Shown: piece after piece, positions 1-64,000 of the stretch | Layout of the letters: every line of letters begins with the position of its first letter | Position numbering within the stretch: the first letter of the stretch is position 1 | DNA from: Microbacterium salitolerans | Lineage (GTDB): Bacteria; Actinomycetota; Actinomycetes; Actinomycetales; Microbacteriaceae | Direction of reading: 5' to 3' | Length of the DNA stretch: 64,000 nt | Assembly (NCBI RefSeq): GCF_019720895.1 | Contig: NZ_JAHKSH010000001.1 | Span: 372,001 to 436,000 of the forward strand | Notes under the pieces: generated by a model | Seen by the model: only the letters and a program-made list of their open reading frames with translations | What the model was told of the DNA's origin: nothing | Database searches by the model: none | Program-made: the position numbers and the translations under genes

Positions 1-871
1 CGATCGTGGTGAGGCCGAAGAAGTCGGCCATGTCGTGGTCGTCGACGCCGACGATGGACACGTCGTGGGGCACCACGAGCCCGAGATCGCGGGCGGCGAG
101 GATCGCGCCGAACGCCATCTCGTCGCTGGCGGCGAAGATCGCGGTCGGCCGCTGTGCGGCGGGGGATCCGAGAAGCTGCTTCGCGGCGCGGTAGCCGCCG
201 GGCATGGTGAAGTCGGCGCCGACGATCAGCGTCTCGTCGATGTCCAGGCCGGCGGCGGTCAGCGCGTTCTCGTATCCGCGGCGGCGCTTGGTGGGCAGGT
301 GGAAGTCGAGATCGCTGGCCGAGTCGCCGCCGATCAGCGCGACGCGCGTGTGCTCGAGGCCGAGCAGATGGCCGGTCGCCAGCTCGGCGGCGGCGACATC
401 GTCGACGGCGAGCGTGCGGACGCCCTCGATCGGGCCGCCGACGCCGACGAGGGGCTTGTTGAGGTCGTGGAGGCGCTGCACCTCGCTCTCGGTGAGCTCG
501 AGCGAGACGGCGATGACGGCGTCGACGCGCTGGCGCAGGAGGAACTGCTCGAAGACCGTCGTGCGCGGGGTGCCGCTTCCGGCGAGGTTGTAGAGCGTGA
601 CGTCGTAGCCCGACTGCATGAGGCGCTGCTGCGCGCCGTCGAGCACCTGCGTGAAGAACCACTTGTCGAGGAACGGCAGCACGATGCCGACGTTGCGGTT
701 GCGCCCGCTCGCGAGCGTCGAGGCCGCCTGAGAGACGACGTAGCCGAGGCTCTGCGCCGCCGCCATGACCTTCTCGCGTGTGGATGAGGACACGGATCCG
801 CGTCCGGACAGGGCGCGGGACACGGTCGCCGTCGAGACCCCAGCCGCCTCGGCCACCTCGGTGATGCTCAT
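1..871 (-). CDS. LacI family transcriptional regulator (3' end outside window)
   Basis: The 290 visible residues begin with a LacI-type helix-turn-helix (ITEVAEAAGVSTATVSRAL, about residues 3-21). They continue into a periplasmic-binding-protein-like sugar-sensing domain that is cut by the window edge, where about 50 residues of a typical 340 are missing. The start is the ATG at 869-871, which gives the canonical MSITEVA opening. The gene lies 103 bp downstream of the GH13 glucosidase on the same strand. It is therefore the natural candidate to bind the two TGNAANCGNTTNCA operators in the glucosidase-malE promoter region. That pairing is inferred from position only. Confidence 0.9.
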   Translation of the reverse strand, partial: MSITEVAEAAGVSTATVSRALSGRGSVSSSTREKVMAAAQSLGYVVSQAASTLASGRNRNVGIVLPFLDKWFFTQVLDGAQQRLMQSGYDVTLYNLAGSGTPRTTVFEQFLLRQRVDAVIAVSLELTESEVQRLHDLNKPLVGVGGPIEGVRTLAVDDVAAAELATGHLLGLEHTRVALIGGDSASDLDFHLPTKRRRGYENALTAAGLDIDETLIVGADFTMPGGYRAAKQLLGSPAAQRPTAIFAASDEMAFGAILAARDLGLVVPHDVSIVGVDDHDMADFFGLTTI

Positions 872-898
872 GAGCGCCTATCTTCCCACTGTCGTCGA

Positions 899-916
899 GG
901 GGCGCGACTGCGCCCC
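899..916. terminator. GC hairpin between the glucosidase and lacI genes
   Basis: A perfect 7-bp stem (GGGGCGC / GCGCCCC) with a 4-nt loop lies in the 103-bp gap after the glucosidase. It has no T-tract, so it may only weaken read-through into the regulator gene. Confidence 0.4.
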
Positions 917-974
917 GGCTCGCGCCCCACGTCCCGGTAGAGGGATGGGCGCGGGCCGGGGCGACGTCATGCGA

Positions 975-2609
975 TCACGCCTGCGTGAGCCATACGGTCG
1001 TATCTGTCGGGATCGCGTCGCCGTCGAGCGCGTCGCTCGCCACGAGCACCTGCGCGCCCACGGGGAGGGCGACCGGATCCGCGCCGAGGTTCGCGACGAC
1101 GGTCACGGTCCCGACGCGGAACGCCAGCGTCTGCGCGGGGAGGCCCTCGATCCACTCGAGGGTCTGAGTGGCGGTGTCGTGCGCGCGGCGGAGGCGCAGC
1201 AGGGTTCGGTACAGCTCGAGCGTCGACGACGGATCCCCGACCTGCCGGTCGCGGGCGACATTGGCCCACATGTCGGGCTGGGGCAGCCAGGAGGATCCGG
1301 TCTCGTTGAACCCGTACGCGGGGCGGTCCGCCTCCCAGGGGATCGGCACGCGGCAGCCATCACGACCGTATCGTTCGCCCTTCATTCGGAACCAGGTCGG
1401 ATCCTGGCGCGCGTCGTCGGGCAGGTCGATGACCTCGGGCAGGCCGAGCTCCTCGCCCTGGTAGATGTACGCGGATCCGGGCAGCGCGAGCATGATGGCG
1501 GTCGCGGCGCGGGCGCGACGCAGCCCCACCACGGGATCCGGCTGGCCGGGTGAGGCCGGGCCGATGCCGTGGCCCTGCGGGAAGTCGGATCCGAGCGCGA
1601 GGCGCGTGGCGTGGCGGATGACGTCGTGGTTCGACAGCACCCACGTCGATGGCGCGCCGACGCTGCCGAAGGCGCGCAGCGACTCGTGGATGACCTCGTG
1701 CAGGGCCTGCGGATCCCAGTCGCTCATCACGTACGAGAAGTTGAAGGCCTGGTGCATCTCGTCGCGGCGCACCCACTGGGCGATCTCGTCGACCGTGGGC
1801 ATCCACGCCTCGGCGCAGAGCACGCGCTCGCCGTCGTAGGTCTCGAGGAGCCGACGCCAGTCGCGGTACACCTCGTGGACGCCCTCCTGTCCCCAGTAGG
1901 GGACGGGCTCGATGCCGCCCATCGAGTCGGCGTCCTCCGGCGGCGTGTAGTCGGGCAGCTCGTCGGCCTTCACGAGGCCGTGCGCCACATCGACGCGGAA
2001 GCCGTCCACGCCGCGATCGAGCCAGAAGCGCAGGATCCGGCGGAACTCCTCGCGCACGTCCTCGCTCGACCAGTCGAAGTCGGGCTGTGTGGTGTCGAAG
2101 AGGTGCAGATACCACTGGCCGGGCGAGCCGTCGGCTTCGGTGATGCGTGTCCACGCGGGGCCGCCGAAGACGGACTCCCAGTTGTTCGGTGGCTCGGATC
2201 CGTCCTCGCCCCTGCCGTCGCGGAACATGTACCTGTTGCGCGCGCGGCTGCCGGGGGCGGCGGACAGCGCCTCCTGGAACCAGGCGTGCTGATCGGAGGA
2301 GTGGTTGGGCACGAGGTCGACGAGGACGCGCAGGCCGAGCTCGTGCGCACGGGCGAGCATCGCGTCGAAGTCGTCGAGGGTGCCGAAGAGCGGATCCACG
2401 TCGCAGTAGTCGGCGACGTCGTATCCCGCGTCCTTCTGGGGGGAGGTCATGAACGGCGACAGCCACACGACGTCGACGCCGAGGTCGGCGAGGGCGGGGA
2501 GTCGATCGGCGATGCCGATGAGGTCGCCGATGCCGTCGCCGGACGCGTCGGCGAACGAGCGCGGGTAGATCTGATAGATCGCGGCGGAGCGCCACCATTG
2601 GCTGTTCAT
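975..2609 (-). CDS. GH13 alpha-glucosidase / oligo-1,6-glucosidase
   Basis: This 544-residue cytosolic glycoside hydrolase has no signal peptide. It opens with WWRSAAIYQIYPRSF and GDGIGDLIGI, the standard GH13 alpha-glucosidase start. The three catalytic acids are visible: nucleophile Asp in GFRVDVAHG (about residue 206), acid/base Glu in LCAEAWMP (about 265) and the stabilising Asp in LSNHDVIRH (about 328). Its length is typical for trehalose/maltose/isomaltose-type glucosidases. It is divergent from malEFG and shares their operator region, so it probably hydrolyses the imported malto-oligosaccharides to glucose. Exact linkage specificity cannot be read from the sequence. The start at 2609 was chosen because it precedes the conserved N-terminus; no good ribosome binding site is visible. 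Confidence 0.92.
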   Translation of the reverse strand: MNSQWWRSAAIYQIYPRSFADASGDGIGDLIGIADRLPALADLGVDVVWLSPFMTSPQKDAGYDVADYCDVDPLFGTLDDFDAMLARAHELGLRVLVDLVPNHSSDQHAWFQEALSAAPGSRARNRYMFRDGRGEDGSEPPNNWESVFGGPAWTRITEADGSPGQWYLHLFDTTQPDFDWSSEDVREEFRRILRFWLDRGVDGFRVDVAHGLVKADELPDYTPPEDADSMGGIEPVPYWGQEGVHEVYRDWRRLLETYDGERVLCAEAWMPTVDEIAQWVRRDEMHQAFNFSYVMSDWDPQALHEVIHESLRAFGSVGAPSTWVLSNHDVIRHATRLALGSDFPQGHGIGPASPGQPDPVVGLRRARAATAIMLALPGSAYIYQGEELGLPEVIDLPDDARQDPTWFRMKGERYGRDGCRVPIPWEADRPAYGFNETGSSWLPQPDMWANVARDRQVGDPSSTLELYRTLLRLRRAHDTATQTLEWIEGLPAQTLAFRVGTVTVVANLGADPVALPVGAQVLVASDALDGDAIPTDTTVWLTQA

Positions 2610-2632
2610 AGCGAGCAACTGTAGGCGATATG

Positions 2633-2646
2633 TGGAAGCGCTTGCA
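2633..2646. promoter_or_regulatory. LacI-family operator O1 (glucosidase side)
   Basis: TGGAAGCGCTTGCA fits TGNAANCGNTTNCA, the CG-centred consensus of LacI/CcpA-type regulators, and has the perfect core AAGCGCTT. It lies 24-37 bp upstream of the glucosidase start, where bound repressor would block transcription. Confidence 0.75.
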
Positions 2647-2729
2647 ATCCTTCGACGGTGTATCGGCTGGATCTTTCCGAGGCAGATGCCCGATCGTGAC
2701 TTGGCAGATGCTGATCCGGGAGGTATACA

Positions 2730-2743
2730 TGTAATCGCTTGCA
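2730..2743. promoter_or_regulatory. LacI-family operator O2 (malE side)
   Basis: TGTAATCGCTTGCA is a second match to TGNAANCGNTTNCA. It lies 41-54 bp upstream of the malE start and 97 bp from O1 (start to start). Paired sites on each side of a divergent promoter suggest coordinate repression of the glucosidase and the importer by one LacI protein. Confidence 0.75.
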
Positions 2744-2783
2744 CTCCGGCAGAGTCGCCGGGCACAACAGAAGGGCAGCACCG

Positions 2784-4022
2784 ATGAAGGTGAAGAACAC
2801 CGGCCGCGCAGCAGCGGCCATCGCGCTTGTGACGACCCTCGGCCTCGCCGGGTGCGCGAGCGGCGACGAACCGGCCGGCGAGACCGGCGACCAGAACGGC
2901 GAGGCATCGACCACGCTGACCGTCTGGGTGGACGCAGAGCGCGTCGACGCCCTGCAGGGGGCGGCCGACGCCTACGCCGAGAAGACCGGCGTCGAGGTCG
3001 ACCTCGTCGGCAAGGACACGGCCGACATCAAGGACGACTTCATCCAGCAGGTCCCGACGGGTGAGGGCCCTGACATCGCGATGGGTGCGCACGACTGGCT
3101 CGGAGAGCTGTCCACGAACGGCGTCGTGGCGCCGCTCGAGATGGGCGACTCCGCGGGCGACTACCTCGATGTGGCGATCGATGCGGCCACGTACGACGGC
3201 AACGTCTACATGCTCCCCTACGCCGTCGAGAACATCGCCGTCCTCCGCAACACCGACCTCGTCTCCGAGCAGCCGGCCGATTTCGACGACATGATCGCGA
3301 AGGGCCAGGCCGCGGGCCTCGACCAGCCGTTCGTCGTCGAGCAGGGCGCCGAGGGCAACCCGTACCACCTGTACCCGTTCCAGACCGCGTTCGGCGCCCC
3401 CGTCTTCGGCTCGACGGACGCGGGCTACGACGCCGCAGACCTGCAGCTCGGCGGCGAGGGCGGCGACGCATTCGCCACCTGGCTCGGCGAACAGGGGAAG
3501 AACGGCACCGGCGTCCTCAACACGGACATCGACGGCGACATCGCGAAGCAGCGCTTCCTCGAGGGAGAGGCCGCCTTCTGGCTCACGGGCCCGTGGAACG
3601 TCTCGGCCGCGACCGACGCCGGCCTCGACGTCGCCATCGACTCCGTGCCGAGCCCGACGGGCGAGACCGCCTCGCCGTTCGCCGGTGTGAAGGGCTTCTT
3701 CCTCTCGAGCGAGTCCGAGAACAAGGTCGCCGCGAGCGACTTCCTCGTCAACTATCTCGGCACCGAAGAAGCGCAGCTCGAGCTGTTCGAGGCCGGCAAC
3801 GTCCTCCCGGCGCTGGCGTCGGCGGCCGAGACCGCGTCGAGCGACGAGATCATCGCCGGCTTCGCCGAGGTGGGCGCCGAGTCGGTGCCCATGCCCGCGA
3901 TCCCCGAGATGGGATCCGTGTGGCAGTTCTGGGGCATCGCGGAGGCCGAGGTGATCAATGGCGCCGACCCGGTCGAGCGCTGGAGCAAGCTCGTCACCGA
4001 CGTCGAAGGCGCAATCGGCTGA
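2784..4022 (+). CDS. malE: ABC transporter maltodextrin-binding lipoprotein
   Basis: The 412-residue extracellular solute-binding protein (family 1) captures sugar for the permease encoded next. A lipoprotein signal peptide ends at LAGC, with the lipidated Cys at about residue 24, followed by an acidic linker and the TLTVWVDAERVDAL start of the binding domain. The FWLTGPWN and PAIPEMGSVW segments are typical of maltose-binding proteins. The start at 2784 is preceded by an AGAAGG-like ribosome binding site. It is first in malE-malF-malG. Substrate is inferred from the adjacent GH13 enzyme and the MalF-like permease. Confidence 0.88.
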   Translation: MKVKNTGRAAAAIALVTTLGLAGCASGDEPAGETGDQNGEASTTLTVWVDAERVDALQGAADAYAEKTGVEVDLVGKDTADIKDDFIQQVPTGEGPDIAMGAHDWLGELSTNGVVAPLEMGDSAGDYLDVAIDAATYDGNVYMLPYAVENIAVLRNTDLVSEQPADFDDMIAKGQAAGLDQPFVVEQGAEGNPYHLYPFQTAFGAPVFGSTDAGYDAADLQLGGEGGDAFATWLGEQGKNGTGVLNTDIDGDIAKQRFLEGEAAFWLTGPWNVSAATDAGLDVAIDSVPSPTGETASPFAGVKGFFLSSESENKVAASDFLVNYLGTEEAQLELFEAGNVLPALASAAETASSDEIIAGFAEVGAESVPMPAIPEMGSVWQFWGIAEAEVINGADPVERWSKLVTDVEGAIG

Positions 4023-4028
4023 CTCGCT

Positions 4029-4061
4029 GCGGGCGGCCCTCCCGTGAGGGAGGCCGCCCGC
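4029..4061 (+). promoter_or_regulatory. Intercistronic stem-loop between malE and malF
   Basis: Arms of 15 and 14 nt (GCGGGCGGCCCTCCC and its complement, one bulged C) enclose a GTGA tetraloop 6 bp after the malE stop. Such hairpins after binding-protein genes commonly protect the upstream mRNA and lower expression of the membrane components. A GGAGGA ribosome binding site for malF follows at 4073. Confidence 0.65.
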
Positions 4062-4081
4062 ACCCGTTCCCCGGAGGATCC

Positions 4082-5703
<1,622 letters not shown>

Positions 5704-5707
<4 letters not shown>

Positions 5708-6585
5708 CCACCGCCATCGCCCCACGCCGCCGCACGCTCGGCCGGTGGTTCGCCGACACCGGGTGGCGCCACGTCACGGGCATCGTCGTGCTCGCCGTCA
5801 CGATGCTGCCGATCGTGTTCGTCATCTCGAGCTCGCTCAACCCGCAGGGCACGCTCACGGGATCCAACGCGCTGTTCTCCGAGATCGGGTTCGACGCCTA
5901 CGCGCGGATCCTCCAGGATCCGCAGGTGCCGTTCGCGGCCTGGTTCACGAACACGCTGGTCATCTCGGGGATCACCGCGATCCTCACGGTGTTCCTCGGA
6001 GCGCTCGCCGCGTACGCGTTCTCGCGCATGCGGTTCGTCGGGCGTCGCGTCGGGCTCATCTCGATCGTCGTGGTCCAGATGTTCCCGCAGCTGCTGGCCG
6101 TCGTCGCGATCTTCCTGCTGCTCAGCGCGATCGGCGACTGGTTCCCCGCCATCGGGCTCAACACCCGCATCGGCCTCATCATGGTCTACCTCGGCGGCGC
6201 GCTCGGCGTGAACACCTACCTCATGTACGGGTTCTTCAACACGATCCCCACGTCGATCGACGAGGCCGCGCGGATCGACGGCGCGAGCCACGTGCGCGTG
6301 TTCTTCACGATCGTGCTGCCGCTCGTCACGCCGATCCTCGCGGTCGTCGCGCTGCTGAGCTTCATCGCGTCCGTGAACGAGTTCGTCGTCGCGTCGGTGA
6401 TCCTGATCGACACCGACATCCAGACCCTCGCGGTCGGCCTGACGAAGCTCGTGTCGAACCCCCGCTACGCGGACTGGAGCGCCTTCTCTGCCGGTGCCGT
6501 CATGGCGGCCCTCCCCGTCGTGGCGCTGTTCCTGTTCCTGCAGAAGTACATCGTCGGAGGCCTCACCGCCGGCGCGGTGAAGTAG
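5704..6585 (+). CDS. malG: Maltodextrin ABC transporter permease MalG
   Basis: The 293-residue partner permease has six predicted transmembrane helices and an EAA loop (DEAARIDGASHVRVF). The C-terminal segment AALPVVALFLFLQKYIVGGL is the family signature ending. Its start overlaps the malF stop (ATGA at 5704-5707), so the two are translationally coupled. It pairs with MalF to form the membrane channel of the importer. Confidence 0.92.
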
Positions 6586-6591
6586 GCGTCG

Positions 6592-6649
6592 TCGTCCTCT
6601 CCGGCACATCTCCTGCGGGTCGCCGCGGGAGATGTGCCGGAAAGGACGA
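6592..6649. repeat. 58-bp near-perfect inverted repeat after malG
   Basis: Two 26-nt arms (inner part CCGGCACATCTCCTGCG against CGCGGGAGATGTGCCGG) enclose a 6-nt loop, with only about two mismatches. It starts 6 bp after malG and ends 41 bp before the next gene. It can terminate the mal operon, but the stem is much longer than a normal terminator and lacks a T-tract. It resembles in style the fixed-length palindromes found later in the window, though it is seen only once here. Confidence 0.7.
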
Positions 6650-6689
6650 GATGCGGGCAGGATGGGAGCATCCGAGAAGGGGGTTCTCC

Positions 6690-7850
6690 ATGATCTTCGG
6701 CCATCGCCGCTCCACTCCGCCCATCGCTCCGCCGACGCCCGCCCCGACGCGCGTCTCGCTCTGGCGCGACGGGCTCGGCGTCCTCGCCACCCGCGCGCTG
6801 CAGATCATCGCGGTCGTCATCCTCGCCGCCGGCCTGATCTGGGGCATGCAGGCCATCACGGTGGTCGTGATCCCCGTGATCCTCGCCCTCATCTTCGCGG
6901 CCGCGTTCGAGCCCGTCATGCGCTGGCTGCGCGCGCGCATGCCGTCGGTGCTCGCGACGGTCATCGTGCTGCTCGGCATCGTCGTCGTCATCGGCGGCGT
7001 CGTCTGGGCCATGGTGCGCGCCGTCATCGACCAGTGGGGTGATCTCTACTCGAGTGCGGAAGAGGGCGTCCGTCAGGTCATCTCCTGGGTCAACACGCTC
7101 CCGAACGCGCCCTCGCAGGATCAGCTCGACGAGTGGTGGACCTCGATCCAGGACTTCCTCACGAGCGCGCAGCTCGGATCGAGCATCGGATCCGGCGCGG
7201 TCGCCGGCGTCGGCGCGGTCGTCAGCTTCATCACGGGGCTCGTGCTCATGGCCGTGATCCTGTTCTTCTTCCTCAAGGACGGACCCCAGATCTGGGCGTT
7301 CCTGCTGCGCCCGTTCCAGGGCGACTGGGAGGACCGCATGGAGCGCGTGGGCGACAAGGCGATCCACACGCTCGGCGCCTACGTGCGCGGCACGGCGGGT
7401 GTCGCGGCGGTCGACGCGATCGGCATCGGCCTCGGCCTGTTCATCCTGCAGATCCCGCTCGCGCTGCCCCTGACGCTGCTCGTGTTCCTGCTCGCCTTCA
7501 TCCCCATCGTCGGCGCCACGCTCGCCGGAGCGCTCGCGGTCCTCATCGGCCTCGTCGACGGCGGATTCATCGACAACGGGCTTGTGACGGCGATCATCAT
7601 CCTCGCGATCGTCATCGGCGTGAACCAGCTCGAGGGCAACTTCCTGCAGCCCGTGCTCATGGGTCGAGCGCTCAAGCTGCACAGCCTCGTCATCCTGATC
7701 GCGCTGACCATCGGAACCGTGCTGTCCGGCGTCCTCGGTGCCGTGCTTGCCGTGCCGCTGGCGGCGGTCGCCTGGGGCATCATCCAGGTGTGGGACGGCC
7801 CCGACACGCCGGCCCGCTGGGCCCGCCCGAAGAAGCGCGAAGCGGTCTGA
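6690..7850 (+). CDS. AI-2E family transporter (YdiK/PerM type)
   Basis: The 386-residue polytopic membrane protein has the AI-2E transporter family layout. Two pairs of hydrophobic helices flank a long, mostly extracytoplasmic region (WGDLYSSAEEGVRQVISW), and the conserved late segments FIPIVGATLAG and GVNQLEGNFLQPVLMGRAL are present. Members export small molecules or act as antiporters; the name does not prove autoinducer transport. The start at 6690 has an AGAAGGGG ribosome binding site; an in-frame ATG at 6651 is less likely because it falls against the preceding inverted repeat. Confidence 0.85.
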   Translation: MIFGHRRSTPPIAPPTPAPTRVSLWRDGLGVLATRALQIIAVVILAAGLIWGMQAITVVVIPVILALIFAAAFEPVMRWLRARMPSVLATVIVLLGIVVVIGGVVWAMVRAVIDQWGDLYSSAEEGVRQVISWVNTLPNAPSQDQLDEWWTSIQDFLTSAQLGSSIGSGAVAGVGAVVSFITGLVLMAVILFFFLKDGPQIWAFLLRPFQGDWEDRMERVGDKAIHTLGAYVRGTAGVAAVDAIGIGLGLFILQIPLALPLTLLVFLLAFIPIVGATLAGALAVLIGLVDGGFIDNGLVTAIIILAIVIGVNQLEGNFLQPVLMGRALKLHSLVILIALTIGTVLSGVLGAVLAVPLAAVAWGIIQVWDGPDTPARWARPKKREAV

Positions 7851-7857
7851 CACGCGA

Positions 7858-7880
7858 CGCCCCCGCCCCGCGCGGGGGCG
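7858..7880 (+). terminator. Terminator hairpin after the AI-2E gene
   Basis: A perfect 9-bp stem CGCCCCCGC / GCGGGGGCG with a 5-nt loop is followed by TTTCG, 8 bp after the stop codon. Confidence 0.7.
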
Positions 7881-7886
7881 TTTCGC

Positions 7887-8182
7887 GTGACGCGGGCGAC
7901 CCTTCGCGAGCGCGGGAAGGATCATCGGCGTCACGGGAGCGGTGCACGGCGCGTTCGTGTGACGCCCGCGACCGTTCCAGCGCTGGCGAAGGGTCGTGCG
8001 CGTCACTGGAGTGGCCGGAGTGGCTGTGGGATCCGTCGTCTGCGCGGGGTGCATGTGTTCGTGTGACGCGCGCGGCGCTTCCCGCGTGACCGAGGAGTCA
8101 TCGGCGTCACGGGAGTGGAGCGCGGCGCGTTCGTGTGACGCCCGCGACCCTTCGCCGCCGCGGGAAGGGTCACCCGCGTCAC
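7887..8182. repeat. Palindromic repeat family A, four 48-bp units
   Basis: The units are 7887-7934, 7959-8006, 8063-8110 and 8135-8182, each exactly 48 bp. Each begins GTGACGC and ends GCGTCAC, with the inner palindromic pair ACCCTTC / GAAGGGT separated by a variable centre of about 10 bp. The two 24-bp spacers are similar to each other (both GGGAG...CGGCGCGTTC). The array fills the gap between two convergent genes. Three more units of the same length lie at 10508-10717, so both sides of phoX carry this repeat. Confidence 0.9.
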
Positions 8183-8200
8183 GCGAAGGACGCACGACGG

Positions 8201-8230
8201 CGCCCCCGCACGCCGAAGCGGGCGGGGGCG
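8201..8230 (-). terminator. Hairpin downstream of phoX
   Basis: A 9-bp stem CGCCCCCGC / GCGGGGGCG (8201-8209 with 8222-8230) lies 15 bp beyond the phoX stop. It has the same stem sequence as the terminator of the convergent AI-2E gene. Confidence 0.6.
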
Positions 8231-8244
8231 TCGGGCATCGCGGA

Positions 8245-10353
8245 TCAGCGCGTGCGGGTCACCTGGATGACGCTGGGGCGCGGGCCGCCCCACATGCCGT
8301 CCGCGAAGGACCCCTCCGGCACGTAGTCGGGGAAGAGGGAGTTCTGGGCGCCCCAGGATCCGTCCTCGCCCGGATGCTGGACGGCGACGAAGATGCTCTC
8401 ATCGCGGTCGTGGATGACGGGCCCGCAGGTCTCGCCGTCGCGCGGCACGGCGAGGAACTGCTGCACGTGCCCGCGCTCCTCGCCCTCGAGCGGGACGAGG
8501 AAGAGCCCGTCGTTGTAGCCGATCGAGCTGGGCTGCCCGTCGGTCGAGATCCACAGGTTGCCTGCCGAGTCGAACGCGAGGTTGTCGGGGCAGGAGATGG
8601 GCGACACCTTGTCGGCGGGGAAGCCCGCGAAGTAGGTGTTCGGATTCGTCGCGGGGTCGCCCGCGAGGATCACGATGCTCCAGCCGAACGTCGTCGAGGT
8701 GAGGTCGTCGCCGGCCTCCGTGATCTCGATGACGTGGCCGTCGCGGTTCGTGTTGCGGGGGTTGACCTCGGTCGCGCCCTCGTTGCCGCCGACACCGCGG
8801 GCCGAGTTGTTCGTGCACGCGACGTAGACGCGACCGGTGCGCGGGCTGGGCTCGACATCCTCGCAGCGGTCCATCTTCGTCGCGCCGACCGCGTCGGCGG
8901 CGAGGCGCGTGTAGATGAGCACCTCGTCGGTCGTGAAGCCGTCGACGACGCTCTGGCCGTCGATCATGAGCGGCAGCCACTCGCCGGTGCCGTCGAACTC
9001 TCCGTCGCTCGGGAGGGCGCCGGATCCGGTGATCTCGGAGACGGGAGAGTCTCCCGTGAACTTCGCGACGTAGAGGGATCCCTCGCTGAGCAGCGTCTTG
9101 TTCTCGGCGCGCGCCTTCTTGCCCTTGCCGGGGCGCATCGTGTTCGTCGACACGAACTTGTAGAGGTAGTCGAAGCGCTCGTCGTCGCCCATGTAGGCGC
9201 CGACATGGCCCGTGACGCCGACGGTGATGTTGGCGCCCTCGTGCTTCATGCGGCCGAGCGCCGTGTGCTTGACGGGCGCCGCGTTCGGGTCGTCGGGGTC
9301 GATCTCGACGATCCAGCCGAAGCGGTTCGGCTCGTTCTCGAAGCCGGCCTGGCGTGCGTCGAAGCGCGCATCGACGGCCTCCCAGCCGTACGACGACGGG
9401 TTCTCGTTGAGCCCGTAGCGGGCGCTGCCGGGCGTGGATCCGTCGGCGCGGAAGTAGCCGTTGAAGTTCTCCTCGCCCGACACGATCGTGCCCCAGGGGG
9501 TCGTGCCGCCGGCGCAGTTGCCGAACGTGCCGCGGACGGTGAGCCCCTCGGGGTGCTCGACGGTCTTGAGGAGGTCGGATCCGGCCGCGGGGCCGTCGAA
9601 CACCATCTCGGTGTCGGCGGTGATGCGGCGGTTCTTCGGGGCGCCGACGATGCGGTTCCACGGCTGACCGCGGTGTCGGCGCTCGAGCTCGACGATCGAG
9701 AAGCCGTGGGCGGCCTTCGAGATGCGCAGCTGCTCGAGGCGCTCGTCCTCGCTCGCGGCCGGCGGGAACATGATGCCGGGGTTGACGTACTCGTTGTTCG
9801 CCGCGAGCACGGCGCGCTTGCCGTTCGGCTCGGCGATGATGTCGAGGTAGTCGTTGTTGTACCCGAACTGGCGGGCCTGCTTCTCGGCCGTCTGCGCGTG
9901 CGGGTCGAAGGCGTCGGCCTCGTCGAAGAGCGGGTCGCCCCAGCGGATGATCGGCGTCCACTCGAAGCCCTCGGGCACCGTGACGGCGTCGACGTCGGCG
10001 GGCACCGGCGCGATGGGCGTGAATCCGAACGCCGTGCCGTGGCCACGTCCCGTGGCCTGCGCGGTCGTGGCGGCGACAGCCGGGGATCCGCCTGCGACGT
10101 TCGCGCCGATGACGACGGCCGCGGCGGCCGCGGCTCCGCCGGCGAGGACGGCGCGGCGGCTGAGCGCGGCGCCCGCGATGTCGCGGAAGTAGCCGTTGTC
10201 GCTCGTGTTCGGCGCGGGATGGAAGCATGCGTTGTCGCACTTGTACATGCAGGTCACGGGGCTGCGCTTGCCGTGCGTGCGGCCCGTCATGAGGAGATTG
10301 AGGAGCGGGCGGCGCCGCTGCGCATCAGTGGGGGAGGGGATGGTGTCGGTCAT
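8245..10353 (-). CDS. phoX: PhoX-family (DUF839) secreted alkaline phosphatase
   Basis: The 702-residue protein belongs to the PhoX/DUF839 family of calcium-iron phosphatases that release phosphate outside the cell. A twin-arginine motif (LSRRAVLAGG, Arg at about 66-67) is followed by an alanine-rich hydrophobic stretch, indicating Tat export of a folded metalloprotein. A Cys cluster (CMYKCDNAC, about 35-43) precedes the Tat motif. Family segments include GTFGNCAGGTTPWGT and YGWEAVDARFD. The ATG at 10353 was chosen; an in-frame GTG lies at 10362. A two-unit PHO box lies 47 bp upstream, which supports a phosphate-starvation role. Confidence 0.88.
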   Translation of the reverse strand: MTDTIPSPTDAQRRRPLLNLLMTGRTHGKRSPVTCMYKCDNACFHPAPNTSDNGYFRDIAGAALSRRAVLAGGAAAAAAVVIGANVAGGSPAVAATTAQATGRGHGTAFGFTPIAPVPADVDAVTVPEGFEWTPIIRWGDPLFDEADAFDPHAQTAEKQARQFGYNNDYLDIIAEPNGKRAVLAANNEYVNPGIMFPPAASEDERLEQLRISKAAHGFSIVELERRHRGQPWNRIVGAPKNRRITADTEMVFDGPAAGSDLLKTVEHPEGLTVRGTFGNCAGGTTPWGTIVSGEENFNGYFRADGSTPGSARYGLNENPSSYGWEAVDARFDARQAGFENEPNRFGWIVEIDPDDPNAAPVKHTALGRMKHEGANITVGVTGHVGAYMGDDERFDYLYKFVSTNTMRPGKGKKARAENKTLLSEGSLYVAKFTGDSPVSEITGSGALPSDGEFDGTGEWLPLMIDGQSVVDGFTTDEVLIYTRLAADAVGATKMDRCEDVEPSPRTGRVYVACTNNSARGVGGNEGATEVNPRNTNRDGHVIEITEAGDDLTSTTFGWSIVILAGDPATNPNTYFAGFPADKVSPISCPDNLAFDSAGNLWISTDGQPSSIGYNDGLFLVPLEGEERGHVQQFLAVPRDGETCGPVIHDRDESIFVAVQHPGEDGSWGAQNSLFPDYVPEGSFADGMWGGPRPSVIQVTRTR

Positions 10354-10399
10354 GACGACCACCGTCGCGCTCTCAGGTGACGCAAACGGCTCCCTTCGC

Positions 10400-10416
10400 G
10401 TGAACGAGCGGTGAAC
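10400..10416 (-). promoter_or_regulatory. PHO box (PhoP operator) upstream of phoX
   Basis: Read on the minus strand, GTTCACCGCTC is followed directly by GTTCACGCG: two GTTCAC units at exactly 11-bp period. This is the arrangement of PhoP-binding direct-repeat units in actinobacteria. It ends 47 bp before the phoX start. Confidence 0.75.
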
Positions 10417-10507
10417 CGGAGAGGATCGCTCGGTGACGTAGGCATGCCTTACTGGTGAAGCGACGCGGGTACCCGGGGAGGGGACGGATCCGTGGAGCGC
10501 GCTTGAG

Positions 10508-10717
10508 GTGACGCCTGTGACCCTCCTCGTGTCGACGAAGGGTCGTAGGCGTCACTTGAGAGGGCGGATCCGCGGGGCCGGCGCTCAAGTGACTCTCGTG
10601 ACCCTGTCCGCGCGGGCGAAGGGTCGTCGGCGTCACTTGAGTGAGCGGATCCGCGGGGCCGGCGCTCAAGTGACGCTTGTGACCCTTCCCGCGTGGACGA
10701 AGGGGCGTCGGCGTCAC
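10508..10717. repeat. Palindromic repeat family A, three 48-bp units
   Basis: The units are 10508-10555, 10589-10636 and 10670-10717, each exactly 48 bp, with 33-bp spacers. Arms are close to GTGACGCCTACGACCCTTC and its complement. Here the symmetry extends outward through TTGAG / CTCAA. The two spacers are nearly identical and share GCGGATCCGCGGGGCCGGCG, itself partly palindromic. The array sits between the pgm stop and the phoX promoter. Confidence 0.9.
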
Positions 10718-10727
10718 ACGAAGACGG

Positions 10728-12371
10728 TCAGTCTCCGAGCACCGCCGACACGATCGCGCGGGCCTCGGCCTGCACCTCGGCGAGGTGCTGGTGGCCCTTG
10801 AGGCTTTCGGCGTAGAGCTTGTAGACGGCCTCGGTGCCGGAGGGGCGGGCGGCGAACCACGCGAACTCGGTCTGCACCTTGAGGCCGCCGATCGCGGCGT
10901 CGTTGCCCGGCGCGTGCGAGAGCTTCGCGGTGATCGGATCCCCGGCGAGGGTGTCCGCCGTGACGTCGTCGGGCGAGAGGGCCTTGAGTGCGGCCTTCTG
11001 CTCGGCTGTCGCGGGAGCATCGACGCGCTCATACGCCGAGGCGCCGTACTCGGCCTCGAGCTCCGCGTAGCGCTGCGAGGGCGACTTGCCCGTGACGGCG
11101 ATCATCTCGGCCGCGAGGAGGCACAGGATGATGCCGTCCTTGTCGGTCGTCCACACCTGGCCGTCGCGACGCAGGAACGAGGCGCCGGCGGATTCCTCGC
11201 CGCCGAAGGCGACGGATCCGTCGATCAGGCCGGGGACGAACCACTTGAAGCCGACGGGCACCTCGAGCAGGTGGCGGCCGAGCGCACTCGTGACGCGGTC
11301 GATCATCATCGACGACACGAGGGTCTTGCCGACGGCCGCGCCGGCGGACCACCCGGGGCGGTTCGCGAAGAGATAGTCGATCGCGACGGCGAGATAGTGG
11401 TTGGGATTCATGAGCCCCGCATCGGGCGTGACGATGCCGTGGCGGTCGGCGTCGGCGTCGTTGCCCGTGAGCACGTCGAACTGGTCGCGCTTCGCGACGA
11501 GCGAGGCCATCGCGGAGGGGGACGACGGATCCATGCGGATCTTCTCGTCCCAGTCGAGCGTCATGAACTTCCACGTCGGGTCGACGTCGGGGTTCACGAC
11601 GGTCAGGTCGATCTCGTACAGGTCGGCGATCTGCTGCCAGTACTCGACCGAGGCGCCGCCGAGGGGGTCGGCGCCGATGCGTACGCCCGCCGTGCGGATG
11701 GCCTCCATGTCGATGATGCTGCCGAGGTCGCGCACGTACGCGTCGCGGAAGTCGTACGTCGCGAGGGCGTGGTCGTCCATGTCAGCGTGACGCACGCGCT
11801 TCACGCCGTCGAGTCCCGCGGCGATGAGCGCGTTCGCGCGGTCGGCGATCCACGTCGTGGCATCGGAGTCGGCCGGGCCGCCGTGGGGCGGGTTGTACTT
11901 GAAGCCGCCGTCGGCGGGCGGGTTGTGGCTGGGTGTCGCGACGATGCCATCGGCGCGCGTCGGGTCGTCTGCCGCCTTGCCGTGGTTGTGCACGAGGATC
12001 GCGTGGCTCAGCGCCGGCGTCGGAACATACGAGTCGTGGGCGTCGATGCGGACGTCGACCGCGTTGGCGACGAGCACCTCGATGGCGGTGCGCTCGGCCG
12101 GGAGCGACAGGGCGTGCGTGTCGCGGCCGAAGAACAGCGGGCCCGCGATGCCCTGGTTCGCGCGGTAGTCGACGATCGCCTGCGTCGTGGCGAGGATGTG
12201 CTGCTCGTTGAAGCTCGTGGTGAGGCTCGAACCGCGGTGACCGCTCGTGCCGAAGGACACCCTCTGCGAGGCGACATCCGGATCCGGCTTCTTGTCGTAG
12301 TAGGCGGCGATGAGCGCATCGACGTCGACGAGGTCGCTCGGCTCGGCGGGGAATCCTGCTCGGCTGCTCAT
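10728..12371 (-). CDS. pgm: Phosphoglucomutase, alpha-D-glucose phosphate-specific
   Basis: The 547-residue enzyme interconverts glucose 1-phosphate and glucose 6-phosphate, linking imported maltodextrin and glycogen to glycolysis. Visible motifs are SFGTSGHRG near the N-terminus and the catalytic phosphoserine loop [11 protein letters not shown] at about residue 145. The magnesium-binding loop [10 protein letters not shown] lies at about 300, and the phosphate-binding segment [16 protein letters not shown] near the C-terminus. Length and order match the E. coli Pgm subfamily. The start is the ATG at 12369-12371. Its 3' end abuts a family A repeat array. Confidence 0.95.
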
Positions 12372-12598
12372 GTACTCAGTCTGCCAGGCTGTCTGCGCCA
12401 TTTCGCGCCCGCGCGCGGATCCGCTCGGCTCCGGGGTTGATGTTCTCCCTTGGCGCATGGGAGTGGGCGTGGATGTGCGTGCGGTGCGGGGGAGTGCGTT
12501 CGGCGCGAGCGGGCCGCGGGCGCGAGGAGGCGCGGGTTTCCTGCGGGGGCGCGGGCGGCCGCCGCGGCGCCGTTCGCCGGCGCACTACGCTGTGAGGC

Positions 12599-13552
12599 AT
12601 GTCGACTGCGCCCGCCGGATCCCGAACGTACAGTTACCTCGGCCCCGCGGGAACCTTCACGGAGGCGGCGCTCGCGCAGGTCGAAGAGGCCGAGGGGCAG
12701 GTCTGGCGGCCCGTCGCCAACGTGGGGGCGGCGCTCGACGACGTCGCGTCGGGGCGCTCGCACGGTGCCATGATCGCGATCGAGAACACCGTCGAGGGCG
12801 GGGTGTCGAGCGCGCAGGACGCGCTCGCGAACACGCCGGGTCTGCGCATCATCGGCGAGTACCTCGTGCCCGTGAGCTTCGTGCTCGTGGCGCCCCGCGG
12901 ATCCCGCCTCGAGGATGTCGTCGACGTCGCCGCGCATCCCGTCGCCTACGCGCAGTGCCTCGAGTGGCTCGGGAAGAACGTGCCGGGGCACACGCAGGTG
13001 ATCGCGGCGAGCAACGTGCAGAGCGCGATCGGCGTGCTCGACGGATCCCTTCCCGCGCAGGCGGCGATCGCCGCGCCGGGCGTCGCGAACCACTACGACG
13101 TGGACGTGCTCGCCGAGAACATCGGCGACAACCCCGACGCCGTGACGCGCTTCGTGCTCGTGACGCGCACCGTGCAGCCGCCCGAGGCGACCGGCGCCGA
13201 CAAGACGTCGCTCATCGTCGAGCTGCCGAAGGAGGTGCCGGGCGCGCTCGTCGAGATGCTCGAGCAGTTCGCCACGCGCGGCATCAACCTCAGCCTGATC
13301 CAGTCGCGTCCGATCGGCGACCGCCTGGGGCGCTACCGCTTCGTGATCGACGCCGACGGGCACATCGTCGACGAGCGCATGGCCGACGCGCTCATGGGCC
13401 TCAAGCGCTTCAGCCCGCACGTCATCTTCCTCGGCTCCTATCCGCGCGCCGACCGTCAGGCCGTGCAGCACTCGGACCGCTACAGCGACGCGTCGTTCGC
13501 CGACGCCCGCGACTGGCTCCGCGAGCTCCTCGCAGGCGCCGCCGCCGAGTAG
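12599..13552 (+). CDS. pheA: Prephenate dehydratase
   Basis: The 317-residue monofunctional enzyme converts prephenate to phenylpyruvate in phenylalanine synthesis. The N-terminal catalytic domain shows YSYLGPAGTFTEAAL and the substrate-loop sequence AMIAIENTVEGGVSSA. The C-terminal ACT domain (from about residue 200) carries NLSLIQSRPIGDRLGRYRF, the phenylalanine-sensing ESRP-like loop. No chorismate mutase domain is fused. The ATG at 12599 directly precedes the conserved start. It is divergent from pgm across a 227-bp gap in which I see no other feature. Confidence 0.95.
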   Translation: MSTAPAGSRTYSYLGPAGTFTEAALAQVEEAEGQVWRPVANVGAALDDVASGRSHGAMIAIENTVEGGVSSAQDALANTPGLRIIGEYLVPVSFVLVAPRGSRLEDVVDVAAHPVAYAQCLEWLGKNVPGHTQVIAASNVQSAIGVLDGSLPAQAAIAAPGVANHYDVDVLAENIGDNPDAVTRFVLVTRTVQPPEATGADKTSLIVELPKEVPGALVEMLEQFATRGINLSLIQSRPIGDRLGRYRFVIDADGHIVDERMADALMGLKRFSPHVIFLGSYPRADRQAVQHSDRYSDASFADARDWLRELLAGAAAE

Positions 13553-13669
13553 CGGGCGGCTTCGTCCGTCGCGCTGCGCTGCGTGGTGCCGCGATTCGGC
13601 AACGCTGCGCTGCGTGGTGCCGCGGGTCATCGACACCGTGCTTCGGTGTCGCCGTGGGGCATCGACACC

Positions 13670-13902
13670 GTGTCCCACAACACGCCGTCACTGACCCGTC
13701 GTTACGGCGTGTCCTGGGACACGCGGCGTGTGGCACAGCAACCGTGTCCCACGACACGCCGTCACGCGACACGGATGACGGCGTGTTGTGGGACATGGGC
13801 TGGGGCGTGGCGCGCGATGCCGCGACTTGAGTTGGGTAGTGCGTCGACCGTGTCCCACGACACGCCGTTAAGCGCCGCGAGTGACGGCGTGTTGTGGGAC
13901 AC
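13670..13902. repeat. Palindromic repeat family C, three 53-bp units
   Basis: The units are 13670-13722, 13744-13796 and 13850-13902, each exactly 53 bp. The 21-nt arms begin GTGTCCCACAACACGCCGTC and are complementary, with an 11-bp variable centre. The linker between the first two units (21 bp) is nearly the same as the linker in the pair at 20395-20521. The array lies in a 591-bp gene-free stretch after pheA. A separate small hairpin, GACACCG/CGGTGTC, lies at about 13632-13650. Confidence 0.92.
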
Positions 13903-14071
13903 GGCGGGGGACGGTGGGTGAGGGGGCGGCCGGATCCGTGACCCGCCGGTGTGCGCCGTCTCCCGCAGTCCCGTGGCGCGGCGACGGGCGGAGCCGGACT
14001 GCCGCCGCGCGACGGCGCCATCCGGCCGCTGTCTGCAGTGGCCCGTCCGTGAGCGTCGAGAGGGCGCCGTC

Positions 14072-14093
14072 CTTTCACAGTCGGATGTGAAAG
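14072..14093. promoter_or_regulatory. Perfect inverted repeat upstream of the iron-type operon
   Basis: CTTTCACA and TGTGAAAG form a perfect 8-bp palindrome around a 6-bp centre, 51 bp before the permease start. This is a plausible operator; the regulator is unknown. Confidence 0.5.
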
Positions 14094-14112
14094 ATCCGTC
14101 ACCTATTTGGTG

Positions 14113-14132
14113 TTGATTCTCATTCTCATTAA
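14113..14132. promoter_or_regulatory. Possible Fur-family operator
   Basis: TTGATTCTCATTCTCATTAA is an AT-rich run in a GC-rich setting, containing the TGATTCTCATT element typical of Fur/Zur boxes. It sits 11 bp before the start of the FecCD-type permease, where a metal-dependent repressor would act. Assignment rests on sequence similarity by eye. Confidence 0.4.
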
Positions 14133-14143
14133 GCTCCTCTCTT

Positions 14144-15253
14144 GTGCCGCACAACCTCCCCGCGCCCATTCGACAGGCCGTCCCCTCCGGGCGGTCGCGC
14201 CGACGCGCACAGCGCCGCACCTGGGGGATCTGTGCGGCGCTCGTGATCGCGAACGGTGTGCTCATCATCGCGTCCGGCGCCGTCGGTGCCGTGCAGGTGA
14301 GCGCCGCGGAGGCCGCTCAGATCGTGATCGGCCATCTCCTGCCGGGGATGCCGTGGATGGCCGACGGGTCGCTGACGCCGCTGCAGGATCAGGCCGTGTG
14401 GCAGTTCCGGATTCCGCGGACCCTGCTGGCAGCTCTCGCCGGTGCCGGCCTGGCGCTCGCCGGGGCGCTCATGCAGGTGACCGTGCGCAACCCGCTGGCC
14501 GAGCCCTACATCCTCGGTGTCTCGTCGGGTGCGAGCGTGGGCGCGGTGCTCGTGATCGTGTTCGGGTCGGCCGCCGTCGGCGGGCTGTCGCTGAATGTCG
14601 CGGCCTTCGTCGGTGCTCTGGCGGCGTGCGTGGCGGTCTCGATGCTCGCGCGCAAGAACGGCACGCTGTCGCCGACGCGCATGATCCTGGCAGGTGTCGC
14701 ACTCGGAACGCTGCTGAGCGCCGTGACGAGCTACCTCACGATCTCGACCGACGCGCAGAACGTCGTCAGCGTGCTGTTCTTCCTGCTCGGGAGCGTGTCG
14801 GCGGCGTCGATGGGCAGCCTCATCGGTCCCGCGGTGGCGCTCGCTATCTCGTGCGTGGTCGCCGGACTGCTAGCGCGCTCGCTGAATGCGCTCATGACGG
14901 GTGACGAGTCCGCCATCTCGCTGGGTGTGAACGCGACCCGCCTGCGCGGGCTGCTGCTCGTCATCGCCTCGCTGCTGACGGGCGCCGTCGTCTCGGTCGC
15001 GGGCGGGATCGGCTTCGTCGGCCTCGTCATCCCGCACATCGCGCGGATCCTGGTGGGAGCGGACCATCGCAGGATGCTGCCGGTGACCGTGCTCAGCGGA
15101 TCCCTGTTCCTGGTGGCCGCCGACCTGCTGGCACGCACGGTCGCGGCACCGACCGAGATCCCGCTGGGGATCCTCACGGCGTTCGTCGGCGCGCCCTTCT
15201 TCCTGTGGCTGATGCGCCGCGGCGGAGCCGACAGGGCGGGGTTCGGACGATGA
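14144..15253 (+). CDS. FecCD-family ABC transporter permease
   Basis: The 369-residue permease has about nine to ten hydrophobic helices of the BtuC/FhuB/FecCD fold used to import iron-siderophores, haem or corrinoids. Typical segments are FRIPRTLLAALAGAGLALAG, NPLAEPYILGVSSGASVGA and GFVGLVIPHIARILVGADH. The GTG at 14144 is the likely start because it precedes a basic tail and the first helix; no strong ribosome binding site is seen. It heads a five-gene operon. An alternative substrate for close actinobacterial relatives is a putative F420-0 precursor, so I leave the substrate open. Confidence 0.88.
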   Translation: MPHNLPAPIRQAVPSGRSRRRAQRRTWGICAALVIANGVLIIASGAVGAVQVSAAEAAQIVIGHLLPGMPWMADGSLTPLQDQAVWQFRIPRTLLAALAGAGLALAGALMQVTVRNPLAEPYILGVSSGASVGAVLVIVFGSAAVGGLSLNVAAFVGALAACVAVSMLARKNGTLSPTRMILAGVALGTLLSAVTSYLTISTDAQNVVSVLFFLLGSVSAASMGSLIGPAVALAISCVVAGLLARSLNALMTGDESAISLGVNATRLRGLLLVIASLLTGAVVSVAGGIGFVGLVIPHIARILVGADHRRMLPVTVLSGSLFLVAADLLARTVAAPTEIPLGILTAFVGAPFFLWLMRRGGADRAGFGR

Positions 15254-16053
15254 GGGTGGATTTCGAGGACATCACCGTCGCTCTGGGCGGGCAGGATGTG
15301 ATCCGCGGGGCATCGGCATCGATCGCGTCGGGGACGGTGGTCGGCCTCGTGGGACCCAATGGATCCGGCAAGTCGTCGCTGCTCCGCACGCTCTATCGCG
15401 CGGTCGCGCCGCGCGGCGGCACGGTGCGCATCGACGGGCAGGACGTGCGCGCGTTCGGGGGGCGCCAGCTGGCTCGCACGGTCGCCGTGATGCTGCAGGA
15501 TGCTCCGACCGACTTCGACCTCAGCGTCGAGGAGACCGTGCTGCTCGGCCGGGCGCCGCATCACACGACCTTCGGGCGCGACACCGCCGAGGATCTGCGC
15601 ATCGTCGACGATGCGATGGCGCGCACCGAGATCGTCGATCTCGCCGATCGCATGGTCGGGACCCTCTCGGGCGGCCAGCGCCAGCGGGTCATGCTCGCAC
15701 GGGCGCTCGCGCAGCAGACGCCCGTCCTGGTCCTCGACGAGCCGAGCAACCATCTCGACATCAGCCATCAGCACGAGCTGATGAGCACCGTGCGCGGTCT
15801 CGGATGCACCGTCATCGCCGCGCTCCACGATCTCAACCTCGCGACGCAGTACTGCGACGCGATCATCGTCCTCGCCGACGGTGAGGTCGCCGCGATGGGG
15901 GCGCCGCAGCAGGCGCTCACCCCGGCCCTGATCCGCCGCACCTTCGGGGTCGACGTGCGCGTGCTCGGCAACGCCGACGAGCCCGTGTTCTCCTTCCGCC
16001 GTCTGGGCGATTCCGCCCCCGCCACCCTCATGGAAAGCAGCGTGATCCGATGA
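15250..16053 (+). CDS. ABC transporter ATP-binding protein (FecE/BtuD type)
   Basis: The 267-residue ATPase energises the permease encoded upstream. Walker A is GPNGSGKSS, the signature is LSGGQRQRVMLARAL and Walker B plus H-loop follow as VLVLDEPSNHLD and ALHDLNLA. Its start overlaps the permease stop (ATGA at 15250-15253), so synthesis is coupled. Confidence 0.92.
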   Translation: MRVDFEDITVALGGQDVIRGASASIASGTVVGLVGPNGSGKSSLLRTLYRAVAPRGGTVRIDGQDVRAFGGRQLARTVAVMLQDAPTDFDLSVEETVLLGRAPHHTTFGRDTAEDLRIVDDAMARTEIVDLADRMVGTLSGGQRQRVMLARALAQQTPVLVLDEPSNHLDISHQHELMSTVRGLGCTVIAALHDLNLATQYCDAIIVLADGEVAAMGAPQQALTPALIRRTFGVDVRVLGNADEPVFSFRRLGDSAPATLMESSVIR

Positions 16054-17066
16054 TCCAGATCTCTCGTCCCCGCACCCGCATGCGCACCGCGGCCGCGTCC
16101 TCTCTCGCCGCCGCGGCGATTCTGCTCGCCGGCTGCGGATCGGGGGTGGTCGGAGACACGGCGGATGCCGACGTCGAGACGACGACGATCGAGAACTGCG
16201 GCCGCGACGTCGTCGTCGACGGCGCCCCCGAGGCGGCGGTGGGCATGCACCCGGCGCAGACGGAGCTGATGCTGCGGCTCGGCCTCGCCGACCGGCTCGT
16301 CGGGCAGGCGCAGGCCGCGGCGCAGGCGCTGCCCGACGACGTCGCCCCGCTCGCCGAGGACGTCCCTGTGCTCGGCGACGTCGCCCCGCCCAGCCGTGAG
16401 GACCTGCTCGCCGTCGAACCCGATTTCGTCTACTCGCCGACCACCTACGAGTTCTCGGCGGATCAGGGATTCGCGAGCCTCGAGCAGCTCGACGCCGTCG
16501 ATGCGGCCGTCTACGTGGCATCGGGCGGATGCCATGAGCGGCGCATGACGGGTGAGGTCGCCGACCTGTTCACGGATCTGGAGAACCTCGGCAAGATCTT
16601 CGGCGTCGAGGAGGAGGCGGCTCAGCTGATCGACGACAGCCGCGCTGACCTCGACGGGGTGGCGGAGGCCGTCGCGGACGTCGAGCCGCTGCGTGTCGCG
16701 CAGGTGTACTACGAGGGCGGAACCCTGCAGGCGATCGGGGCCGGCGTCGAGTACGACATGCTCCAGCTGGCCGGCGCCGACAACGTCTACGGGCCTGACC
16801 AGGCGGCGTTCGCGGACTTCTTCGCCGCCACGATCACGCCCGAAGCGCTCGCCGCTGAGGCGCCCGACGCCCTCGTCTTCTCGACGTACGATGACGCGCA
16901 TGAGGCGGCGACGCGCGAGTACCTCTCGACGACGTTCCCGGACATGCCGGCGGTGCAGGACGACCGCCTGATCGCCGTCTCGTCGTCGGACGTCTTCCCC
17001 GGAACGCTCGGCAACATCGCAGTGGTGCAGAAGGTGGCGCAGGGTCTCTACCCTGAGGCGTTCTGA
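16050..17066 (+). CDS. Substrate-binding lipoprotein (FecB/BtuF-like)
   Basis: The 338-residue class III binding protein has a lipoprotein signal ending LLAGC (lipidated Cys at about residue 29). The TroA-type fold follows, starting with TTIENCGRDVVVDGAP and HPAQTELMLRLGL, which resembles siderophore/cobalamin binding proteins. It overlaps the ATPase stop by ATGA at 16050-16053. With the two preceding genes it completes an importer. The ligand cannot be read from sequence: ferric siderophore, haem, corrinoid and F420-0 are all possible. Confidence 0.85.
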   Translation: MIQISRPRTRMRTAAASSLAAAAILLAGCGSGVVGDTADADVETTTIENCGRDVVVDGAPEAAVGMHPAQTELMLRLGLADRLVGQAQAAAQALPDDVAPLAEDVPVLGDVAPPSREDLLAVEPDFVYSPTTYEFSADQGFASLEQLDAVDAAVYVASGGCHERRMTGEVADLFTDLENLGKIFGVEEEAAQLIDDSRADLDGVAEAVADVEPLRVAQVYYEGGTLQAIGAGVEYDMLQLAGADNVYGPDQAAFADFFAATITPEALAAEAPDALVFSTYDDAHEAATREYLSTTFPDMPAVQDDRLIAVSSSDVFPGTLGNIAVVQKVAQGLYPEAF

Positions 17067-17069
17067 CCC

Positions 17070-18749
17070 GTGATCCACCGCCGTCTCCTGCAGCTCGCCG
17101 GGGCGATTCCCGGGACGATCGCGGTCCTCGCGGTGTGCGGGATCGTGCTGTCGGCGCTGCACCTGACGTTCGCGATCACGCTGGGATCCGCGATCGCCGC
17201 GCTCATCGTCGGCGACGGAGATCCCGTGCGCGCCTTCGCGATCCTCGCTGCCGTCACGGTGGCTCGCGGCGTGGTGATCTGGATGCGCGAGCTCGTCGCC
17301 GCGCGCGCGGGAGCGGCGGTGCGGATCCGTCTGCGTCGCCGCCTGCTCGGACGCCTGTCGGCGGTGCCCGTCGCCGAGCGCGATTCCGGCGCCGCGGCCG
17401 CCGTCGCGATCGACGGCGTCGAGGGGCTCGATCCCTACTTCACGCGCTACCTGCCGCAGCTGATCGTCGTGTTCGTCGTGCCCGCGATCGTCGTCGTCCT
17501 CGTCTGGGAGCGCTCGGCCGCCGCAGGGCTCATCCTGGCGGTCGCGGCGGCGATCGCGGTGTTCGCGCCGCGCGCCTGGGATGCCCGCCTGCTCACGACG
17601 GGACGCACCCGATGGGCGCGATTCGCGCGACTGTCGTCGGGCTACGTCGAGGCGCTGCAGCAGATCCCGCTCCTGCGCGCGTTCGGCGCATCCGGCCGCG
17701 CGGCGGAGCGGCTCGCGAACGAGGCGGAGGGCCTGCGCGAGCTGACGATGGCACAGCTTCGGCTGTCGCTGGTCGTGACGGTCGTCGGCGGACTCGCGAT
17801 GCACCTCGGAACCGTGCTGGCGACACTCGCGGCGATCGCCGCGGTCGCGTCGGGCGAGGCCTCGGCGGTGGGAGCCGTGGTCGTGCTCATGCTCGCTCGT
17901 GAGTGCTTCCGGCCCGTGCTCGACCTGGCCGAAAACTGGCACGCCGGTTATCTCGGGCTGACGGCCGTCGACGGGCTCGAGAGGCTCCTGACGGCGCGGC
18001 CCGACATCGTCGAGGACGGCGCCCACGATCGCCCCGCGCCCGTCGGCGAGTTCGAGCTCGACGCGGTGTCGTTTCGCTATCCGGGCGCCGAACCGGCGGT
18101 GGCCGATCTGTCGCTGCGGGTCGCGCCCGGCGAGACGGTCGCGCTCATCGGTGCGTCCGGATCCGGGAAGAGCACCGTCGCCCGCCTGCTCGAACGCGAC
18201 GTCGATCCGGAGGCCGGCGTCGTCCGCGTCGGCGGGCGGGATCTACGCGAGTACACGCCGGGCGCGCGGAGCCGGAGCGTGGTGGTGGTGCCGCAGGATC
18301 CGGTGCTGTTCACGTGGTCCGTCCGCGAGAACCTGCGACTGCACCGCGCGGACGCGGCAGACGCCGAGGTCGAGCGGGCGGCGCGCGCGGCGGGGATCCA
18401 CCACGTGATCTGCGCGCTGCCCGACGGCTACGACACGGTGCTGGCCGAGAACGGCGAGCAGCTCTCTGGGGGTCAGTGCCAGCGGCTGGCGATCGCTCGC
18501 GCGCTGCTGTCGCCCGCTCCCGTGCTGGTGTTCGACGAGGTCACATCGGCGCTCGATCTCGAGACCGAGCGCGCAGTCGTCGACGCGCTCGCCCGGGAGG
18601 GCGCAGGGCGGACGATGCTTCTCATCGCCCACCGCGAGTCGGCGTGCGTTCATGCGACCCGGTGGGTCGGTCTCGATGCGGGACGGGTCGTCGCATCGGG
18701 AGACGGCGCGCCCTCGGGACGGGCGTTCGCACGGGTGGCGGTGCGATGA
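17070..18749 (+). CDS. Fused ABC permease-ATPase (CydD/IrtA-like half)
   Basis: The 559-residue type IV ABC half-transporter has about six transmembrane helices (residues 1-300) fused to an ATPase domain. Walker A is GASGSGKST (about 362), the signature LSGGQCQRLAIARA and Walker B PVLVFDEVTSALD. It starts with GTG 3 bp after the binding-protein stop and overlaps the next gene by ATGA, so all five genes form one transcription unit. Paired half-transporters beside a siderophore-type importer recall mycobacterial IrtAB and YbtPQ, which import or process chelates, but CydDC-like export is equally compatible. Confidence 0.82.
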   Translation: MIHRRLLQLAGAIPGTIAVLAVCGIVLSALHLTFAITLGSAIAALIVGDGDPVRAFAILAAVTVARGVVIWMRELVAARAGAAVRIRLRRRLLGRLSAVPVAERDSGAAAAVAIDGVEGLDPYFTRYLPQLIVVFVVPAIVVVLVWERSAAAGLILAVAAAIAVFAPRAWDARLLTTGRTRWARFARLSSGYVEALQQIPLLRAFGASGRAAERLANEAEGLRELTMAQLRLSLVVTVVGGLAMHLGTVLATLAAIAAVASGEASAVGAVVVLMLARECFRPVLDLAENWHAGYLGLTAVDGLERLLTARPDIVEDGAHDRPAPVGEFELDAVSFRYPGAEPAVADLSLRVAPGETVALIGASGSGKSTVARLLERDVDPEAGVVRVGGRDLREYTPGARSRSVVVVPQDPVLFTWSVRENLRLHRADAADAEVERAARAAGIHHVICALPDGYDTVLAENGEQLSGGQCQRLAIARALLSPAPVLVFDEVTSALDLETERAVVDALAREGAGRTMLLIAHRESACVHATRWVGLDAGRVVASGDGAPSGRAFARVAVR

Positions 18750-20365
18750 CCGCGATCCTGCGGCTGCTGCCGCTGATCGCGACGCGGCGCAGCCTGTTCA
18801 TCGAAACAGTCGTGTGGGGCGCCGTCGCCCAGACCGCCGTCCTCGGTATCGCGCTCGGGCTGTCGTGGGCGATCGGCCGCGTCATCGTCGGCGTGTCCGT
18901 GCCGCTGTCCGTCGTGACCCTCCTCCTGAGCGCCGCCGCCGTGCTCGCGTCGCTCGCCGCGTGGCGCGAGTCGTGGGTCGGTCACGACCTGGCCTACCGC
19001 CTTCTCGCGACGATGCGCGGTCACCTCCTCGACGCGCTGCGTCGCAGCCTGCCATCGCGCGCACGGCATCGCCGCACGGGTGACCTGACGACGACCGCTC
19101 TCGCCGACGTCGAGACGCTCGAGTGGCTCTACGCGCACACAGCCGCGCAGCTGCTCACGTCCGTCCTCATCCTGTCGGTCAGCGCGGCGGTATCGGTGTC
19201 GATCACGCCGCTCCTCCTGCTCGTGTGGGTGCCGCTGCTCGTCATCGGCGTCGCCGTCCCCCTCCTCACGGCACGGCGAGCGCGCCGCGACAGCTCGGCG
19301 CTCGCCGCGGGTGCCGCGGCGCTGCGCGCCGACGCGCTCGACACGGTGCGCGGGATGCGCGACCTGACGGGCGCCGGTGCGCTCGGTCGCCAGCTGACCC
19401 GGCTCACGGCCACGACGCGGCGGCTGGCGCGGCTGCAGACGCGCGAGGCCTCTCGGATCGGCGCCGAGCGTGCCATCGCCGACGTGGCCCTCGCGCTCGC
19501 GGTGCTGGGCGCGATCCTCATCGTCCTCCTCGGCGACGACCGGATCTCCCGCGAGGACATCCCGCTGGCGGTGACGGTCGCAGCGGCAGGCCTGGGGCCC
19601 GCGGCGCAGATCGCCGACCTGCTGCGCGGCGTGGGCGGTCTGCGTGCCGCGGCCGAGCGCATCGGGGACGTGCTCGCGATGCCGCCGGCGGTCGCGGAGA
19701 CACGGGGCGCGCATCCGACGCGAGACGGCGAGCGGGGACTGGTCCTCGACGGCATCCGCTTCTCGTATGACGGCGGGGATCCCGTGCTCGACGGTTTCGC
19801 GCTGACGATTCGTCCGGGTGAGGTGGTGGCGCTCACGGGGCCATCTGGTGTCGGCAAGACTACGGCCGCGCGTCTCGCCCTGCGGATGTGGGATCCCGAT
19901 GCCGGTGCCGTGCGCGTCGACGGCATCGACATCCGCGATCTGCCGGACGGCGAGCTGCGGGCGCTCGTGACCGCCGTGCCGCAGTCGTCGCCGCTGCTGC
20001 GGGGGACGATTCGCTCGAACATCGTGCTCGCGGATCTGGATGCCTCGGAGGAGCGGATCCGCGCCGCAGCGGATGTCGCCGGCCTCCTGGATCCCTCGAC
20101 GGGGCTGACGTCCGGCCTCGACACGCCGATCGGCGAGCACGGCACCGGGCTGTCGGGCGGGCAGCGCGCTCGCGTCGCGATCGCTCGCGCGCTCCTGCCG
20201 GATCCGCGCGTGCTCGTGCTGGACGAGCCCACCGCGTCGCTCGACCCCGATGCCGAGGCCGCGATCCTCGACCTCATCCGGCGTGCGAGCGACCGCGCCG
20301 TGCTTCTCATCGCGCACCGGCCCGCGACGATCGCTGCGGCCGACCGGCGGGTCGAGCTGGCGTGA
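18746..20365 (+). CDS. Fused ABC permease-ATPase (CydC/IrtB-like half)
   Basis: The 539-residue partner of the preceding half-transporter has transmembrane domain residues 1-310. Its ATPase domain has Walker A GPSGVGKTT (about 364), signature LSGGQRARVAIARA and Walker B RVLVLDEPTASLD. A Q-loop is visible in VTAVPQSSPLLRGT. It probably forms a heterodimer with the preceding product. The gene ends the operon, 30 bp before a family C repeat pair. Confidence 0.82.
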   Translation: MTAILRLLPLIATRRSLFIETVVWGAVAQTAVLGIALGLSWAIGRVIVGVSVPLSVVTLLLSAAAVLASLAAWRESWVGHDLAYRLLATMRGHLLDALRRSLPSRARHRRTGDLTTTALADVETLEWLYAHTAAQLLTSVLILSVSAAVSVSITPLLLLVWVPLLVIGVAVPLLTARRARRDSSALAAGAAALRADALDTVRGMRDLTGAGALGRQLTRLTATTRRLARLQTREASRIGAERAIADVALALAVLGAILIVLLGDDRISREDIPLAVTVAAAGLGPAAQIADLLRGVGGLRAAAERIGDVLAMPPAVAETRGAHPTRDGERGLVLDGIRFSYDGGDPVLDGFALTIRPGEVVALTGPSGVGKTTAARLALRMWDPDAGAVRVDGIDIRDLPDGELRALVTAVPQSSPLLRGTIRSNIVLADLDASEERIRAAADVAGLLDPSTGLTSGLDTPIGEHGTGLSGGQRARVAIARALLPDPRVLVLDEPTASLDPDAEAAILDLIRRASDRAVLLIAHRPATIAAADRRVELA

Positions 20366-20394
20366 GCCGAATCCCCGGCCGCGAGGCGCTGATC

Positions 20395-20521
20395 ATGTCC
20401 CACAACACGCCGTCACGCCCTCGTCATGACGGCGTGTCCTGGGACACGCGGCGTGTGTGGCAGAGACCGTGTCCCACGACACGCCGTTACGCCTCACGGA
20501 TGACGGCGTGTTGTGGGACAT
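20395..20521. repeat. Palindromic repeat family C, two 53-bp units
   Basis: Units 20395-20447 and 20469-20521 are each exactly 53 bp. They are separated by a 21-bp linker (GCGGCGTGTGTGGCAGAGACC) that matches the linker in the 13670 array at nearly all positions. This shows that unit-linker-unit moves or duplicates as a block. It lies between convergent genes. Confidence 0.92.
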
Positions 20522-20570
20522 GACGCCCGGCGCCCGACGCCCGGCGCCCGACGCCCGCCGCCCGGCGCCC
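20522..20570. repeat. GC-rich 14-bp tandem repeat
   Basis: GACGCCCGGCGCCC occurs twice in tandem (20522-20549) and is followed by a degenerate third copy. The rest of the gap to 20638 shows nothing recognisable. Confidence 0.6.
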
Positions 20571-20638
20571 GCTGACGTCCGACCCGCTGCCGCCCGATCC
20601 CGACGCCGCGCAGCAACGGGGCGCGAAGCGCCGGATCC

Positions 20639-21685
20639 CTACGCCATCGCCTCCGCGAGCAGCTCGACCGTCTGCATGCGGCCGACGGTCTCGTCGAGCG
20701 GCTCCGATTCGTAGGCGCCCGACGACGCCGAGATCATGATCTCGTCGACGCCGTGCGTCTCGCCGAAGCGGCGCAGCTCGGCCGCCACACCGGAGGGCGT
20801 GCCGACGAACCACCGCTGGCGGTTCTGCTGCATGAGCGACTGCTCGAGAGCGTCGGAGGGATCTGCGAGGACCTCGTCGATCGTCTCCATCTTGCGCATC
20901 GGCTTGTTCGAGCGCAGGCGGGCGAACTGACGCAGCTGCGGCAGCGCGCGCTCCTCGGCCTCTTCTGCCGTCGGCGCGACGACGACGTTCGCGGTCACGA
21001 ACGATGTGGGCTCCGGGTGCCGCTCGCTCGGCTGGAAGTTCTGGCGGTAGAGCGACATCGCCCGCTCGATGCCCTCGCCGGCGAAGTGGTTCGCGAAGAC
21101 GTACGGCAGGCCGAGCTGCGCGGCGAGCTGCGCCGAGAAGTCGCTGGATCCGAGGAGCCAGACCATCGCGGATCCCGTCGCGTCGGGCGTCGCGTGCACG
21201 TCGTAGGTGCCGCCGGACGTGAACCGCACCGTGGAGCCGTCGCGCGACATCAGCTGCGCGATGCTCTGCACGTGGTCGGGGAACTCCTGCGCCTCGCTCG
21301 TCGTCCCCGAGCGGCGCAGCAGCTGCGTGATGACGGGGTCGGATCCGGGGGCGCGGCCGAGCCCGAGGTCGATGCGGCCCGGGGCGATCGCCTCGAGCGC
21401 CGCGAACTGCTCAGCGACGATGAGCGGCGCGTGGTTCGGGAGCATGACGCCGCCGGACCCCACACGGATCCGCGTCGTCTGCGTCGCCGTGGCCGCGATG
21501 AGCACGGGAGGGGACGTCGACGCGACGGCCGGCATGTTGTGGTGCTCGGCGAACCAGTACCGCCGGTAGCCGAGGTCGTCGGCGCGCTTCGCGAGCGCCA
21601 GCGATGACGCGATCGCCTGGGAGGTGGTCTGCCCCGTGCGCACGGGCACGAGGTCGAGGATCGAAAGTGCGGGGGAGGTGCTCAT
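20639..21685 (-). CDS. LLM class flavin-dependent oxidoreductase (luciferase-like group 1)
   Basis: The 348-residue TIM-barrel protein belongs to the bacterial luciferase-like superfamily using reduced FMN or F420. It has the group 1 hallmark start LSILDLVPVRTGQTTSQAI, then YWFAEHHNMPAVAS, GSGGVMLPNH and RIDLGLGRAPGSDP. The physiological substrate is unknown. The start at 21685 (MSTSPALS) is preferred to an in-frame GTG at 21691. It is convergent with the ABC operon and followed on the same strand by nothing else; the acyltransferase gene lies 55 bp upstream. Confidence 0.88.
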   Translation of the reverse strand: MSTSPALSILDLVPVRTGQTTSQAIASSLALAKRADDLGYRRYWFAEHHNMPAVASTSPPVLIAATATQTTRIRVGSGGVMLPNHAPLIVAEQFAALEAIAPGRIDLGLGRAPGSDPVITQLLRRSGTTSEAQEFPDHVQSIAQLMSRDGSTVRFTSGGTYDVHATPDATGSAMVWLLGSSDFSAQLAAQLGLPYVFANHFAGEGIERAMSLYRQNFQPSERHPEPTSFVTANVVVAPTAEEAEERALPQLRQFARLRSNKPMRKMETIDEVLADPSDALEQSLMQQNRQRWFVGTPSGVAAELRRFGETHGVDEIMISASSGAYESEPLDETVGRMQTVELLAEAMA

Positions 21686-21740
21686 CGACACGATTCAACG
21701 GGATCCGGGCCGCGGGTATTCCGTCGAGGCGGGCGGATCC

Positions 21741-23840
21741 CTACGGCAGGGCTTCTTCGAGCTCGCGGCCGAGCGCGGGGGCGATGTGCTCGACCCACAG
21801 CCGGTTGAGGTGCGAGTCGTCCTCGTAGAGCGGCACCTCGCCGGCGAAGAGCGGGCAGCCGTCGTCGGTGCAGACGAACGAGGTCGTGTCGAGGAACTTC
21901 GCGCCGGCGTCGGTGGCCTCGGCCTCGGTGATGTCGTTGCTGTGCGCCTCGATGCTCTCGCCCTCGACGACGCAGTCCTCCTGCTTCGCGCCGGGGGCGT
22001 CGACGCAGTCCTTGGGCTCGGCCTCCTCGCGGGCAGGCACGTCGCCCAGGGCGATGACGCGGTCGGACATCGACTGGTAGTCGGTGACGGCCTCGGTCAC
22101 GCCGTCGGCCCACTGCTCGTCGACGGTCGCGTCGGGCTCGTCGGTCATGTTCAGCTGACCGCGTGCGCCGAGGATGATCGCGTCGGGCTGGAGCTTCTCG
22201 ACCTCGTCGCGGGTGAAGTCGCGGTACGCGTCGCAGTCCTCCTGGATGTGCCCCTTCGCGTCCTGCACGACGGGGTAGGCACCGCACGACATCTTGGCGA
22301 AGAGCGCGACGCGGAAGTCGTGATCCTCTCCGATGAGGTCGAGCGCGGGCAGCCACATCGCGGCGTGCGAATCGCCGATGAGGGCGATCGTCGTGTCGGA
22401 GTCGACATCGCCGTAGAAGCACACGTCGGATTCCTGCTCTCCCTGAGAGGCGTAGCAGTCGCTGTCGGCCAGGTCGGTCCACATCGCGTCGCGCAGCGTG
22501 TCGGCGTCGATCTCCGGAGGGATCGGGGCGCCGGACTCGGCGACCTTGACGGCTTCGCCGAGTTCGTCCTGGACCTCGTCGACGTCCTCGCCCTCGACCT
22601 GCTGGTACCCGTGCTCGTCGAAGTACTGCTCGGCCTCGGCCTGCTGGGCCGCCTGTCGGGTCTCACCGTATGCGGCGGATCCGAACGCGACCGCGATCAC
22701 GACGACGACGCTGATCGGCCACAGCCACAGCGTGCGGCGGTCGCGGGAGAAGACGGGGACCTGCTTCTTCTGGAAGGGCTGCTCGACGAAGCGGAACGTG
22801 AGGGCCGCGAGGGCGACCGAGAGCGCGATCGTGATCACCACGCGCAGGGCGAAGTTCACGTCGTGGGGGAGGGCTTTCTCCACCGCGAGCGTCACGGGCC
22901 AGTGCCACAGGTACAGGGAGAACGAGATGTCGCCGATGTAGCGCACGGGGCCCCACGAGAGCGCGCGCCCGGTCGCGGTGTCGGGCCCGGCGGAGAGGAA
23001 CAGGAGCGTGGCCGCGACGGGGATCAGGGCGTACGCGCCGGGGAACGGCGTCTGCTCGGACAGCGTCACGGTCGCGACGACGATGAGCGCGAGGCCCGCG
23101 AACCCGGCGACGTGGCGCCAGCGCGAGGTGAGCGGACCCGTGAGCACGCACGCGAGGAGCGCACCGGCCGCGAGCTCGTAGGCACGGGCGCCGGTGTCGA
23201 AGTATGCGGCCTCGGGGGCGGATCCGGTCGCCCACAGCGAGTAGGCGAGGGAGCCGACGAAGACGGTCGCGGCGACGGCGACGAGCGCCCGCTTGCCGAG
23301 CCGCGGGACGAAGAAGAGGACGAGCAGCGGCCAGAGCAGGTAGAACTGCTCCTCCACGGCGAGTGACCAGTAGTGCTGGAACAGGCTCGGATCCGCCGTC
23401 GAGAAGTAGTCGGCTCCCGAGAAGGCGAAGTGCCAGTTCGCGAGGAACACGCTCGTCCAGCCGGCGTCGGTCGCGGTCTGCTCGAGGCGCGACAGCGGCA
23501 GGAAGAACGCGGCGTACAGGAGCACGGCGACTGTCACGACGGTCGCGGCGGGAAGGATCCTCCGGGCACGACGGACGTAGAACTCGGCGATGCTGACGGT
23601 GCCGGAGCGCTCGACCTCGCGCAGCAGCAGCTGCGTGATGAGGAAGCCCGAGATGACGAAGAAGACGTCGACTCCGACGAATCCGCCCTCGAAGCCAGGC
23701 ATCTCGACGTGGGCGATGACGACGAGCAGCACGGCGAGCGCGCGGAGCCCCTGGATGTCGGGGCGCCACGACGAAGGCTTCGCCGGCGCCGGAGGCGTCG
23801 CGGCCGCGTCCGCAGGAGTCAGCAGGGTCATCACACCCAT
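21741..23840 (-). CDS. Acyltransferase 3 / SGNH hydrolase fusion (OatA-like)
   Basis: The 699-residue envelope enzyme transfers acyl groups, probably acetyl, across the membrane to peptidoglycan or a surface polysaccharide. The N-terminal domain (about 40-400) has 10-11 membrane helices and the motifs QGLRALAVLLVVIAHV, GVDVFFVISGFLIT and HYWSLAVEEQFYLLWP. The C-terminal SGNH domain has the nucleophile in IGDSHAAMW (about 482) and the DDSHLN catalytic pair near residue 676. ATG 23840 is chosen; ATG 23831 is also possible. An acidic linker, EQYFDEHGYQQVEGEDVDE, joins the domains. Confidence 0.88.
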   Translation of the reverse strand: MGVMTLLTPADAAATPPAPAKPSSWRPDIQGLRALAVLLVVIAHVEMPGFEGGFVGVDVFFVISGFLITQLLLREVERSGTVSIAEFYVRRARRILPAATVVTVAVLLYAAFFLPLSRLEQTATDAGWTSVFLANWHFAFSGADYFSTADPSLFQHYWSLAVEEQFYLLWPLLVLFFVPRLGKRALVAVAATVFVGSLAYSLWATGSAPEAAYFDTGARAYELAAGALLACVLTGPLTSRWRHVAGFAGLALIVVATVTLSEQTPFPGAYALIPVAATLLFLSAGPDTATGRALSWGPVRYIGDISFSLYLWHWPVTLAVEKALPHDVNFALRVVITIALSVALAALTFRFVEQPFQKKQVPVFSRDRRTLWLWPISVVVVIAVAFGSAAYGETRQAAQQAEAEQYFDEHGYQQVEGEDVDEVQDELGEAVKVAESGAPIPPEIDADTLRDAMWTDLADSDCYASQGEQESDVCFYGDVDSDTTIALIGDSHAAMWLPALDLIGEDHDFRVALFAKMSCGAYPVVQDAKGHIQEDCDAYRDFTRDEVEKLQPDAIILGARGQLNMTDEPDATVDEQWADGVTEAVTDYQSMSDRVIALGDVPAREEAEPKDCVDAPGAKQEDCVVEGESIEAHSNDITEAEATDAGAKFLDTTSFVCTDDGCPLFAGEVPLYEDDSHLNRLWVEHIAPALGRELEEALP

Positions 23841-23886
23841 TTTAGTTACCGTTTTGTGATGTCGCTGGACGCGGGGAGAACTCCCC

Positions 23887-24085
23887 ATGTCCCACAACGC
23901 GCCGTCACGTCGCTCGGATGACGGCGTGTTGTGGGACACGGTGGTCTGCACGCGGAGGCTCGACGGGGGCATCGGACACGGTGGGGCGGCGCCTGGCGTG
24001 CACGCGCGGCCGTGGGGTGGGATAGAGCCCCCATGTCCCAGGACACGCCGTCACGCCGCCGGGATGACGGCGTGTTGTGGGACAC
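23887..24085. repeat. Palindromic repeat family C, two 53-bp units
   Basis: Units 23887-23939 and 24033-24085 are each exactly 53 bp and begin ATGTCCCA. The gap between them is 93 bp, unlike the 21-bp linker elsewhere. This copy lies between divergent gene starts, so family C is not confined to 3' ends. The rest of 23841-24198 shows no gene. Confidence 0.92.
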
Positions 24086-24198
24086 GGTGGTCTGCGCGAG
24101 CCCCGCATGCGCCGCCACGAAGCGAGTCCCCGCGACGCGTTCGACGGATCCCTGCCGCGCCCCGTTCGAATGTCAGAGCTCCCATTTACGCTGGCGAG

Positions 24199-25974
24199 GT
24201 GACTGCAGACCTCTTCATCGTGCTCGTCGGGGCCGTGGCGGTCGCCGCCTTCGCCAAGTGGCGCGGGTGGCCGGCGCCGCTCCTCGTCACCGCGGTCGCT
24301 CTCGCCGCCTCGCTGCTGCCGTTCGTGCCGACGCTCGACATCGACGGGCACGTGCTGCTCACCCTCACGCTGCCCCCGCTGCTGTATTCGGCGGCGCTCG
24401 ACGCCTCCTATATGAGCTTCAAGCGGTCCATGCCGCACGTTCGGCGGCTCGGTGTGGGCCTCGTCGTGGTCACGGCGGTGGCGGTGGGCGTCGTCGCGTG
24501 GATGATCATGCCCGAGCTCACGCTCGCGGGGGCGCTGCTGCTCGGCGCGATTGTCGGTCCGCCCGATGCGGTGTCCGCCGCATCGATCGGGCGCAAGCTG
24601 GGCCTCCCGCGCCGCGTCATGACGGTCATCAGCGGCGAGAGCCTCATCAACGACGCCACCTCCCTCACGCTCGTGCGAGTGTTCGCGGCGATCGTCGCGG
24701 GCGCGACGGTCACGGTGTGGCAGGGGCTGTGGGAGTTCGCGCTCGCCGTCGTGGTGGGCGTCGCGATCGGGCTCGTCGCGGGCACGATCCTCCACACGCT
24801 GCGCATGCGCGTCGACGACGCCGTCGTCACGGGCAGCCTCGGCCTGCTCATGCCGTTCGGGGTGTACGCGATCGCGGAGCACCTGATGGGATCCGGCGTG
24901 CTCGCCGTCGTCGCCATGGGGCTCTACGTCGGGTCCCACTCCCCGCGCACGGCGTACACGCAGCGCATGCAGGACAAGCCGCTCTGGCACTCCGCCGATT
25001 TCCTGCTCGAATCCTTCGTGTTCGCCTACATCGGTCTGCAGCTTCCGGCCGTGCTCCGCGCGGTCGTCGAGACCGGAGCCGGCGACACGGTCGTTCTCGC
25101 TCTCGCGGTGCTCGGGGTCGTTCTCGTCGTGCGCCCGGTGTTCGTGTTCGCCTCGTATCAGTGGGGGCAGATGTGGCAGAGCGTCCGGCTGCGTCGGTGG
25201 AAGCACACGGTCGAGGCCTACGAGCGGGATCCATCGGGCGCGCATGCGCGCGTCGTGCGGCGGGCGAGGGAGAAGTTCGGGGACGACGATGACGAGGCCG
25301 CGGAGCCGCGGGGCGTGACGCGCCACCTTCTCGAGCCGGCCCTGTCCTGGCAGGAGCGCACGGTCGTCTCATGGGCGGGCATGCGCGGCGTCGTGACGCT
25401 GGCGATGGCGGCGGCGCTGCCCGACCTCACCGGCAACGCCATGCCCGAGGGGCACGTCGAGGTGCTCGTCACCGTCGCGTTCGTCGTCACGGTCGGCACG
25501 CTCCTGCTGCAGGGGCTCACCTTGCCGCTGCTCATCCGTTGGCTGAAAATCTCCAGCGACGACGAGCGCGCCGACGACGAGCGATCCATCGCCCGCATGC
25601 GCCGACTCGGAAACGAGGCCGGCATCGAGTTCCTGCGGGCGCGTCAGCAGAAGTGGCAAGAGACGCACGGCGACGAGGGATCCGAGCAGTTCAAGCGATT
25701 CTCGCGGGCGCTGCTGCGCATCGAGCGCGACACCGACCGCGCCGACCGCGATCTCGAGAAGGTGCAGGACGACGCGGCGGCGGGGCGGCTGCGTGCGGAC
25801 GCCTACGACGAGCTCGCCGATCTGTCGAAGGGCTGGCTCGAGGTGCGCCGTCAGGTGCTGCTCGACGAGTGCCGTGCCGGAAACCTGAGCGAAGAGGTCA
25901 TGCGCGAGCTCTTCGTCGCGATGGACGCGGAAGAGCTCGCGCTCGACACCCGGGGTGCCCTGCGGGCGGAGTGA
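24199..25974 (+). CDS. Na+/H+ antiporter, CPA1 (NhaP) family
   Basis: The 591-residue protein has about 12 membrane helices (to about residue 450) and a hydrophilic, charged C-terminal tail. Core motifs are GPPDAVSAASIGRKLGLP, ISGESLINDATSL (the Asn-Asp ion-binding pair) and SWAGMRGVVTLAMAAALP. It exchanges protons for sodium or potassium at the cytoplasmic membrane. GTG at 24199 is the only start that keeps the first helix intact; it has a weak GGCGAG upstream. Confidence 0.88.
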   Translation: MTADLFIVLVGAVAVAAFAKWRGWPAPLLVTAVALAASLLPFVPTLDIDGHVLLTLTLPPLLYSAALDASYMSFKRSMPHVRRLGVGLVVVTAVAVGVVAWMIMPELTLAGALLLGAIVGPPDAVSAASIGRKLGLPRRVMTVISGESLINDATSLTLVRVFAAIVAGATVTVWQGLWEFALAVVVGVAIGLVAGTILHTLRMRVDDAVVTGSLGLLMPFGVYAIAEHLMGSGVLAVVAMGLYVGSHSPRTAYTQRMQDKPLWHSADFLLESFVFAYIGLQLPAVLRAVVETGAGDTVVLALAVLGVVLVVRPVFVFASYQWGQMWQSVRLRRWKHTVEAYERDPSGAHARVVRRAREKFGDDDDEAAEPRGVTRHLLEPALSWQERTVVSWAGMRGVVTLAMAAALPDLTGNAMPEGHVEVLVTVAFVVTVGTLLLQGLTLPLLIRWLKISSDDERADDERSIARMRRLGNEAGIEFLRARQQKWQETHGDEGSEQFKRFSRALLRIERDTDRADRDLEKVQDDAAAGRLRADAYDELADLSKGWLEVRRQVLLDECRAGNLSEEVMRELFVAMDAEELALDTRGALRAE

Positions 25975-25977
25975 GCG

Positions 25978-26382
25978 TCAGCCCTTCTCTGCGACGACGT
26001 CGAGGTAGTGCTGGTTGAACATGACGCCCAGCACGTTGCCGAACGGATCCACGACCGACGCGGTCACGAATCCCGGGCCCTGCTCGCGCGGCTCCTGGTG
26101 GGGCGTCGCGCCCATTTCGAGCAGCCGCTCGTAGGTCGCCGGCAGATCGTCGACGGCCCAGTAGGTGAGGGATCCGCCGGTGCCCTGCAGATCGGGGGCG
26201 AAGCGACGGTCGATGAATCCGAGCTCGTGCGAGAAGTCGCCGATTCGGAACTCGACGTAGGCGACTTGGCCCTGCACCTCCTTCTCGAAGTACGGCTCGA
26301 TGTCGAGCAGCTCGCTGTACCAGCGGCGGGCTTCACCCAGGTCATCGGCGGTGAACGTGACGGTCGTGAGTCCTCGCAGCAT
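25978..26382 (-). CDS. VOC family protein (glyoxalase/bleomycin-resistance fold)
   Basis: The 134-residue single-domain protein has the beta-alpha-beta-beta-beta pattern of the vicinal oxygen chelate superfamily (VTFTADDLGEARRWYSELL, then VVDPFGNVLGVMFN at the end). Such proteins are small dioxygenases, isomerases or binding proteins; the substrate is unknown. The ATG at 26382 has an AAGGGA ribosome binding site. It is convergent with the antiporter gene, with 3 bp between the stops. Confidence 0.85.
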   Translation of the reverse strand: MLRGLTTVTFTADDLGEARRWYSELLDIEPYFEKEVQGQVAYVEFRIGDFSHELGFIDRRFAPDLQGTGGSLTYWAVDDLPATYERLLEMGATPHQEPREQGPGFVTASVVDPFGNVLGVMFNQHYLDVVAEKG

Positions 26383-26477
26383 CGTGCGATCCCTTCCCTT
26401 GTGGTGTGGGTCCACTTTTGCGTGCCGGGGGCGCGGGCGGGAGGGGGTGCCGCGATTGCTGCAGCGCCGGCGGGAGA

Positions 26478-26732
26478 ACACAACGCAGTCAATCCGCCTG
26501 GGCTGCGCGGGAGGTGCCGCGGAAACGCGCGGACCGCCTGGCCCCGGGCCATCAGAGCGACTGCGTTGTGTCGTAGGCGTCTCGGTGAGCGGCCCGCCCG
26601 CGAGGTCGGGTGCAGTTCCGGTCGCGGTGCCGGTGGGAACACAACGCAGTCAATCTGTGTGGCTTGTGCGGCATGTGCCGCGGGAGTCCGTGGGGCGGCT
26701 GGGCTCTTGCCAGGGGGTTGACTGCGTTGTGC
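26478..26732. repeat. Palindromic repeat family D, two 94-bp units
   Basis: Units 26478-26571 and 26639-26732 are each exactly 94 bp. Ends are ACACAACGCAGTCAA and its complement. The interior of about 66 bp is different in each copy yet keeps the total length. The 67-bp spacer shows no gene. The pair fills the gap between the VOC gene start and the SDR gene stop (26383-26761). Confidence 0.92.
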
Positions 26733-26761
26733 TGTGGGGTCGGGCGAGAGTCGGGCCCGTG

Positions 26762-27535
26762 TCAGCCCATCACGCGGCCGGCGACCGCGAGGGCGACGCG
26801 GCGGGGGAGGATCCCCACGATGGCGGCGGCGACCGCGTTGCGCCAGCCGCTCACGACGCTCGCCGGGTGGGAGGTCGCGTCGAGGGCTCGGAGGGCGCGT
26901 GCGACGACCTGATCCGCCGTCTGGAAGGCGCCGACCGCCATGTCGCCGCCGACGGTGTCGAAGAACTCGGTGCGCGTCGGCCCGGGGCTGACGGCGAGCA
27001 CGCGGGCGTTCGTCGCCCGCGCCTCGTAGGCGATCGCCTCGGTGAGACTGAGCACGTACGTCTTCGTCGCGCCGTAGGCCGCCATCGTGGGGCACGGCTG
27101 GTAGGCGACCATGCTCGCGATGCTCACGAGGATCCCGTCGGCCGCGAGGATGTCGGGGAGGAACTCGCGCGTGAGGTTCGTGAGCGCCGCGACGTTGAGC
27201 TGGACCATCGCGTCGAGGCGTTCCGGATCCGCGTCCGCGAGCGGGCCGTGCATGCCGAAGCCGGCGTTGTTGATGAGCCCGTCGATGCGCAGGTCGGCGG
27301 CGTCGAGGCGCTCACGCAGGCGGGTGGCCGCGCCAGCCTGTCCGAGGTCGAGGGCGATCACCTCGGCGCGCACGCCGTGGTCTCGGGAGAGGCGGTCGGC
27401 GAGCTCGCGCAGGCGCTCCTCGCGGCGGGCGACGAGGACGAGGTCGCTGCCGCGGCGGGCGAACTGGACAGCGAACTCGGCGCCGAGGCCGGAGCTCGCG
27501 CCGGTGATGAGCACGGTGCGCGGGGAGGAGGTCAT
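26762..27535 (-). CDS. Short-chain dehydrogenase/reductase (classical SDR)
   Basis: The 257-residue Rossmann-fold oxidoreductase has the cofactor motif TGASSGLG (residues about 9-16). Arg residues after the second strand (VARREERL) favour NADP(H). The NNAGFG motif follows, then the catalytic Ser in SIASMVAY and the YGATK Tyr-Lys pair. The substrate is unknown. It is divergent from a TetR regulator across a 62-bp gap that holds a long palindrome, so the regulator probably controls this gene. Confidence 0.9.
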   Translation of the reverse strand: MTSSPRTVLITGASSGLGAEFAVQFARRGSDLVLVARREERLRELADRLSRDHGVRAEVIALDLGQAGAATRLRERLDAADLRIDGLINNAGFGMHGPLADADPERLDAMVQLNVAALTNLTREFLPDILAADGILVSIASMVAYQPCPTMAAYGATKTYVLSLTEAIAYEARATNARVLAVSPGPTRTEFFDTVGGDMAVGAFQTADQVVARALRALDATSHPASVVSGWRNAVAAAIVGILPRRVALAVAGRVMG

Positions 27536-27545
27536 GATCTCGAAT

Positions 27546-27578
27546 GTAGACAGTGACAGCATTGTTGTCAATGACTAC
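27546..27578. promoter_or_regulatory. 33-bp palindromic operator between SDR and TetR genes
   Basis: Arms GTAGACAGTGACA and TGTCAATGACTAC match as inverted repeats at 11 of 13 positions around a 7-bp centre. It fills most of the 62-bp divergent gap, the typical site for an autoregulatory TetR dimer. Confidence 0.75.
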
Positions 27579-27597
27579 TTCGCGCTATCGTGGCGGG

Positions 27598-28170
27598 ATG
27601 ACCGAACGTCGGTATCACCACGGTGATCTGCGCGCCGCGCTCCTCGAGCGCGCCGTCGACGAGATCGACGCGCGCGGCGTCGAGGGGCTGTCGTTGCGCG
27701 GGCTCGCGCGCGACCTCGGCGTCAGTCACGGCGCCTCAGCGCGGCACTTCCGCGACCGCGCGGCGCTGCTCGACGCCGTCGCGATCGAGACGTTCGCGCG
27801 GCTGCAGGGCGCGATGCGGGCGGCGAGCGACGCGGATCCCCTCACCTCGGCTGCGCGGGGCTACGTCGCGTTCGCGGTCGCGCACCCGCGCCTGCTGGCG
27901 GCGGCGTTCGCCGCGAAGCGGACGGAGGCGCCGAGCGACGAGCTGCTCGTCGTCGGCCATGGGCTGCTCGACTTCGTCGTCGACCTGCTGGCGCGGGGGC
28001 AGGAGGCGGGCACGGTGCGCGACGGCGATCCGGCCGAGCTCGCCCGCGTCGCGTTCGCGACCGTGCACGGCGTCGCGATGCTCGCGGTCGCAGACCTTTT
28101 CGACGGCGTGCCATGGGAGCAGGCGACCGACGAGGTCGTGGGCTTCCTCGTCGCCGGGCTGGGGGCGTAG
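27598..28170 (+). CDS. TetR/AcrR family transcriptional regulator
   Basis: The 190-residue regulator has an N-terminal TetR helix-turn-helix (HHGDLRAALLERAV through GLARDLGVSHGASARHF, residues 7-50). A helical ligand-binding domain of the WHG type follows. The start at 27598 has GGCGGG upstream. It is divergent from the SDR gene; the shared palindrome at 27546-27578 suggests it represses both genes until a ligand binds. The effector is unknown. Confidence 0.9.
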   Translation: MTERRYHHGDLRAALLERAVDEIDARGVEGLSLRGLARDLGVSHGASARHFRDRAALLDAVAIETFARLQGAMRAASDADPLTSAARGYVAFAVAHPRLLAAAFAAKRTEAPSDELLVVGHGLLDFVVDLLARGQEAGTVRDGDPAELARVAFATVHGVAMLAVADLFDGVPWEQATDEVVGFLVAGLGA

Positions 28171-28224
28171 GGCGTAGCGCGTCCGCAGACCGGCCGGATC
28201 CGGCGAATCGCGGCCCCGCCGACG

Positions 28225-28469
28225 ACACAACGCAGTCAACCTCGGCGACCGGGGCCGGGCGGGTCGCGGAGTCCTGCGGATGGCCCGGCCTCGTGCCATC
28301 AGATCGACTGCGTTGTGTTGTCGGCGCCTCGGTGCGCGCTCCGATCGAGCGCTCGGCGTCGCGGCCTCACCGACAACACAACGCAGTCAATCCGCGTGCC
28401 CGACGATGATGGCCCCGCGAATTTCCGCGGGGCCATCGGTCGTGCACGAGCAGATTGACTGCGTTGTGT
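28225..28469. repeat. Palindromic repeat family D, two 94-bp units
   Basis: Units 28225-28318 and 28376-28469 are each exactly 94 bp, with ends ACACAACGCAGTCAA and complement. The second has a strong internal hairpin (GGCCCCGCG / CGCGGGGCC). The pair fills the gap between the convergent TetR and symporter genes (28171-28480) and could terminate both. Confidence 0.92.
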
Positions 28470-28480
28470 TGCGCGCGCCC

Positions 28481-29929
28481 CTACCGAGTGGTCGGCGTGC
28501 TTCCGGTCGCGGTGCCGACGGGCTCGGAGCTCCGGGCCGCCTCGGCGGGCTCGGCCGCGTCGGCGACGACGGCGTCCTCCTCGTCCTCGTCGTGGAACGG
28601 CAGGCCTTCGCGGGGTGCGTTGTAGAGGTCGAGGTTGAGGATCCCCTCGCGCTTGGCGACGATCGCCGGGATGAACGCCTGGCCCGACACGTTGAGGGCG
28701 GTGCGGCCCATGTCGAGGATCGGGTCGATCGCGAGCAGCAGGCCGACTCCCTCGAGGGGGAGGCCGACGGTCGACAGCGTCAGCGTGAGCATGACGGTCG
28801 CGCCGGTCGTGCCGGCGGTGGCGGCGGATCCGACGACGGACACGAGCACGATCAGTGCGTACTGGATGATCGACAGCTCGATGCCGAAGAACTGCGCGAC
28901 GAAGATCGCGGCGATGGCGGGGTAGATGGCGGCGCAGCCGTCCATCTTGGTGGTGGATCCGAACGGCACGGCGAACGAGGCGTACTCGCGGGGGACGCCG
29001 AAGTTGCGCTCGGCGACGCGCTGCGTCAGGGGCAGCGTGCCGATCGAGGAGCGGCTGACGAACCCGAACTGCGCGACGGGCCACACGCCGGTGAAGTACT
29101 GCTTGATCGAGAGGCCGTTGGCCTTCGCGAGCAGCGGGTAGACGACGAAGAACACGAGCGCGAGGCCGACGTAGACCGCGATCGTGAACCACACGAGCGA
29201 CGTGAGGCGCTCCCAGCCGTACTGGATGACGGCGTTTCCGATGAGGCCGAGCGTGCCGATGGGGGCGACGCGGATGATCCACCACACGACGCGCTGGATG
29301 ACCTTGAGGAGCGACTCGGTGAAGGCGAGGAACGGCTCGGCCTTCTTGCCGGCGCGCAGGGCGGCGAGTCCGATGACGACCGAGACGACGATGATCTGCA
29401 GGATGTTGAAGTCAACGCTGGCGTCGAGCACGCCGGTCTCGTCGACGGATCCGCTGACGCCGATCCCGAGGAAGTTCTGCGGCACGAGTCCGATGAGGAA
29501 GTCCCACCAGGATCCGACGCTCGACGGCTCGCCCGTCTCGAGGTCGGATCCGGCCCGGGCGCCGGGCTGGATAACGAGGCCGAGCACGATGCCGATCGTC
29601 ACGGCGATGAGGGCCGTGATGGCGAACCACAGGAGCGTCTGGCCGGCGAGGCGGGCGGCGTTCTGCACGCGGCGCAGGTTCGAGATGCTCGCGACGATCG
29701 CCGTGAACACGAGCGGCACGACGGCGGCGCGCAGGATCGTGACGTACGAGGATCCGATGGTGCCGAGCGTGTCGGACAGCGGCGTCGGGTTGTCGGCGGT
29801 GGCGCCGAGCTGGCGGCCCAGCAGACCGAGGGCGATGCCGACGACGAGCGCGGCGATGATCTGGAAGCCGAAGGAGGCGTAGAAGGGACGCTTCTTCTTC
29901 GCCCGCGGTGCGGCGGTGGCGGTGGACAT
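28481..29929 (-). CDS. Dicarboxylate/amino acid:cation symporter (DAACS family)
   Basis: The 482-residue sodium- or proton-coupled carrier belongs to the GltP/DctA family, with about eight helices and two re-entrant loops. The serine-rich hairpin appears as SRSSIGTLPLT. The usual NMDGT ion-binding motif reads KMDGC here, within FGSTTKMDGCAAIYPA. The late DPILDMGRTALNVSGQAF segment is canonical. The Lys for Asn change is the notable feature and may mark a distinct subfamily. The ATG at 29929 has a GGAGAA ribosome binding site. Confidence 0.88.
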   Translation of the reverse strand: MSTATAAPRAKKKRPFYASFGFQIIAALVVGIALGLLGRQLGATADNPTPLSDTLGTIGSSYVTILRAAVVPLVFTAIVASISNLRRVQNAARLAGQTLLWFAITALIAVTIGIVLGLVIQPGARAGSDLETGEPSSVGSWWDFLIGLVPQNFLGIGVSGSVDETGVLDASVDFNILQIIVVSVVIGLAALRAGKKAEPFLAFTESLLKVIQRVVWWIIRVAPIGTLGLIGNAVIQYGWERLTSLVWFTIAVYVGLALVFFVVYPLLAKANGLSIKQYFTGVWPVAQFGFVSRSSIGTLPLTQRVAERNFGVPREYASFAVPFGSTTKMDGCAAIYPAIAAIFVAQFFGIELSIIQYALIVLVSVVGSAATAGTTGATVMLTLTLSTVGLPLEGVGLLLAIDPILDMGRTALNVSGQAFIPAIVAKREGILNLDLYNAPREGLPFHDEDEEDAVVADAAEPAEAARSSEPVGTATGSTPTTR

Positions 29930-30048
29930 GGTTCTCCAGCGATCGGTGGTGCTCGCGGGGATCCCCGCGGGAAGTCGAATATGGAGCCTAATTCGCCCGG
30001 TCCCGGATGTATTCCGTGGTGTTTCGGCATGTGACGACACGCACGCGT

Positions 30049-30080
30049 CGGCGCCGCCCGGCCGAGGCTGAGCGGCGCCG
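30049..30080 (-). terminator. Hairpin after the secreted phosphoesterase gene
   Basis: A 9-bp stem CGGCGCCGC / GCGGCGCCG with a 14-nt loop lies 13 bp past the stop at 30094. It has no T-tract. Confidence 0.5.
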
Positions 30081-30093
30081 CAGGATCCCGCGT

Positions 30094-33000
30094 CTACTCG
30101 ACTGTGATCGTCGCCTCGACGCTCACGCCGTTGACCGTGACGGTCACGGTCGCGGCGCCGGGGGCGACGGCGGTGAGCTCGCCCGTGGCGACGTCGAGTT
30201 CGATGGCGTCGCCGTCGACGTTCCACTGTGCGCTGACGGGCCAGGCGACGGGGACGTCGCGGGCGCCGTCCTGGTCGATCGTGGCGTCGACGGTGACGCT
30301 CTCGCCGACGGCGAGCGTGGAGGGGACGGCGCTGAGCGACAGGCCGTCGACGCGGGGGCGCACCTCGGCCTGCAGCCATTCGGTGCGGTCGGTGACGGTC
30401 TTCGGCTTGGCGCCGACGACACCCTCGTCGGGGTCGATGCCGAGCATCGCCCAGCCCGTGAAGCCGCCGAGGTCGACGGGGCCGGAGGGGCCCTTGCCCG
30501 AGTTGCCGACGGTGAGGTAGCTGACGCCGTCGGCGCTGCGGCCGGAGAAGTTGCCGACGTGGCCGTTGACGACGGCGATCGACTTGCCGGTCGACTCGCG
30601 GAACTCGGCCGCCGTGGCCTCGAGCTCCCGCGCCTCGACGCGGTCGCTGAGCTGGCTGTGGTCGCCGACGAGGTGATCCTCGGTGGGGTGGTGGAAGAAC
30701 ACGGTCACGCCGGTGATCGCGTCGTCGTCCGCGGCTCCGGCGAGCTGCTCCTCGAGGAACTGCAGCTGGTCGACGCGCTCGCCGCGGGATCCGAGCGTGC
30801 CGGGCGCCGAGTTGAGGGTGACGATGCGCGTCGCGCCGATGTCCTGCGTGGTGCGGGTGTCGCCGAAGGCGGCTTCGAAGTTCGCGATCTCGCCGCCCAT
30901 GATCTCGTGGTTGCCGGGCACGTAGACGTAGGGGAGGGCATCGCCCACCTCTTCGTCGAGGATCCGCGTGGCGAGCGCGAAGTCCTCGGGCGAGGCTTCG
31001 TCGACGAGGTCGCCGCCTATGACGAGCAGGTCGGGCTCGGCGGCGACGATCTCGCGCAGAGTGCGGCGGGCGGCCTCGACGATGTCGCTGTCGGGGTTGC
31101 GCGCGACGAACTGCGCGTCGCCCATGACGGCGATGCGCGTCTCGCGGTCGTCGGCGGTGCCGTCGGCGACGATGAGCGGATCCTTCACGGGCGCGGCCGC
31201 GGGCTGCTCGACTTCGGGCGCCGAGATGGTGCCGAGGTCGGCGACCTGGATCGCGCCCTGGTAGCTGGCGGTCGAGCGGATCTCCATCATGCGGATCCGC
31301 TCGAAGGTGAGCGGGTAGGCCGTGCCCTCGGGGACGGTGAACTCGACCTTCTTCCAGCCCTCCCAGGTGACGTTGGGGCCGTCGAGGTTGGTCGAGCTCG
31401 TGGAGCCGGCGGGCCGCACCTGCAGGCGGGGCCAGGCGCCGGATCCGTCGCCGTTGATCCAGAGCGTGACGGCCTGCGGCTGGCCGGGCAGCTCGACGGG
31501 GTCGGGCGCGATGGCGTAGAAGCCGCGGGTGGCGGTGCTCTGCGTGAAATCGTAGTCGAGCGCCATGGCGTCCTGCCCGTCGGGGCCCTCGCCCGGGGTA
31601 GCCGTGATCTCGCCGCTCGCGCGGGCCGTAGCGGAGCCCCAGCTGTCGGCGTCGGAGAAGTCGCGCACGACCTCTTCGGTGAGGCCGATGGTCGCGGGCA
31701 CCTCGACGGTGTGGCCGGCGACCGTGAACGTGATGGTCGTGGATCCGGATGCGACGGCGGGCGAGATGACGAACTCGCCGAGCCCGTTCTGCTCGATGGT
31801 GACCTCGGGCCCGGCGCTCACCTCGATGTCGGAGGCTTCGATGGGGGCGGCGGATCCGTCGCCGTCGTGGCCCGTGAGGGTGAGGGCCGCGGTCTGCTGC
31901 TGGTCGAGCATCGACACGGACGTCTCGCTGGCGGTGATGCGCTCGAGGTCGCCGAGCACGCGCAGCGTGGTCTTGCCGCGGGCGTCCTTGCTCTTGTAGG
32001 TGACGTCGCCGAGGCCGGCCTTCTTGCCGGTGACGACGAGGGATCCGCTGTCGTCCGACACGATCTTCACGGCACCGCCGGAGGAGAAGCGCCCGTCGGC
32101 GGGGAGGCCGGCGTAGTCGCCGTCGAGCACCGAGGCGTCGAGGGTGCGGTCGAGGCCGGGGAAGATGCGGTCGGCGCCGTCGACGCGCGGGGCGATGACG
32201 GCTTCGCCGGTGGGGCCTTCGGACGCGCGGGAGAAGAAGGCGAGGGAGTTGGCGACGGAGCGCTCGGATCCGTCGGAGGGACGGTTCACGAGCTCGAGGT
32301 CGGTGGTGCCGGCGGGGCGCGCGAGCATGGTCGTGGATCCGCCGCCGTCGAGGTTGACGGCGTTGTGGGCGCCGAGGTCGAGCATGAGATGCGCGAGCTC
32401 CTGCACCGTCTGGCCGCGGCTGTCGTCGGCGCGGCCGTCGATGGCGACGACGTAGATCTCGGTGCCGTCGCGGTTGACGCCGATGGCCGTGCGGGAGGCC
32501 TCTACCTGGTCTGCGGTGCCCTTCTCGCCGTCGATGACGAGGCGCTGGCTGCCGCTGACGGCGAGGTCGACATCGGCGGAGGGGCCGACCGCGATGTCGA
32601 CGGCGTCGCCGACCTCGAGAGCGCCGATCGCGTCGGCGCCGTCTTCGCGCCCGACGAGCACGTGGCCGTCGGTCGGGATCGCCGGGTCGCCCGCGCCGTC
32701 TGCGACGTCGGTGACGACGCCGTCGACGACGGTGGCGCGCATGACGTGATCGGAGAGGTCGCCGGGGGCGCCGACGGGGTAGTCGAGCGTGAAGTCGCCC
32801 CACGCGGTGGTGTAGACGCCGACGCCGTTCGCGGGGATCGACGGGGCGTTGACGGCGTCGATGTCGGTGACCCCGTCGTCGGTGGTGAGGGATCCCTCGG
32901 CCATGAGGCGCTGCACGGCCGCGATGCCGTCGGTGACCGTGAATGCCTCGCGCGCGCCGGCGCCTGCGGTGCGCAGGCCCTCGCTCGAAACGTTCGTGCC

Positions 33001-33399
33001 GACGGGCGCGCCCGTGCGGTTCATGTCGAAGTAGTCGCCGTTGACGGCGGCGACCGCGCCGGATCCTTCCACCTGCTCGCTGACCGGCGAGACGCCCGCG
33101 ACGGATCCGCTGTCGAGCACGTCCATCGACAGCGTCGGGGTCGTGAGGTCGGCGACGAGCACGTCGCCCGTGACCCACCCGCCCGACTCCATGCGCGAGA
33201 ACTCGACGTGGTCGAGGCCCGGTGCGATGCGGTGGGACGACGCGTCGAGCAGCGCGGAGCTGCCACCTGCGAGGTCGAGGCCGAGCGTGTCGTCGGCGAC
33301 GGGCGTGCGGTTCGCGGCGGCCTGCGCGGGCGCGGCCGCGAGGAGAGACGCGGCAAGCGTGACGCCCACCAGGGCGGCGGTCGTGCGGACGGGGCTCAT
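30094..33399 (-). CDS. Secreted phosphodiester glycosidase / calcineurin-like phosphoesterase
   Basis: The 1101-residue exported protein has a signal peptide ending near AAAPAQAAA (about residue 28). The first half holds a phosphodiester glycosidase (NAGPA/DUF2233) domain, with VNGDYFDMNRTGAPVG and NLDGGGSTTMLARPAG. A beta-rich middle region follows. The second half has a metallophosphoesterase domain: MGDAQF, LLVIGGDLVDEAS, YVPGNHEIMGG, FFHHPTEDH and NGHVGNFSG supply the metal ligands. A C-terminal Ig-like (Big-type) domain ends the protein. There is no sortase signal. It probably cleaves extracellular phosphodiesters or teichoic-acid-like polymers. ATG 33399 has an AGAGGA ribosome binding site, and a weak PHO-box-like element lies upstream. 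Confidence 0.85.
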   Translation of the reverse strand: MSPVRTTAALVGVTLAASLLAAAPAQAAANRTPVADDTLGLDLAGGSSALLDASSHRIAPGLDHVEFSRMESGGWVTGDVLVADLTTPTLSMDVLDSGSVAGVSPVSEQVEGSGAVAAVNGDYFDMNRTGAPVGTNVSSEGLRTAGAGAREAFTVTDGIAAVQRLMAEGSLTTDDGVTDIDAVNAPSIPANGVGVYTTAWGDFTLDYPVGAPGDLSDHVMRATVVDGVVTDVADGAGDPAIPTDGHVLVGREDGADAIGALEVGDAVDIAVGPSADVDLAVSGSQRLVIDGEKGTADQVEASRTAIGVNRDGTEIYVVAIDGRADDSRGQTVQELAHLMLDLGAHNAVNLDGGGSTTMLARPAGTTDLELVNRPSDGSERSVANSLAFFSRASEGPTGEAVIAPRVDGADRIFPGLDRTLDASVLDGDYAGLPADGRFSSGGAVKIVSDDSGSLVVTGKKAGLGDVTYKSKDARGKTTLRVLGDLERITASETSVSMLDQQQTAALTLTGHDGDGSAAPIEASDIEVSAGPEVTIEQNGLGEFVISPAVASGSTTITFTVAGHTVEVPATIGLTEEVVRDFSDADSWGSATARASGEITATPGEGPDGQDAMALDYDFTQSTATRGFYAIAPDPVELPGQPQAVTLWINGDGSGAWPRLQVRPAGSTSSTNLDGPNVTWEGWKKVEFTVPEGTAYPLTFERIRMMEIRSTASYQGAIQVADLGTISAPEVEQPAAAPVKDPLIVADGTADDRETRIAVMGDAQFVARNPDSDIVEAARRTLREIVAAEPDLLVIGGDLVDEASPEDFALATRILDEEVGDALPYVYVPGNHEIMGGEIANFEAAFGDTRTTQDIGATRIVTLNSAPGTLGSRGERVDQLQFLEEQLAGAADDDAITGVTVFFHHPTEDHLVGDHSQLSDRVEARELEATAAEFRESTGKSIAVVNGHVGNFSGRSADGVSYLTVGNSGKGPSGPVDLGGFTGWAMLGIDPDEGVVGAKPKTVTDRTEWLQAEVRPRVDGLSLSAVPSTLAVGESVTVDATIDQDGARDVPVAWPVSAQWNVDGDAIELDVATGELTAVAPGAATVTVTVNGVSVEATITVE

Positions 33400-33466
33400 C
33401 GGGATCCTCTGATTCGGCGACGCGGTCACGCCGACGCTATTGAGGACCTCTGACATTCGGAAGGAC

Positions 33467-33488
33467 TGGGGGTGAACAGGGGGTGCGG
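33467..33488 (-). promoter_or_regulatory. Weak PHO-box-like element
   Basis: On the minus strand GTTCACCCCCA is preceded, at exactly 11 bp, by CCGCACCCCCT, which shares the CACCCCC core. It lies about 68 bp upstream of the secreted phosphoesterase. One good unit and one degenerate unit make this suggestive only. Confidence 0.35.
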
Positions 33489-33529
33489 GCAGGGTGTTGC
33501 TCGGCGCCTCGGAGGGGTTCACTGAGGGC

Positions 33530-34153
33530 ATGGTCACCGTCCCCGCGACCGCCGCCGACGTCATCGACGCCCTGCGCGCCGAGGCGGATCCGGAGCAGGC
33601 GGCGAAGATCCGCCAACGCGTGCGCGAAGGTGAGCCGGTGATCGGCGTGCGCATGGGCACGCTGTTCGACATCGCGAAGGCGGCGAGGGATCTGCCGCGC
33701 GCCGAGCTCCTCGCCCTGATCGAACATGACACCTACGAGCCGCGGCTCACGGCGTTCTGCATCCTCGACTTCCTCGCGCGCCTGCGGCTGTCGGACGCGG
33801 AGCGCGCCGAGCTCGCGCAGCTGTACCTCGACCGGCACGATGCGATCACGACGTGGGACATGGTCGACCGAGCGGCCCCGCGCGTCCTCGGCTGGGCCCT
33901 GATGATCGGCGCGTTCGACGGCTGGGACACCGCGCGCGGCGAACTCGGGATCCTCGGAGAGCTCGCCGGATCCACGGATCCGCTGCACCGCCGTTCCGCG
34001 ATCACGGCGCCCCTGTGGTTCATCAAGAAGGGCGCCGACGCCGACGTGGTCCAGGGGCTGCGCGTGGCGGAGATGCTGGGCGACGACGCGGATCCGTACG
34101 TGCGGTCGGCCGTGAAGACGTACCGGAAGCACGCCGCGCGGCGGGTGGGGTGA
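33530..34153 (+). CDS. AlkD-like DNA alkylation repair protein
   Basis: The 207-residue all-helical HEAT-like protein of the AlkD family excises or binds alkylated bases. YEPRLTAFCILDFLA, TTWDMVDRAAPRVLG (containing the Trp and Asp of the active cleft) and RSAITAPLWFIKKG match the family pattern. The second conserved Trp near the C-terminus of the Bacillus enzyme seems to be replaced (SAVKTYRKHA), so activity may differ. The start at 33530 has GGAGGGG upstream. It is divergent from the secreted phosphoesterase. Confidence 0.75.
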   Translation: MVTVPATAADVIDALRAEADPEQAAKIRQRVREGEPVIGVRMGTLFDIAKAARDLPRAELLALIEHDTYEPRLTAFCILDFLARLRLSDAERAELAQLYLDRHDAITTWDMVDRAAPRVLGWALMIGAFDGWDTARGELGILGELAGSTDPLHRRSAITAPLWFIKKGADADVVQGLRVAEMLGDDADPYVRSAVKTYRKHAARRVG

Positions 34154-34317
34154 GGGGCACGCCGTGATGGCGCCGTTCTCGCGGGCTCTGGGATCCCCGG
34201 ACGTGGCGTCGTGCTGTCCGGTCGTGACGCATGGAGCCGGTCACCCAGTCGGCGAGCCTTCACGGAACCGGAAGGCATCGTCTCGATACGGGAAGAGTCA
34301 GGGGGCGAGGCCTCGCC

Positions 34318-34653
34318 TCACGCTCCCGGATCGGCCTCGCCCCACGCGCGAGCGTACTCGTCGCGCACGAGCGGCCAGATGAGCCGGATCCCGTCGGCGA
34401 CGGTCGCGATCTGGCCGGGCGGTGGGTCGAGGATGACGAACTCGTGGGGGATGACGCGCCCCGCATTGTCGCGGCGGCCCTCGGGATCTGGGAAACGGAG
34501 GGCGATGGCGTCGCCCGCCCGTCGGCATACCGCCTCGTCGTCTCCGGCCTCCGCGAACGCCCGCTCGTAGGCGGGGAGGGGATCCGCGTAGCCGCCATCG
34601 CGGAGGAAGCGGAACCCCCAGCGTCTTCCGCGGGTGGCCCAGATGAGGTTCAT
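34318..34653 (-). CDS. Small hypothetical protein coupled to a GTPase
   Basis: The 111-residue soluble protein matches no family I recognise. Its sequence is mixed and charged, with conserved-looking aromatic and acidic stretches (RGRRWGFRFLRDGGYADP, HEFVILDPPPGQ, IRLIWPLVRDEYARAWGE). Its start overlaps the stop of the GTPase gene (ATGA at 34650-34653), so the two are almost certainly co-translated and their products probably act together. No signal peptide or membrane helix is visible. Confidence 0.65.
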   Translation of the reverse strand: MNLIWATRGRRWGFRFLRDGGYADPLPAYERAFAEAGDDEAVCRRAGDAIALRFPDPEGRRDNAGRVIPHEFVILDPPPGQIATVADGIRLIWPLVRDEYARAWGEADPGA

Positions 34654-35828
34654 CGCCGGCTCCGGAGCAGCACGCGCTGCTGCTCGCCGCGTTCGAGGTC
34701 GAGGCGGAATCCGGTGAGCATCGCCGCGAGGTAGTCGTGTTTGGCGCGGGCGGTCGCGTTCGCCTCGCGCAGCTTCGCGCCCGCGAGGTCGGCGGCCTGT
34801 TCGAGGGCGGGGCCGGCGAAGACGGCGCCGAGGATCCCCTGCGCGACGCGCAGCGGGCCGGGGAGCGGCACCTTGCCGAGGAGGGCGACGGCCGTCGCGC
34901 TCACGCCGAGCGCGCCGGCGCCGCTGTCGAGGAGCTGCTCGGCGACCTTCCCGGGGATCCGCTTGGCTCCGGCCCAGCGCACGTGGCGTTCGAGAGGGAG
35001 CGTCGCGGCGAGGGGGAGGACGAGGTCGACGCCGACGCGATCTCTCACCTGGATCCGGTCCGGTTCGAAGCGCGCCGAGGAGAGGAGCACGAAGTCCTCG
35101 CCGACGGAGAGGGCGTCGCGCGCCTCGACGAATCCCTCGATCACCTTGCGGAGCTCGTCGATGTCCTCGCCCGCCTTGCCGATGAGGAGGTCGCGGAAGG
35201 CGTAGGCGTCGAGGTCGGGGAGCAGGTCAGCCTTAGAGAGCGCCATCACCCAGATGCGCGGGAAGCGCACGAGGGGCTTGCCGGCGTCGAGGAGGTCGTC
35301 GCGCAGGGAGAGGAGGCCGTTGCGGAAATTGCCGAAGAGCGACTTGAGGTAGCGCTCCTCCTCGCCGACGTTGTCGAGCAGCCGCTGCCCGTCGACGAGG
35401 AACAGGGCGACGTCGGATCCGAGGAGCGCGCGGAACGTATCGACGCGGCGGCGCTGCTCGACTGGGCCGCTGACGCCCTGTTCGAACCATTCGCCGGGAT
35501 AGTCGTGCCACACGAGCCGTACGGCATCGAACGGACGGTTCTTCGCGCGGCGGGCGTTCGGCGGATCCTTCGGGCGGATCGTGAAGGCGTACGACGTGGA
35601 GTCGAATCGGGTGGCGTCGGGGAGCCGCGCCGAATCCTTCATCCCCAGGTAGTTGCGGTGCAGGCGCGAGCCCTGCCCGGTGTCGTCGGCGATGACGTCG
35701 AAGAGGCTCTCGCGGAGGAACTCGGGCTCCTGCGTCGCGCCGAAGAACGACGACGCGAGCACGGTCTTCCCGCTGCCGCTCTCCCCGAAGACGGCGATGT
35801 GCTGCTCAACGGCTCGTCTGGTCGGCAT
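34650..35828 (-). CDS. GTPase of the double-GTPase/TRAFAC-like type
   Basis: The 392-residue P-loop protein has Walker A GESGSGKTVLASSFFG at residues about 14-29. A DxxG-like switch appears as WHDYPGEWFEQ, ALFLVDGQRLL is a hydrophobic strand, and the guanine-specifying motif is ALSKADLLP. The C-terminal half has a long hydrophobic segment (GALGVSATAVALLGKVPLPG) suggesting membrane association, then a charged helix. Related GTPases occur in bacterial conflict and envelope systems. It overlaps the small downstream gene. The exact family is my inference from motifs. Confidence 0.6.
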   Translation of the reverse strand: MPTRRAVEQHIAVFGESGSGKTVLASSFFGATQEPEFLRESLFDVIADDTGQGSRLHRNYLGMKDSARLPDATRFDSTSYAFTIRPKDPPNARRAKNRPFDAVRLVWHDYPGEWFEQGVSGPVEQRRRVDTFRALLGSDVALFLVDGQRLLDNVGEEERYLKSLFGNFRNGLLSLRDDLLDAGKPLVRFPRIWVMALSKADLLPDLDAYAFRDLLIGKAGEDIDELRKVIEGFVEARDALSVGEDFVLLSSARFEPDRIQVRDRVGVDLVLPLAATLPLERHVRWAGAKRIPGKVAEQLLDSGAGALGVSATAVALLGKVPLPGPLRVAQGILGAVFAGPALEQAADLAGAKLREANATARAKHDYLAAMLTGFRLDLERGEQQRVLLRSRR

Positions 35829-36018
35829 GCGCGGATCCTCTCGTCACGGGGCGGTGGTTGAGGTCACGGTAGCCGGTCGGTGGTGGGTGCGGCGCACCTC
35901 AGCTCGCGGGCCGTCGAACACCTCCTCCACCGAGCCTCGCGTGGCTGGCCTCGCCATGGATCGCGCTCCCGGGGGCCGGCAAGTAGCCGACCGCCGCGTG
36001 ATCGGTAGAGCGTTCGCC

Positions 36019-36415
36019 ATGAGCGAGCGTCTCACCGGAGACGAACCGTTCGCGGGCCTCGACGCGAGCGTCCGCGATTTCTGCTCCTTCGTGCTGTCCG
36101 ACATGCATGGGAACATCCATCGGGGCTGCCTCGCAGAGATCCTCGTGGCACGCGTCAACGAATACTTCCCGTCCCGCGTTCATCCCGGACGACTTCGTGT
36201 TCTGCGTGAGTAGGATCCCGCGTTCGACCGTGTACGACGCGCTCGATATCGCCGCATGGCAGTTCTCTGTATGGTCCGGGACGACAGTGACGGACGCTCG
36301 GCAGAAGTCGATGCGGCTGGCGACGGTGGAGCGCCTCGGCGCTCGCCCCGTGGAGTGGGAGGATCTCGCTGTCGAGATCAGGAACGTCGCTCGACGCCTC
36401 AGCACCACCGAGTGA
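36019..36415 (+). pseudogene. Decayed gene of an uncharacterised nuclease-like family
   Basis: One frame from ATG 36019 encodes VRDFCSFVLSDMHGNIHRGC followed by LAEILVARVN. That resembles the N-terminus of a family I recall as DFWSWAFSD...RGxLAEYLVA. The sequence then drops out of frame. Another frame from about 36185 encodes PDDFVFCVSRIPRSTVYDAL and AAWQFSVWSG, which resembles the C-terminal half of the same family. The central segment with the expected VEVKSS-type catalytic core is absent. A deletion plus frameshift therefore appears to have destroyed the gene. Family identity is from memory. Confidence 0.55.
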
Positions 36416-36529
36416 CGGCACCAGGAGTTCCCGTGCGTGGCGTTCGGCCCGGATCCATCGCGGCGCCGCCCTGGACAGCCTGGCATCGGATCCGCTGATC
36501 ACCGGATCTACTGTCAGTAACGTTGAGCC

Positions 36530-37399
36530 ATGCGGCATCTCCGGTGGCTCGTTCCGCTCATCCTCATCCCGGTCACATATGTCGGGTGCGCCGAGCTCGT
36601 CCGCTGGATCACCCACCACTACGAGGCGTCCGGTGACGAACCCGGTGGGTGGGCGATCGTCCTGGTCGTGGTGCTCTTCCTAGCTACGTATGCGCTGCCG
36701 ATCGCCGCGTTCATCGTGTTCCTCGTACAGGCGACGCGGGTGTACCGCCGTGGGCGACGCGCTCGCGGACGGTTCACCAAAGGCGAGCAGGCGCTGATCG
36801 ACCTGCACCGCACCGACGCGTCGGCGTGGAATCATGCGGCCTACCTGCGGCGGGCGCTGCTCGCGCACGAGGTGCCGGCCCGGATCGATCGCCCTTGGGA
36901 GATCGTGCCCTACCCGGACGAGGAGTTCTTCCTCGATGTTCCGGCCCAGTACTCGCGGTTCCACGGACAGAACGTCTCGTATGACCAGACGTCGACGTTC
37001 GCGTTCGGCCACCCGGCCTTCGTCGTCGGGGCGCTCGCGATGACGGCTGTCGCGAATGGTGCTTCGCGGAGCAGCGCACGTCGCCAGGCGGCCGAGCAGT
37101 GGCGCGAACATCAGGGGGCGCGCGTGCTCGTCTCGAATCGGCGCCTGATCTGCGTCGCCGGCGGACGCCCGCTCACGTTCGACTTTTCCACCATGGTGGC
37201 CGTCTACCCGGAGGTCGACCAGCGAACGCTCGTGTGCCAGTTCGACAGCGCGGAGCCACTGATGCTCCACGGAATGCACGTCCCGCCGATTGCCGTGATC
37301 ACGACGATGATGGCACTTGGCCCAGACGCTGTCGCTCGCCACCCGAGCCTCACGGTGCTGGATCTCGAGATCGATCCCGAGCGGCACGCGCTCGCGTGA
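36530..37399 (+). CDS. Hypothetical membrane protein
   Basis: The 289-residue protein matches no family I recognise. Two N-terminal hydrophobic helices (about 5-22 and 42-68) are followed by a basic stretch (YRRGRRARGRF) and a soluble domain. That domain ends in a beta-rich part similar in style to PH-like folds (RVLVSNRRLICVAGGRPLTF). It lies between a decayed gene and the restriction region, transcribed toward the XRE gene. No clear ribosome binding site precedes the ATG at 36530. Confidence 0.65.
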   Translation: MRHLRWLVPLILIPVTYVGCAELVRWITHHYEASGDEPGGWAIVLVVVLFLATYALPIAAFIVFLVQATRVYRRGRRARGRFTKGEQALIDLHRTDASAWNHAAYLRRALLAHEVPARIDRPWEIVPYPDEEFFLDVPAQYSRFHGQNVSYDQTSTFAFGHPAFVVGALAMTAVANGASRSSARRQAAEQWREHQGARVLVSNRRLICVAGGRPLTFDFSTMVAVYPEVDQRTLVCQFDSAEPLMLHGMHVPPIAVITTMMALGPDAVARHPSLTVLDLEIDPERHALA

Positions 37400-37626
37400 G
37401 GCGCGGTCGGGGCGTGTCACAGGCACCGGCCCGCGGGTGGGACAGCAGGTCAGTGCGATCGCGGGAGATGGAGCACAGGCGCTGAGCGGCGGGCCCGCTC
37501 AGTCCGTGCCGATCGGCCGGGGCGAGTCGCGTTGATGGCCGCTGTAGGTATCGAGACGGTGATCGACGATCGTGGACCAGGCACGCTTGCGTGAGCACCG
37601 GATAAGGCTTGGGCATTCCCGACGAC

Positions 37627-37902
37627 TCAGCCGGCGGACTTCTGTGCCCCGGCCCGCGCCGGTGTGAACATGTCCGACGCGACCCCGTCGAGGAGGTCGC
37701 CGGGCTCGACATCGAGGGCCTCTGAGATGCGCACGAGCGAGTAGACGTTCATCATCGCGCGGCCGGACTCGTAGCTGCGGATGTTCGACGAATCGATGCC
37801 CGCCTTCACCGCGAGCTGGTCCTGCGTCATCACGAGCCGCTGCCGAAATGTGGCGATCCGTGCGCCGATGTGCGCGGCGGCAGCAGAGGGAACGCGGGGC
37901 AT
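37627..37902 (-). CDS. XRE family helix-turn-helix regulator
   Basis: The 91-residue protein is a single Cro/C1-type helix-turn-helix (QRLVMTQDQLAVKAGIDSSN, then IRSYESGRAMM). It is divergent from the type ISP restriction-modification gene, 71 bp away. This is the position of a controller (C) protein that delays restriction relative to modification, although that role is inferred. The ATG at 37902 is preferred because it removes an unlikely N-terminal extension through the promoter region. The 227 bp upstream of its stop hold no gene. Confidence 0.8.
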   Translation of the reverse strand: MPRVPSAAAAHIGARIATFRQRLVMTQDQLAVKAGIDSSNIRSYESGRAMMNVYSLVRISEALDVEPGDLLDGVASDMFTPARAGAQKSAG

Positions 37903-37973
37903 CCCACAAGGGTCATCGGCACCGGCTCCCCGTGCCAGAGTTCGGGTGCCCGGGTACTTGTACACTCGGCGAT

Positions 37974-40900
37974 ATGCAGGCGACGGATCAGCCCCACGCC
38001 CACCTCCCGAAGAAGGGGCCGACATTCGCCCCCGCCGAGCCCGAAGGACACACTCCCTTCGATGTCCTGCTGGCGCAGTTGCGCGATCTGTCCGACAGCG
38101 AGCGGATGAAGGGCAACTACCTCGAGCAGTTGGCGAAGCACTACTTGACGATCGATCCGCAGTGGGGTGACCAGCTCGGTGCCGTCTGGCTGTGGAAGGC
38201 CTGGCCGGGGCGCGACGGCAAGCCCGACCTCGGTATCGACCTCGTCGCGGAGATCCAGGGCGGTGGCCTGCTCGCAGTTCAGGTGAAGTTCTACGGCGAG
38301 AACCACAAGATCCAGAAGTCGGATCTCAACTCGTTCTTCGAAGCGATGGGCAAGGATCCGTTCACCGAGGGTCTCGTCATCGACACGGTCCGCGACTGGT
38401 CGACCAACGCGCTGGAGGCGCTGCAGAACCGAACCAAGCCGGTCCGGCGCGTGGGGCTCGACCAGCTGAGGCACAGCGACATCGACTGGTCGACGTATGC
38501 GCTGATGGAGCCGCAGAGGCCGCCCAAGCGCCACGATCGGAAGGTCCCGCGCGCGCATCAGCACCGCGCGATCTCGGCCGTCATCGACGGTTTCACGCGG
38601 GATCCTGTCGAGGGCGGACCACTCGACCGCGGCAAGCTCATCATGGCGTGCGGCACGGGCAAGACGTTCACGGCCCTGAAGCTCGCTGAGCGTTGGACCC
38701 GTGAGCAGGCGAGCGGCGTGTCGACGATCCTCTTCATGGTGCCGTCGCTGGCGCTCCTGCAGCAGACGCTTTCGGAGTGGAGCACTGAGCGCGATCCGGA
38801 GACGAACTTCCAGGCGTTCGCGGTCGGCAGCGACATCAACATCGGTCGCACGAAGAACGGCGACCTGACGAGCGTGATGCTCGAGGATCTCGGGGCGCCC
38901 GCGACGACCGACGGTGCGAAGCTGGCCGATCTCATCGAGGCGCGCGGCGCCGTCGACGAGGGCATGACCGTCGTGTTCTCGACTTATCAGTCGATCGATG
39001 CCGTCGCGAAGGCACAGAGACTCGGTGCCCCGACATTCGACCTCGTCATCTGCGATGAGGCGCATCGCACGACGGGCGTCACGCTTGCCGACGACGACGA
39101 ATCGCACTTCGTCAAGGTGCATGACAACGACGTCATCGCCGCGGAGAAGCGGCTCTACATGACGGCGACGCCGCGCATCTTCGCGCCCGAGGTGAAGAAC
39201 ACCGCGCGAGAGAAGGACGCGGAGCTCGTCTCGATGGATGACGAGCAGCTGTACGGACCTGTGCTCTTTCGCATCGGCTTCCACGAGGCGGTGCAGTCGC
39301 AGCTTCTCACCGACTACAAAGTCGTGGTCCTCGGCGTCAGTGAAGACCAGATCGTCGAGGGGTTCCAGCGTCAATTGGCGGAAGACGGCCACGAGCTGCA
39401 GATCGGCGATGTCGCGAAGCTCGTCGGCTGCTACAACGCGCTGGCGAAGCGCGAGGGGTCCGTCGAAGTCGGCGGATTCGGCGAGGACCATGAGCCGATG
39501 CGGCGTGCCGTCGCGTTCGCGAAGGACATCAAGACGTCGAAGGGCATCGCGAACGACTTCCAGCTGCTCGCCGATCGTCACCTGTCCAACGTGCTCAATG
39601 ACGACCGCAGCGACGACCTCACGGTGCAGTCGGAGCACGTGGACGGGACGATGAACGCCACGAAGCGCGGCGAGCTCCTCGACTGGTTGAAGGCCGACGA
39701 CCCCGAGGACTCGCTCGGCCGCCCGGTCGCGCGAGTGCTCACGAACGCGCGCTGTCTGAGCGAGGGTGTCGACGTTCCGAGCCTCGACGCCGTGCTGTTC
39801 CTGAACCCGCGTAAGAGCCAGGTCGACGTCGTCCAGGCAGTGGGGCGTGTGATGCGCCGCGCACAGGGCAAGCGCCTCGGCTACATCGTGCTCCCGATCG
39901 CGATTCCCGCCGGAATGGATGCGTCGGAGGCGCTCAACGATAACGACCGCTACAAGGTCGTGTGGCAGGTGCTGCAGGCGCTACGCGCCCACGATGAGCG
40001 TCTCGACGCCTCGATCAACCAGGCCGCGCTCACCGGCACTCCGCCCGAGCAGGTCACGATCGTCAAGCTCGACTTGACGAGCAAAAAGAAAGACGATGGC
40101 CCCGGCATCGGCGGCGCGAGCGGTGGCGAGCGCGATGACTTCGAAGAGTCAGGGGCTGAAGGCGGACGCACCGACGGTGCGACGGGTCCGGCCTATACCA
40201 AGCCCGCGTTGTTCCAGGCTGATGGCGCCGACGACTGGAAGGACGCGGTCTACGCGAAGCTCGTCAAGAAGGTCGGCGATCGCCTGTACTGGGACGACTG
40301 GGCGAATGACATCGGTGACATCGCGAAGCGCTTCATCGCCCTCATCACCGCGCACGTCGACGCCCCCGATGGCGACCGTGCCCCGTTCGATGAGTTCGTG
40401 AAGGCCCTGCGGGCGACCGTCAACCCCGAGGTGAGCGAGAACGAGGCGATCGAGTTGCTCGCTCAGCACCTCATCACGAAGCCCGTGTTCGAGGCGATGT
40501 TCCCCGAGAACTCGTTCACCGCAGACAACCCCGTCTCAGTCGCGATGGAGAACGTGATCGCGACCTTCCACGAGAACCAGGCATTCGTGCGCGAGCGCGA
40601 ACCGCTCGAGGCGTTCTACACGAAGGTGACGGATCGGATCCGCGGGCTCGAGACCGTGAGCGCGAAGCAGCAGATGCTCGTGACGCTCTACGACAAGTTC
40701 TTCACGAAGGCGTTCCCCCTGCTCGCAGACAAGATGGGGATCGTCTTCACGCCTGTGCCGGTCGTCGACTACATTCTGCGCTCCGCGGACGCGGCGCTGC
40801 ATCGCCACGTCGGCAAGCGGCTGAGCGATGAGGGGGTGAACATCCTCGAGCCCTTCGTCGGCACGGGCACGTTCCTCACGCGCCTGATGCAGACGGGGCT

Positions 40901-43013
40901 CGTGAAGCCCGAGGATCTGTCGCGCAAGTACGCGAGCGAGATGTTCGCGAACGAGATCGTGCTGCTCAGCTACTACATCGCCGCGGTCAACATCGAGAGC
41001 GTGTACCGGGAGTTGTGCGCCGAGAACGGCATCGTGCCCGTCGAAGGCGGGTTCGCGGGGATCAGCCTGACCGATACGTTCGCGATGGACGAGCGCGACA
41101 GTCAGCTTGCTGGGGGAGTGTTCCCAGAGAACACGGCGCGACTGGAGCGACAGCGCGCGTCGGACGTCGACGTGATCGTCATGAATCCGCCGTATAGGGC
41201 GAACCAACAGAGTTCGAACGACAATGCACAGAACGCGAAGTACTCGAGCCTCGATTCGCGGATCGAAAGTACATACGTAGATCGGTCGAGCGGAGGGAAA
41301 AAGGGCGCGCTCTACGACTCGTACTACCGGGCGCTGCGGTGGGCGACGGATCGGTTGGGCGAGGACGGCGTGATCGCATTCGTCTCGAACTCGGGATTCG
41401 TTGACGGCGGCACGGCCGATGGCGTGCGGCTGAGCTGGGTGGACGAGTTCAGCGATGTGATCGTCTACAACCTGAGGGGCAACCAGCGCCTCAAGAACTG
41501 GCGGACCGAGGGCGGCAAGGTGTTCGGGGAAGGGAGTCAGGCGGGCATTGCGATCACAGTCCTCGTCAAGGATCCTTCGCACACCGGCCCCGCGCGCATC
41601 CACTACGCCGACATCGGTGACGGGCTCTCTCGTGAAGAGAAGCTCGACAAGCTCGCACACGAGGCGTCGATCGAGGGAACGAGTTTCGACGTCGTGACGC
41701 CGAACGTCGCGGGCGACTGGATCAACCAGCGCGACGAGCGCTTCGGCACCTGGAGCCCCACCGGTGACAAGGCGACGAAGGGTAAGACAGACACGTCGGG
41801 GGTGTTCCGCGACTTCTCCCTCGGTCTCGCCACAGCACGAGACTCCTGGGCCTTCAACTTCAGCGAACAGGCCCTGCGAAAGAACATCCGCACCCACGTC
41901 GATCACCTGAACGACGAGCGCGAACGCGTGTGGGCGCTGAACGAAGCCGGCGACACGACGCCAGTCGAGAAGCTGCTCGTGCGCGACTCGACGCGAGGTT
42001 CCTGGGCGCCGTCGAATATCGCGGACCTGAAGCGAAATCGCGCGACTGGGCTGGAAGAACGAGGGTTCCGCACTGCGCTCTACCGGCCATTCATTCGGCA
42101 GTGGCAGTACTTCGACCCATCGGGGCGCCTGAACGAGCGCACCTACCAGCTCCCGAAGATCTGGCCGACGGTGGAGCATGCGAACTTCGCGATCGCGGTG
42201 AGTACCAAGGGGTCCGGCCCGCTCTTCGTTGATCGCATCCCCAGCCTTGACCTCCATGGTCTTGCCCAGGTCTTCCCCCGCTACATTTGGCAGCCCGTCG
42301 CTTCGGACGACGGCGGCTTCAACTTCGACGCCCTGCCAGAGCAGGACGGTCAGATCATCGGCAACTACCGCCGCGTTGACAACATCACAGATGCCACCCT
42401 CGCCCGCTACCGCAAGGCGTACGGCGACGCGATGCCGGTGGGTGATGCCGAGGCGAAGGACGACATCTTCTACGCGGTCTACGCGCTCCTGCACCACCCG
42501 ACCTACCGCGAGACCTACGCGGCCGACCTGCAGAAGATGCTCCCGAGGATCCCCCTCGTCGAGCGCTTCCCGGAATACGCGCGCGTCGGCCGCGCCCTCG
42601 CCGATCTGCACGTCGACTACGAGCACGTCGAACCGTATCCGCTCGACGAGATCGTGGCGATCGACGCCCCGGAGGATCCGTTCGAGCTCTACCGGATCCA
42701 GAAGCTCGCGTGGGCGAGTCGAAAGGACCGCTCGACGATCCGCTACAACGCCCACCTCACGCTGAAGGGCATCTCCGAGGAGGAGGCGCTCTACAAGGTC
42801 GGCGGTCGCAGCCCGCTGGAGTGGATCATCGACCGCTACCAGGTGAAGACCGACAAGAAGAGTGGGATCGTCAACGACCCGAACGCCTGGCTGCGCGAGC
42901 ACGACAACCCCCGCTACGTCGTCGACCTCATCAAGAGCCTCGTGACCGTGAGTCTTGAGACCCAGCGGCTGATCGGAGAGCTCCCTGGCTTCGCCGTAGT
43001 CGATGGGTACTAA
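37974..43013 (+). CDS. Type ISP restriction-modification enzyme (LlaGI-like)
   Basis: The 1679-residue single polypeptide has the order nuclease, translocase, methylase, specificity domain. An Mrr-like nuclease shows GIDLVAEIQGGGLLAVQVK (Asp about 86, Gln-x-Lys about 101). The SF2 motor has Walker A MACGTGKTFTA (about 224-231), DEAH box VICDEAHRTTG (about 360), motif III LYMTATPRIF and motif VI QAVGRVMRRAQGKR. The N6-adenine methylase has motif I ILEPFVGTGTF (about 957) and motif IV VIVMNPPY (about 1071-1074). The C-terminal 500 residues are the target-recognition part. Such enzymes need no partner subunit. All motifs look intact. Confidence 0.88.
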   Translation: MQATDQPHAHLPKKGPTFAPAEPEGHTPFDVLLAQLRDLSDSERMKGNYLEQLAKHYLTIDPQWGDQLGAVWLWKAWPGRDGKPDLGIDLVAEIQGGGLLAVQVKFYGENHKIQKSDLNSFFEAMGKDPFTEGLVIDTVRDWSTNALEALQNRTKPVRRVGLDQLRHSDIDWSTYALMEPQRPPKRHDRKVPRAHQHRAISAVIDGFTRDPVEGGPLDRGKLIMACGTGKTFTALKLAERWTREQASGVSTILFMVPSLALLQQTLSEWSTERDPETNFQAFAVGSDINIGRTKNGDLTSVMLEDLGAPATTDGAKLADLIEARGAVDEGMTVVFSTYQSIDAVAKAQRLGAPTFDLVICDEAHRTTGVTLADDDESHFVKVHDNDVIAAEKRLYMTATPRIFAPEVKNTAREKDAELVSMDDEQLYGPVLFRIGFHEAVQSQLLTDYKVVVLGVSEDQIVEGFQRQLAEDGHELQIGDVAKLVGCYNALAKREGSVEVGGFGEDHEPMRRAVAFAKDIKTSKGIANDFQLLADRHLSNVLNDDRSDDLTVQSEHVDGTMNATKRGELLDWLKADDPEDSLGRPVARVLTNARCLSEGVDVPSLDAVLFLNPRKSQVDVVQAVGRVMRRAQGKRLGYIVLPIAIPAGMDASEALNDNDRYKVVWQVLQALRAHDERLDASINQAALTGTPPEQVTIVKLDLTSKKKDDGPGIGGASGGERDDFEESGAEGGRTDGATGPAYTKPALFQADGADDWKDAVYAKLVKKVGDRLYWDDWANDIGDIAKRFIALITAHVDAPDGDRAPFDEFVKALRATVNPEVSENEAIELLAQHLITKPVFEAMFPENSFTADNPVSVAMENVIATFHENQAFVREREPLEAFYTKVTDRIRGLETVSAKQQMLVTLYDKFFTKAFPLLADKMGIVFTPVPVVDYILRSADAALHRHVGKRLSDEGVNILEPFVGTGTFLTRLMQTGLVKPEDLSRKYASEMFANEIVLLSYYIAAVNIESVYRELCAENGIVPVEGGFAGISLTDTFAMDERDSQLAGGVFPENTARLERQRASDVDVIVMNPPYRANQQSSNDNAQNAKYSSLDSRIESTYVDRSSGGKKGALYDSYYRALRWATDRLGEDGVIAFVSNSGFVDGGTADGVRLSWVDEFSDVIVYNLRGNQRLKNWRTEGGKVFGEGSQAGIAITVLVKDPSHTGPARIHYADIGDGLSREEKLDKLAHEASIEGTSFDVVTPNVAGDWINQRDERFGTWSPTGDKATKGKTDTSGVFRDFSLGLATARDSWAFNFSEQALRKNIRTHVDHLNDERERVWALNEAGDTTPVEKLLVRDSTRGSWAPSNIADLKRNRATGLEERGFRTALYRPFIRQWQYFDPSGRLNERTYQLPKIWPTVEHANFAIAVSTKGSGPLFVDRIPSLDLHGLAQVFPRYIWQPVASDDGGFNFDALPEQDGQIIGNYRRVDNITDATLARYRKAYGDAMPVGDAEAKDDIFYAVYALLHHPTYRETYAADLQKMLPRIPLVERFPEYARVGRALADLHVDYEHVEPYPLDEIVAIDAPEDPFELYRIQKLAWASRKDRSTIRYNAHLTLKGISEEEALYKVGGRSPLEWIIDRYQVKTDKKSGIVNDPNAWLREHDNPRYVVDLIKSLVTVSLETQRLIGELPGFAVVDGY

Positions 43014-43097
43014 TACACGGGTGCGAGTGCAATGAGCCTGGCGGTGCGCTGATCGAGGACCAGCTCGCTGCTTGGGTCGGTTGGTACAAGAGCAGGA

Positions 43098-46000
43098 ATG
43101 GGACGACTCATGCAGGAACGTGATGCCGAAGCGACGGCTCCCACCGTCGCGAATCAGGTATTCGAACTTCTGGAGTATCTCTCCGCCGCCGCGCGCGAGC
43201 TCGGGCCCGCTCCCGTGCGGGATGTCCGGAAGCATGACGTATCGGTTTGGCCGGCGGATCTGCCGGAGCACCCTGCTGTCACGGTCGGGGCCAGTGCGAA
43301 CGGTGCCTGGATGGAGGTCAAGCGCGTCGCCGCCCCGGAGCTGCTCGCGGTGCCGGAGGAGCTTCGCGGGATCCTCCGTGTCGGCGAACACATCACGACT
43401 CCTCAAGTTCGGCCGACCTGGTCGGCGGATGCCATCACCGCGAAGGCCGAGAAGCGGGTGGTGGAGGAAGCAGGCGATCCTGGTCATGAGGACGGAGCGG
43501 CGTCGATGGAGCGCACTGCGCGCGTCCGCCAGGTCCGGTCTGAGATCATCGCGAACGTCGACGATTGGATTGTCGGCGCCTGGGAGCCCTGGGCGGATCG
43601 AGTCCGCCCTGCGTTCGAAGCGAGAGCCCTCTACTCCCAGCTTTACGACCTCCATCTGAAGGAGGACGCGGACTCGGCGACGCATGAGGTCGTGTGGGGG
43701 CACCTGTTGCTTTCGTGGAGAGGCGAGAGCGAAACGGTCCTGACACCGATGCTGACCACTCCGGTCATGATCGAAGTCGACTCTCTCAGTGCCGCAATTC
43801 GGGTCGTCGCGGAGAAGCCGCTCGAACTCGAGCTCGATGTCGTCGAAGGCACCGACCTCCCCGGGGTCGAAGGGCTCGTTCGTCTGCAGGCCGAGGTACG
43901 AGATTCGCCGCCGGATCCATGGGATGTCGAGGCGCGTCAGCAGGCGCGCCAGCAGATCATCGCGCCTCTCGGCGTTGACGCGCACCTCAGCGAATCGCGT
44001 GAGCCCGAGAGGCCGACCTTCTCACCCCGCTTGGATGACGGATGGGTGATCGTGAAGCGTCGCCGGCCGATGCGACAGGAACGCTTCTACGACGAATTGG
44101 CGCACAAGCTCGGAGACGAAGACCTCGTGCCGGAGGCGCTGGCATCGGTCGTCGCCGATCGAGACCAAGTGGATGAAGCCGTGCGCGAGTCTGGTCAGGA
44201 CGTTTCCACCGACGACGGCACAGCCGACCGACTGATGATGCCGCTGCCCACAAACGCCGAGCAGGAGCGCATCGCTCGGCAGCTCGCGACATCGCGTGGC
44301 GTGACGGTGCAGGGCCCACCCGGGACCGGGAAGTCTCACACCATCGTCAACCTCGTCTCGCATCTCGTCGCGCAGGGGAAGCGCGTGCTTGTCACCGCAG
44401 AGAAGGAGCAGGCGCTCTCAGTGCTTCGGGACAAGATTCCTGAGCCGCTCCGTGACCTGTCGATCGCCGTCCTTGGATCGACCCCAGCGGCGATGGAGGA
44501 GCTTCGTTCCTCGGCACAGGCGATGCAGGACTCACTTTCGTCGATCGATGTTTCGCGTGAGACAAACCGAAGCCGCGAACTCGGTACACGGATCGACGAG
44601 CTGCGAGAGCAGATTCGGCTCACCGACGCCAAGCTTGTGGAGGCGCTTCGAAGTGAGCAGCGTGAGTACCCCCTGCCATCCGGGCCGGCCCGGGCCCCAC
44701 AGGTCGCTGAGTGGTTGGCCAAGGACCGTGATCTCGACATCGTCGACGACGCCGTAGCTCCCGAGGTCCGCTTCCCGCTCACCGACGATGAAGTGCACGA
44801 GCTCGTCGGGTTCCTTCGCACGGTATCGTCCGCGGACTCCGAGGCGTCTTTGCAGGATCTGCCGACGGATGAGTGGATTCCCACTCAAACGGATCTCGAG
44901 GAACGCTGGCGTCGTCAGCAGTCGCTTCGTGACGTCGTCACCACACTGGAGGATGACGGGCTCAACGTGGCAGGCGTCGACAGCATCGATGTCGATACGA
45001 TCTCCGCGACCGCTCGGTACGCGCGAGAGTCTGCTGATGCCCTCACTCGCCTGGGTGGGCCTTGGGAGGCCCCATTTGCGCAGGCGATTCGGGAGTCATC
45101 GCCCGCCGTCGCATGGATGATGCCGCACAATTCCACTGTGCAGGAGCAACTGCAGGCGGTACGCGGGCACGCGGACCGGCTGGCGGGGCACGTCGTCGAG
45201 GTTCCTGATGGCGATCCTGCGATTCAGAATGCTCTCCTCCGGGAGTGGCACGGGCGGATCACGGCCGGAAAGAAGATCTCGGCATTTGCTCGCCGCGATC
45301 TCAAGGACCTCAACGCTCAGACGCGGGTCGACAACTATCCTGTCACGACGACTCCGCAACTGGATCTGGTCTGGACAGCCATGGATCAACGCGTCCGGCT
45401 CCGCGGGATCCACACGCTGATGCGGCAGACCTACGAGCCGCTCGGTATTCCCGTTCCGCCGTTCGATCCGTCATTCCAATTCGCGGCCGAACGGACCGCG
45501 GCTCGTGTCGCTCAGCTCCACACGTGGTGGACCGAGACGTATCGCGCGCTGACCGAGCGCCTGCAGCCCCTGGTCGCCGTGGAGGATCCCGCGTCGCAAC
45601 CGCAGCGGCTCACCCAGGCGGCCGAGCTTCTCGACCGTGCGGCCGCGCGCGCAGAGGAGCGCGCTCTGACAGCGACGCTGCAGACGTTGAAGGGCGACCT
45701 CGCCGAACGATCGCAGCGGGCAGGATCCTCGCCAGTGTGGGGAGACCTGGTCGACGCCGTCGACTTCGCACGGCCCGACAAATGGGGTTCCGCGATCGAC
45801 GAAGCAAGGAGACTCCTCGCGGTCCGCGCGAAGGCGACTCGAGCGGGAAGCCTGCTCAGCAGGATCGCGGAGGCCGGCGCACCGAAATGGGCGCGCCAGC
45901 TGCGCGAAACACGGGCTGACGAAGATGTCACGGGCGATCTTGAGCACGTCGAACTCGCCTGGGATCGCGCTCGCGCCCGGACATGGCTGGTGTCACTTCA

Positions 46001-47846
46001 CAAAGAGTCAGATGTCGATGCGCTCATGTCCCGCTCCCACGCTGACGCGCAGGAACTTCGCCGCGCGATCACGGATCTGGCAAGTCGATCCGCGCGCGTG
46101 GAGCTCAAACAGAACATCAAGGACCGCCAACGACGTGCGCTCGATGTCTGGCTGACGGCCGTGCGACGCGTGGGAAAGGGAACGGGCAAGAACGCGCCGA
46201 GATTCCGAGCCGCGGCCCGCGACGCACTGCCAGCGGCGATGGGTGCCGTACCTGTGTGGATCATGCCGATCTATCGCGTCCTTGAGAACTTCGATCCGCG
46301 CCGATCTGAGCTCTTCGACGTCGTGGTGGTCGACGAGTCCTCCCAGTGCGACCTGCTGACGCTCGGAGTGCTTGCGCTCGGGAAGAAGGCGGTGATCGTC
46401 GGTGACGACAAGCAGACCACCCCGAACCTTGTCGGCATCGACACGTCGCGCATCGCGGCGCTGCAGGATCAGCACCTGCGCAGCGTCCAGGAAGCGAAGC
46501 TTCTCACTGTGGACGAGTCTCTCTACTCGATTGCAAGTCGCGCGTTCCCCTCTCTGATCGCGTTGAAAGAGCACTTCCGCTGCGTGCCGGAGATCATCCG
46601 ATTCTCAAATCGCTACTACGACGGAGCGATCAAGCCGCTGCGCGAGCTCAGCGTGTCTCAGATCGGAGACCCCGTTCGCGTTGTGCGGGTTGAGGAAGCT
46701 GTCTCGGAGAGAATCGGCAGCAATCGCGTCAATCGCCGCGAGGCGGAGGCTGTCGCCGATCAGGTGGCAGCGTGCATCGCGGACCGCGCGTACGACGGCC
46801 TCACATTCGGTGTCGTCACGATGATGAGCGGACCCCAGGCCCAGATCCTCCAGGACATGATCCGTGACCGGATCGGAGACGCGGAGTTCGAGCGACGTCG
46901 AATGCGCGTCGGAAATCCGCCGCTCTTCCAGGGGGATGAGCGCAACGTCATCTTCATCTCGATGGTTGCGCACGACAATTCCTCCGCGGCGACGCGACTG
47001 TGGCACGCGCAGTGGGCGAACGTTGCGGCTTCCCGCGCGCAAGACCAGCTCTGGGTTTTCCACAGCATGGATCCCGCAACGCTCAACCATCAAGACGAGC
47101 GCCGCGCGATGATCGAGTACGCCCGCGGCGTCGAACACCGCGACGAGACCGAGGATCTGTTCGATCTGACGGAGTCGAAGTTCGAGCGTGATGTTCTCCA
47201 GCAGATGCTGGACCGTGGATACGAAGTCGAACCGCAGCACCAGGTTGGAAGCTATCGAATCGACTTCGTCGTGCGAGTCGCGCCCGGGGAACGTCTCGCG
47301 GTCGAATGCGATGGTGACTCCTTCCACGGCCCCGACAAGTGGGATGAGGATGTGCGCCGGCAACGAGTGCTCGAACGACTGGGATGGACGTTCTGGCGCG
47401 TTCGTGCGTCGGCCTACTACCTGGATCCGTCGGCGTCGATGCAGGCTTTGTGGGATCGTCTCGGAGAGATGCGAGAGCGAGCCGCGCAGAAGGAGGCGCG
47501 CCGCCGATCAAGCACCCCAATCGAGATCGCGGACGCGAGTCAGGGAGACGAATCGACGGGAGAACGAGTTGACGACGACGCCTTCGAGGCGGGAGCCGAC
47601 GTTGAGGTCGTCCCCGTAGGTCCCGTCGGCGCGGATCATGAACGAGCGCAGAACGGCGGCCGGTTCTCGCGTTCTCGCGTTGAACCCGACGACGGGTCGC
47701 TGAGATCGTCTCGCGACCAGGAGAATCCTGACCCGGCGGACGTTCGTCGATGGGCGCGGGCCAACGGCTACGAGATCGGCGACCGCGGTCGAGTCGCGCA
47801 CGACATCCGCATGGCGTACGTCGAGGCACACCGCTCGAACGGATAG
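43098..47846 (+). CDS. SF1 helicase-nuclease with C-terminal Lsr2 DNA-binding domain
   Basis: The 1582-residue protein has an SF1 (UPF1-like) helicase split by a long coiled insert. Walker A is GPPGTGKSHTIVN (406-413), Walker B VVVDESSQ (about 1076-1083), with later motifs VGDDKQTTPN, FRCVPEIIRFSN and WANVAASRAQDQLW. A MTES_1575-type PD-(D/E)XK nuclease follows (about 1355-1460; RIDFVV, then AVECDGDSFHG). An acidic linker leads to a domain at about 1543-1582 that matches the C-terminal domain of Lsr2 (VRRWARANGYEIGDRGR). The RGR hook inserts into AT-rich minor grooves. This suggests a nuclease targeted to AT-rich foreign DNA. The ATG at 43098 is used; 43110 is possible. Confidence 0.85.
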   Translation: MGRLMQERDAEATAPTVANQVFELLEYLSAAARELGPAPVRDVRKHDVSVWPADLPEHPAVTVGASANGAWMEVKRVAAPELLAVPEELRGILRVGEHITTPQVRPTWSADAITAKAEKRVVEEAGDPGHEDGAASMERTARVRQVRSEIIANVDDWIVGAWEPWADRVRPAFEARALYSQLYDLHLKEDADSATHEVVWGHLLLSWRGESETVLTPMLTTPVMIEVDSLSAAIRVVAEKPLELELDVVEGTDLPGVEGLVRLQAEVRDSPPDPWDVEARQQARQQIIAPLGVDAHLSESREPERPTFSPRLDDGWVIVKRRRPMRQERFYDELAHKLGDEDLVPEALASVVADRDQVDEAVRESGQDVSTDDGTADRLMMPLPTNAEQERIARQLATSRGVTVQGPPGTGKSHTIVNLVSHLVAQGKRVLVTAEKEQALSVLRDKIPEPLRDLSIAVLGSTPAAMEELRSSAQAMQDSLSSIDVSRETNRSRELGTRIDELREQIRLTDAKLVEALRSEQREYPLPSGPARAPQVAEWLAKDRDLDIVDDAVAPEVRFPLTDDEVHELVGFLRTVSSADSEASLQDLPTDEWIPTQTDLEERWRRQQSLRDVVTTLEDDGLNVAGVDSIDVDTISATARYARESADALTRLGGPWEAPFAQAIRESSPAVAWMMPHNSTVQEQLQAVRGHADRLAGHVVEVPDGDPAIQNALLREWHGRITAGKKISAFARRDLKDLNAQTRVDNYPVTTTPQLDLVWTAMDQRVRLRGIHTLMRQTYEPLGIPVPPFDPSFQFAAERTAARVAQLHTWWTETYRALTERLQPLVAVEDPASQPQRLTQAAELLDRAAARAEERALTATLQTLKGDLAERSQRAGSSPVWGDLVDAVDFARPDKWGSAIDEARRLLAVRAKATRAGSLLSRIAEAGAPKWARQLRETRADEDVTGDLEHVELAWDRARARTWLVSLHKESDVDALMSRSHADAQELRRAITDLASRSARVELKQNIKDRQRRALDVWLTAVRRVGKGTGKNAPRFRAAARDALPAAMGAVPVWIMPIYRVLENFDPRRSELFDVVVVDESSQCDLLTLGVLALGKKAVIVGDDKQTTPNLVGIDTSRIAALQDQHLRSVQEAKLLTVDESLYSIASRAFPSLIALKEHFRCVPEIIRFSNRYYDGAIKPLRELSVSQIGDPVRVVRVEEAVSERIGSNRVNRREAEAVADQVAACIADRAYDGLTFGVVTMMSGPQAQILQDMIRDRIGDAEFERRRMRVGNPPLFQGDERNVIFISMVAHDNSSAATRLWHAQWANVAASRAQDQLWVFHSMDPATLNHQDERRAMIEYARGVEHRDETEDLFDLTESKFERDVLQQMLDRGYEVEPQHQVGSYRIDFVVRVAPGERLAVECDGDSFHGPDKWDEDVRRQRVLERLGWTFWRVRASAYYLDPSASMQALWDRLGEMRERAAQKEARRRSSTPIEIADASQGDESTGERVDDDAFEAGADVEVVPVGPVGADHERAQNGGRFSRSRVEPDDGSLRSSRDQENPDPADVRRWARANGYEIGDRGRVAHDIRMAYVEAHRSNG

Positions 47847-47893
47847 TTCCGCTCTCGTCGTCCGTGAAGGTTTCGCGCGGGCGGAGTCCATTC

Positions 47894-48247
47894 ATGAATG
47901 CCCTGGCGCCGATGCCCAACTTCGCCGATACGCTGACCAACGTGTCCCTCCCCGCAGTCCAACGCGATCTGCGCGCCTTCGTCGCCGAGCGCGACTGGGC
48001 CCAGTTCCACAGCCCCGAGAACCTCGCGAAGTCGATCTCGATCGAGGCGGCCGAGCTGCTCGAGGAGTTCCAGTGGGGCGAGCCACGCGACGATGATGGG
48101 GTACGCGACGAGCTCGCCGACGTCCTGACCTACTGCCTTCTCCTCGCTGAACGGCTCGGGGTGGATCCGCTCGAGATCGTCCGCGACAAGCTCGCGAAGA
48201 CGCGCGAGAAGTACCCCGTCGAAAAGGCCCGCGGGCGGAGCGCGTAG
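47894..48247 (+). CDS. MazG-like nucleotide pyrophosphohydrolase
   Basis: The 117-residue all-helical enzyme of the MazG/iMazG type hydrolyses (d)NTPs or alarmone-like nucleotides to monophosphate and pyrophosphate. The metal-binding signature is complete: SIEAAELLEEFQW, then VRDELADVLTYCLLLAERL. The start at 47894 lies 8 bp after a GCGGAG ribosome binding site. It ends 1 bp before the next gene's ATG, so the two are translationally coupled and probably one functional unit. Confidence 0.88.
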   Translation: MNALAPMPNFADTLTNVSLPAVQRDLRAFVAERDWAQFHSPENLAKSISIEAAELLEEFQWGEPRDDDGVRDELADVLTYCLLLAERLGVDPLEIVRDKLAKTREKYPVEKARGRSA

Positions 48248-48248
48248 T

Positions 48249-49979
48249 ATGACGAGCTTTAGCATCGAGCGGCACCGGTTCACGGATGCCGAGGTCGCGC
48301 GGCTTGCCGGATCCCGAGATCGCTACAGCAACTGGCCGGTCGTCTATCTGCTCAACGACGAGCGCTCGATCTACGTCGGGGAGACGCTCAACGCGGCCAA
48401 GCGATTGCGCCAGCATCGAGACCCGAAGTCGCACAATCGCGACATGAAGCAGGTGCGCATCGTGCTCGGCGACGAGTTCAACAAGTCGGCCTGCCTCGAT
48501 CTCGAGTCGCAGCTGATCCGCTACTTCAGCGGCGACGGCCAGCGGCAGGTGAAGAATCGCAATGACGGTGTCACCGATGCCGACTACTTCGATCGTCACC
48601 GATACCAGCCGAGCTTCGACGCGATCTTCGATGCCCTCCGCGCCGAGGACATGTTCACGAAGTCGCGGCACGAGATCGAGAACAGCGACCTCTTCAAGCT
48701 GTCGCCGTTCAAAGCTCTGACGGTCGAGCAGCGCGCGGCCGTCGAGGGGATCCTTGACGGTCTGTTCGACGATCTGGCGGCCGGGCGCGACAGTATGTCC
48801 GTGATCCAGGGAGCAGCCGGCACGGGCAAGACGATCGTCGCGATCTACCTCATCAAGCTGCTCAGCGACATCGCCGCGGCCGACGACATCGACGCGTACG
48901 AGAGCGATTCGGTTTTCTCCGACTACTTCCAGCGCGGCTTTCCGCGGCTCGCACAGGGGCTGCGGATCGGGTTCGTCATCCCGCAGCAGTCGCTGCGCAC
49001 ATCCGTGCAGGCGGTCTTCAAGCGCACGCCGGGCCTCACCAAGCACATGGTGATGAGTCAATTTGACGCAGGCAAACGCGACGAGCACTTCGACCTGCTC
49101 GTCGTCGACGAGGCGCACCGCCTCACGCGTCGCGCGAACCAGTCGTCGGGCGGCCTCAACCGCGACTATCGCGTCATCAACGAGAAGCTTTTCGGGCGCG
49201 ACGACGACGCGTATACGCAGCTCGACTGGATCCGCGCGAAGAGCACGCACCAGATCTTCCTCATGGACAGCGGGCAGAGTGTGCGTCCGGCCGACATCTC
49301 GCTCGACACCCAGCGTGCTTTGCGGGATGAGGCACGGGGCGCCGGGCGCTGGCATCACCTGATGACGCAGATGCGCGTCAAGGCCGGCACGGACTACGTG
49401 GGATGGGTGCGCGACGTGCTGTCGGGGAACACACCGGATCCCGTCGACCTCGGCGAGTACGACTTCCGATTCTTCGACTCGCCCACGGAGATGCGCGAGG
49501 CGATTCTTCAGCGGGAGCGCGAATCCGGCCTGTCGCGCATGCTCGCCGGATACGGCTACGAATGGCGCTCGAGAAGAGATCCGTTGGCATACGACATCGA
49601 GATCGGCGACTTCCGCATGCGCTGGAACTCGAAGACGACCGACTGGATCAACTCTCCGCGATCCGTCGATGAGGCCGGTTCCATCCACACCGTGCAGGGC
49701 TACGACCTCAACTACGTCGGCGTCATCATCGGCCCCGAGCTGTACTGGGATCCGGTCGAGGAGCGGATCCGCGTCGACCGCGACCGCTACTTCGACAAGA
49801 AGGGCAAGGAGAACAACCCGAAGCTCGGCATCGTCAACGGCGAAGCGGAGCTCAACGCACTGATCGTCAACATCTATGTGGTGCTGATGACCCGCGGGAT
49901 GCTCGGGACGTATGTCTACGTGCATGATGCGGCGTTGCGGGAGCGGTTGCGTGGGGTGTTCGGCAACGCTCTGCGCTGA
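48249..49979 (+). CDS. GIY-YIG nuclease / DUF2075 helicase fusion
   Basis: The 576-residue protein has an N-terminal GIY-YIG nuclease domain (VVYLLNDERSIYVGET, about 30-46, followed by LRQH). A DUF2075 (Schlafen-like) P-loop helicase domain follows, with Walker A GAAGTGKT (188-195), DEAH-type Walker B LLVVDEAHRLTRR, the LMDSGQSVRP motif III region and HTVQGYDLNYVGVIIGPEL. Such proteins are common in defence islands, but the mechanism is not known. The start is 1 bp after the mazG stop. The pairing suggests nucleotide depletion combined with nucleic-acid cleavage. Confidence 0.85.
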   Translation: MTSFSIERHRFTDAEVARLAGSRDRYSNWPVVYLLNDERSIYVGETLNAAKRLRQHRDPKSHNRDMKQVRIVLGDEFNKSACLDLESQLIRYFSGDGQRQVKNRNDGVTDADYFDRHRYQPSFDAIFDALRAEDMFTKSRHEIENSDLFKLSPFKALTVEQRAAVEGILDGLFDDLAAGRDSMSVIQGAAGTGKTIVAIYLIKLLSDIAAADDIDAYESDSVFSDYFQRGFPRLAQGLRIGFVIPQQSLRTSVQAVFKRTPGLTKHMVMSQFDAGKRDEHFDLLVVDEAHRLTRRANQSSGGLNRDYRVINEKLFGRDDDAYTQLDWIRAKSTHQIFLMDSGQSVRPADISLDTQRALRDEARGAGRWHHLMTQMRVKAGTDYVGWVRDVLSGNTPDPVDLGEYDFRFFDSPTEMREAILQRERESGLSRMLAGYGYEWRSRRDPLAYDIEIGDFRMRWNSKTTDWINSPRSVDEAGSIHTVQGYDLNYVGVIIGPELYWDPVEERIRVDRDRYFDKKGKENNPKLGIVNGEAELNALIVNIYVVLMTRGMLGTYVYVHDAALRERLRGVFGNALR

Positions 49980-50063
49980 AATGTCAGAGGTTCGCGTGAG
50001 GCTTCTCGCGGGCAGTCGGTGAGGCATCCGGCGCCTGACCTGAGCGACGGGGAATGAGACCCC

Positions 50064-50516
50064 ATGGCGCACAACAGCGGAACTTCTTTGACTCCGATTG
50101 CCGATGAGCATCGGATCGAATTCGGACGTCACCCCTACGACCAGAGTGCGAGTTCGATTCTCACGGATCTGTCCGATGACGACATCCGTGACCTCGTCGT
50201 CGAGCTCGCAGGACGCAAGCAGCTGCACCGCAGTGCCGTCATCGGTTCCTACTCGATCGCTGTGGTGTGGTTGGTCGCTGGCGTGACCGTCATGGTCGGC
50301 GGGCAAGAGATCTCTGACCGGATCGTTGTCGCCGGTGTGATGTCGACGGTCAGTGCGCTGTTCATCGCCCTCGGGTTCTATTACATCTTCTCCGACCCAG
50401 ACCGTGCGCGACGGGCGTGGGCAGCGTCCCTGGAGATGGAGCGAGAGAAGCGCGCACAGGCGGCAGCTGCACGAGGCCGACGCAGGCGCAAGACATTCTG
50501 GCCACGCTGGAGGTGA
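50064..50516 (+). CDS. Small hypothetical membrane protein
   Basis: The 150-residue protein has a hydrophilic N-terminus containing DLSDDDIRDLVVELAGRKQ and two adjacent membrane helices (about 73-92 and 98-118). It ends in a strongly basic tail (RGRRRRKTFWPRWR). I recognise no family. It starts 84 bp after the DUF2075 gene on the same strand and could be a membrane component of that unit, but there is no overlap to prove it. Confidence 0.6.
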   Translation: MAHNSGTSLTPIADEHRIEFGRHPYDQSASSILTDLSDDDIRDLVVELAGRKQLHRSAVIGSYSIAVVWLVAGVTVMVGGQEISDRIVVAGVMSTVSALFIALGFYYIFSDPDRARRAWAASLEMEREKRAQAAAARGRRRRKTFWPRWR

Positions 50517-50572
50517 GCTCCGTAGCTTGCGCTCCGCCGTGTCGCTCACGCGTAAGTGTGAGTAGCGCGTTC

Positions 50573-50607
50573 GTTACTCGTGTTTATGTTAACTAAACAT
50601 GAGTAAC
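50573..50607. promoter_or_regulatory. 35-bp palindrome upstream of the Fic gene
   Basis: Arms GTTACTCGTGTTTA and TAAACATGAGTAAC match at 13 of 14 positions around TGTTAAC, and it ends 19 bp before the Fic start. It is AT-rich in a GC-rich region and overlaps the likely promoter, so it looks like an autoregulatory operator. Confidence 0.7.
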
Positions 50608-50626
50608 GCGTGCGACAATCAGCTTT

Positions 50627-51841
50627 GTGAGCCCCGAGAGCACCGTTCCTGCCGACGCATGGCCTGCCCACGCCGTCGAGACGCTCCCGTGGCGTCAGGT
50701 GATTCGCGGCGGTATTCGGGCCGACCGCATGCTGACCTCCGTGGATGCGACCATTCCGCCGATGATCGCGCGGTTGCACTTCCCTGCGCGCGTGACGACG
50801 GTTGTCGCATCCGAGGAGGCACTACTCGCTGTTGCACAGTCCGACGCGGACGCCGAAGGGCACTCGGCGGCGCTCAGCAGGTTCATGGTGCGCACCGAGT
50901 CCGTCGCGTCGTCGAAGATCGAACACATCAGCGCGACTGCGGCGGACTACGCCAAGGCGCTCGCTGGAAGTCGTGCGAATACTTCGGCGACGAGCATGGT
51001 GGCCGCGAGCGAAGCTCTGCATCGCCTCGTCACCCGAGTCGGCGAACGCGGCGCGTTCACGCTCGACGATCTCCTCTCTGCGCACGACGCGCTGATGGGC
51101 GGAGACCTGTTTGAGGCCGACTATGCGGGGCGTCTTCGCGATATGCAGAACTGGATTGGCGGAAGCGACCATTCGCCGCGTGACGCTCTTCACATTCCGC
51201 CCGCGCCTGAGCGTGTCCCGGCCCTGATGGACGATCTCGTCACCTACCTCAATCGAGATGATATTCCCGTGATGGTGCAGGCGGCGATCGGGCATGCGCA
51301 GTTCGAATCCATCCACGCATTCACCGATGGCAACGGACGCATCGGTCGCGCGCTTGTGGCGGCGGTGCTGCGCCGTCGAGGGGTGACCCGCAACGCAGTC
51401 GTTCCCCTCGCAAGCGGCCTCCTCGCGGTGCGAGACGACTACTTTGCCGCTCTCGGTGACTACCGCCGCGGTGATCCGACGCCTGTCATCGAGCTGTTCG
51501 CTCGGTCCGCGATCGCGGCGGCTGTCTGCTCGCGGGAGTCCATCGCGCGCATCAAGGTGATGCCCCACGAATGGATGGCTGAGCTGCGGCCACGGGCAGG
51601 GTCCGCTGTCGCGGCCCTGATTCCTGCGTTCTACGCCCACCCCGTCATGGCGGCGGCCGAGATCGAACAGCGATCGGGATCCTCGGAACAGCAGACCTAC
51701 CGGGCCATCACTCGACTCGCCGAGGCCGGGATCATTCGGGAGATCACCGGCCGCAAGCGTGATCGTGTCTGGGCCGCCGCCGACCTTCTCGCTGAGCTCG
51801 ATGACCTCGACCGCCGCATCGGGATGCAGATGGAGGCGTGA
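50627..51841 (+). CDS. Fic family protein (AMP-transferase fold) with C-terminal wHTH
   Basis: The 404-residue Fic protein has a Fic_N-type N-terminal region and the complete catalytic loop HAFTDGNGRIGR (230-241), with His and the phosphate-binding residues intact. A C-terminal winged helix is visible (AAEIEQRSGSSEQQTYRAI, then RLAEAGIIREIT). The inhibitory-helix pattern S-x-x-x-E-G/N appears as SSKIEH (95-100), with His in place of Gly/Asn. It may modify a target protein with AMP. The GTG at 50627 is preceded by the 35-bp palindrome, which the winged helix might bind. Confidence 0.88.
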   Translation: MSPESTVPADAWPAHAVETLPWRQVIRGGIRADRMLTSVDATIPPMIARLHFPARVTTVVASEEALLAVAQSDADAEGHSAALSRFMVRTESVASSKIEHISATAADYAKALAGSRANTSATSMVAASEALHRLVTRVGERGAFTLDDLLSAHDALMGGDLFEADYAGRLRDMQNWIGGSDHSPRDALHIPPAPERVPALMDDLVTYLNRDDIPVMVQAAIGHAQFESIHAFTDGNGRIGRALVAAVLRRRGVTRNAVVPLASGLLAVRDDYFAALGDYRRGDPTPVIELFARSAIAAAVCSRESIARIKVMPHEWMAELRPRAGSAVAALIPAFYAHPVMAAAEIEQRSGSSEQQTYRAITRLAEAGIIREITGRKRDRVWAAADLLAELDDLDRRIGMQMEA

Positions 51842-51900
51842 CCCCCCGCGTCCGCTCTCCGAGTGCGGATCCGTGGCCCCACCCCGAATGCCCGACGCAC

Positions 51901-51933
51901 GCGGGCGCCCACCCTCCCGGGGTAGGCGCCCGC
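51901..51933. terminator. Bidirectional terminator hairpin after fic
   Basis: A perfect 9-bp stem GCGGGCGCC / GGCGCCCGC with a 15-nt loop lies between the fic stop and the 3' end of the decayed lipase gene on the other strand. Confidence 0.55.
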
Positions 51934-51939
51934 ACGCGC

Positions 51940-52230
51940 TCAACAGGTCAACCCGGCCTCCTCACCCGCGAACCGCGCGTCGAACCAGCCCGGCAGCTCG
52001 GCGGCCGCGTTCGGCACCGACGGCCCGTGGTCGCCGGGCACCTCGCGGTAGTCGACCGTCACGCCCGCGTCGCACATCGCGTCGGCTGTCTCCAGCGTCA
52101 GCCAGGGGGGGGCGTGGTGTCGGCCGTGCCCTGGAATGTCGGGAGCGGCAGCTCGCTGATGACACCCTGCGCCTCGGTCATGGCGTTCCACCACGGGCCG
52201 CCTTCAGCCGCACATCGCGATCTCGTCGCC
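51940..52230 (-). pseudogene. C-terminal remnant of a lipase/alpha-beta hydrolase
   Basis: Two overlapping frames encode the end of a secreted-lipase-like protein. The first carries WWNAMTEAQG and PLPTFQGTADTTPPP (with the catalytic Asp). The second carries WLTLETADAMCDAGVTVDYR and EVPGDHGPSVPNAAAELPGW (with the catalytic His). They meet at a run of eight G at about 52106-52113, which marks a frameshift. The N-terminal two thirds are missing and the region runs into the start of the next helicase gene. The remaining gap has nothing else that I can support. Confidence 0.65.
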
Positions 52231-52292
52231 GAGGTCCAGCCCCGCCACGCTGCGTCCCACGCGCCCCATCGTCTCGCGGGCAGAATGGTCGA

Positions 52293-55200
52293 ATGGGCGC
52301 GCCTTTCGCAGCAGATGAACAGCGACGAGTTCTTGAGTACTGGTGGATGCTCGAACTGTTCAGCCCTCAGAAGACACCGAAGGTCGAGGCGCCGAAGCCG
52401 ACCCAGCGTGTCGTCGACTGGCGGCCTGGCATGCCGTTGCCCTGGGAAGATCTCGACCCGCCCGCGAGGGCGGGGAAGACTCGGATGGTCTGGCGGCACA
52501 ACGTCTTCCTGGGCGTTTACGACATCGAGTCGACGTATGAGCGGCTCCACCGCGTGTTCGGTGAGGATCAGGATGCGTATGACGAGCGACCAGCGGGCCG
52601 GAGCGCCTGCGCGGCGCTGACGATCGATCAGGATGGCCGACTCGTCGCGGAGTCTGCCGTGCTCTCGTCCGCGCTCTGGGCCGTCGCGCACTTGGATGAT
52701 TGCGACCGCTGGTCCGCGAAGTGGCCCGTCGCGCTCGAGAGCTTCACGGAGGCGATCGATGCGGCCGACGCCCGACGGCGGTCAGGCGACGACGATTGCG
52801 CGCCGGCCCAGGACGAGGGATCTGTGCAGGCGATGCTCGAAGTCGCGCACGCGGCGGCCGGGATCACGGGACTCACGGAGCTCGCGACCGACAGGATCCT
52901 GATCCAGTCCGTCGCCGTGTCCGCGAACCGTGTCGACGAGTCCTCGAGCCACGACTTCCTCAACAGCTTCTACCTCGACGATCTCCGAGCGGTCGCGGAG
53001 AACCTGTCGAGCGGCGGGGGCAGAGCTCTTGCCCGGTACCTGACGCCGGACGCAGAGATCGACTCGCGACACCGCATCGATGTGCGCCGCGAGCCCCAGG
53101 CCATCGACAGCGGAGTCACTCTCGAGCGACTCCCGAAAGGGCGCTGGCCGTCCGAACCGAAGCACGGGCTTGCGCTCAGTCAGCAGTTCGCGGTCAATCA
53201 CGCGCTGAATGACCTCGCTCTCTCGCGCGGGCTGATGGGTGTGAACGGACCGCCGGGAACCGGGAAGACGACGATGCTGCGGGACATCCTCGCCGGGAAC
53301 GTCGTCGAACGGGCCCGGCGACTCGCGGCGCTCGAGCGCCCCGATGACGCCTTCACGTCCGTGACGCACACCTGGGACGACGGGAAGGGCTTCCCGCGCA
53401 CCGTGCGACAGCTGCGCCCAGAGCTCACCGGCTTCGAGATGGTCGTGGCGTCGGCGAACAACGGCGCTGTGGAGAACGTGAGCGCGGAGCTCCCCGCGCG
53501 TGACGCGATCGGCGAACACTGGCGAGACAGCGCGGACTACTTCGCGGACATCGCGACCGCGGTCATGACGGAGGCGAACGGCGGGAGGGTCGACGCCGCG
53601 TGGGGCATCGTCGCGGCCACACTCGGCAACAAGAAGAACAGGACCGACTTCCACAGCGCTTTCTGGTTCGACAAACCCAAGGCAGGCTCGAGGGAACGGA
53701 TTCCGGGCACGGCTCCGCGCATGCAGGCTCGACTCAAGGCCTGGGCGGACGGATCCGCACCGCATCCGACGTGGAACGATGCGCGGGAGGCCTTCGCGAG
53801 CGCTGAAAGCCTCGTCGATGCCCTGATCGAACAGCGCCATGCGGCTCGTCGTCGCCTGGAGGGCCTGCCCCGGCTCATCGAGAAGGAGCGAGCCCTCGAG
53901 GCTCGTGCCGAGCAGGCGAACGCGGCGGGAGCAGCGGTGTCGCGCGACCTCGCGGAAGCCGCAGCTGCCCGATCGCGCGCCGATGCAGAGCTTGCGCGCG
54001 CGACAGGCCCGTACGGCCGCCACCTCGCAGAGAAACCGGGGATGCTCGAGACGCTCTTCAGCCTCGGTCGGGCGATCCGTGATTGGCGCGCCGAGCTCGC
54101 CCCTCTCGCCGAGGACGTGCGCGAGGCAGAGCGGCGTGTGCGAGACGCCGAGGCTCGTGATGGACGCCTTCGTGACAGCGCGGAGCGGATCCGTTCAGAG
54201 GTCGCCGCACTGGACGGCGAGCTCGCGCAGACCAGAACGACTCTCCGTGCGCTTCGCACGGCGTGCGCAGCAGATCGCCGGCGGTACGGGCGCGGATACC
54301 CGGGCGAGGACTGGACGGGAGAGCGGCGCGAGCTCTGTGCTCCGTGGCTTGACGCCGAGCTCGATGAAGCGCGGTCCGACTTGTTCCTGGCCGCGCTGCA
54401 GCTGCATCGGGACTTCGTCGCGTGCACGGCGAGCGTCATGTCGAAAGGCCTGCGCGCGGCGATGGACGTCGTCACCGGCGCTTACCCGCGTCATCTCGAG
54501 CCGGAGAAGATCCTCGCCGCGTGGCAGCTGTTCTTCCTCGTGGTTCCGCTGGTGTCCACGACCTTCGCGTCGTTCGGGCGAATGTTCCGTGATCTCGGAC
54601 CCGAGTCGCTGGGGTGGATCCTCATCGACGAGGCCGGACAGGCGCCGCCCCAGTACGCGGCCGGCGCGATCTGGCGCGCCCAGCGCGTCGTCGCCGTCGG
54701 GGATCCCCTGCAGCTCGAGCCCGTCGTGACGATGCCGCCCAAGTCGCGCAGCGACATCGCCCACGCCTATCGGCTCGGGCCGACCTGGATCCCTCCGCGC
54801 GCATCCGTGCAGACGCTGGCCGACCGGGTTGCGACCCACGGGACGATGTTGACGCAGGGCGACGAGGACGTCTGGGTCAGTGCGCCGCTGCGCGTGCACC
54901 GCCGGTGCGATGACCCCATGTTCTCGCTGTGCAACTCCATCGCGTACGACGGATTCATGGTGAACGGCGTACCTCGCGGCTCCGACGAGCAGCTCATCGG
55001 GACCGACGGTGAGCTGATCGCACCGAGCTTTTGGGCCGACACGGAGGCCCCGACGAAGGGCGGTCATCTTCAGCAGAATCAGATCGGTCGTTTCGAGCGC
55101 GCGCTCGACTATCTGGCTGGGCAGGGGATCGGCCCGGATCAGGTCATCGCCATCTCGCCCTTCCGCGCCGTTGCAGATGCCTTGCGGCGAGTGGCAGCGC

Positions 55201-55439
55201 GTCGCCCGGGGCTGACGGCAGGAACGATCCACACGGCGCAGGGCAAGGAGTCTGCCGTCGTCTTTCTCGTCCTCGGAGGCGATCCGGGGCGCCCGGGGGC
55301 CAAGGCCTGGGCCGCGTCGACGGTGAATCTCGTCAACGTGGCGACCAGCCGTGCACAGCGCCGCCTCTACGTGATCGGCGATCGAGACGAATGGGCGCGG
55401 CACAACTACTTTCGCCAGCTTTCAGACGCACTGTCGTGA
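52293..55439 (+). CDS. UPF1-like SF1 helicase with coiled-coil insert
   Basis: The 1048-residue ATPase has Walker A NGPPGTGKTTMLRDI (318-332) and Walker B variant WILIDEAGQAPP (about 770-780; DEAG). Later SF1 motifs are VAVGDPLQLEPV, GTIHTAQGKESAVVFLVLGG and VNVATSRAQRRLYVIG. Between the two motor halves lies a coiled coil rich in Glu, Arg and Ala (about 510-680). No nuclease domain is visible. Proteins of this kind occur in defence islands as single genes. The ATG at 52293 is the most upstream reasonable start; the N-terminal 300 residues resemble no domain I know. Confidence 0.8.
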   Translation: MGAPFAADEQRRVLEYWWMLELFSPQKTPKVEAPKPTQRVVDWRPGMPLPWEDLDPPARAGKTRMVWRHNVFLGVYDIESTYERLHRVFGEDQDAYDERPAGRSACAALTIDQDGRLVAESAVLSSALWAVAHLDDCDRWSAKWPVALESFTEAIDAADARRRSGDDDCAPAQDEGSVQAMLEVAHAAAGITGLTELATDRILIQSVAVSANRVDESSSHDFLNSFYLDDLRAVAENLSSGGGRALARYLTPDAEIDSRHRIDVRREPQAIDSGVTLERLPKGRWPSEPKHGLALSQQFAVNHALNDLALSRGLMGVNGPPGTGKTTMLRDILAGNVVERARRLAALERPDDAFTSVTHTWDDGKGFPRTVRQLRPELTGFEMVVASANNGAVENVSAELPARDAIGEHWRDSADYFADIATAVMTEANGGRVDAAWGIVAATLGNKKNRTDFHSAFWFDKPKAGSRERIPGTAPRMQARLKAWADGSAPHPTWNDAREAFASAESLVDALIEQRHAARRRLEGLPRLIEKERALEARAEQANAAGAAVSRDLAEAAAARSRADAELARATGPYGRHLAEKPGMLETLFSLGRAIRDWRAELAPLAEDVREAERRVRDAEARDGRLRDSAERIRSEVAALDGELAQTRTTLRALRTACAADRRRYGRGYPGEDWTGERRELCAPWLDAELDEARSDLFLAALQLHRDFVACTASVMSKGLRAAMDVVTGAYPRHLEPEKILAAWQLFFLVVPLVSTTFASFGRMFRDLGPESLGWILIDEAGQAPPQYAAGAIWRAQRVVAVGDPLQLEPVVTMPPKSRSDIAHAYRLGPTWIPPRASVQTLADRVATHGTMLTQGDEDVWVSAPLRVHRRCDDPMFSLCNSIAYDGFMVNGVPRGSDEQLIGTDGELIAPSFWADTEAPTKGGHLQQNQIGRFERALDYLAGQGIGPDQVIAISPFRAVADALRRVAARRPGLTAGTIHTAQGKESAVVFLVLGGDPGRPGAKAWAASTVNLVNVATSRAQRRLYVIGDRDEWARHNYFRQLSDALS

Positions 55440-55488
55440 GGTGCCGGGCGGCTGCGGCCTTGCCGTCGCCGTCTGAAAGGATCCCCTC

Positions 55489-55690
55489 ATGCCCCGCGCT
55501 CGCCGCTCGCCGCTCGCCGCTCGCCGCTCGCCGCTCGCCGCTCGCCGCTCACCGCTCGCCTCGAGCGCGTCGCGACGGGGCCGCGGTTCCTTCTCGGGAT
55601 CGCCGGAGCCCCGGCAGTGGCAAGACGACCCTCGCGACCGCGCTCGTCGCTCGGATCAACGCCGATCGCCTGGGAAGCGCCGCCCCTTCA
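55489..55690 (+). pseudogene. Truncated, frameshifted nucleoside/nucleotide kinase gene
   Basis: One frame encodes LERVATGPRFLLGIAGAP. The continuation GSGKTTLATALVARINAD lies in another frame, one base away, so a single-base deletion sits inside the P-loop codons at about 55606-55614. After about 55670 the sequence merges with the 3' end of the esterase on the other strand, and the rest of the kinase is gone. An AAGGA ribosome binding site and ATG precede it. The 5' part is overrun by a 7-bp tandem repeat. Confidence 0.65.
55498..55560. repeat. Nine tandem copies of a 7-bp unit
   Basis: GCTCGCC is repeated nine times without a gap, with one variant copy (GCTCACC, eighth). Because 7 is not a multiple of 3, each gain or loss of a unit shifts the reading frame of the decayed kinase gene that contains it. 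Confidence 0.9.
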
Positions 55691-56860
55691 CCCCAGCACG
55701 CGCCCCACGAACTCCACGACGCCGCGCACCCACTCCGCCTCGATGTGCGGAGGGGCGACGGTGTGCGTCATCTCGTAGACGTGCGCCGCGGCGCTCCCGC
55801 CGGCCCGTTCGACCCGCTCGCACAGCTCGAGCCCGCCGTCGGCGATCTCGTCGTGCCGCGCCACGACCGCGTGCACGGGCGGCAGTGACCCGAGCGCGGG
55901 GCTGAGTGCCGGCGACGCCGCAGGGTCGCCGGGCGACGTCTCGCCGAGGTAGCCGCGCAGTTGGCTCTGGCGCTCACCCCACGCCTCCGGGTCGTCGTGC
56001 ATCGAGGCGGGTGGCACATCCAGCCGCAGCGACGAGACGATCAGCGCGAGGCCGGCGAGCGGATCCGCGGCGCCGAGGTCCGCGAGCGCGGCGGCGGCCG
56101 CGACATTCGCACCTGACGACGTGCCGACGAGGGCGATGCGCCGCGGATCCAGGTCGCCGAACTCCCCGCAGCGCACGGCCGCGAGCACACCCCGCACGTC
56201 CTCGATCGCGTCCGGGATCCGGTGCTCGGGCGCCAGTCGGTAGTCGACGTTGAGCACCGTCGCGCCGCCTGCCGCCAGCTGATCGACGAGCACGCCGTCG
56301 AGCTCCCGGGCCGCGCGGCCGCCGCCCATCCAGAAGCCGCCCCCGTGCAGCCGCACGACGACGGAGCCCGACGGGCGCGCAGGTGAGGTGACCGCCACGT
56401 CGATCCGGTGTCGCCGGCCAGAGGGCTCCCCGAGTGGCACCCGAACCTCCGACCGCCGCAGGTTGTCGGGGACAGGCGGCAGCAGCTCGCGTACTGTCGC
56501 GCCGAACAGGCGGAACGACGCGCGTTCCATGGCCTCGCGGTGCGCGAGGGCGTGCGCGTCCGCGCGGTGCCGGGCGGCCGCGATCCGGTCGTGCCAGGCG
56601 GTGGGCGTCTCGTCGGCGCCGCGCTCGAAGCGCGGCAGGGGCGGTGCCGGATCGATCCGGATCGCGGCGAGCAGTCGGCGCAGGTCGGCCGCGGCCCCGT
56701 CACGGGGCGCGTCGGCCGACTGTGACGCCGAGGGGTCGGCCCCGCTGGTCGCGCCCCCCGAGCTCGCCGGAGCCGCCGCGCTCGCCGCGTGCGTCCGACC
56801 CGCCTCGCCCGCCGCGCTCAGGATCCTTGCGGGCACCGGGTCCCAGAACTCGCCCCTCAT
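55688..56860 (-). CDS. Alpha/beta hydrolase, hormone-sensitive-lipase-like esterase
   Basis: The 390-residue esterase has the oxyanion motif RLHGGGFWMGGG, the nucleophile elbow GTSSGANVAAAAA, Asp in VVARHDEIADGG and His in YEMTHTVAPPH. An Ala/Ser-rich N-terminal extension of about 50 residues is unusual. It is the last gene of the transporter operon, and its start overlaps the lacI stop (ATGA at 56857-56860). It may remove acyl groups from the imported compound, which is an inference from context. Confidence 0.85.
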   Translation of the reverse strand: MRGEFWDPVPARILSAAGEAGRTHAASAAAPASSGGATSGADPSASQSADAPRDGAAADLRRLLAAIRIDPAPPLPRFERGADETPTAWHDRIAAARHRADAHALAHREAMERASFRLFGATVRELLPPVPDNLRRSEVRVPLGEPSGRRHRIDVAVTSPARPSGSVVVRLHGGGFWMGGGRAARELDGVLVDQLAAGGATVLNVDYRLAPEHRIPDAIEDVRGVLAAVRCGEFGDLDPRRIALVGTSSGANVAAAAALADLGAADPLAGLALIVSSLRLDVPPASMHDDPEAWGERQSQLRGYLGETSPGDPAASPALSPALGSLPPVHAVVARHDEIADGGLELCERVERAGGSAAAHVYEMTHTVAPPHIEAEWVRGVVEFVGRVLG

Positions 56861-57864
56861 GTCGTCATCCCCTCGACCAGATTCGGCGTGAGCAGCACAC
56901 GTTCCTGCGGCGTCGCGCGGTCGGCGAGCAGCGACAGCAGCTGTCGCGCCCCGATCCGCCCCGACTCGACCAGCGGCTGTCGCACGGTCGTGAGCCCGAG
57001 GGCCTCGACCGTGTCGCCGCCGTCCCATCCCATGACGCCGACGCGGTCGGGAACCGCGACTCGTCGCGCCCGGAGCCCCGCGAGGATCCCCGCCGCGAGG
57101 GTGTCGTGCCCCGCGAGCACACCCACGCGCTCCTCGCGTGCGAAGGCGGCGATCGCGTCGGCCGCGTGCCGCCCCGCTGTCACATCGCCGGATCGCGCGG
57201 TGATGCGCTTCACATGCTCCTCGGGGATGCCCTGGTCTGCGAGCGCGTGCAGGAACCCCGAGAGGCGCCGCGTACCCTGCGCGATGTAGTCGTGAGACAC
57301 CTGCCCCTCCGTCACGTAGACGAACCGCGTGAACCCCTGCGCGAGCAGATGCTCGCTCGCGAGGCGGGTTCCGTGCGCCTCGTCGAGCACGACTGACGGG
57401 AACCGCGGGTGGGTTGAGTCGACGAGCACCGTCGGCAGCTCGCGGTCGACGAGGCGCTCGCCGAGGCCGGTGTCGATCGGCACGCCCATGACGATCAGTC
57501 CGTCGAGTGACGCCGACAGCGGCAGTGTCGACAGCCGCGGCGACGGGCTCCGGCTCGCCGACGGATGATCGAACACGAGCACGTCGATCCGCTCCGACTC
57601 GCACGCGTCGAGCACGCCGTCGAGGCGCATCGCGTACGAGGGATAGGCGCGGAACGGGGCGACGACGCCGATCCGCTTGCGTGCCGTCGGAGCCCTGCCG
57701 TTGGCGGTCCGTGCAGGCACGTAGCCGAGTTTGTCGGCGGCCGCGAGCACCCGGGCTCGTGTCTCGGCGGATACCCGAGCGGGACGGTTCATCGTGTGCG
57801 ACACCGTCGCGATCGACACCCCCGCCTCGCTCGCGACGTCGTGGATCGTGACCGAGCGCGTCAT
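56857..57864 (-). CDS. LacI family transcriptional regulator
   Basis: The 335-residue regulator has a LacI helix-turn-helix (VTIHDVASEAGVSIATVSHT, residues 5-24) with the NRPARVSAETRARV hinge region. The sugar-binding-type sensor domain ends in a canonical TTVRQPLVESGRIGARQLL. It overlaps genes on both sides by ATGA, so it is encoded within the transporter operon and probably regulates it. A CG-centred site at 63063-63072 upstream of the first gene is a candidate operator. Confidence 0.92.
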   Translation of the reverse strand: MTRSVTIHDVASEAGVSIATVSHTMNRPARVSAETRARVLAAADKLGYVPARTANGRAPTARKRIGVVAPFRAYPSYAMRLDGVLDACESERIDVLVFDHPSASRSPSPRLSTLPLSASLDGLIVMGVPIDTGLGERLVDRELPTVLVDSTHPRFPSVVLDEAHGTRLASEHLLAQGFTRFVYVTEGQVSHDYIAQGTRRLSGFLHALADQGIPEEHVKRITARSGDVTAGRHAADAIAAFAREERVGVLAGHDTLAAGILAGLRARRVAVPDRVGVMGWDGGDTVEALGLTTVRQPLVESGRIGARQLLSLLADRATPQERVLLTPNLVEGMTT

Positions 57865-60455
57865 GCGACGTACCGCTCGGCCGCGAGCGAACGGCCGCGC
57901 TGCACGGTGGGGTCCGGGATCGGGGCCGCCTCCAGCAGCGACCGCGTGTACGCGTGCGCAGGATCCAGGATCACGTCGCGCGCGCTGCCGCGCTCGACGA
58001 TGGATCCGCGATACATCACAGCGACGTCGTCGCAGAAGCTGCGCACGACCGACAGATCGTGCGAGATGAACAGATACGCGACCCCGAGCTCGTCCTGCAG
58101 CTCGGACAGCAGCGTCAGCACCTGCTCCTGGATCGTCAGGTCGAGCGCGCTCACCGGCTCGTCGCACACGATCAGCTCGGGCCGCAGCACGATCGCGCGC
58201 GCGATCGCGATCCGCTGGCGCTGCCCGCCCGAGAACTGCGCAGGGTGCCGATCCGCCGCGATCGTCGGCAGGCCGACCCGATCGAGGGCGTCGGCGACGT
58301 CGCGCCGCGCGTCTGCGGCGGACCGGCCGTGCGCGAGCACGAGCGGCTCGGCGAGCGTCGACCCGACCGTGCGCACGGGGTTCAGCGAGCCGTACGGATC
58401 CTGGAAGATCACCTGCACGCGCCCGCTCAGTGCGCGACGCCGCCGGGCTGACGCGCCCACGAGCTCCTCGTCGCCGAGCCGGATGCTGCCCGACGTCGCC
58501 TCCACGAGGCCGACGATCGCGTTGCCGATGCTCGACTTGCCGGATCCCGACTCGCCGATCAGCCCCAGTGTGCGCCCGCGAGCGATGTCGAGGTCCACCC
58601 CGTCGACCGCGGTCGCGTGCGTGGGGCGGCCGCGCGCGTCGCGCCCCGCGTATTCGACGCGCAGATCGCGCACGGCGAGCAGCGGATCCGTCGCGGGCCG
58701 CGCGGCGCGCACGTCGAGCCGCGCGGGATCCGCCTCGAGCATCGCCCGCGTGTGCGCGTGCGTCGGGTGGACGAAGATCTCGTCGGCGCCCGCCTCCTCG
58801 ACGATGCGCCCGTCGCGCAGGACGATGACGCGGTCGGCGATGTCGGCGACGACCCCCCAGTCGTGCGTCACGAGCAGCAGCGACATCGAATCGTCCGCAT
58901 CGCACAGCCGATGCAGCAGCGCGAGGATCTCGGCCTGCACCGTCACGTCGAGCGCCGTCGTCGGCTCGTCGGCGATGAGGATCCGCGGGCGCGCGCTGAG
59001 CGCCGCCGCGATCACGACCCGCTGCGCCATACCGCCCGACAGCTGGTGTGGATAGCGCCGGGCGACCGCCTGCGGATCCGGGATCTGCACCCGCTCGAGC
59101 AGTTCGATCATGCGCTCCCGAGCGACGCGCGGGTCGACGCCCTGGTGCAGGCGCACAAGCTGGGCGAGCAGGTCGCCGACCCGCATCGACGGATCGAGCG
59201 ACGGCTGCGGATCCTGCGTGATGTACCCGAACGTCTCCCGGCGCAGGCGCCGCATCTTCTCGGCGTCGTCCGCGACGATCTCGCGGCCGTCGACGGCGAT
59301 ACGACCCGACGCGACGCGGGTCCCGCGGCTGAGCCCGAGCAGTGCGAGCGAGGTGATCGATTTGCCGGATCCGGATTCGCCCACGAGGCACAGCGTCTCG
59401 CCGGTGTGGAGCGCGAACGAGACGTCCTCGACGAGCGTGACCGGCCCCGACGGCGAGTCGACGACGATCGTGAGATCCGTCACCTCGAGGAGGGCGCCGG
59501 GCGCGGGCGCGATCGCGGGAGTCGGCGCGGACGCGCTGCGCGAAGGGCGGACCCTCCTCTGCGGAGGTCCGGCCCAGCGCTCGGCGACCGCGTCGCGCAC
59601 GCTGTCGCCGACGAGCATGAGCGCCATGATCGTGACGATGATGGCGCCGCCGGTCGGCACGAGCAGCCATGGCGAGCGACTGATGTTCTCGCTCGCGGTC
59701 TGCACCATGTTCCCCCAGCTCGGGGCCGGTAGCTGCACGCCGAATCCGAGGTAGCCGAGGCCCGTCTCCGAGATGATGACGGCGCCCGAGAAGACCGTCG
59801 CCTGCACGATGATCGGCCCCGCCAGCCGCGGCAGCACGTGGCGGGTGGTGATCTGCGTCTCGGTCAGGCCCATCGTGCGCGCGCCCCGCACGAACAGCTC
59901 GTTGCGCACGGTCTTCGTCGTGCCACGGACCACGCGGATCAGCAGGGGGCTCGTGAGCACGCCGAACGCGATCATCGCGACGGACATGTTGCCGGGCACG
60001 ATCGACAGCATCACGAGCAGGATGATGAACGCCGGCACGCTGAGGAGGATCTCGGCGGCGCGCACGATGATCGTGTCGACGACGCCGCGGGACATGCCGG
60101 CCGCGAGGCCGAGCACCGTGCCGAGCACGAGGAAGACCGCGAGCGCCTGGGCCACGCCGAGCAGCGTCACCTGGCCGCCGTAGAGCAGGCGCGAGAGCAC
60201 GTCGCGCCCGAGGTCGTCGGTGCCGAGCAGGTGCGCGGGCGTCGGTCCCGAGAGCGTGTTCTGCAGGTCCTGCGCGACGGGCGAGTCCGGCGCGATCACG
60301 GGCGCGAACGCGACCGCGAGGACGATCACCGCGAGGATCGCGGAGCACATCACGAACTGCATGCGCGAGAGCAGGATCCGCCACAGCGGCGGCACGGCGC
60401 GGACATCGCGCGGTATGCGCACCACCTCGGTGCGCTCCTCGACAGCGGCGGTCAT
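57861..60455 (-). CDS. Fused oligopeptide-type ABC permease and two ATPase domains
   Basis: The 864-residue polypeptide combines three usually separate subunits. Residues about 1-290 are a DppC/OppC permease (LLGTDDLGRDVLSRLLYGG, TGLGYLGFGVQLPAPSWGNM). About 315-580 is a DppD-type ATPase (Walker A GESGSGKSITS near 357, LSGGMAQRVVIAAAL, ILIADEPTTALD). About 600-864 is a DppF-type ATPase (GESGSGKSSIG near 635, FSGGQRQRIAIARAI, LIVCDEPVSALD). All motifs look intact. It overlaps both neighbours by ATGA. Together with the DppB-like permease and the binding protein it forms a complete importer for peptides, nickel or oligosaccharides. Confidence 0.9.
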   Translation of the reverse strand: MTAAVEERTEVVRIPRDVRAVPPLWRILLSRMQFVMCSAILAVIVLAVAFAPVIAPDSPVAQDLQNTLSGPTPAHLLGTDDLGRDVLSRLLYGGQVTLLGVAQALAVFLVLGTVLGLAAGMSRGVVDTIIVRAAEILLSVPAFIILLVMLSIVPGNMSVAMIAFGVLTSPLLIRVVRGTTKTVRNELFVRGARTMGLTETQITTRHVLPRLAGPIIVQATVFSGAVIISETGLGYLGFGVQLPAPSWGNMVQTASENISRSPWLLVPTGGAIIVTIMALMLVGDSVRDAVAERWAGPPQRRVRPSRSASAPTPAIAPAPGALLEVTDLTIVVDSPSGPVTLVEDVSFALHTGETLCLVGESGSGKSITSLALLGLSRGTRVASGRIAVDGREIVADDAEKMRRLRRETFGYITQDPQPSLDPSMRVGDLLAQLVRLHQGVDPRVARERMIELLERVQIPDPQAVARRYPHQLSGGMAQRVVIAAALSARPRILIADEPTTALDVTVQAEILALLHRLCDADDSMSLLLVTHDWGVVADIADRVIVLRDGRIVEEAGADEIFVHPTHAHTRAMLEADPARLDVRAARPATDPLLAVRDLRVEYAGRDARGRPTHATAVDGVDLDIARGRTLGLIGESGSGKSSIGNAIVGLVEATSGSIRLGDEELVGASARRRRALSGRVQVIFQDPYGSLNPVRTVGSTLAEPLVLAHGRSAADARRDVADALDRVGLPTIAADRHPAQFSGGQRQRIAIARAIVLRPELIVCDEPVSALDLTIQEQVLTLLSELQDELGVAYLFISHDLSVVRSFCDDVAVMYRGSIVERGSARDVILDPAHAYTRSLLEAAPIPDPTVQRGRSLAAERYVA

Positions 60456-61393
60456 GCGTTCTCCTTCACGTTGAGTCGCGCGTAGGCGAGCTCCACGACG
60501 AGGTTCGTCACGATGATGACGATCGTGAAGATCAGGGTGATCGCCTGTACGACGGGGATGTCGTGCAGGAGCGTGGCGCTGACGGCGTATCCGGCGAATC
60601 CGGGGATCACGAACACGCTCTCGATGAGCACTGTGCCGCTCGTGAGGCCGACCATCTTCATGCCGAGGATGGTGACGATCGGCACGGCCGCCCCGCGAAG
60701 GGAATGGCGCCAGAGGATCCGCCGCTCGCTCACGCCGTGCGAGCGCAGCAGCACGATGTACGGCTGGGCGAGCTGCTCGGCGACGGCGTCGCGCGTCTGC
60801 TTCGCGAGCAGCGCGGTCCCGCCGATTGTGAGCGTGACCACAGGCAGGATCATGTGCGAGAGCCACGGGCCGAGCCCGTCGACGATCGGCACGTAGCCGC
60901 TCGTCGGCAGAAGCCGCAGCTGCACGGCGAAGATCGTTGCGAGCACGAGCCCGATCCAGAAGCTCGGAACCGCGGATCCGACGACGCTGCCGATGTCGGC
61001 CATCTTGCCGACGACGCCTGGGCGGGCGGCGCCGATCACGCCGAGCGCGATGCCGAGGATCGAAGCGCACACGAACGTCGTGATGATCAGCGCGAGCGTC
61101 GGCTCCAGGCGATCCGTCAGCACCTGCGCCACCGGGACGCCCGTGACGACCGAGTCGCCGAGATCGCCGTGGAGCAGCCCGCCGATCCAACGGCCGTACT
61201 GCTGCCACAGCGGCAGATCGAGCCCGAGCGTCTCGCGCACCTGCTCGTACCGCTCCTGCGACGCCGTCGGTCCGACGATCGCGCGCGCTGCGTCGCCCGG
61301 GGTGAGCGAGACGAGCACGAAGATCAGCGCCGAGATGACGAAGAACAGGATGACGCTCATGACGAGCCAGTTGACGAAGCGTCTCAGCGGCAC
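60452..61393 (-). CDS. Oligopeptide-type ABC transporter permease (DppB-like)
   Basis: The 313-residue permease has six predicted helices and typical segments VSLTPGDAARAIVG, LPTSGYVPI, VLLRSHGVSERRILWRHSLR and VIESVFVIPG-like IESVFVIPGFAGYAV. It begins with GTG at 61393 behind a GGAGGGAG ribosome binding site. It follows the binding-protein gene by 31 bp and overlaps the fused permease-ATPase gene by ATGA. Confidence 0.9.
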   Translation of the reverse strand: MPLRRFVNWLVMSVILFFVISALIFVLVSLTPGDAARAIVGPTASQERYEQVRETLGLDLPLWQQYGRWIGGLLHGDLGDSVVTGVPVAQVLTDRLEPTLALIITTFVCASILGIALGVIGAARPGVVGKMADIGSVVGSAVPSFWIGLVLATIFAVQLRLLPTSGYVPIVDGLGPWLSHMILPVVTLTIGGTALLAKQTRDAVAEQLAQPYIVLLRSHGVSERRILWRHSLRGAAVPIVTILGMKMVGLTSGTVLIESVFVIPGFAGYAVSATLLHDIPVVQAITLIFTIVIIVTNLVVELAYARLNVKENA

Positions 61394-61424
61394 GGTGACT
61401 CCCTCCTCGGGGTGCGGGCGCGGC

Positions 61425-62981
61425 TCACTCGGCCGGCGCGATCTCCGTCAGCGGCGCCTGCGGGCGGGCCTCCGACACATCGACCGGTGCGATGGCATCG
61501 CCCGCGTAGTAGAAGGCCGGCGCGAACACGACGGGCGCGAACCACGCCTCCTCGACGAGGGTGGTCGTGATGTCCTCGTAGAGCGGGACGGCCTCTGCCT
61601 CCGGCGAAACGATCGCCTCGGCGTACGCGGTCTCGATGGCGTCGCTGCGGGATCCGAGCGGGTTGAAGATCGCGGTGGGACCGAACAGCCCGTCGTACTC
61701 CATCGGCAGGGGCTGCGAGCCGTACCCGATGCCCGCGGCCGGGTACTCGCCGCTCGTCATGAGCTCGAAGTACTCGGGGCCGGGCCGCGACTCGAGCTGC
61801 ACCTCGATGCCCACCTGTGCGAGCTGCTCGACGTACACCTGGGCGAGCGTCGCGGCCGTGTCGGAGGTGCTCGCGATCACCGGCAGCTCGAAGCCGTCGG
61901 CGTACCCGGCCTCCTCCAGCAGCGCGCGGGCGCGATCGGGGTCGTACGCGTAGCGGCCCTCGAGCTCGTCGACGTAGCCAGGCTCGCTCGGCACCATCAC
62001 CTGCTCGGTGGCGAAGCCGTACTCGCCGAGCAGCGAATCCGCGATGCCCTCGCGGTCGAGCGCGATGTTGATCGCCTGGCGTACGCGCACGTCCTCGAGC
62101 GGCGAGCCGAGCTCGCCGTCGCGGTCGAGCAGGCTCAGTCCGTACGCGATCGTCGGGGCATACAGCACGTCGACGCCCGCGTCGGCGGCCGTCTGGGCGG
62201 TCGCGAGGTCGCCGACCGCGTAGTCGATCTCGCCCGCCTGCAGGGCGTTGAGCCGCTGCTCGGGGTTGTCCATCACCTGGATGACGATCGCGTCCCAGTG
62301 CTGGCTCTCCGGATCCCAGTAGTCGTCCCGCGCCTTGTACACGTAGCGCGACCCTGCGACGGTCTCGGCGGCGTCGAGCGTGTACGGACCCGCGCCGACC
62401 GTCTGCGTCGCGAGCGAGGCGGGATCCTCCGCGATCGCCTCGGGCGAGACCATCATCCCCGCGACCCACGTCTGCGTGAGCGACTGCGCGGCGAGCGGAT
62501 GCGGCGTCTCCCACGTGATCCGCACCGTGAGGTCGTCGACCTTCTCGTAGACGCCGCCGTTCACGAGCGTCGCGACGTTGCTCTTGCCCTCGTCGAGGTG
62601 CTCGAGGTTCGCGATGACGGCGTCCGCGTCGAGCTTCGCGCCGTCCGAGAACGTCACGCCCTCGCGCACCGTCAGCTCGAAGACCCGGTTCTCGTCGTCG
62701 ACGAAGCCCCACTCGGTCGCGAGGCCCGGCTCGAGGGATCCGTCCGGCGCGACCCGGATCAGCGCGTCGTACGACGGCTGCGCGAACGGGCTCGTGGACT
62801 GCTCCATGTTCGCGGGATCGAGGCTCGACGGCGGCGCCGCGAGGCCGACCGTGAGGGTGCCGCCGCCGTCACCGTCGCCGCTGCCCTCTGCCGCGGACGA
62901 TGCGCAGCCGGATGCGGCGAGACCGATGATGGCGGCGGCGGCCGTGAGCGCGACCACTCTGCGCGTGCGGATAACGGACAT
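61425..62981 (-). CDS. ABC transporter substrate-binding lipoprotein, family 5
   Basis: The 518-residue lipoprotein has a signal peptide ending AASGC (lipidated Cys at about 26) and a Gly/Asp-rich linker. The family 5 fold has SSLDPANMEQSTSPFAQ, LTVREGVTFSDGAKLDADAV and GAGPYTLDA. Ligands of this family range from peptides to nickel and oligosaccharides; the LacI regulator and esterase in the operon make an oligosaccharide or glycoside plausible. The ATG at 62981 has a GAGGAGG ribosome binding site. It is first in the five-gene operon. Confidence 0.88.
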   Translation of the reverse strand: MSVIRTRRVVALTAAAAIIGLAASGCASSAAEGSGDGDGGGTLTVGLAAPPSSLDPANMEQSTSPFAQPSYDALIRVAPDGSLEPGLATEWGFVDDENRVFELTVREGVTFSDGAKLDADAVIANLEHLDEGKSNVATLVNGGVYEKVDDLTVRITWETPHPLAAQSLTQTWVAGMMVSPEAIAEDPASLATQTVGAGPYTLDAAETVAGSRYVYKARDDYWDPESQHWDAIVIQVMDNPEQRLNALQAGEIDYAVGDLATAQTAADAGVDVLYAPTIAYGLSLLDRDGELGSPLEDVRVRQAINIALDREGIADSLLGEYGFATEQVMVPSEPGYVDELEGRYAYDPDRARALLEEAGYADGFELPVIASTSDTAATLAQVYVEQLAQVGIEVQLESRPGPEYFELMTSGEYPAAGIGYGSQPLPMEYDGLFGPTAIFNPLGSRSDAIETAYAEAIVSPEAEAVPLYEDITTTLVEEAWFAPVVFAPAFYYAGDAIAPVDVSEARPQAPLTEIAPAE

Positions 62982-63062
62982 GAGACCTCCTCGTCTGACC
63001 GCCGGCGACGTCGCCGGCGGGTCCTGGATGAGTGGGAGTCAAACAGCCGGGTGTTTCTGCGC

Positions 63063-63072
63063 AAAGCGTTTT
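63063..63072. promoter_or_regulatory. Candidate LacI-family operator upstream of the transporter operon
   Basis: AAAGCGTTTT has the CG-centred AANCGNTT core of LacI-family sites and stands in an AT-rich stretch 82-91 bp upstream of the binding-protein start. The outer positions do not fit the full consensus. Confidence 0.45.
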
Positions 63073-63116
63073 ATGTGAAGTGTTTTACACAGTCCCGCAC
63101 CGCTCTGATTGCGCCG

Positions 63117-63255
63117 TGAACCGTCTTCGGTCTGATGTCGTCTCCTTCCGATTCGGGAAGGAAGACGTTGATCATGCCGAAGAAGATCCCGGAGGAGACC
63201 AAGCAAGGGGCACTCCGGCTCGTGCTGGATCACCTTGACGAGCACCCAACCTCAC
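63117..63255 (+). mobile_element. 5' remnant of an IS3-family insertion sequence
   Basis: ATG 63174 opens a reading frame encoding MPKKIPEETKQGALRLV and then LDHLDEHPT, which resembles the start of IS3-type transposase OrfA proteins. Similarity stops at about 63255, and neither the rest of orfA nor orfB is present. TGAACCGTCTTCGG at 63117 could be the left end. The remaining bases to the next gene hold nothing I recognise. Confidence 0.55.
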
Positions 63256-63334
63256 CACCGGCCGTCACGCCCGCCTCGCGCATCGCGTCACCCGCCCGCC
63301 CTTCCCGTTCCCCTCGCCGTGATAAACCCGAGGC

Positions 63335-64000
63335 ATGAAAGCGCGCGTCTCCGATCCGCCCCTGGGGGGAACGATCGATCTGATCCTCGCCCTGCTGCCG
63401 TCGCTCAATCCCGGGGCGCAGCGCGTGGCGCGCATCTGCGTCGAGCGCGCGGAGGACGTCGTCGGGATGACGGGGGCCGACCTCGCGGAGGCCGGCGAGA
63501 CGTCTCCGGCGACGGTGAGTCGCATGAGCAAGGCGCTCGGGTTCCACAGCTTCCAGCACCTCCGCTTCATGCTCGTGCGCGACCTCGCGGCCGCGGGCTC
63601 GCAGGATCCTGTCGCCCGCGCGGAGGGCACGGCGGGGTGGCTGTCCGGGCTGGCCGACAGTGCGGGCAGCATGCTCCAGACGTCGCTCGCGGGCGTCGAC
63701 GCCGACGTCTTCGATGCCGCGGCCGACGCGATCGCCCGCGCGCCGCGGCTGCTCGTCGCCGGGTCGGGGGCCTCCGGCCCCTCGGCGCAGTCCGCCGCGG
63801 TCTCGTTCATCACGAACGGCCGATCCTGCGAGGCGCCGACCGACGGCGTGATGCAGCAGCTGACGGCCAGCGTGCTCGAGCCGGGCGACGTGTGCCTCGT
63901 GGTCAGCTCGTCGGGCGCCAACTCCGTCACCCTCGCCGTCGCGAGCGCCGCCGCTGAGGCGGGGGCGACCGTCGTCGGCGTGACGAGCTTCGCGAAGGCG
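63335..64000 (+). CDS. MurR/RpiR family regulator (3' end outside window)
   Basis: The 222 visible residues include an N-terminal RpiR-type helix-turn-helix (ADLAEAGETSPATVSRMSKA, about 50-69, then LGFHSFQHLRFML). The SIS sugar-phosphate-binding domain that follows (LLVAGSGASGPSAQSAA, CLVVSSSGANSVTLAVA) is cut by the window end. RpiR regulators sense phosphosugars such as N-acetylmuramate 6-phosphate. It is divergent from the transporter operon and may relate to genes beyond the window. Confidence 0.88.
   Translation, partial: MKARVSDPPLGGTIDLILALLPSLNPGAQRVARICVERAEDVVGMTGADLAEAGETSPATVSRMSKALGFHSFQHLRFMLVRDLAAAGSQDPVARAEGTAGWLSGLADSAGSMLQTSLAGVDADVFDAAADAIARAPRLLVAGSGASGPSAQSAAVSFITNGRSCEAPTDGVMQQLTASVLEPGDVCLVVSSSGANSVTLAVASAAAEAGATVVGVTSFAKA

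Follow-up and report, generated by a model that had tools for sequence, protein, structure and literature searches.

P0001, a protein of 1582 residues combining a helicase, a nuclease and an Lsr2 domain, is probably a defence effector whose C-terminal Lsr2 domain gives it an AT-biased means of loading onto DNA, a reading to which we assign a probability of about 0.55. Its gene lies on the forward strand at positions 43098-47846 of the window (that is, the whole 64,000-nucleotide stretch of Microbacterium salitolerans DNA analysed here) and was delimited by an ORF call, with orthologs (L035-L039) at 54-59% identity. This single ORF encodes, in order, a first helicase half (AAA_11, residues 385-515, window:44250-44642; Pfam E 1.4e-18), a second helicase half (AAA_12, residues 1141-1321, window:46518-47060; Pfam E 1e-13), a Vsr-like PD-(D/E)XK nuclease of the MTES_1575 type (residues 1362-1455, window:47181-47462), a linker (residues 1486-1540, window:47553-47717) and an Lsr2 DNA-binding domain (PF23359, residues 1543-1577, window:47724-47828; Pfam E 9.9e-12), all on the forward strand. 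The fusion of helicase, MTES_1575 nuclease and Lsr2 that the original prediction had read from the sequence is thus borne out, each of the four matches exceeding its own curated Pfam cut-off, and the nuclease profile is matched over its full length (PF18741, E 3.5e-31, 107.6 bits vs a cut-off of 38.2, profile positions 1-96 of 96). The Walker A motif GPPGTGKS occupies residues 406-413, the motif VAASRAQDQL lies at residues 1309-1318 in the AAA_12 half, and the nuclease stretches YRIDFVV and the LAVECDGDSFHG region are conserved between P0001 and its orthologs. Walker A, a DE-containing motif, the SRA motif and the nuclease YRID and ECDGD are kept across the orthologs, compared where ortholog sequence is complete (L039 ends at a contig edge ahead of Walker A); we take these letters to be the SF1 motifs so named and the PD-(D/E)XK catalytic residues. 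Pfam matches of the whole protein include no HEPN, transglutaminase, winged helix-turn-helix (wHTH) or DUF4011 domain, and matches at E up to 1 include no N-terminal Lsr2 oligomerisation domain.

The profile search of the tail could have refuted its assignment to the Lsr2 C-terminal domain; it found Lsr2 similarity, PF23359 scoring 44.4 bits against a gathering cut-off of 26.9. A six-frame genome search recovers the same site (E 1e-12), and phmmer with the last 72 residues against PDB sequences (E up to 1) matches three chains, all of them Lsr2 (6qkp, 2kng and 6qkq; E 2.5e-4 to 2.9e-4). The two predicted signatures are present, VRRWARANGY at residues 1549-1558 and RGR at residues 1563-1565 (window:47784-47792), the latter being a minor-groove hook (role from PMC6212790). 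Among the six clade members, eight columns of the Lsr2 domain are invariant, including R-x-W-A and RGR. The domain is carried by 5/5 near orthologs (43.2-51.6 bits in four of them); outside this group, it scores 34.2 bits in the more divergent L088, discussed below. Conservation of the tail across the near orthologs recovered shows that the match is not due to chance. Mean identity across the clade is 80% in the nuclease and 75-79% in the helicase cores, drops to 17% in the poorly conserved linker and reaches 49% in the Lsr2 domain. This conserved island adjoining a variable linker argues for a function of the tail.

All five orthologs continue past Lsr2 into a further conserved domain of ~90 residues (for example, L035:14867-15166), which is missing from P0001, whose C terminus falls five residues beyond the Lsr2 match. 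Its family relationship is limited to one weak Pfam match in 1/5 members (E 0.26), comparison with the PDB gave no convincing match (best E 0.1), and a search of the window for traces of it came back empty (best match E 0.13, in an unrelated place). Since P0001 nests inside the clade in the tree, the simplest interpretation is that the window lineage lost the extra domain, and P0001 may be a reduced form of the ortholog architecture.

A scan of genome contigs covering 84,980 species, sensitive to close relatives only, returned the five orthologs (L035-L039), from Microbacterium, Gulosibacter, Promicromonospora, Isoptericola and Oerskovia. Relatives were gathered from 299 genomes of the family, 248 of the order and 246 of the class (overlapping sets) and from plasmids. 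An ortholog-level copy was present among the 299 family genomes in the own genome only, the next best match being 37% identical, and relatives were found in 13/248 genomes of the order (E 1e-30) and 30/246 of the class (E 1e-40). Distant relatives occur in 414 plasmid records, and none of the 30 plasmid matches listed extends beyond P0001 residue 1456. Viral contigs gave one pattern match and no confirmed relative in a scan that reaches close relatives only, and phages gave two weak matches in the helicase region.

The fetched loci yielded 77 ORFs at E 1e-40, in which a purpose-built profile scored Lsr2 in 11 rows, corresponding to seven distinct proteins. Trees were built on the second helicase half plus the nuclease, with P0001 added, in two versions: a 64-row tree leaving out five duplicates of P0001, L038 and L088, the frame fragment L110_-1_0, six partial duplicates, L122 and L136, and a 66-row tree that includes L122 and L136. 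All sampled rows are Actinomycetota except three Proteobacteria plasmid rows. Lsr2 is lacking in 57/64 and 59/66 rows, and with 57/64 rows lacking it, the helicase-nuclease core does not need this domain. In both trees, the starred branches force two changes of the Lsr2 label, and a single change was seen in 0% of 200 bootstrap trees in both runs. The second gain is L088, ~32% identical to P0001, whose nearest relatives (L092 and L089) are without Lsr2. Separate acquisition of the domain on two occasions, in the same slot after the nuclease, is supported by these topologies. Tails following the nuclease in Lsr2-less relatives are mostly 11-145 residues long, with a minority of 180-511. A Sphingobium relative has DUF3320 (PF11784) in this slot, the L091 tail matches DUF4357 below the cut-off, and the long tails of L082, L099, L113 and L006 hold no Pfam domain above cut-off (4/5 long tails scanned); in the founding protein, MTES_1575, a pair of wHTH takes this position (PMC3710099). 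Judged from these tails, what occupies the slot varies, and in some cases it is a DNA-binding-type module.

The neighbours of these genes differ from locus to locus. A type ISP/IIG restriction-modification (R-M) enzyme (window:37848-43013, forward strand; Pfam Mrr_cat_2, ResIII, ISP_coupler, N6_Mtase and Type_ISP_C; PADLOC REase_MTase_IIG 2041.8 bits) ends 84 bp upstream of the P0001 gene on the same strand. At L038, an R-M enzyme is again directly upstream (PADLOC type IIG 1399.7 bits and DrmMI 192.1; Pfam Eco57I methylase), and a DrmD-like helicase, GmrSD and a DruE-like helicase surround the gene; the two R-M enzymes have no mutual BLAST match at E 1e-3. In total, 2/5 clade loci with upstream sequence have a methyltransferase-bearing R-M enzyme directly upstream, at ~85-100 bp and on the same strand. 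L037 has an HNH gene upstream and Wadjet II JetB, JetC and JetD beyond it, a more distant Acinetobacter relative is preceded by BREX genes, and 0/10 flanking proteins checked at L035 and L036 match PADLOC. There is no constant partner gene across the Lsr2-clade loci. The earlier claim that the protein could work without a modification enzyme has evidence on both sides: no modification partner is constant, but the R-M enzymes with a methyltransferase upstream at two of the five loci count against it. The two loci without such a gene weigh in the opposite direction to the window and L038, and the balance between the readings is left unchanged.

For P0001 itself, PADLOC returned distant matches only, the best being PDC-S37. 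With these matches distant, and with scores for the systems Hhe and ProA far below their cut-offs, we infer a defence function from relatives and neighbours; a limited literature search found no phenotype or biochemistry for the P0001 family. The lack of a PADLOC match among the ten proteins near L035 and L036 also fits a repair or genome-maintenance helicase-nuclease, which Lsr2 would hold to the chromosome as a tether, like that of the LigA and Ku fusions. Such a role sits poorly with the R-M, GmrSD, Wadjet and BREX neighbours and with the patchy distribution (ortholog-level copies in 1/299 genomes of the family, and relatives in 13/248 of the order and 30/246 of the class), and even with the Lsr2 fusions described below in its favour we regard it as quite unlikely.

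Downstream of P0001, on the same strand, lie genes for a MazG-like pyrophosphohydrolase (window:47894-48247; PF12643 E 1.2e-18) and a Schlafen-group-3 helicase, identified by Pfam, with an N-terminal GIY-YIG-like region (window:48249-49979; GIY-YIG 21.1 bits, cut-off 22.6). The pair adjoins both Lsr2 lineages (the window and L138, the locus of L088), and among 43 family-member genomes (13 from the order search, 29 more from the class search, and G069) the Schlafen-helicase gene occurs in these two only. As specific partners, MazG and the GIY-YIG/Schlafen helicase were rejected. The Schlafen-helicase gene is present in 23/248 genomes of the order, a P0001 relative was found at 0/12 further Schlafen-helicase loci (of 21 further genomes matched; ~6-9 kb on each side), and MazG adjoins the helicase in 8/12 of these. 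Both genes are thus probably not partners of P0001, and window:47894-49979 looks like a free-standing two-gene module and a defence candidate. A neighbour of L088 considered as type-ISP-like (L138:4063-7182) was likewise set aside, as the match spans a helicase stretch only; it is a PLD/ResIII/DUF3427 helicase. We also note a Fic protein resembling SoFic at window:50627-51841 (PADLOC 217.6 bits; NCBIfam 61.1 bits vs a cut-off of 550).

The Lsr2 domain is found on other enzymes. A survey of domain fusions, proposed with the original prediction, was carried out on 35 regions with long ORFs from the class and order: one search gave 89 matches in 60 genomes, from which 15 regions were taken (14 plus one from the own genome), and another contributed 20 regions from among the matches listed. 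Lsr2 was joined to recognisable enzymes in 13/35 (L041, L045, L046, L048, L062, L063, L064, L073, L074, L076, L077, L078 and L079), of which L064, L074, L076, L077 and L078 were assigned by reading and the other eight were confirmed by Pfam. Fourteen were Lsr2 proteins, ordinary or with a broken frame, whose open-frame extension is spurious (L040, L044, L049, L052, L061, L065-L072 and L080), and the remaining eight, placed in neither group, were L042, L043, L047 (under the cut-off), L050, L051, L053, L054 and L075. The fusions include a D12 (Dam-type) adenine methyltransferase with C-terminal Lsr2 (L045:2318-3469, context L139), a candidate AT-biased methyltransferase; NAD-dependent ligase LigA with a C-terminal Lsr2 behind BRCT, seen in two genomes that belong to a single family (L062:1598-4429 and L063:1945-4527); ERCC4 (L048:2845-3939 and L079:2019-2978); RNase_T exonuclease (L046:1737-3386 and L073:1933-4335); and an AAA_27 protein, SbcC-like by reading, with C-terminal Lsr2 (L041:1224-5207, context L140:5435-10710). 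L041 has a neighbour that is metallophosphoesterase-like by its first residues, a putative partner. Lsr2 lies at or near the C terminus in all fusions except L073 (583-616 of 801). Separately, the own genome holds a further ORF of 417-455 residues with an internal Lsr2 domain, distinct from ordinary Lsr2 (L054, G000:C14:513000-521000). A Ku-Lsr2 fusion is known from cluster J mycobacteriophages (PMC8612146). In the open-access literature, with most subscription papers outside its scope, Ku-Lsr2 was the only described Lsr2-enzyme fusion found, and no paper was found naming both Lsr2 and MTES_1575.

Across these proteins, Lsr2 has the look of a DNA tether in general use among actinobacteria. Because LigA and other general DNA enzymes carry it, an Lsr2 tail by itself does not imply targeting of foreign DNA; the ligase, exonuclease, ERCC4 and AAA_27 fusions also speak for the repair role considered above. 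The proposal that Lsr2 lets P0001 find invading DNA is plausible, and the biochemical half of it is supported, in that the isolated single Lsr2 domain binds an AT-rich oligonucleotide with a Kd of 0.21 uM and leaves a GC-rich oligonucleotide unbound (PMC6906086), and high-affinity Lsr2 8-mers are mainly 87.5-100% A/T (PMC6212790). Invader recognition does not follow from AT binding by itself, given the domain's occurrence on LigA and general enzymes.

Counts of Lsr2-type 8-mers bear on how far AT content could separate self from foreign DNA. The host carries 0.445 per kb (285 kb of own-genome DNA) and the window 0.234; by arithmetic, the host density is ~0.26 per kb without the 5.4-kb contig L176 (55% GC), the composition count leaving out five contigs shorter than 1.2 kb (L177-L181). 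Random sequence of 52% GC has ~27.5 per kb. Stretches of four Microbacterium phages, counted as a proxy on the ground that one ortholog comes from this genus, gave 0.44 for Casend (25 of 62 kb), 0.50 for Mercedes (20/40), 0.04 for KaiHaiDragon (25/53) and 0.89 for Anseraureola (9/17), so that the site density of the sampled phages overlaps that of the host and AT content would separate few of the four from it. The phages of two published sets span 63.5-68.9% GC (PMC11659878) and 52.3-68.9% GC (PMC12776033).

These densities weigh on the strong form of the original prediction, in which AT content is itself the self/non-self signal, the protein loading on AT-rich invaders, ignoring the GC-rich chromosome and needing no modification enzyme. 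The oligonucleotide preference, the rarity of A/T-rich 8-mers in the host relative to random 52%-GC sequence and the ten PADLOC-negative flanking proteins at L035 and L036 are all consistent with it. Set against these are the phage densities of 0.04-0.89 per kb and the phage GC of up to 68.9%, the occurrence on LigA and other enzymes of an Lsr2 domain that therefore need not mark foreign DNA, the methyltransferase-bearing R-M enzymes that immediately precede the gene in the window and at L038, and the two short Lsr2-type ORFs of the own genome, which would compete for sites. We consider this form unlikely. Invaders that are truly AT-rich could be told apart by AT content, but the four sampled phages could not, and AT-guided restriction makes physical sense in part.

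The address might also be supplied by the host, whose Lsr2 would leave the chromosome and gather on replicating phage DNA; by analogy, an Lsr2-bearing nuclease would follow it there whatever the GC content of the phage. The fused domain retains RGR, but the evidence for such gathering comes from full-length Lsr2, oligomerisation domain included, and from another genus, and a single domain may not follow. Such guidance appears improbable for P0001.

The reading preferred here, an effector with an AT-biased loading domain, asks less of Lsr2. P0001 would act against mobile elements as a single-polypeptide effector, its SF1 (UPF1-like) motor travelling on DNA and feeding the Vsr-like PD-(D/E)XK nuclease. 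The Lsr2 domain on its long linker would be a tether, its RGR hook entering the minor groove where short A/T tracts occur, raising local concentration and biasing loading to exposed AT-rich DNA. Whether to cut would be decided largely by the helicase and nuclease, for instance when they meet DNA ends or intermediates of replication; discrimination would go beyond AT content alone. A bolder extension, which we hold to be unlikely, is that actinobacteria have turned a silencing code into a destruction code at least twice in evolution, each time by joining the DNA-binding domain of the silencer to this one nuclease family: Lsr2-addressed helicase-nucleases would cut DNA with Lsr2 sites that host Lsr2 leaves free, AT-rich invaders and phage replication zones among them, without a methylation mark.

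In classical restriction systems, self DNA is recognised by its methylation. If a nuclease does read base composition or nucleoid-protein sites, this would be another route to telling self from foreign, and the existence of family members with and without Lsr2 makes base-composition reading directly testable. The reuse of one silencer domain on a ligase, a methyltransferase, an exonuclease, ERCC4, AAA_27 and a helicase-nuclease looks like an actinobacterial habit.

Compared with known systems, P0001 most resembles MTES_1575-type proteins (HEPN, transglutaminase, SF1, Vsr REase and two wHTH; PMC3710099), with which it shares the order of SF1 helicase, MTES_1575 nuclease and C-terminal module; it differs in being without HEPN and transglutaminase and in having an Lsr2 domain where the two wHTH (DUF3320) sit. 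Helicase and nuclease regions are also common to the PADLOC candidate PDC-S37 (200.2 bits, best stretch 802-1476, for a profile without a stated cut-off), to ProA (NF058533; 214.4 bits, below the equivalog threshold of 1500) and to Hhe (NF042953; 150.5 bits, below the equivalog threshold of 2000); P0001 differs from these in giving no DUF4011 match. Unlike the Lsr2 xenogeneic silencer, P0001 has no N-terminal oligomerisation domain and its Lsr2 domain is attached to enzymes. Ku-Lsr2 of cluster J mycobacteriophages (PMC8612146) is alike in placing a C-terminal Lsr2 on a DNA-acting protein, which in that case is a phage end-binding Ku, whereas P0001 is a helicase-nuclease. P0001 is best described as a helicase-nuclease of defence type that has borrowed its AT-hook tether from Lsr2.
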